From: a virus
DNA length: 21,691 nucleotides
IMG/VR virus record: IMGVR_UViG_3300003690_000168
Location: 1-21,691 of that record
Reading direction: 5' to 3' (one strand)
Of the stretch, positions 1 to 21,691 are shown one piece after another. How positions within the stretch are numbered: position 1 is the stretch's first letter; the number at the start of each line of letters is the position of its first letter. Both the position numbers and the translations under genes were made by a program. Under the pieces are notes generated by a model. It was not told where the DNA came from. It worked only from the letters and a program-made list of their open reading frames with translations, and searched no databases.

Positions 1-241
1 GGGTGTCGAGCGCCGCCCCGACCCGCGCGAGCTGCTCGCGTTCCCGCTCGGCCTCCCAGACCTCGGAAAAGGGACCACCCGAGTTGTCGTCGTCGATGTC
101 GTCGTCGTCGTCCGCCGGTCGCCGGATGATTTCGTCGCGGTCTCTGTCCGGATCCGGGTCCTGACGGTCTCTGTCGGGATCCGGCGCGTCGAGATGTTCC
201 GCACGAGTTTCACCGGCGCTACCTCTGTAGTGGTGCGACAT
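1..241 (-). CDS. Hypothetical acidic protein, partial (runs off left edge)
   Basis: This leftward reading frame begins with ATG at 241-239 and stays open to the window edge, so its C-terminus is missing. An AGGAGG Shine-Dalgarno lies at a normal distance upstream on the minus strand (around 251-257). The N-terminus is low complexity: alternating Asp, Pro and Arg (DPDRDRQDPDPDRDRDE), then a run of Asp (DDDDDIDDD), then a charged helical stretch (EVWEAEREREQLARV). The Asp/Arg segment is encoded by an imperfect DNA duplication around 136-185. I do not recognise a family. Such acidic, probably disordered tails occur in phage scaffolding and DNA-mimic proteins, but nothing here decides between those. 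Its start codon overlaps the stop of a possible 11-codon leader ORF. Confidence 0.6.
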   Translation of the reverse strand, partial: MSHHYRGSAGETRAEHLDAPDPDRDRQDPDPDRDRDEIIRRPADDDDDIDDDNSGGPFSEVWEAEREREQLARVGAALDT

Positions 242-276
242 TATCTGTTGCCTCCTAGTAGGGGGATGCCGTGCAT
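241..276 (-). CDS. Possible 11-codon leader peptide
   Basis: An ATG at 276-274 opens a short frame, MHGIPLLGGNR, ending in TAA at 243-241. The stop shares one base with the ATG of the next leftward gene (TAATG). A strong GGAGGAG ribosome site sits just upstream. The next gene also has its own AGGAGG inside this mini-ORF. The arrangement fits a translationally coupled leader, but a chance ORF cannot be excluded at this length. Confidence 0.3.
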   Translation of the reverse strand: MHGIPLLGGNR

Positions 277-296
277 GGTTTTGTCTCCTCCCACCT

Positions 297-316
297 GCCT
301 AGGCTTTGGACTAGGC
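297..316. repeat. Inverted repeat in leftward leader
   Basis: GCCTAG at 297-302 and CTAGGC at 311-316 form a perfect 6-bp stem with an 8-base loop. It lies in the 130-base gap between two leftward genes, upstream of the mini-ORF at 276. There is no following T-run in either direction, so it is not a classical terminator. A leader or attenuator hairpin is possible. Confidence 0.3.
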
Positions 317-356
317 CTGCGGTTTAGCCCAAGGTCGCAGCCCCAGGCCCATCACC

Positions 357-376
357 ATCAGTCACGATCAGTCACG
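357..376. repeat. Tandem 10-bp direct repeat
   Basis: Two exact copies of ATCAGTCACG lie head to tail at 357-366 and 367-376. They cover the TGA stop of the leftward gene that ends at 372. They look like a small local duplication. Confidence 0.5.
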
Positions 377-656
377 CGCGCCAGTCTGCCGATCGCATTA
401 GGTCGCAATACACGAATCCCGCAGTATCCTCCCAGAGTAGCGCCTGGTAAAATCCGGATAGTGCCGGAAAGCGCCGCTTGTCCTCGTCCGTGAGTGTGAC
501 CACTTCCATTGAGCCGTTCACGTCATCAGCATCGACGGGATCAGACCCACCTGCCAGCACTGCCTCCCACAGGTGGGGCACATAGTCCGGCTCGCCCTCG
601 AATTTACCTGGGCTGTCAATAAGGCCGTGTTCGTTAGTGGTGTAGTCATTCGCCAT
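372..656 (-). CDS. Hypothetical protein, 94 aa
   Basis: The ATG at 656-654 (MANDYTTNEHG...) is chosen over an upstream GTG in frame at 728 because it follows a textbook ribosome site, AGGAGG, on the minus strand. The residues that an upstream start would add do not look like a natural N-terminus. The product is acidic and soluble, with no signal peptide or membrane segment, and ends in WRA. No domain is recognised. It belongs to a leftward run of three to four small genes, typical of a phage accessory or early region. It is separated from its left neighbour by about 95 bases that hold a hairpin and a possible leader ORF. Confidence 0.6.
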   Translation of the reverse strand: MANDYTTNEHGLIDSPGKFEGEPDYVPHLWEAVLAGGSDPVDADDVNGSMEVVTLTDEDKRRFPALSGFYQALLWEDTAGFVYCDLMRSADWRA

Positions 657-746
657 TTGTGCCCTCCTGGTTGCGGTAAGGTGTTTAAGCGCCTTCCATC
701 TCATCGTGACATCCTGTCGTGCGTACACTCCACCATCAGGTTGCGT

Positions 747-1073
747 CTATCGACTGTGCGGGTCGATCCGATACTCTCTTTCGCGGACCGCATTTTCCCA
801 TTCGTCGTCTTCAATCCACCGATATCCCTCCGGCAGATCGTCAGCGGCCTTGATAGCGACTGTTGTCGGGTCTAGTCCATCTGGACCCGCGATCGCCCAC
901 AGATCGCCAGCGAGTGGGAGTAGATCGTAGATTCGTTCACCAGTCGCCGTCAGGAGGTCGGTTTTTTTTGCCTGCCAGGTTCCAATCATGATTGGACGTC
1001 TATCTGCTAGGGCCGTGAGCAGCGCTTCATCGTTCTTCGCCATCTGTGCCCAGTACTTCCGAGTAGTCGCCAT
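747..1073 (-). CDS. Hypothetical protein, 108 aa
   Basis: The frame starts at ATG 1073-1071, preceded on the minus strand by a purine-rich GAGGGAGG ribosome site. The product (MATTRKYWAQMAKN...) is mixed-charge and soluble with no membrane segment. Its C-terminus, with EGYRWIEDDEWENAVREREYR, is rich in aromatic and charged residues. No family is recognised. One codon tract contains eight consecutive A residues on the coding strand (962-969 of the window) within Lys-Lys-Thr. The gene lies 21 bases downstream of the Cys-rich gene ending at 1095, so the two are probably co-transcribed leftward. Confidence 0.6.
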   Translation of the reverse strand: MATTRKYWAQMAKNDEALLTALADRRPIMIGTWQAKKTDLLTATGERIYDLLPLAGDLWAIAGPDGLDPTTVAIKAADDLPEGYRWIEDDEWENAVREREYRIDPHSR

Positions 1074-1094
1074 GGTTTTCCTTTCCTCCCTCTT

Positions 1095-1304
1095 TCACCA
1101 GTCGCCGAAGGTGCAGATCGGCCCGCAGCCGCGGGCCTTACAGTCATGATCTTTTAGGGCACGCCTGAAGCGCTCCTCCTCCTCGGCCCGTCTGGTGCTC
1201 GCCCATACGATAGGGGGCGCTCCCGCGTCAAGTTCCGCGCAGCGCGGACAGCCGTCGACTCGCCGCCCGAAGATCACTTGGTGCGTGTGTCTGGCGTGTG
1301 TCAT
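1095..1304 (-). CDS. Small Cys-rich putative zinc-binding protein, 69 aa
   Basis: The ATG at 1304-1302 is preferred over an in-frame GTG at 1313 because GGAG lies eight bases upstream of the ATG. The protein starts MTHARHTHQVIFGRRVDG and contains CPRC, then near the C-terminus C-x4-C-x3-C in KDHDCKARGCGPICTF. Five cysteines and several histidines in 69 residues suggest a small zinc-stabilised fold. Proteins of this general look are common in phage accessory regions, but their role is not established to my knowledge. A central RRAEEEERFRRALKDH segment should be helical. It is the first gene of the leftward arm and abuts the divergent control region. Confidence 0.65.
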   Translation of the reverse strand: MTHARHTHQVIFGRRVDGCPRCAELDAGAPPIVWASTRRAEEEERFRRALKDHDCKARGCGPICTFGDW

Positions 1305-1416
1305 GGCGTACACTCCACTTGGTGTAGATATTGTCCGCGTTCCGCGTGAAACCTCATTGACCGACTATACCACACTCGAACCCTATAATATACAATAATC
1401 GTTCGGCCCCATGGAA

Positions 1417-1600
1417 TAGGTCAGCTGCCATAGCAGGCTCGAGCGCACAAGGTCTTGTCAAACCGTTGACAGCTATAGGTCAACTGACCTAAGAGGTGAG
1501 AAGCGTTGACGCTTGGTCGTTTGACCGAAGCGTATGTGGGGTGAATGCCCTAGATTCAGACTTGGTCGAATGACCGAGAGTCGTTAGGTCTGATAACCTA
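1417..1600. promoter_or_regulatory. Array of 16-bp operator-like inverted repeats
   Basis: Five sites share the layout TNGGTC-N4-GACCNA. They are 1417-1432 (TAGGTC/GCCATA, right arm degenerate), 1476-1491 (TAGGTC/GACCTA, perfect), 1513-1528 (TTGGTC/GACCGA), 1562-1577 (TTGGTC/GACCGA) and 1585-1600 (TAGGTC/AACCTA). A lone half-site GACCGA sits at 1359-1364. Two other inverted repeats are interleaved: TGTCAA-ACCG-TTGACA at 1456-1471 and AAGCG-TTGA-CGCTT at 1501-1514. Repeated dyads with a constant 4-base spacer are what a dimeric phage repressor or activator binds. The helix-turn-helix protein encoded at 1730-2047 is the obvious candidate, by position only. I did not see the motif elsewhere in the window by eye. 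Confidence 0.65.
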
Positions 1601-1659
1601 AACCCTCGCGCGCGCAGGCAGCCGCAGGCCGGGGGGGGGAGGGGGGTATGACACTTCAT
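1489..1659 (-). CDS. Doubtful 56-aa ORF across the operator array
   Basis: A leftward ATG at 1659-1657 is preceded by AAGGAG six bases upstream, with a second AAGGAGG further out, so ribosome binding looks good. The predicted product (MKCHTPLPPPACGCLRARG...) derives its start from the G-tract and the rest from the inverted repeats. It has no recognisable domain and an atypical composition (Ser/Thr/Leu/Pro). It may be a leader ORF of a leftward transcript, or a chance frame. Confidence 0.2.
   Translation of the reverse strand: MKCHTPLPPPACGCLRARGFRLSDLTTLGHSTKSESRAFTPHTLRSNDQASTLLTS
1631..1646 (+). repeat. G-tract (G9-A-G6)
   Basis: A run of nine G, one A and six G on the plus strand is long enough to form a G-quadruplex or to stall polymerases. 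It lies between the operator array and the rightward genes. It is also a place where length errors in sequencing would be expected. Confidence 0.5.
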
Positions 1660-1697
1660 TGTAGACTCCTTATCCCTCCTTACAAAACGTGGGGGGA

Positions 1698-1727
1698 TTG
1701 ACTCACCGTCTGACCAGAGGGTAGACT
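1698..1727 (+). promoter_or_regulatory. Candidate weak rightward promoter
   Basis: TTGACT at 1698-1703 and TAGACT at 1722-1727 are 18 bases apart, a tolerable sigma70 spacing with a four-of-six -10 box. Transcription would start near 1734, inside the GTG start (1730) and almost on the ATG (1736). A transcript from here would therefore be nearly leaderless. The call is weak. Confidence 0.25.
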
Positions 1728-1729
1728 GA

Positions 1730-2047
1730 GTGACTATGACAGGGCTTTCTCCCATTGGTCGTCGTCGTGATGAGGCGTCGGCGGTGATGACGTATGCGTT
1801 GGGCGCGGATCCGGCGGGATTTGCGGCATTGTTGCAGGAGATGCGGTCGCGGGCGGGGCTGACGATTGCGGCGGTGTGTGTGAAGTTGGGGACCCGTCCG
1901 GGGACGATGTATCAGTATTTTTACAAGAAGCGTGGGGTAGGGGGGACGAGTACGATGCGGTGGTTTTTACGATATGCGGAGGCGTGTGGGTGTGAGGTGA
2001 CGGTGACGTTTCCGCAGCAGGGGCGGACGGTGCGGGTCCGTGACTGA
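1730..2047 (+). CDS. Helix-turn-helix protein (XRE/Cro-like), 105 aa
   Basis: Residues ~31-85 read as a Cro/C1-type helix-turn-helix. An amphipathic helix (FAALLQEMRSRAGL) is followed by TIAAVCVKLG and TRPGTMYQYF, where GTMYQYF takes the recognition-helix position. A further helix (TMRWFLRYAEACG) and a short strand (EVTVTF) follow. The GTG at 1730 is chosen because AGAGGG lies eight bases upstream. An in-frame ATG at 1736 is the alternative. It is the first gene of the rightward arm, directly downstream of the operator array, and overlaps the next gene by eight bases. It could regulate the divergent arms or recognise DNA for packaging. The sequence alone does not decide. The codons are strikingly G-ending, unlike the C-ending bias further right. 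Confidence 0.65.
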   Translation: MTMTGLSPIGRRRDEASAVMTYALGADPAGFAALLQEMRSRAGLTIAAVCVKLGTRPGTMYQYFYKKRGVGGTSTMRWFLRYAEACGCEVTVTFPQQGRTVRVRD

Positions 2048-2486
2048 GGCGCGTCGATTATCGTCGCGGGAGGCGGTGGACTTTGCGGCGATGGTGCTGT
2101 CGGGGGCACCTGTGGCGGAGGTCGTGCCGTATTTCTGTGCGTCGGGGGTGGCGGAGGATCTTCTACTCCAGTGCGAGGAGGCGTGGCCGATGCAGCCATC
2201 GGTCCTGGCGGCGATCGAGGCGCAGAGTGGGGGGGTGCCGTGGCACAAGCTGGGGGACGACCAGCGGCTCGATGTGTCTTTGCGGAAGCATTACAATGAG
2301 ATGGCGTATTTCTTGTGGACGACGAATTACGCGGCGTGTGACGGGGCGTCGAAGTTGAAGGCGGACACCTGCCGGTCGGCGCTGGAGGCCAAGGTGGCGG
2401 GGATGGCCGGGCAGGAGAGTCCGCTCGCACGGTTTTATCACGACCTGCTGGCGCGATTCGACACCGAGGAGGCCACGCCGCAATAA
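2040..2486 (+). CDS. terS: Probable terminase small subunit, 148 aa
   Basis: The frame begins at GTG 2040, overlapping the end of the helix-turn-helix gene, and lies immediately before the large terminase. The all-helical protein opens with a segment (LSSREAVDFAAMVLSGAPVAEVVPYF) that resembles the DNA-binding start of phage small terminases. It continues with helices rich in Trp, Ala and Leu, including an invariant-looking KLKADTCRSALEAKVAG. Small terminases recognise the packaging site and load the motor. The assignment rests on position, size and helical pattern rather than a diagnostic motif. As in its upstream neighbour, codon use favours G in the third position. Confidence 0.55.
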   Translation: MTEARRLSSREAVDFAAMVLSGAPVAEVVPYFCASGVAEDLLLQCEEAWPMQPSVLAAIEAQSGGVPWHKLGDDQRLDVSLRKHYNEMAYFLWTTNYAACDGASKLKADTCRSALEAKVAGMAGQESPLARFYHDLLARFDTEEATPQ

Positions 2487-2491
2487 GGGTT

Positions 2492-2607
2492 GGGGGAGGT
2501 GAGGGGACGAGCATCTTCGGCCACCCCGGAGACGCATGTCCGGGTGCTGGCCCGCTCGGTGACTCACAATCGGGGTCTGGGAACTCCCCCAGGCTCCGGC
2601 CTCCCCC
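2492..2607. repeat. Nested inverted repeats between small and large terminase
   Basis: This 131-base gap holds an outer perfect inverted repeat, GGGGGAGG at 2492-2499 and CCTCCCCC at 2600-2607. It encloses an inner stem of CCCGGA (2525-2530) with TCCGGG (2539-2544), extended by GGCCA (2519-2523) with TGGCC (2548-2552) across a 1x3 internal loop. No T-run follows. It could be an mRNA structure controlling large-terminase translation or a packaging-site element. Neither is shown. Confidence 0.45.
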
Positions 2608-2617
2608 GTTCTGACCG

Positions 2618-4195
2618 ATGCCTGTCACCCCCGTGCCCGTGGCGTTGCGCGACCGGCTGATCTCGGAGTTTCGGACGTTCGTGTGCCGTCAGATGGACTT
2701 CGTGCCGTTTGTCCATCAGGCCGCCTGGTGGGCGACGACGGACGGCTACACCCTCACGGAGGAGATTGTTGACGAGGCAACCCCGCAGGCGGTGTATGTC
2801 CGCCGTCCTGACGGCACCTGTGTCTGGCTGCGGCAGATTCCCCGCCCGGAGGGGCGTGCGAAGGTTGTGGCGGAGTTGGGGGCGTACAAATCGGGCAAAT
2901 CTGCCGGGGCCGGTCTCTGGGGGGCGGCGTTCGGGGCGGTGCCGCACGCCACGGTGTATCTCGTCGGGAACGAGTACGACATGTGCGCCCCGGAGTTCGA
3001 CTACCTCCTCGAAGCCCTCTGCTCCGAGCGGGGGTTGAATCAGAAATACACCTCTCTCCAGAATCGCCCGAAGGACGGCCGGTTGTGGCTGGAACTGGAC
3101 AACGGCGCACGGTTCGAGGCCCGCAGTTGGGAGCGCGCCGAGTCGCTCAAGGGCAAGGAAGTGGACGCCTACATCTACTGTGAGGCGTATCAACTGCCGG
3201 GGATCGAATGCTTCACGTCCGTCTCGCAGAACCTGCGGGTCCGCAAAGGCTATGCGGTCTTTCCCACCACCCCCGACCGGCCGTGGGTGCAGGTCTTTCA
3301 TGATCACGGGCACGGACATCAGGATTTCCCCGACTGGGTCTGCCACTGCGGGATTCCCGCGCAGGCGAACCCCTACAGTTTCAATCAGGAGGCGATGGAC
3401 CGCGACCGGCATCTCCTCACCCGTGAGAAATTTTCGATTGCCTACCTCGGGAAACTGGGTACTTACGTCGGACGGGTGTATAACTATCAGCGGGGGGAGC
3501 GCGCCATGACCCTCGAGAACGAGCCTCGCTTCTGGCGGCATGACGGCCAGGGCGCGGTGCGGGAGAATGCGCGCGTCCCCGACGACTGGCAGATCGAGAT
3601 CGGGGCCGATACCGGCACCTACTGCGCCGCCGTGGTCGTGGGGGTGTCTCCCGAGGGGCGGGCGTATCTGCTCGACGAGTTGACGAACTACCGCTATGTG
3701 GCCAACACCCCGGAACTCGACGACGATGGCTCCATCGTGCGGTGGTGCAACAGCCTCATCCGCATGGCCGCCCTCTGGCGCACGCGCCCCATTGCCTGGG
3801 TGGACAGTAACAGCCAGTTCAAGCGGGAATGTCTCCACCACGGAGTCCATTTGCTGGCGAATGCCCAGGGCCGCGAGGTCCGCACCGAAGCCGCGCGTCA
3901 GTATTTCCAGCATGACCAGATTCGCCTCGCCCCGTGGCTCTCGATGGTGCCCTACGAGTTGGAATATGCCCGGTGGCCCGACCACGCGACCGCCGCCGGA
4001 CGCTACGAGCGCCTCAAAGTGAACGACCATACGCTCGACTGCGTGGAGCATGTGCTCTCCCGTCACCCCCGCGCACGCACGCGCCCGTCTCACGCGATCC
4101 TGCAGCCGCCCATGGGGTCGGTGCAGTGGCTCGGGTCAGGTGTCCGAAAAAAAGCGCACCGCGCCCCTGCCGATGCGCATCTGGGAGATGCGTGA
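2618..4195 (+). CDS. terL: Terminase large subunit (ATPase/nuclease), 525 aa
   Basis: This is the DNA-packaging motor. It shows a Walker A loop, GAYKSGKS (residues 88-95), a Walker B strand with catalytic acid, DAYIYCE (183-189), and a coupling motif FPTTPD (215-220). The C-terminal half has the RNase H-like nuclease acids: GADTG (Asp331), AWVDS (Asp396) and a late Asp cluster in NDHTLDC (Asp470 and Asp474). At 525 residues it is a normal length. ATG 2618 is the first start after an in-frame TGA at 2612. Unusually, no Shine-Dalgarno precedes it, only a pyrimidine-rich stretch. Its TGA stop shares one base with the ATG of the next ORF. A tract of seven A residues near the 3' end (4147-4153) sits in slippery phase. 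Confidence 0.95.
   Translation: MPVTPVPVALRDRLISEFRTFVCRQMDFVPFVHQAAWWATTDGYTLTEEIVDEATPQAVYVRRPDGTCVWLRQIPRPEGRAKVVAELGAYKSGKSAGAGLWGAAFGAVPHATVYLVGNEYDMCAPEFDYLLEALCSERGLNQKYTSLQNRPKDGRLWLELDNGARFEARSWERAESLKGKEVDAYIYCEAYQLPGIECFTSVSQNLRVRKGYAVFPTTPDRPWVQVFHDHGHGHQDFPDWVCHCGIPAQANPYSFNQEAMDRDRHLLTREKFSIAYLGKLGTYVGRVYNYQRGERAMTLENEPRFWRHDGQGAVRENARVPDDWQIEIGADTGTYCAAVVVGVSPEGRAYLLDELTNYRYVANTPELDDDGSIVRWCNSLIRMAALWRTRPIAWVDSNSQFKRECLHHGVHLLANAQGREVRTEAARQYFQHDQIRLAPWLSMVPYELEYARWPDHATAAGRYERLKVNDHTLDCVEHVLSRHPRARTRPSHAILQPPMGSVQWLGSGVRKKAHRAPADAHLGDA
4147..4153 (+). other. A7 slippery heptamer in large terminase
   Basis: The bases A AAA AAA occupy the exact X-XXY-YYZ phase of the terminase frame. 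A -1 slip would leave that frame 13 codons before its stop and enter the frame of the next ORF, which is open from here to 4494. Whether slippage happens is unknown. Confidence 0.35.
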
Positions 4196-4494
4196 TGGCG
4201 GATCTCGTCGAGCGCGTCTCCCGACTTGAGCAGCAACTCCAGGCCAACGAGGCGGCGCTCAACTTTGTGATGCGGATCCTCTCGCTAACCTGCCGGACGC
4301 CGAACGGGAAGACCGACAGCCGCTCCCTGACCACCCTCTACAAGGAGAGTCTCACCCATGCTGGACCGGATCCGCAGACGTTTGCAGAGGTGGCTCAACG
4401 TGCCTTCGCCCGCGGCGATCGATCTCCCAGTGCTCCGGGACCGGATGGATTCCCTGGAGCGGCTGGTGATGAGCCACCTCCAGCAGCCCGATAA
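4195..4494 (+). CDS. Hypothetical small coiled-coil protein, 99 aa
   Basis: The start ATG overlaps the large-terminase stop by one base (TGATG), and GGGAG lies eight bases upstream. The N-terminus is a short coiled coil (MADLVERVSRLEQQLQANEAAL). A Pro/Gly/Ala-rich tail follows (SAPGPDGFPGAAGDEPPPAAR) that coincides with another ORF in a different frame from 4358. The product may be a small accessory or packaging-associated factor between terminase and portal. No family is recognised. Because the last 45 codons are shared with the 4358 frame, one of the two reading frames may be only partly real there. Confidence 0.55.
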   Translation: MADLVERVSRLEQQLQANEAALNFVMRILSLTCRTPNGKTDSRSLTTLYKESLTHAGPDPQTFAEVAQRAFARGDRSPSAPGPDGFPGAAGDEPPPAAR

Positions 4495-4570
4495 GGAGAC
4501 CGATCTCTCCCCGTCCGCAGTACTGAGTCGTCTCGAAACGCAACCTGACGTACATTTAGGAGCCCAGTAA
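4358..4570 (+). CDS. Hypothetical small protein, 70 aa, overlapping frame
   Basis: ATG 4358 is preceded by AAGGAG at a normal distance. The codons are well balanced, and the TAA stop shares one base with the next gene's ATG (TAATG), the coupling style of this operon. The product has a basic amphipathic N-terminus (MLDRIRRRLQRWLNV) and a helical middle (LRDRMDSLERLVMSHLQQ). It overlaps the 4195-4494 ORF by 137 bases in another frame. Either both are made, or one is a chance frame. The ribosome site and stop/start coupling favour this one being real. Confidence 0.5.
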   Translation: MLDRIRRRLQRWLNVPSPAAIDLPVLRDRMDSLERLVMSHLQQPDKETDLSPSAVLSRLETQPDVHLGAQ

Positions 4571-5022
4571 TGCCAGAACTGTTATATCGACTTCCGAGTG
4601 GCGGGACATTGCAAGTCATCGCGTCTTACGATGAAGAGGCCATGCAAGCCCTGGAGGTGATCAATCAGTCTATCCCCGGTGGGGAACGGGTCGAACAACC
4701 GGGCGGTCCGGGTCAACCCGGAGGACTTCCCGGAGGACTTCCCGGAGGAGGACCACCCGGAGGACTCGCCGGAGGACTTCCGCCAGCGCCGTTCAGTCGG
4801 CCCACATCCGGCCCAACAGCCCCCACCGGAGGCCCACCAGGAATGCGTGTTCCAGCAGCCGTGGGCCGACCTCAACCTCGGCCGAATCTCGGGGCCGCGA
4901 GGGCTGGACCGGGGGGCATGCCGGGCGGAGCACAGATCGCCCCACCTCCACTCGTCGGTCGTCGCCCGTCGTCCCTGAACCTTCCCTCTCGTCCGACCGT
5001 GCAGCGACGAGGTCTGGGGTAA
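4570..5022 (+). CDS. Gly/Pro-rich hypothetical protein, 150 aa
   Basis: An AGGAG site lies seven bases upstream of ATG 4570. The first 37 residues look folded (MPELLYRLPSGGTLQVIASYDEEAMQALEVI). The rest is low complexity, with collagen-like PGG/GGLPGG repeats (residues ~45-70) and a Pro/Arg-rich tail ending RRGLG. The repetitive part is encoded by 12-bp DNA repeats at 4717-4779. The basic, disordered tail could bind DNA or the portal, but no function is known. It lies seven bases upstream of the portal gene, so it is probably co-translated with it. Confidence 0.6.
   Translation: MPELLYRLPSGGTLQVIASYDEEAMQALEVINQSIPGGERVEQPGGPGQPGGLPGGLPGGGPPGGLAGGLPPAPFSRPTSGPTAPTGGPPGMRVPAAVGRPQPRPNLGAARAGPGGMPGGAQIAPPPLVGRRPSSLNLPSRPTVQRRGLG
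4717..4779 (+). repeat. 12-bp tandem repeats (CCCGGAGGACTT)
   Basis: Two exact copies at 4717-4728 and 4729-4740 are followed by degenerate copies to 4779. They encode the PGG/GGLPGG tract and are a likely site of copy-number variation. Confidence 0.7.
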
Positions 5023-5028
5023 GGACCC

Positions 5029-7236
5029 ATGGCCGACCAAGACGAGATTATCGCCGAGTACACGGATGACTACGACCGTCTCCGCGCACAGAAAGCGCGG
5101 AATGTGGGGTCGGTCGAAATCCGCATCCTGACCAATCTGTCATTCGTCTCCGGCGAACACTGGGTGGGGAGCCAGGATCGGGTCTTTTTTACCCGAAAGC
5201 GCGACCCGAACAAGCTCTATCTCGTGTTTAACGTCGCCGCCCAGATGCTCTACAAGATGATGGGGCGTCTCAGCAGCGTGGCTCCCGTGTTCAAGGCCCG
5301 ATCCGACAAACAGGACCCGAAATCGGTCGCCAAGGCTCAGGTGGTCGATAAACTCATCCGCGCACTCGATGAGAAGCTCGATCAGCACTCGCGGACGTGG
5401 GAATTGCTCTGGTGGATGGCTGTGGGCGGGGTCGCGTTTGAATATGTGCCGTGGGTCAAGGATGCGACCATGGAACCGATGCCCCAGTTCGATCCAGAGA
5501 CGAATGAACTGCTCTGGACCGATTTGCAGACCCAGGAGATCGTCCCGGAGTCCATCCGGCAAGAGGTTCTCAATCAGGGCGGCCCAAAAGAGCGATTCGT
5601 CGTCGTCGAGGAGATGGTCTTGGCCGGGGACGTCGGCAGCGAGGTGATCAGCCCGCTCCAGGTCTTTATCGACGCCTCGGTGCGCTCGGTAGACGATCTC
5701 GCGCCCGATCAGGCCGTCTATATCGCGAAAATCCGCACGCTCGGCTGGATCGAGGCGAATTACGACCTGAACGCCGATGCCATCCAGAATGTGAAGGATG
5801 CGTCCGAAGTGCGGATTCTCTCGACCGATGTGAAGCAATTCGGCGACCCCACCGGCTCCGTACACCTCCAGGACCTGATTCCGCGCATTCAGGGCACCCG
5901 GACGACCAATGATCCCGATATGGCCGTGGTGGTCGAGCGGTTTCAGCCCGTGTCGGACAAACATCCGCGCGGGAAGTACACGGTGTTTCTGCCGGGGGAG
6001 CAAGTCCTCCACGATGGTGATAATCCCTACGAATCCATCCCCCTCATCGATTTTCACTGGTCCCCGACGACAACGAGCTTCTGGGGGACGGATTACATCT
6101 CCGATCTGATTGCGCCGCAGCGATTCCTCAATAAGCGCCTCTCCCAACTCGGGGAGCAGGCAAATGCCTCGCTATACGCCAATGAACTCCTCGGGCCGAC
6201 GCTTAAGAACGAGGATGTGGCCGCCGACTATCCCGCCCCGATCGAGGGCGGGTTGACCGATGCCGGCATAAAAATGGTGCAGCGGCGGGATCCGCCCCAA
6301 CTGCCGTCCTGGTACATGCCGTCCATCGACCTCATCCTGAAATTGATGCGGGAAATCGCGGGTGGGGTCGATCTCTTCCAGGAACAGAAGTTCCCCGGGC
6401 AATTACGTGGCCCGATGGCCGTGCCGATGCTCCAGGAGATGCTTGACAGCCAGTGGGGGAATCTCTACCAGCATATCGGGCAGCGGATGAGCAAAGTCAA
6501 GGAAATGCGGATGAACCGGGTCAAACAGTACTACCCGGCCTTCCGCACGCTGCATTACACCGATAACAGCATGAAGGATGAGGTGTTCATCTTCCAGACC
6601 TCCGATATTCTCCGATCCGGGACCGATTACTCCATCACGGTCGAGCGGGGGAGCCTGATCCCGGAATTTCGCGCCCTCCGTGAGGCACGTATCCGCGAAC
6701 ACCTCCAGTCGCCGCTTGCCGTGCTCTACATGGATGAGCGCACCGGACGGATTGACAAGGAGAAGATTGCCGCTGATCTCTCCATGGGGGAGGTGGGTCG
6801 AGAAGACCGGGAAGCCCAGTACCGGAAACTCGCACAGTCTCTCGTGGAGCGGTTGTGGCAGGGAGAAGTGCTCCCCGAGCATATTCCGATGCCGTTCTGG
6901 AATCTGCGGGTAATCATGGACGAACTCGAGGCGGAAATGGCGACCACCGAGTGGTTGGCGGCCTCCCCGCAGATCCAGCAGAGTTTCGTGAATTTCTGGA
7001 ACAAATGCCGCCAGAATCTGGTGGACGCTTCGGCACGACGCGATGACGGGATGCAGGCACAGCAGATTCAGAGTGCCGTGGCACAGGCCGCGCAGCAAGC
7101 TGCCGCGAAGGCCGCCGCCGAGGCCATCGATATGGCCATGGAGCAGATGAAGGCCAGTCAGCAAATCGCCTCGGATGCCCCAGCGGCGCTCCAGCAGGCC
7201 ATGGCCCAGCAGTCCGGGATGGGGCGTCCTCAGTGA
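5029..7236 (+). CDS. Portal protein (P22-like), 735 aa
   Basis: The portal is the dodecameric channel through which DNA enters and leaves the head. Size (735 aa) and position after the terminase and before scaffold/capsid fit a P22-type portal. The N-terminal block (EHWVGSQDRVFFTRKRDPNK, then LYLVFNVAAQMLYKMMGRL) is the usual opening of that family. A Trp/Gly-rich region (WELLWWMAVGGVAFEYVPW) and a stretch with SFWGTDYISDLIAPQRFLNKRLSQ, typical of portal wing/stem segments, follow. The last ~60 residues form a Gln/Ala-rich coiled coil (residues ~675-735), like the barrel extension of P22 portal. AAGGA lies just before the ATG. The stop overlaps the next GTG (GTGA). Confidence 0.85.
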   Translation: MADQDEIIAEYTDDYDRLRAQKARNVGSVEIRILTNLSFVSGEHWVGSQDRVFFTRKRDPNKLYLVFNVAAQMLYKMMGRLSSVAPVFKARSDKQDPKSVAKAQVVDKLIRALDEKLDQHSRTWELLWWMAVGGVAFEYVPWVKDATMEPMPQFDPETNELLWTDLQTQEIVPESIRQEVLNQGGPKERFVVVEEMVLAGDVGSEVISPLQVFIDASVRSVDDLAPDQAVYIAKIRTLGWIEANYDLNADAIQNVKDASEVRILSTDVKQFGDPTGSVHLQDLIPRIQGTRTTNDPDMAVVVERFQPVSDKHPRGKYTVFLPGEQVLHDGDNPYESIPLIDFHWSPTTTSFWGTDYISDLIAPQRFLNKRLSQLGEQANASLYANELLGPTLKNEDVAADYPAPIEGGLTDAGIKMVQRRDPPQLPSWYMPSIDLILKLMREIAGGVDLFQEQKFPGQLRGPMAVPMLQEMLDSQWGNLYQHIGQRMSKVKEMRMNRVKQYYPAFRTLHYTDNSMKDEVFIFQTSDILRSGTDYSITVERGSLIPEFRALREARIREHLQSPLAVLYMDERTGRIDKEKIAADLSMGEVGREDREAQYRKLAQSLVERLWQGEVLPEHIPMPFWNLRVIMDELEAEMATTEWLAASPQIQQSFVNFWNKCRQNLVDASARRDDGMQAQQIQSAVAQAAQQAAAKAAAEAIDMAMEQMKASQQIASDAPAALQQAMAQQSGMGRPQ

Positions 7237-7433
7237 CGGTTCGTCGGAAGCCCTACCCGACAATGGGAGGGGCGACCGTCTCCCGACGCACAGTCGATCA
7301 GAAGAAGGTCGCACGGGTGATGGAGGAGTTCAAGCGGGGGGACCTTCAATCGTCCAGCGGGCACACCGTGACGAAGCCCGCGCAGGCCATCGCAATCTCA
7401 CTCAACGAGGGACGACGCGCGAAACGTAAATGA
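7233..7433 (+). CDS. DUF6496-like small basic protein, 66 aa
   Basis: GTG 7233 overlaps the portal stop. The core, KVARVMEEFKRGDL followed by AQAIAISLNEGRR, matches the pattern I know from DUF6496 proteins: a 'VMxEFKxGxL' helix, a loop, then 'KQAIAIxLSEAR'. That family is small, basic, frequent in phages and environmental bacteria, and of unknown function. A DNA- or capsid-associated role is a guess. It is the last gene before the promoter-bearing gap at 7434-7614. Confidence 0.6.
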   Translation: MTVRRKPYPTMGGATVSRRTVDQKKVARVMEEFKRGDLQSSSGHTVTKPAQAIAISLNEGRRAKRK

Positions 7434-7467
7434 CCGGACGCCGCGTAGGAGCCCGTGCGGCTCTGAG

Positions 7468-7496
7468 TTGACAGTCGTTCGATGGGTTCCTATACT
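7468..7496 (+). promoter_or_regulatory. Strong sigma70-type promoter for scaffold/capsid
   Basis: TTGACA at 7468-7473 matches the -35 consensus exactly. A 17-base spacer separates it from TATACT at 7491-7496, a five-of-six -10 box. It lies in a true intergenic gap and would start transcription near 7503, leaving a 5' leader of about 110 bases before the scaffold ATG. It would let scaffold and capsid be expressed above the upstream packaging genes, and it implies use of the host's housekeeping RNA polymerase. Confidence 0.75.
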
Positions 7497-7554
7497 GATG
7501 ACACTGCCCGACGTTTACTGGGGAGAACACGGGACGCGAACACGCCGGCACGGA

Positions 7555-7583
7555 TTCATCGGCAGATGAACACCCGCGCGGGT
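7555..7583. repeat. Two inverted repeats in the scaffold 5' leader
   Basis: TTCATC (7555-7560), loop GGCA, GATGAA (7565-7570) makes a 6-bp hairpin. The next bases, ACCCGCGCGGGT (7572-7583), are a perfect 12-bp palindrome. Both lie downstream of the promoter and upstream of the scaffold ribosome site, where they could stabilise the mRNA or bind a regulator. Confidence 0.45.
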
Positions 7584-7614
7584 ACTCGCAGCCCATTCGA
7601 CCGAGGAGAGTGTA

Positions 7615-8445
7615 ATGGCAGAGGACGACGAAGGAATCGCAGCCCCCGAGAGTGACGGGGCCTCATCAGAAACAGCAGACACAGGAGACGCATCAGAATC
7701 AACCGGGTCCTGGCCCGCGGATGCTCAGGCTGAGTACACGAGGAAAACACAAGCTCTTGCCGAAGAACGGAAACAGTGGGAATCCCAGCGTTCGCAGCAA
7801 ACGTCGCAGTTGCAGCAGTACGCACAGCAGTTGCAGGCCCAGCAGTACGCACGCCAAGCCCAGCAACAGCACGCGCAGCAGCAGCAGCAGCAGCAACCGC
7901 AGCAGGCGCAGCAAACAATGCTGGATCAACTACGGAACATGCCGTATGTTGATGGTGCCACAATCGCGCAACTCATGGAACGGATGGTCAATGACGGGAT
8001 TACCCCGCTCAACCAGGCGATCCAGCAGCGCGACCACGTCATTTCCAACCTCAACCGTCAATACCAGTCATTAAATGACTCGGTGGGGACGGCGCAAGGC
8101 AAGCAAGCCGAGAAGGACCTCAATGCCCGGCTTCTGAAAGTCCTCGAGGATCAGGGGCTTCCCAACAACGAGACCGTCCATACGTGGATGCGTGACGTCT
8201 TTTACTCTCATGAGGGTGAACCCCTCGCGGAGCAGTATCCAGAGATGGTACGCGCACGCTGGGAGGCGCTCCAGAAAACTGTGCGGGATGCAGACCGGAA
8301 AACCGCCGCGTCGGCTAAGTCGTACCCGTTCCCATCGAGGGGCGGGGAAGTCTCACCGACCAGCGGGAAGACCGGTGGCTACAAAACGCCTGAAGAACGG
8401 ACGAACGAATTGTGGCCAATGCTCAATCCCGGTCAGTCTGAATGA
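7615..8445 (+). CDS. Capsid scaffolding protein, 276 aa
   Basis: The gene lies immediately upstream of the major capsid gene and encodes an acidic N-terminus, then a Gln/Ala-rich coiled coil (about residues 40-105, including a run of seven Gln). A helical middle (MLDQLRNMPYVDGATIAQLMERMVNDG) and a more polar C-terminus ending PMLNPGQSE follow. Phage scaffolds are helical, low-complexity proteins that template procapsid assembly and are then lost or cleaved. The composition and position fit. The Gln tract is written in CAG/CAA repeats at about 7797-7915. GAGGAG precedes the ATG. There is no protease motif, so scaffold release is probably not by self-cleavage. Confidence 0.75.
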   Translation: MAEDDEGIAAPESDGASSETADTGDASESTGSWPADAQAEYTRKTQALAEERKQWESQRSQQTSQLQQYAQQLQAQQYARQAQQQHAQQQQQQQPQQAQQTMLDQLRNMPYVDGATIAQLMERMVNDGITPLNQAIQQRDHVISNLNRQYQSLNDSVGTAQGKQAEKDLNARLLKVLEDQGLPNNETVHTWMRDVFYSHEGEPLAEQYPEMVRARWEALQKTVRDADRKTAASAKSYPFPSRGGEVSPTSGKTGGYKTPEERTNELWPMLNPGQSE

Positions 8446-8478
8446 GATGCGTGTCTCCCATGAAGGAGACCGTCGATA

Positions 8479-9762
8479 ATGGCCAGCACCACCGATGTCA
8501 TTGAAGCCCTGAAGTACACCTACGGGGTGGATCAGGTCCTGTACCTCGTCAACCAGGAGGTCGTCTGCTGGAACATGTTCCAGAAGATGAAGAAACCCCT
8601 TGGTGGCCGCGGGCAGTTCTTGATGCCCATCATGGTGAAGAACCCTGGGGCGTGGACCGGATTGGCGGAAGGCGGGGCGCTGCCCTCCAACATCAATCCC
8701 GACACGACCGAGGCGTCGTTCAGCCTCCAGGAATTTGCGGGGCTGTACAACATGTCCTGGAAGCTCATTCAGGACGCGAGGAACTCGAAGTTTGCGTTCC
8801 AGACCGCCCTGAAGATGATGGAGGGCGGCTTCCGGCGACGTATCCTGAAGTTCATCAACGCCGACTTGATCTCGGACGGTCTCGGGAAGCTGGCGATCAT
8901 GCCTGCGGCAGACAATCAGACCACGATTACCGTGGACGCGCTCCCCAGCGTGGACCTCGGGATGACCGTGGATCTGATCGACGCCTCGGACAATGACGCC
9001 GATCTCGCCGCGTCCAGGACCGTGTCGGCTGTTGATGTGCCGAATCGGACCATTACCATCAGTGGATCCGCGCCCAGCGGCACCGCGGCCGGGGATTTCT
9101 TCTGTATCGAGAATACGACGAAATCCGGGGCGATTTACCACACCGATGGTCTGCTCGGCATCATTGATGACGCCAATCCTCCCTCGGGGAACTTTGGCAA
9201 CATCAACCGCAGTACGGCGGGGAACGAGTTCTGGGAGTCCGTCGTACTCTCGAACAGCGGCACCAACCGTGCGCTCACGGAAGACCTCCTCATGCAGCTT
9301 GAGGATTCCGTCCGTGAAAAGGGCGGCGGCAGCCTGAACGCCTACATCTCCAATCTCGCCATCATTCGGCGCTATCACGAACTCCTGCGCGAGGACACCT
9401 ACTTCGCCATGGGGTCACCGAAAGCGTTTGACGGCGGGGCCGGAGTGGGCCGCCAGGGCGGGTCGCAGCAGAAGGGGAAGGACGGGGGCGATGGTCGCAC
9501 CGTTTACCGCTTCAGCGGCAATCCGTGGCATGTCGAGCCGTACTTCGCGGCGAATACCATCATCGGGATGGACACCAAGCATTTCTACATCGGTCACGGG
9601 GAGAACGCCGTGCCTCGACCGGTGTCGGAAGTGTTCGACGGGACGCCGTTCTTCCGTCAGACCTCCAACGCGACCTTCGAGGTGGCGTGGTACTGGCAGG
9701 GCCAGTTGCTGAGCGACAACCCCGCAGCCGGCGCGAAGATCGAAGACGTCGCCGAATCGTAA
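8479..9762 (+). CDS. Major capsid protein, 427 aa
   Basis: Directly follows the scaffold with an AAGGAG ribosome site. The sequence shows the pattern expected of an HK97-fold coat protein. An N-terminal helix (DVIEALKYTYGVDQVLYLV) is followed by 'FLMPIMVKNPGAWTGLAEGGALP' and an alpha-helical spine (SWKLIQDARNSKFAFQTALKMM, then GGFRRRILKFINADLISDG). Next is a long beta-rich insertion (residues ~145-240, TTITVDALPSVDLGMTV...), and the C-terminal part ends 'VAWYWQGQLLSDNPAAG'. The closest recognisable relatives are podovirus and marine-phage coat proteins of 400-430 residues. It is the most regularly codon-biased gene of the window, as expected for an abundant product. Confidence 0.85.
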   Translation: MASTTDVIEALKYTYGVDQVLYLVNQEVVCWNMFQKMKKPLGGRGQFLMPIMVKNPGAWTGLAEGGALPSNINPDTTEASFSLQEFAGLYNMSWKLIQDARNSKFAFQTALKMMEGGFRRRILKFINADLISDGLGKLAIMPAADNQTTITVDALPSVDLGMTVDLIDASDNDADLAASRTVSAVDVPNRTITISGSAPSGTAAGDFFCIENTTKSGAIYHTDGLLGIIDDANPPSGNFGNINRSTAGNEFWESVVLSNSGTNRALTEDLLMQLEDSVREKGGGSLNAYISNLAIIRRYHELLREDTYFAMGSPKAFDGGAGVGRQGGSQQKGKDGGDGRTVYRFSGNPWHVEPYFAANTIIGMDTKHFYIGHGENAVPRPVSEVFDGTPFFRQTSNATFEVAWYWQGQLLSDNPAAGAKIEDVAES

Positions 9763-9775
9763 ACCTGAGTAGGTG

Positions 9776-9797
9776 GGGGGAGGGTCGTTCCTCCCCC
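9776..9797 (+). terminator. Hairpin after the capsid gene (attenuator or mRNA stabiliser)
   Basis: GGGGGAGG (9776-9783), a 6-base loop and CCTCCCCC (9790-9797) form a perfect, very GC-rich 8-bp stem 13 bases after the capsid stop. No U-run follows, so full intrinsic termination is unlikely. Partial attenuation or 3'-end protection of the capsid message is more plausible. Confidence 0.5.
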
Positions 9798-9822
9798 GTC
9801 ACTTCGCCAGAAAGTAGGAATC

Positions 9823-10224
9823 ATGGGAATCAAGGCCATTGCTCGCCTCGCAGCCGTGCATATTCCGTACACCATTTCGGCCGGAGAAGCCGCAGACTGT
9901 CAGATTTTCGTGGCTGATCAGGACTACCAGATCGTGGATGTGCGGGAAACGCACAGCATTGTCGGCGCAAGCAGCAGCACGCTCGATGTGGGGATCTCGG
10001 CCTCCGGGACGGCTGCCGCGAGTCTCACGACGGCGTTAAGTTCGACGTTTGCCTTGGACAGCACGGCGGATACGCCGGTCCAGGCCACCCTTACCTCGAC
10101 GGTGGCCAACCGTAAGATGGACAAGGGAGAGCAGATTTCCCTCAACTTCACCGGCACCATCTCTGCCTATGAAGGGGCGCTCCATATCGTGCTGAAGCCG
10201 ATTCGGACAAATACAAGTTATTAA
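9823..10224 (+). CDS. Hypothetical virion protein, 133 aa
   Basis: Lies right after the capsid hairpin, where phages often encode a capsid decoration or head-fibre protein. The chain is beta-rich with Ser/Thr/Ala repeats (SSSTLDVGISASGTAAASLTTALSS) and a hydrophobic final strand (ALHIVLKPIRTNTSY). It has no signal peptide or membrane segment. Position and composition suggest a small structural protein on the head surface. No family is diagnostic. The stop is followed immediately by AAGGAGG for the next gene. Confidence 0.55.
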   Translation: MGIKAIARLAAVHIPYTISAGEAADCQIFVADQDYQIVDVRETHSIVGASSSTLDVGISASGTAAASLTTALSSTFALDSTADTPVQATLTSTVANRKMDKGEQISLNFTGTISAYEGALHIVLKPIRTNTSY

Positions 10225-10232
10225 GGAGGCGC

Positions 10233-10880
10233 ATGGACGATCCTTTGCTGCCTGTGAAGTATTCGCTCGAAGAGAACGCCTTCTTCCTGAAACACCTGGG
10301 CGAGTCTCCGGTCGTGGCCCTGCGGGGGGAGTTGCCCGTGGGGGTCAATCCCGTGGCCGTGCAACGTTTCTTGGGCGATATTTACGAATTGTGCGAGCTT
10401 GAAAAGCATCGTGGGATTCCGTGGCGTGGTGTAAAGGACGTCGGAACGATCATCAGCCGATATCTCACTGAACATGCGAAGTGGCAGGAGATGTCGAAAC
10501 GTGGTGCGCCACGCTTCCCGACGATGCACGCCTGGGACGCGCGTGGGCATCCGCATCGCGGCGGGGTGTCGTCGGACGCGGGGCAAGTCTGCACCTACTT
10601 CGACGATGACGGGAATCGGCAACCGCTCTCGCTCTTCTTGCGCGATTCCGGCCCCGGTGTGTTCAAGGCTCCATGGGTGAAGTCCGCCGAGCCCATTCCA
10701 GAGAGTCTGACGGAAGACCTGGAAAAAGGCTTTCTCCAGTGCCCGGTGGACGGGTGGGCTACGAACTTCAAGCCCGAATCCAGACAGTCCTACAATATCG
10801 CGCGAGGTCGGATGTCCAAACACTGCAAGACGAGCAAGGATGATCGGGTGCGCGAGTTTGGGATTAAAGTCTTTGGCTAG
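10233..10880 (+). CDS. Hypothetical protein with Cys/His C-terminus, 215 aa
   Basis: A perfect AAGGAGG lies just before ATG 10233. The C-terminal ~45 residues (CPVDGWATNF, then MSKHCK) put Cys and His at spacings reminiscent of a zinc finger, but one expected Cys is missing, so metal binding is uncertain. The N-terminal half is helical with a QRFLGDIYELCELEKHRG segment. I recognise no family. Genes at this location in podoviruses are often head-completion factors or unknown structural proteins. The next ORF starts two bases after its stop. Confidence 0.5.
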   Translation: MDDPLLPVKYSLEENAFFLKHLGESPVVALRGELPVGVNPVAVQRFLGDIYELCELEKHRGIPWRGVKDVGTIISRYLTEHAKWQEMSKRGAPRFPTMHAWDARGHPHRGGVSSDAGQVCTYFDDDGNRQPLSLFLRDSGPGVFKAPWVKSAEPIPESLTEDLEKGFLQCPVDGWATNFKPESRQSYNIARGRMSKHCKTSKDDRVREFGIKVFG

Positions 10881-10882
10881 CG

Positions 10883-11416
10883 ATGCCTTCCCAGCATGAG
10901 AGTCAGGACTCTTTCTCGATTCCGGTGCCGAGGCAGACGCCCCCACCGGTCGAGGAGTGCCTGAATTTCTGGCATCCAAATCGGTTTGGGGTCCATCGCG
11001 CCCCGGAAGCCTTTCAACAGAAACTCCACGACGTTCACGCCGACCTCGACGTCACCTGGCATCCCATCCGTCAGCGATGGCTGGTGTGGTATCGCCGCCC
11101 ACGGATCCAGAACCCTCTCTCGCCCGGCTGGCTCCTGCTGATGGTGGTCGAAACGTCTACCCACGCGTACGTGCCGCTGGACGAACGCACCCTTGCGGCC
11201 ATCTACGAGCAGAGCGGCTTCAAGTGGGGTTCCGGGAAGCAGTACTGGGCACGGATCGAAGACGAAGCGCAGCGCGACCACGACCGGCGGGATGACACAC
11301 GTACCCAGCTTATCGAGGACATCGGGGCTGCCCAGTGGGACCACACACGGATTCAGGTGAGTGGCTGTGGGTCCTCGTCTGGGAGCAAATTCGTCAATCA
11401 TCACGCAGGGGATTAG
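10883..11416 (+). CDS. Hypothetical protein, 177 aa
   Basis: Starts two bases after the preceding stop and ends three bases before the adaptor gene, so it lies inside a tight head-to-tail gene block. The centre is Trp-rich and hydrophobic (WHPIRQRWLVWYRRP, then GWLLLMVVE), followed by a charged helix (YWARIEDEAQRDHDRRDD). The tail is Ser/Gly-rich. No signal peptide, membrane helix or catalytic motif is evident. It is probably a minor virion or connector component by context only. Confidence 0.5.
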   Translation: MPSQHESQDSFSIPVPRQTPPPVEECLNFWHPNRFGVHRAPEAFQQKLHDVHADLDVTWHPIRQRWLVWYRRPRIQNPLSPGWLLLMVVETSTHAYVPLDERTLAAIYEQSGFKWGSGKQYWARIEDEAQRDHDRRDDTRTQLIEDIGAAQWDHTRIQVSGCGSSSGSKFVNHHAGD

Positions 11417-11419
11417 GCG

Positions 11420-12097
11420 GTGGCTACAGGACAGACGCTGCTCGACCTCATGGAAGTCTTTGACTACGGCCTCCAGAATCAGTCTGGTGAAACAAGTGTG
11501 ACGTTTGCGTTGCGGGCGTTGAATGCGTCCCAGGATCATCTCGAGGGGATGATGGCGCTCCATCCAAACGCGATGGGGTCCAGTATCGGCACCGTGACCA
11601 CGACGGCGGACACCGAATCAACGGCTGTCCCGGCGGGCCTCATCAGGATTGACCGGCTCCAGTTCATCGACGCCACGACCAGTCGCCCCGTCCGGGACCT
11701 TGAGCGTGTCGGCCCCGTGGGGGACCACTATGGGCCACAGACGAGGAATCCGAGCCTGAATGTAGATTCATCAACAACGGGAGCGCCGCATCGCTATTTT
11801 ACGAATGGCGCACACTTCTACTGGGATCCACTCCCGAACGCTACGCATACCGTGCGGTATTACGGCCTGGTGGCGGCCTCGGACATCACCGCTGGGGGCA
11901 CGTTTGCTTATCCAGACGTGGCGATTGGGCCGGTTGCCCAGTTTGCGTCGAAGATGCTCAGGATCGGGAAAGACGACGACGCGCAGCCACTCGCGGCACT
12001 GGGAGTCGAACTCTTCGGTCCCACGATCCAGCAACTCTCACGCTACAACCGGGACCGGGCACCGGGCTACGACTATCGGTATTTCCATACCACATAG
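11420..12097 (+). CDS. Head-to-tail adaptor protein, 225 aa
   Basis: The GTG at 11420 follows AGGGG. The opening helix (MATGQTLLDLMEVFDYGL) and the segment LIRIDRLQFID match the general pattern of podovirus adaptors (P22 gp4/T7 gp11-like), which bind below the portal. So do the later GAPHRYFTNGAHFYWDPLPNATHTVRYYG block, where 'YF..GaHFYWDPLP' is characteristic, and a C-terminal helical segment. Its size of ~225 residues is right, and it precedes the fibre and the large tail protein as expected. A function in closing the portal and docking the tail is inferred from the family. The residue-level match is by memory, not by search. Confidence 0.6.
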   Translation: MATGQTLLDLMEVFDYGLQNQSGETSVTFALRALNASQDHLEGMMALHPNAMGSSIGTVTTTADTESTAVPAGLIRIDRLQFIDATTSRPVRDLERVGPVGDHYGPQTRNPSLNVDSSTTGAPHRYFTNGAHFYWDPLPNATHTVRYYGLVAASDITAGGTFAYPDVAIGPVAQFASKMLRIGKDDDAQPLAALGVELFGPTIQQLSRYNRDRAPGYDYRYFHTT

Positions 12098-12106
12098 GAG
12101 CGGTTA

Positions 12107-12460
12107 ATGGCGTATCTCCAGGAAGACTTTCAGGACGGCCGAGACGCGCAACTCATCAAACGCGCCAAGATTGACGGGGCGACGAGTGGGAACAACACCC
12201 TGGTCGCGGCGGTGACCGGCAAGAAGATCCGGGTGCTGGCGATCTTCTTCACCATGACCGGTACGGCTGTCACGATCCGGTTTGAGGACGGGGCTGATGG
12301 GACGGCCTTGACCGGACAGATGGGACCGACAGCCGGCCAGACTATCGTGCTGCCGTTCAATCCGGTGGGTTGGTTCGAGACTTCCGATGCCACGCTCCTG
12401 AACATGGAATTGAGCGGTGGCCAGTCGGTGGATGGGGCGCTGGTCTATATCGAGGCGTAG
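12107..12460 (+). CDS. Small beta-rich virion protein, 117 aa
   Basis: AGGAG overlaps the preceding stop and serves this ATG. The protein contains ATSGNNTLVAAVTGKKIRVL, then a set of beta strands ending NMELSGGQSVDGALVYIEA. This 'NNTLVAAVtGKKIRVL ... FNPvGWFET ... L.LSGa..v.G.lvY.E' pattern recurs in small phage proteins I have seen described only as hypothetical. It is likely a trimeric beta-sandwich structural protein between adaptor and fibre. Confidence 0.6.
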   Translation: MAYLQEDFQDGRDAQLIKRAKIDGATSGNNTLVAAVTGKKIRVLAIFFTMTGTAVTIRFEDGADGTALTGQMGPTAGQTIVLPFNPVGWFETSDATLLNMELSGGQSVDGALVYIEA

Positions 12461-12463
12461 TGT

Positions 12464-14074
12464 ATGGCTGATATTCAAGTTGCGAATACAGACTCTGATC
12501 TGTCTGGCAATACCGTCGTCACCGAGGAGAACGCCTACACGATCACGGGGCTGCACACGTTCAGTCGCAGCACAAATGCCCCGTTTGCGGTGGTCTCCGG
12601 GGCGGCGGTCGTCGCCAATCTCGACGCTGACAAGCTGGACGGACAGACGGGGAGTTACTACCTCGACCCTGGCAATCTCAGTAGCGCGGTCAGTGTCTCC
12701 AAGGGGGGAACCGGCGCAACTTCTCTGACAGATGGGGGGGTCTTGCTCGGCAGTGGCACGGGAGCCATTACGGCCACGGCGGTGCTGGGAGATGGAGTCA
12801 TTCTCATTGGTGACGCCTCGGGCGATCCCGCGACGCTCGATGTCGGCAGTTCCTCGGGGATTACGATTCTCGGCACGGTGGCAACGGGCGTCTGGAACGG
12901 CACCGCTGTAACGGCGGCCTATGGCGGTACGGGCGCGACCTCCTTGACCGATGGTGGCGTCCTGCTCGGGAGCGGCACCGGGGCGGTGACTGCCATGTCG
13001 GTCTTGGCCGACAGCGAGATGATCGTGGGGGACGGGTCGACCGATCCCGTGGCTGAAAGTGGGGCCACTCTCCGTACCAGTATCGGGGTAGGCACCGGAG
13101 ACAGTCCACAATTTACCGGCCTGACGGTGAGCGGCACGGGAGCCTCTGCCCTCGACGTGGGTGGGGGGATCAACGTAGGCACCGGGAATGTGGCGCTGGT
13201 CGGGACTGATGGCAAGATTAACGGGCCACTCTCCTCGACCATCATTGACGACCTTTCTGGAGCTAACCTGACCACGCTGAATGCGTCAAATGTTTCTAGT
13301 GGCACACTGGCCAATGCACGGCTCCCAACGAATATCGATGTCGGTGGGACGCTGGATGTCACCGGCACGGGCACAATGGACGGGAAACTCCTTGTCGGTG
13401 GGTCCAGCGCGCCTACCGATGCGGCGCTCAATATCTTCTCGAATGGGACCGGAGCCGAATTTATCCGTATGCAGAGCGACTCTCCAGAAGATGTCGGTCC
13501 TCGCATAATGTTCAATCACAATTCGGCATCTCCGGCTGTTAACGACCTCGTTGGGCAGTTCGATTTCTATGGGGATGACGCAGGAGGCACAAGCCGTCTC
13601 CTCTGTAGAATCGATATGAAATTCGATGATCCGACTACTGGATCAACGGATTCGTCTATGGTGTTCAAGACGTCGAATAATAGTTCTGGAGGTGCTAATT
13701 CCACTGCCTCCCTGACGGCAGCTGGGGTCTGGACTGATGCTTCAGATGAAGCCGGAAAGGACTATCTCGGCAGCATTACGGATCGCGGATCAACGGGGAC
13801 AGTGCTTGACAGGATTGCCCGACTTGAAACGGGGTGTTACTGCGCGGTCGATCTTCCAGAGGGCAAGACACCGCCGGAATATCACGCGGGGCCGACCGCG
13901 CAACAGATGTGGGCTGAATTTGGGTTAGGGCAAGATCCAGAGACGCACGACCCAGGCCTGGCTCCAAAAGACCTAGCCGCCGTTGCGCTGGCAGGACTCC
14001 AAGAGGTGATTACACAGAATAAACAACTGATAGCGCGGATCGAGGATCTCGAAGCGGCGGCTGACAGTTCCTGA
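12464..14074 (+). CDS. Tail fibre with C-terminal S74-type chaperone, 536 aa
   Basis: The N-terminal part is Gly/Ser/Thr-rich with two long repeats (GGTGATSLTDGGVLLGSGTG at residues 81-100 and 154-173), the typical shaft of a phage fibre. The C-terminal ~110 residues look like a compact intramolecular chaperone of the endosialidase (peptidase S74) type. ASDEAGKD carries the Ser-Asp-x3-Lys signature (Ser427, Asp428, Lys432), followed later by DPGLAPKDLA and a terminal coiled coil (LQEVITQNKQLIARIEDLEAA). In that family the Ser-Lys site cuts the chaperone off once the trimer has folded. If the site is active, cleavage would fall just before Ser427. The fibre is likely the receptor-binding organelle. 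Confidence 0.7.
   Translation: MADIQVANTDSDLSGNTVVTEENAYTITGLHTFSRSTNAPFAVVSGAAVVANLDADKLDGQTGSYYLDPGNLSSAVSVSKGGTGATSLTDGGVLLGSGTGAITATAVLGDGVILIGDASGDPATLDVGSSSGITILGTVATGVWNGTAVTAAYGGTGATSLTDGGVLLGSGTGAVTAMSVLADSEMIVGDGSTDPVAESGATLRTSIGVGTGDSPQFTGLTVSGTGASALDVGGGINVGTGNVALVGTDGKINGPLSSTIIDDLSGANLTTLNASNVSSGTLANARLPTNIDVGGTLDVTGTGTMDGKLLVGGSSAPTDAALNIFSNGTGAEFIRMQSDSPEDVGPRIMFNHNSASPAVNDLVGQFDFYGDDAGGTSRLLCRIDMKFDDPTTGSTDSSMVFKTSNNSSGGANSTASLTAAGVWTDASDEAGKDYLGSITDRGSTGTVLDRIARLETGCYCAVDLPEGKTPPEYHAGPTAQQMWAEFGLGQDPETHDPGLAPKDLAAVALAGLQEVITQNKQLIARIEDLEAAADSS
12704..12988 (+). repeat. Two diverged copies of a fibre repeat unit
   Basis: Copy 1 (12704-12769) and copy 2 (12923-12988) encode nearly identical 22-residue stretches starting GGTGATSLTDGG, separated by 219 bases. 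The DNA differs at many third positions while the protein is conserved, so selection acts on the amino acids and the duplication is old. Confidence 0.7.
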
Positions 14075-14098
14075 TCGCACCGGAACGAGGGGACCGAG

Positions 14099-15658
14099 AT
14101 GCCGTACCCCATCCAGACTCAAGTCTTTTCCGTCTTTCTCGGCACCCAGGAAGGGATTCATTCCGTCGCGTTACCCGCGATTTATTCCTCTAGCGGCAGT
14201 CGGAATCTCTGGATTGACAAACTCGGCCGCGCCAAGAAAATCCACGGCTACGCCAAGCAGAATAGCTCGGCGATCACCACAAATACCGGCGGCAGCGCCA
14301 CACGGCTCCGGTCGCTCCGTGCCTATCGTCAGACAGGGGCAAGTTTCACACGCCAGTTGATGGGCCTCTTCGATGATGGATCGAATGAGTGCGAACTCTG
14401 GTACAGCACCAACGATGGGGTCGGATGGACGTTTATTGTTGATTTCGGAGCCAGTTCAGTGGGGTCAGTTCCCGACTTCGCGCAAGTGGACAACACCCTG
14501 TTCTTTGCGAACGGTGTAGTTGCGCCGAGGTCGTGGAACGGGAGCACGCTGTCCACGGCCGGTGCCACCGGGAAGTCCCCCACGATTACCGCTGCGGTCA
14601 ATACCACGACCGGTCAGTTGAACGGCTCCCATACCTGGAAAATGGTCAGCGTGGATGCTGCGGAAGCGCGGTCTGCCGGATCGGTGACCTCGAACGTGAT
14701 TCAACTCCAGGATGAGCAGGCCGATCTCTCCTGGACGGCGGACTCGGACACCGATATCACGGGCTACGAGTTGTATCGGACCACCGGAACCGGCACGAAT
14801 TACTACTTCGTCACGTTTATCGACGGGCGCACGACCACGAGCTACACCGATAATGCGTCCGACCTCGACATTCTCGAACACCGCCTTCTCGAGGAGCACG
14901 GCGATGCCCCAGCCACCGGCAGTTACTTTTGTGAGCCACATAAACAGCGGCTCTGGTGGGGACGCACCGACACGAATCCTCGACGTGTGTTTTGGAGCGA
15001 TCCAGGACTTCCCGATCAGGTGGGCGCGTATAACTACCTGGACTTCACCGATCAAAGTTCCGTGGGGGACGTTATCACCGGGATCGTGGGAAATTTCGAG
15101 GGAATGCTGGTCGTGTTCCTTGAACGATCCATCTGGACCGTCAGCGGCACCGGCCAAATAGTCTCCGACATCATGGACTGGGTCCGCACCAAGTCCAACG
15201 CGGTGATTGGGGCCGTCTCTCACCGGGCGGTCGTGCGGGTGCCGGCCGGAGCGGTTTACACCGATGCGTCTGGAACGCAGGTGACGACGAGTCGGGTCAT
15301 GCTGGGCTATTTCACGCCCCTGGGGGACATCCGGTTGTTCGACGGGAACAACGACATCGTGATTTCCACCCCCGTGAAGGAGACGCTGAAGACGTTCCTC
15401 TACGCCCAGATTGACAAGATCCACGTCACGCACGACATTGAAAACGGGCATGTCGTCTGGTTCTGGCCTGGTCCGACCACTGCTGGCGATGATGCGGAGT
15501 GCAATCAGGCGGTGGTCTGGAACTACCGGTGGGGCGTCTGGTATGTGTGGCCAGATATGCCGATGTCGGCCTCGACCACGGTGGACACGGCCACGGACAC
15601 GCAGATCATCGGCCCAGACGTCCAAGGGTGGGTTCTGCTACAAGTTTTTCAGCGGTGA
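14099..15658 (+). CDS. Tail (nozzle-like) protein with FN3 domain, N-terminal part; frame broken
   Basis: GAGGGG precedes ATG 14099. The 519 residues before the TGA read like a podovirus tail-tube/nozzle protein. An N-terminal beta-rich region leads to a fibronectin type III-like domain at about residues 160-255 (ADLSWTADSDTDITGYELYR ... SYTDNASD). A long beta-propeller-like part then includes LWWGRTDTNPRRVFWSD and ends HVVWFWPGP ... YRWGVWYVWPDMP. Normal length would be ~670 aa. The last nine residues before the stop (VLLQVFQR) look unnatural, and the frame one base over continues the protein. This is either a programmed +1 event, a sequencing or assembly indel, or a real mutation. Confidence 0.7.
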   Translation: MPYPIQTQVFSVFLGTQEGIHSVALPAIYSSSGSRNLWIDKLGRAKKIHGYAKQNSSAITTNTGGSATRLRSLRAYRQTGASFTRQLMGLFDDGSNECELWYSTNDGVGWTFIVDFGASSVGSVPDFAQVDNTLFFANGVVAPRSWNGSTLSTAGATGKSPTITAAVNTTTGQLNGSHTWKMVSVDAAEARSAGSVTSNVIQLQDEQADLSWTADSDTDITGYELYRTTGTGTNYYFVTFIDGRTTTSYTDNASDLDILEHRLLEEHGDAPATGSYFCEPHKQRLWWGRTDTNPRRVFWSDPGLPDQVGAYNYLDFTDQSSVGDVITGIVGNFEGMLVVFLERSIWTVSGTGQIVSDIMDWVRTKSNAVIGAVSHRAVVRVPAGAVYTDASGTQVTTSRVMLGYFTPLGDIRLFDGNNDIVISTPVKETLKTFLYAQIDKIHVTHDIENGHVVWFWPGPTTAGDDAECNQAVVWNYRWGVWYVWPDMPMSASTTVDTATDTQIIGPDVQGWVLLQVFQR

Positions 15659-16106
15659 CAGTTTCGATGGGTCGAATATCCCAACACGCTGGATGACGAA
15701 GGTGATCTACGGAACGGACGACTCGTGGAATGTCCGGGCACCGCAGACATTGATGTCGTATATCAAGCGGTTTCGCTGGCTGGATATCATCGCCGAGGCT
15801 GATTCCGACGTGACGCTGACGATCGAGTGGATGTCCGGGAATTCCTCCGATGAGTCTGTGAGTCGTGGTGCCGCATCTCGGTCGATCGAGCCGCTTGGGC
15901 TACAGATCATCACGGCTGATGGGAACGGTGTTGACACCGACGACGGCTCGAATATCACGGTGGCCCTCTACAGCGTGCAGAAGATCATCAACATGGAGGG
16001 GACCAACGGGGACTTCATCCAGGATGTGGGCTGCCGGATTCGGATCAGTGATGACGCTTCCGATGGCATCGAGGCGATTGCAGTAATGGTCTGGAGACTG
16101 AGATGA
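15636..16106 (+). CDS. Tail protein, C-terminal part in the +1 frame
   Basis: From about 15636 this frame gives CYKFFSGDSFDGSNIPTRW and then 130 further beta-rich residues to TGA at 16106 (...AIAVMVWRLR). There is no good ribosome site or start codon near the break; the first in-frame ATG is well inside (MTKVIYG). It is the natural continuation of the protein beginning at 14099. Joined by a one-base shift, the two make about 668 aa. Removing one T at 15633-15634 (or one from the T5 run at 15645-15649) would restore a single frame. The 3' end overlaps the next ORF by four bases (ATGA). Confidence 0.65.
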   Translation, partial: CYKFFSGDSFDGSNIPTRWMTKVIYGTDDSWNVRAPQTLMSYIKRFRWLDIIAEADSDVTLTIEWMSGNSSDESVSRGAASRSIEPLGLQIITADGNGVDTDDGSNITVALYSVQKIINMEGTNGDFIQDVGCRIRISDDASDGIEAIAVMVWRLR

Positions 16107-16192
16107 ATTGGAATATCTTCACTCAATCAGATGCGGTGGAGATGGTCCTCACGGTGATTGTCGGTATTCTCATGGTGATTTCGTGCCTCTAG
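16103..16192 (+). CDS. Tiny single-pass membrane protein, 29 aa
   Basis: ATG 16103 overlaps the tail-protein stop (ATGA), with GGAG seven bases upstream. After ten polar residues, the chain is one hydrophobic segment (VEMVLTVIVGILMVISCL), long enough to cross a membrane. It overlaps the following membrane-anchored ORF by ten bases. Overlapping small membrane proteins are typical of phage lysis genes (holin/antiholin or spanin pairs), but no endolysin is nearby in the window, so a lysis role is only a suggestion. Confidence 0.5.
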   Translation: MNWNIFTQSDAVEMVLTVIVGILMVISCL

Positions 16193-16434
16193 ATCCACAA
16201 TGGATCTCTCTCGGCCTCTTAGCATTGCTCCTCGTATCCCAGATTGGTCGGTGGTCGAAGCGGGCCGAGGAGAAAACTGGTCTCGATAGCATCCGCGTGC
16301 GCTTGGATCCGGTCTTTATTTCGAGGGAACTCTACGAGTCTGAGTTGTCTGCTGTGGTCGAAAGAATCCACCGCCTTGAAAGGAAGGTTGGGATCGACAA
16401 CGGCCCGGACAACAAGCAGCATCTTCAGCGGTGA
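16183..16434 (+). CDS. Membrane-anchored coiled-coil protein, 83 aa
   Basis: The likely start is GTG 16183. Extending upstream to a TTG at 16108 would add an unnatural, polar N-terminus, and GTG fits the overlap style. Residues 6-21 (QWISLGLLALLLVSQI) are a transmembrane helix, followed by positive residues (RWSKR), which would place the C-terminus in the cytoplasm. A predicted coiled coil (YESELSAVVERIHRLERKVG) follows. It resembles holin-like or membrane-associated phage proteins rather than a periplasmic spanin. It shares its 5' end with the 29-aa membrane ORF. Confidence 0.5.
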   Translation: MPLDPQWISLGLLALLLVSQIGRWSKRAEEKTGLDSIRVRLDPVFISRELYESELSAVVERIHRLERKVGIDNGPDNKQHLQR

Positions 16435-16444
16435 GGCAGCAGTA

Positions 16445-16648
16445 ATGGCCGAGAAGTGGATTCAGAAGATGAAGGAAGGGCCGAATTTCAAGGCCGGGTC
16501 CTTCTCCAAGCAGGCCAAGCGTGCGGGGAAGAGCACGCCTGAATTTGCCCGTTCGGTGCTGGCCCCAGGGTCGGATGCGACGAAGAAAACGCGCCGCAGG
16601 GCCGCTTTAGCCCAGACGTTCGGGAAATTACGTCGCCGAAAGGCGTAG
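16445..16648 (+). CDS. Small basic protein, 67 aa
   Basis: Starts MAEKWIQKMKEGPNFKAGS and is rich in Lys/Arg, ending GKLRRRKA. Small phage proteins beginning 'KWIQKA' with the same basic, helical pattern are widespread in environmental phages and have no known function. GAGG lies about nine bases upstream of ATG 16445. The next ORF starts three bases after its stop. It is probably nucleic-acid binding or virion associated. Confidence 0.6.
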   Translation: MAEKWIQKMKEGPNFKAGSFSKQAKRAGKSTPEFARSVLAPGSDATKKTRRRAALAQTFGKLRRRKA

Positions 16649-16651
16649 ATC

Positions 16652-17341
16652 GTGGCTAAACGTCGTTCGATTATTCAGATTCAACCGCAGCCCCGTTTCG
16701 AGGACACCGATACGAGTGTCTTTGATGGCTGGCTGGAGTCCGTGCTTAAAACGGGTAAACGTAGCGTCAATACGGCAGCGGATTTCTTCTTGGGGGGCAC
16801 ACCAGAAGAGCAAGCGCAGATTGGGTTGGAATCTATCTTTGGGATGGCGTCTCCGGTGGGGATGGCAGTCGAGAATTTCACACCAGCGTTAATGAGACGA
16901 CTAACGAAGAGATCGACAGGACCAAAAGATAAAAAGGTGAGTGCTGAAATACGGAGAATCTTTAGTGAATTGGGTGATTTTGGATACGATGAGTGGGAGG
17001 CTCCAGCGGTTAGAGGGGCAATTCTCAAAGATCCTAAATGGAGAGAAAATTGGGACATACGAGGATTCGAGCCAGAAGCTGATGCCATTGATGTGTGGAG
17101 AAACTGGCGTCAACTGAACCCCAACTGGGCTCCACCAGATCCGCTAAAAGCGGCGTGGGAGGAGATAAAGAAGAACATCTTGAGTGCCAAGAGAGCAGAG
17201 GATCTTGCGAAAAAAGCAGCCACTGATCTTGAAGCGAAAACTAGGCGTCAGGCCATGGGTGTCGTTCGTAGAAAACCGAATTCTCCACAATGGCCGAGCA
17301 TTGATCGGTGGAAAAATATAATTGAGGACTATCGTAAATAA
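16652..17341 (+). CDS. Hypothetical protein, 229 aa, AT-rich C-terminal half
   Basis: GTG 16652 opens a frame whose first ~75 residues use the GC-rich codons of the neighbours (FFLGGTPEEQAQIGLESIFGMASPVGMAVE). The remainder, from about 16890, is distinctly A-rich. A hand count of 17041-17100 gives 29 G/C of 60, against obviously higher values in flanking genes. The C-terminal half is a charged helical region with four Trp in ~60 residues (DEWEAPAVRGAILKDPKWRENWDI). No domain is recognised. The compositional break suggests a fused or exchanged C-terminal segment. Confidence 0.5.
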   Translation: MAKRRSIIQIQPQPRFEDTDTSVFDGWLESVLKTGKRSVNTAADFFLGGTPEEQAQIGLESIFGMASPVGMAVENFTPALMRRLTKRSTGPKDKKVSAEIRRIFSELGDFGYDEWEAPAVRGAILKDPKWRENWDIRGFEPEADAIDVWRNWRQLNPNWAPPDPLKAAWEEIKKNILSAKRAEDLAKKAATDLEAKTRRQAMGVVRRKPNSPQWPSIDRWKNIIEDYRK

Positions 17342-17875
17342 ATGGCCCGCTCTAACATCCCGCTGGATTTCCCGCCCCCCGACTTTGCGCGGATCCGGGA
17401 GGAATCTGGCTCGGTCACGGAACAGGCCGTCCGGTCGCTCTATTTCTCCTCCCTGGACACCAGACGCCGGCTCCAGCGGATTCAGAAGGAACTCGGCTGG
17501 TACAACATGCCGTTTGACGCCGACAACTTTACCGCCAACTCCGGGACGTGGACCGTGGCGAGCGCCGACCAGAAACTGCTGCGTTTCATTAAAGTCGGCC
17601 AGTTCATGACCATCAATCTGTTCCTCGAGGACACGAGCACCAGCAGCGGCATGGGGAACGAACTCAGGATTCAGATTCCGCGCGGCATCAAGGCGTCCTC
17701 GACGCTCTTCACCGGCCCGCTCACGATTCGGGGCTCTGTTGACACGGAGGGGTACATGACCACCGGGGGCACCGACAAGCTGTATTGCTACCGGACGGAC
17801 CATGCGGCGTGGCCGTCGAGCATCACGGATAACGTCGATATTCGGGGGGTCATCAGTTTCCAAGCGGCCCAGTGA
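17342..17875 (+). CDS. Beta-rich tail-associated protein, 177 aa
   Basis: Starts directly after the preceding stop. The second half has the pattern FTANSGTWTVASADQKLLRFIKVGQFMTINLFLEDTSTSS..., then LRIQIPRGIKA and ...VDIRGVISFQAAQ. I have seen this recur in small phage structural proteins that form a beta-sandwich and are encoded among tail and accessory genes. It may be a tail or receptor-binding accessory. No catalytic residues are apparent. The function is not established. Confidence 0.6.
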   Translation: MARSNIPLDFPPPDFARIREESGSVTEQAVRSLYFSSLDTRRRLQRIQKELGWYNMPFDADNFTANSGTWTVASADQKLLRFIKVGQFMTINLFLEDTSTSSGMGNELRIQIPRGIKASSTLFTGPLTIRGSVDTEGYMTTGGTDKLYCYRTDHAAWPSSITDNVDIRGVISFQAAQ

Positions 17876-17885
17876 TATACTCGAA

Positions 17886-18341
17886 ATGGCTGAGATTAGC
17901 TTTCGACCGTTTGATGCCGAGGATCCGTCGCGTGTGGTGGCGTGGTATCGGGGAGATCGTGAAGGCTTCAGTTCGTTCATGGGTACGGACATCCCCGATG
18001 AATTCACCTGCACGCTGTCACTGAACACGATCCTCCAGGGAAACGCCGAGGGGCGGGGTGTCTTTCGGATGGCCGACCGTGGCGACGACACCATCGGGTT
18101 CGTCGGTCTCAGCAACGTGACGCCGGATCGGAAGTATGGGCAGCCCCATTTATATGTGGCCAAGGACCATCGGCGGTATAGCTTTCGGGTGGGTCGCGCA
18201 GCCGAGGAACTGGCGAAGGAGCTGGGTCTCAGGTATTTCATGATTACAGTGGAGTACGACAATCACCGTGCGATCTCGTTCGCAAAACGTATGGGCTACG
18301 AGGAGATCCAGCGAACGTCCTTCATGAAGGAGTTGCAGTAA
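17886..18341 (+). CDS. GNAT-family N-acetyltransferase, 151 aa
   Basis: ATG 17886 gives MAEISFRPFDAEDPSRVVAWYRGD, the usual opening strand/helix of the GNAT fold. Residues ~80-145 carry the acetyl-CoA motif region: IGFVGLSNV, then LYVAKDHRRYSFRVGRAAEELAKE (R-x5-VGRAA in place of the usual Q/RxxGxG/A), then LRYFMITVEYDNHRAISFAKRMGYEEI. That is the typical end with Asn and 'A..F..k.GY'. The substrate is unknown. Phage-encoded GNATs can modify host proteins or virion components. The gene overlaps its downstream neighbour by one base (TAATG) and sits in the late, structural part, which is unusual for a host-directed enzyme. Confidence 0.8.
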   Translation: MAEISFRPFDAEDPSRVVAWYRGDREGFSSFMGTDIPDEFTCTLSLNTILQGNAEGRGVFRMADRGDDTIGFVGLSNVTPDRKYGQPHLYVAKDHRRYSFRVGRAAEELAKELGLRYFMITVEYDNHRAISFAKRMGYEEIQRTSFMKELQ

Positions 18342-18949
18342 TGCAAAGTGCAGGCCTTTGGGCTCCAATGTTGGCTGGAGCGATTGGCGGTTTCTTCAAG
18401 GGTGGTCCAGGAGAAAAGGCTGCCGGGTTCCCTGGAGAAAAATATGGTTTCACCACAGATGCGCCGTCCGATAGGGACCCGCTTGCGATGGGACTCATGC
18501 GGGAGGGCCTGGGTGATTTACGTCGTTTGGCTGCCAAAACTACCCAGTTCATGACGCAGCCAGTCGTGCTCCCGAGCGCCGAGGTGCAGCCTCTTCCGAT
18601 GTTCAAGGGCGGCGGCATGTTTCTCGATGTGGGGGCACCGACGCTGGATGTCGCAACGAGATTCCCCGAGGTTCTGTGGCGACCTGGCGTAAATTGGGGC
18701 GTCAGAAAAGGCACAGGACCGGAACCCACGCCATTTTATGAAGGGGCAGGGAGAGACGTGCATCGGCTCTCCCCTCCACCGAGACTTCGCCCGGAACAGT
18801 TCCCAAAGTTTGGCGCTGGATACGGGGGGATGCAAGAGATGCAGAATGCGCTTGCACTCGTCGGGATTCCCCTTGAGGCCCAAGAGGCACGCACGGCCGA
18901 CATAGTCTCTTCCACCGCCCGGAAGAGTCTGCCGTACTACGAAGTATAG
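18341..18949 (+). CDS. Hypothetical protein with glycine-zipper N-terminus, 202 aa
   Basis: ATG overlaps the GNAT stop. The N-terminus MQSAGLWAPMLAGAIGGFFKGG is a short hydrophobic, glycine-zipper-like stretch that could associate with membranes. The rest is Pro/Gly-rich with segments such as PTLDVATRFPEVLWRPGVNWGVRKG. No domain is recognised. In podoviruses, genes in this area often encode internal virion or ejection proteins, and the N-terminus is compatible with that. A 5-bp hairpin (AGCCG/CGGCT, 18948-18960) overlaps its stop. Confidence 0.45.
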   Translation: MQSAGLWAPMLAGAIGGFFKGGPGEKAAGFPGEKYGFTTDAPSDRDPLAMGLMREGLGDLRRLAAKTTQFMTQPVVLPSAEVQPLPMFKGGGMFLDVGAPTLDVATRFPEVLWRPGVNWGVRKGTGPEPTPFYEGAGRDVHRLSPPPRLRPEQFPKFGAGYGGMQEMQNALALVGIPLEAQEARTADIVSSTARKSLPYYEV

Positions 18950-18971
18950 CCGCTACGGCTAGGCGACGATC

Positions 18972-19331
18972 ATGCCTTTCAATCCAAAGACCGGCGTCTA
19001 CGAGCCTGATTGGACCGGCACGTCCACGGACGAGTTCGACATTCCAGGCCCCATTGCGGACTGGCTGCCGCCACCCATCCCTCCTTGGTCGGCTTCGTCC
19101 GGGTATCCGAACGCTCCAGATCCGTTTGGGATACCGATCCCGACAGAACGGATTGACGCGCCACCTGATCCTTTCGTTCCGCAAGGATGGCCGCAGGATC
19201 CAAGACTCCCTGACCCTCGCCGTATGCCTTTCCCAGGGGGCGATCCCTACGACGAACCTATGCACGGAGACCCGGGATACCGAGAGACGCATGGCCGGAA
19301 GAGAAGGTCCGACGGCCCAGGAGATCTGTGA
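18972..19331 (+). CDS. Pro-rich hypothetical protein, 119 aa
   Basis: ATG 18972 opens a proline-, aspartate- and glycine-rich chain (PADWLPPPIPPW-type segments, then PDPFGIPIPTERIDAPPDPFVP) with no Cys, signal or membrane helix. It looks disordered or extended. Its last 41 bases overlap the start of the next gene in another frame. No family is recognised. It is probably a virion or linker protein by its position between structural ORFs. Confidence 0.45.
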   Translation: MPFNPKTGVYEPDWTGTSTDEFDIPGPIADWLPPPIPPWSASSGYPNAPDPFGIPIPTERIDAPPDPFVPQGWPQDPRLPDPRRMPFPGGDPYDEPMHGDPGYRETHGRKRRSDGPGDL

Positions 19332-21093
19332 AGAGGGTGACGGAGACTGGATCAACGGGGAGTGTGTAGGTGGTCTACGTACCACGGACGTTGACGAACA
19401 AGAGTGTAAAAATCAAGGAAGAGTGTGGAATGGAACACAGTGTCTACCTCTGGGGATACCTACTCCGTTTGATATGTTCCCAAGGGGAGACAATATACCA
19501 GGAGGGATGATTTCTGGAGACCTTCCACGCCCAGGACCAATGGAGGGCATGGAAGACCATTCAGTTGAATTGTCATGGCTCGGAGAATCAGGCTTCCGCG
19601 CATATATAATCGAAAATCACGGAGATGCAGGTTGGGACCCGATAAATTGGGTTCGTGATGAGGGGATGCGTGCCAGGCTTGGTCAATGGCGCGAAGAATA
19701 CAAGATTAAAGAAGCCTGTGTCGGACGCTGGGATGGCGCTAGGTGTATCTCGCCAGAGGAGGATGCCTGTCTAGCGAGGGGGGCTGCCTTCGAGTGGGAT
19801 GGCCAACAGTGTAAAGATTTGCAGCAAGAGTGTGCAAATAAAGGAAAAGTTTGGAACTCAGAGACGAATACGTGTGATGATCAAACTACTGTCATATGTA
19901 AGCCGGAAGATCAAAAGAATTGTAAGGACGGCTTCCATAACGAATGTATAAATAATCAGTGGGAATGTGTTCCCAATGTCACACGGACTCCAGAGCCTCC
20001 AGTAATTCCCGCCGATCCCAACATTCCTGCCGATCCCCGCGATCCCAACATTCCCACTGATATCTATGATGTGGGTCCAGACATCGACGACACGGGCAGG
20101 ATCCCATATGACCCGGAGAGTTTCCCGATTACACCGCCAGCATGGCAAGAGACGTTCACGCAGCCGGTCGCGGACGACCCACTCTCCCGTATGTCCAATC
20201 TTGCACTAGCACAACTGATTAAAGCAGGAGGCAAAGTCTGGAATCCCCTCAGAGAGCAGACAGGGCAGCAACTCTCGGACATCATGTCGAGCCAGGGCTA
20301 CCTGCCTCCCACGGCTGCGGAGGAGGCGCTCTCAGCGCAATTTGGAGATGTGATTGAGGCTGGTGGGCAGTTGCCGGCCACGGCGCTCGAGGCGGAAACG
20401 CAGGCGAATCTACGCGACATCATCGCGGCCGGCGGGGCGCTCCCAATCGACCAGCAGCGTCGGGCCATGGAGATTGAGACCGCTCGGTCACCGCTGGACA
20501 TCCTGCGTCAGTCGCAGCTTTCCCAGGGACGGGCATCGCTCGCGGGACGTGGACTGCTCGGACAAGGTCCCGAGATTGACTACATGCAGCGCCTTGAGCA
20601 GACGCTGGCGCCGATGTACACCCAAGCCGCGCAGGAGATTGAACTGGAAGAGCAGGCACGGTCGGATACGCGCTATCAGAACGCGATGGCGGCACTCAAC
20701 GAGCAGGCGATGCAACAGGGGTTGAGCGCGAGCCAGCGGTATCAGGAGGCGCAGCGTCTCCAGACCGAGATGGCCTTGGATCAGGCGCGTCGTCAGGATC
20801 TGAGGCTTCAGGAGGCGATCCAGCAGTCAGCGAACCTCTCGGTGCAGGAGAGTGCGAATCTCGTCAACACGATCAATGCGCTGGCCGGTATTCAGCAGAA
20901 GCGCACGGACGCTGCGATTCAGGTGCTGGACCGCAATATCGAGTGGAATACATTCCTTGCCGAATTTGGATTGAAGCGCGATCAGGCCATCGATGCAATG
21001 CAGCAGGGGCGCTTGAATATGCTTCTCCCGATGATTCAGCAATTTATGAATGTAGCCGCACAGGCCGCGCAGGGATTTCTTCCCTCTGACTAG
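19291..21093 (+). CDS. Large Cys-repeat / coiled-coil protein, probable internal virion protein, 600 aa
   Basis: ATG 19291 is preferred to upstream in-frame starts (from 19054), whose translation overlaps the preceding gene and reads as noise. Residues 1-230 hold 14 Cys in paired motifs of the type C-x(2-6)-G-x(1-3)-W-[ND]-G-x2-C. Examples are C13-C25 (GDWINGEC), C39-C51 (GRVWNGTQC), C143-C152 and C160-C174. A Pro/Asp linker (residues 230-290) follows, then a long Gln/Ala-rich helical part with no cysteine (~300-600). That part contains GRASLAGRGLLGQG and DRNIEWNTFLAEFGLKRDQAI, a block I associate with ejection/tail-lumen proteins of short-tailed phages. The Cys part is AT-rich (19861-19920 has 23 G/C of 60). 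Confidence 0.65.
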   Translation: MAGREGPTAQEICEEGDGDWINGECVGGLRTTDVDEQECKNQGRVWNGTQCLPLGIPTPFDMFPRGDNIPGGMISGDLPRPGPMEGMEDHSVELSWLGESGFRAYIIENHGDAGWDPINWVRDEGMRARLGQWREEYKIKEACVGRWDGARCISPEEDACLARGAAFEWDGQQCKDLQQECANKGKVWNSETNTCDDQTTVICKPEDQKNCKDGFHNECINNQWECVPNVTRTPEPPVIPADPNIPADPRDPNIPTDIYDVGPDIDDTGRIPYDPESFPITPPAWQETFTQPVADDPLSRMSNLALAQLIKAGGKVWNPLREQTGQQLSDIMSSQGYLPPTAAEEALSAQFGDVIEAGGQLPATALEAETQANLRDIIAAGGALPIDQQRRAMEIETARSPLDILRQSQLSQGRASLAGRGLLGQGPEIDYMQRLEQTLAPMYTQAAQEIELEEQARSDTRYQNAMAALNEQAMQQGLSASQRYQEAQRLQTEMALDQARRQDLRLQEAIQQSANLSVQESANLVNTINALAGIQQKRTDAAIQVLDRNIEWNTFLAEFGLKRDQAIDAMQQGRLNMLLPMIQQFMNVAAQAAQGFLPSD

Positions 21094-21116
21094 TCAGTCT
21101 GTGTAGGAGTTGAGTC

Positions 21117-21461
21117 ATGGATCCCTATACGGGTATACCGAGAATGCCGAGTTTTACGCAGACCGGATCACCCCAAGCATTTGGGCAGACGGGTGGGCAG
21201 ATGGGTGGTCAGATGGGTGGACAGATGCGTCCTCCCGTGAATCCGTCCGTGCGACGTCCATCTGCTGCTCCCACTACTGGCCCGGTGCGTCGTCGGACGG
21301 GTAAGAAGCCTGGGACGAAGCGAACTGGTGGGGGCGGCGCTCAAGCGCCTGGTGTTGCGCCCAAAGCACAGGCTCCCGGATGGCCCATGGCAGGCGCGGA
21401 TGTGGGCATGGACTGGGCGATGGGGCGACAACTCGGGAATGGTGGCTATTCCAGGACCTAA
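21117..21461 (+). CDS. Low-complexity basic protein, 114 aa
   Basis: AGGAG lies eight bases before ATG 21117. A Gly/Gln/Met repeat (TGGQMGGQMGGQM, residues ~25-37, encoded by a 12-bp repeat at about 21187-21228) is followed by a Lys/Arg/Gly/Pro-rich stretch (RRRTGKKPGTKRTGGGG) and a short, more ordered end (GADVGMDWAMGRQLGNGGY). It is probably disordered and nucleic-acid binding. No family is recognised. The stop is followed three bases later by the next ATG. Confidence 0.5.
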   Translation: MDPYTGIPRMPSFTQTGSPQAFGQTGGQMGGQMGGQMRPPVNPSVRRPSAAPTTGPVRRRTGKKPGTKRTGGGGAQAPGVAPKAQAPGWPMAGADVGMDWAMGRQLGNGGYSRT

Positions 21462-21464
21462 GTC

Positions 21465-21691
21465 ATGGCACGAGACCTGAAAAGTCGCATTGGCGCAGCA
21501 TTGACGGACGCCGGTCTCATGGGCCAGCAGGCCCACAGGTATCGTCGAATGTCCGAAAAATCTGCGCCTGAAAAGGCGTGTGTCTCGTCTGGAGGGACGT
21601 GGTTGAACGGCGTCTGTATTCCACGAAGGAATCAGGATCAGAGTGGAGGGGATACGTCTGTGGAGGCATCCCCAGGCCCTATCAGTCGTCC
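21465..21691 (+). CDS. Hypothetical protein with W-x-N-G-x-x-C motif, partial at right edge
   Basis: ATG 21465 lies three bases after the previous stop; the frame is open to the edge (75 codons). It begins MARDLKSRIGAALTDAGLMG, then at residues ~38-53 has KACVSSGGTWLNGVCIPR. This has the same cysteine spacing (C-x11-C) and the same G-x-W-x-N-G-x-C core as the first repeat of the 600-aa protein. The remaining part is Ser/Gly/Pro-rich. Its C-terminus is missing. Confidence 0.5.
   Translation, partial: MARDLKSRIGAALTDAGLMGQQAHRYRRMSEKSAPEKACVSSGGTWLNGVCIPRRNQDQSGGDTSVEASPGPISR

Follow-up and report, generated by a model that had tools for sequence, protein, structure and literature searches.

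Genes and elements of the gap between the divergent arms

The stretch of viral DNA analysed here, which we call the window, is 21,691 nucleotides long. It holds a gap between a leftward arm of small genes and a rightward packaging and virion arm, which encodes, in order, a 105-aa helix-turn-helix (HTH) protein, a 148-aa protein, the large terminase (TerL), the portal and the major head protein. TerL is named tentatively, from its position and because it weakly matches an annotated terminase. Three leftward small genes were scanned and gave no confident family match. The genes and elements in and around the gap, other than the array described below, are:

1095..1313, minus strand: 72-aa cysteine-rich protein, the first leftward gene; a homologue occupies the same place in G001-type relatives
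1339..1352: parS-like dyad GTTCCGCGTGAAAC, which differs from GTTYCACGTGRAAC at one position, exact copies of the latter being present in relatives
1456..1471: lone dyad TGTCAAACCGTTGACA, different in type from the array sites and of the kind that makes up the 7-copy array of relative G007
1501..1514: single dyad AAGCGTTGACGCTT, not related to the array motif
1631..1646, plus strand: conserved G-tract GGGGGGGGGAGGGGGG, which varies least among the elements in the gap
1672..1687, plus strand: conserved box ATCCCTCCTTACAAAA (family ATCCCNNCTACAA), from an alignment of 16 relatives, immediately upstream of the rightward promoter
1698..1727, plus strand: predicted rightward promoter TTGACT-N18-TAGACT, from promoter prediction and conservation
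1730..2047, plus strand: XRE/HTH_31-like protein of 105 aa; ATG 1736 is the probable start, about 8 bp past the -10
2040..2486, plus strand: conserved protein of 148 aa, judged from its position to be probably the small terminase

We searched for relatives through TerL. No good relative was found in 50,697 phage records and none in the GTDB species genomes; 65 IMG/VR loci carry one at 68-78% identity. The phage group is without a cultured close relative in the searched collections, and the relatives with an array are known as viral contigs only. Judged from dataset numbers, the relatives' records are presumably mostly marine metagenomes, and the window phage, which is uncultured, is apparently marine too.

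The window is a fragment without its left arm. Searching with the 108-aa leftward protein returned unrelated contigs only, and the missing left arm was not recovered; one unrelated phage with a relative of this protein, L140, has one exact TAGGTCATGTGACCTA at 11273-11288. In the virion arm, the protein encoded at 17802-18341 is weakly GNAT-acetyltransferase-like.

About six copies of one palindrome form the array

The first-pass annotation had described five sites of the form TNGGTC-N4-GACCNA in the gap. Three of them are exact (1476, 1513 and 1562), whereas the site at 1585 has one mismatch and that at 1417 has two; a sixth site, at 1537, was overlooked in that account. The array therefore reads:

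1417..1432: array site 1, degenerate, TAGGTCAGCTGCCATA, two mismatches to the consensus; 9.2 bits, rank 6
1476..1491: array site 2, perfect, TAGGTCAACTGACCTA, exact match; 21.3 bits, top score of the window
1513..1528: array site 3, TTGGTCGTTTGACCGA, exact match; 18.9 bits
1537..1552: array site 4, TGGGGTGAATGCCCTA; 15.0 bits, rank 4 in the window
1562..1577: array site 5, TTGGTCGAATGACCGA, exact match; 18.9 bits
1585..1600: array site 6, TAGGTCTGATAACCTA, one mismatch; 14.3 bits

The GACCGA half-site described at 1359 and the two interleaved, unrelated dyads at 1456-1471 and 1501-1514 are present as reported.

The bit scores come from a position matrix trained on 14 sites from relatives and none from the window. 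Its six top scores over the whole window fall, in order, at 1476, 1513, 1562, 1537, 1585 and 1417. In first-order Markov shuffles, 0 of 300 had two hits matching the third-best score within 200 bp. The shuffles reach a maximum of 10.4 bits on average, more than the score at 1417, so we regard this site as the weakest member of the array. Sites 3 to 6 are spaced 24, 25 and 23 bp apart, with 1537 closing the gap in the series, and the remaining spacings are irregular (59 and 37 bp).

Outside the array, no exact TNGGTC-N4-GACCNA occurs on either strand of the 21,691-base record, and a reversed control pattern has zero occurrences there. With up to two mismatches, the motif gave 21 hits in the window against 13 expected; this looser pattern is not rare, and the case for the array consequently depends on how the sites cluster and on their conservation. 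Searching de novo for groups of similar 16-bp dyads recovered the window array and one other place, a CAG-rich coding stretch of low complexity. The window array is a genuine, conserved, cis-acting element made of about six copies of one palindrome.

The place of the array is kept while its palindrome is swapped

As had been proposed, the array sits between the leftward small-gene arm and the rightward packaging and virion arm, and the array-bearing phages keep that place. In the de novo search, the best cluster of four to seven similar dyads lay in this gap in the window, G001, G004, G005, G007 and G012; G001 also shows a weak four-copy dyad cluster elsewhere in its record. The first-pass annotation had suggested a motif search over the genome and related phages as a check. 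In the window record the exact motif is confined to the array, and array-bearing relatives keep its place, but the palindrome itself differs among relatives. TAGGTCN4GACCTA variants occur in the window, the G001-type phages and G004. The gap of G007 holds seven copies of TGTCAAN4TTGACA, that of G005 five or six copies of AAACGN6CGTTT together with one window-type site and one parS, and that of G012 GCGAAAG repeats with two TGTCAA-type dyads. Dyads are spaced 18-24 bp apart for most G001 sites and 21-27 bp in G004. The sequence TTGGTCGTTTGACCTA, of array site 3, has a single occurrence in relative L006/L007.

We tested the repeat count of each locus against block shuffles. It was significant in L005, L006, L009, L014, L026 and L029, and reached p = 0.03-0.04 in the window and L071. 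Nine other loci of useful length gave no significant count, so the array is not universal. G009, which looks complete because it has a 123-bp end repeat, contains no cluster of at least four dyads anywhere in its record, despite encoding a replication initiator (see below). These phages provide a clean natural case in which the sequence of a site array changes wholesale from one close relative to another, whereas neither its position nor its neighbours change.

Two single observations concern individual sites. In L015 (487-777), about 145 bp carrying two array sites are duplicated relative to L014, which suggests that local duplication may add sites to an array. In G001 (locus L081), an isolated perfect array-type site, TAGGTCAATCGACCTA, lies at 15232-15247, in front of a left-arm gene and about 30 bp from it, and no promoter was predicted there for that downstream gene.

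Constant elements beside the array

Between the array and the HTH gene lie the G8-9AG6 tract, the ATCCCNNCTACAA box and the promoter TTGACT-N17/18-TAGACT, and all three are kept in most relatives. The promoter is predicted at +66 to +69 from the start of the G-tract in the window and several relatives, and begins about 98 bp past the last array site. In the window, no array site overlaps a predicted promoter core, and no leftward promoter is predicted over the array sites. By eye, only about 6-8 bp separate the predicted -10 from the ATG that starts the HTH gene, both in the window (1722-1738) and in many relatives (L022, L033, L036, L057, L062 and L073); on sequence grounds, so short a distance suggests a leaderless mRNA.

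The G8-9AG6 tract lies directly downstream of the array and is steadier than the dyads, being found in the window, L004, L005, L009, L011, L013-L016, L029, L063, L071, L073 and others. On the other side of the array, the parS-like dyad of the window has exact GTTYCACGTGRAAC counterparts in L004 (1774), L006 (2172), L047 (749), L048 (223), L051 (2021), L054 (647) and L059 (984). Across the phage family, the exact sequence is present in no fewer than seven different contexts, as against 0 times in 800 kb of shuffled sequence. Literature searches on poly-G origins and on phage parS sites yielded no direct match.

The HTH and 148-aa proteins do not follow the palindrome

The first-pass annotation had offered the 105-aa protein (1730-2047), or another regulator, as the binder of the dyads. 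Its gene is the next one rightward of the array, and an operator cluster upstream of the gene's own promoter would suit autoregulation. The structural model is XRE-like (mean pLDDT 71), with hits to HipB and HigA (best E 0.007); it resembles HipB, HigA and C-proteins, a dyad-binding class. However, the HTH proteins of the window, L004, L005 and L006 are 76-82% identical and have the same recognition helix, and the stretch RPGTMYQYFYKKRG is identical in the window, L005 and L006 (RPGSMYQYFYKKRG in L004), yet the phages sharing this protein carry three dyad types, and L004 is without an array. Conversely, phages that have the window's dyad encode HTH proteins only 45-53% identical to that of the window. 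Since one recognition helix accompanies three palindromes, and identity is low where the palindrome is common, binding by this protein is very unlikely, and the earlier proposal is not supported.

Other products of the neighbourhood were considered as readers of the sites. The 148-aa probable small terminase was rejected for the same dissociation, as it is conserved (63-79% identity regardless of array type) while the dyads change. Judged from these comparisons, neither it nor the HTH protein is likely to be the specific reader. In the search for a gene that tracks the motif, only that of the 72-aa cysteine-rich protein proved to be common to the window and the G001-type phages, which carry the window's dyad; its relatives in other phages (L125-L128) sit in loci without the array, and we therefore do not propose it as the binder. 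A 61-aa G001 protein, RHH-like by sequence reading, has no NCBIfam match and no relative in other loci. Among the compared loci, no candidate regulator tracked the dyad type.

Possible alternative roles: operators, partition or packaging sites and host-factor sites

One alternative is that the array consists of operators: a lineage-specific regulator from the leftward arm, other than the HTH protein, would bind the dyads cooperatively and balance the early and late arms, and regulator and operators would be exchanged together. The position of the array is consistent with this, since divergent arms flank it and a rightward promoter is predicted at 1698-1727. So are the leftward promoter-like sites that G007 and G005 have outside their arrays, and the isolated perfect G001 copy so close to a left-arm gene start. 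The small DNA-binding proteins of the left arm also vary by phage (XRE/HigA-like in G007, excisionase-like in G001). However, the window sites stand clear of the predicted promoter cores, isolated copies of the G007 motif are missing from that phage's left arm, and neither a regulator that tracks the motif nor an integrase was found. We regard this explanation as the main rival to the one favoured below, less probable but serious.

The lambda OR/OL operator clusters offer the closest comparison for such a role, with 16-17 bp dyads about 23 bp apart and divergent arms on either side. In contrast to them, the array has more copies, no overlap with a predicted promoter, no accompanying integrase and a neighbouring HTH protein unmatched to the motif. 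Tyrosine and serine recombinases (PF00589, PF00239) were not found in the window or seven relatives, most of these eight records being incomplete. The first-pass annotation had noted that phage switches use such operator clusters. A lambda-type immunity switch is not supported: no site lies over a predicted promoter core, no recombinase was found in these records, and with no integrase among them there is no sign of a lysogeny switch.

The sites could also serve partition or packaging, either as centromere-like repeats or as terminase-binding sites next to the small terminase gene, comparable to the lambda cosB R sites. A parS-like dyad lies in the same gap, and the probable small terminase lies 440-620 bp downstream of the array. 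Some extrachromosomal prophages, RedRock among them, have parS arrays (PMC7157519), which we count in favour of partition. Against partition, a phage-encoded system was sought and rejected: ten records, including the end-repeat-bearing G009, encode no ParB_N (PF02195) or ParA-type AAA_31 (PF13614) protein, the window and several others being fragments. Against packaging, both the 148-aa protein and TerL are conserved while the dyads change. We consider either role very improbable.

Finally, each phage might gather sites of a suitable host factor, which would equally apply to the mixed single dyads. Dyad types are indeed mixed within one gap: the window has its own type plus one dyad of the G007 type, and G005 has its own type plus one window-type site and one parS. 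The single exact copy in the unrelated phage L140 also fits. Arrays of five to seven copies, however, are unusual for host regulator sites, and we find this explanation improbable.

Divergent replication initiators as candidate readers of the array

The explanation we favour is that the array consists of iteron-like sites of a lambda-O/RepA-type origin, to which we give a probability of roughly 0.45. The preference derives from the divergent initiator of the relatives, the arrays in O-like genes of unrelated phages and the likeness to lambda iterons.

Relatives encode a replication initiator of PHROG 270 (E 2.7e-32, 8.2e-28 and 2.1e-25), with an N-terminal winged helix, a disordered linker and a C-terminal helical domain. 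It is present in G001 (encoded at 9751-10512), G007, G009 and others. These initiators are 26-40% identical to that of G001, as against 68-78% identity to the window's TerL for the TerL proteins. Between G007 and G009, identity is 49% over the N-terminal part and 66% over the C-terminal part. The initiator model is of low confidence (mean pLDDT 67, pTM 0.35). In a fold search with it, the initiator-like N-domain 4pql ranked first, weakly (E 0.07), and 4pt7 ranked 44th; we take both to be RepA_N-type plasmid initiators (pSK41-like RepA). RepA_N-type plasmid origins would share with our phages a winged-helix initiator domain, by a weak structural match, and repeated binding sites. They differ in that the fold match is not significant, there is no plasmid gene set, and the phage sites lie outside the initiator gene. 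A search for relatives of the G001 initiator in further phages returned G001 itself only.

Similar arrays also occur elsewhere. We scanned all IMG/VR contigs for triple GGTCN4GACC arrays and found them in 24 unrelated viral contigs, mostly as simple tandem repeats. The L111/L119 and L105 lineages have non-identical copies; these resemble the window array in the dyad core and in their spacing (22 bp) but differ in lying within O-like/replication-initiator genes.

Lambda iterons are near-perfect 19-bp inverted repeats, present in 4-6 copies and bound by O dimers (PMC5043065, PMC7466680). The array resembles the lambda origin in its several near-palindromic copies (16-19 bp for both; six in the window by the matrix, with arrays found de novo in six lineages), which are mostly about two helical turns apart, and in the DNA-binding domain at the N terminus of the relatives' initiator. 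In contrast to lambda, where the iterons lie within the O gene, the array is intergenic and about 9 kb from the G001 initiator gene, a distance that we count against iterons. No array lies inside the initiator genes of G001, G007, G009 or G010, and four distant initiator relatives have no clear dyad array in or near theirs. The irregular spacings and the lack of a strong AT-rich element in the window gap also count against iterons (AT content is at most 54% per 50 bp in the window and reaches 68% in G007), as do the isolated G001 site, which suits an operator, and G009, with its initiator but no array.

In G001, the minimum of the detrended GC skew, at 19,412, falls between the array (19,257-19,402) and the G-tract, which we count in favour of an origin. 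GC skew also switches at any divergent gene boundary, and divergent transcription alone could place the minimum there; in G009, the minimum is away from the gap (6,351).

In our model, the phage's replication initiator, a winged-helix protein of the lambda-O/RepA-like kind that would be encoded in the leftward arm, would bind each dyad as a dimer; for the window phage, its gene would lie outside the sequenced fragment. The array would then mark a replication origin in the gap between the divergent arms, and we infer both that the initiator binds the array sites and that replication starts there. Initiator and sites would evolve together, so that relatives swap the palindrome and yet conserve their structural genes and the neighbouring HTH protein. 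If the initiator is the reader, the phage family would be a ready set for studying joint specificity change of initiators and their sites.

A more elaborate version, which we think improbable, would make the whole gap a modular cassette for replication origin function. Its parts would be an array of exchangeable initiator sites, the invariant G8-9AG6 tract, which would aid opening or priming through an R-loop or G-quadruplex, and a parS-like site borrowing the host ParB, giving plasmid-like upkeep with neither an integrase nor a ParAB of the phage's own. The G-tract step would be comparable to that at the mitochondrial CSBII element. Eleven contigs (L038, L043, L054, L055, L057, L058, L061, L062, L063, L071 and L073) start close to the G-tract, 997-1139 bp ahead of TerL; either assembly broke off at the tract or the genome physically ends there.
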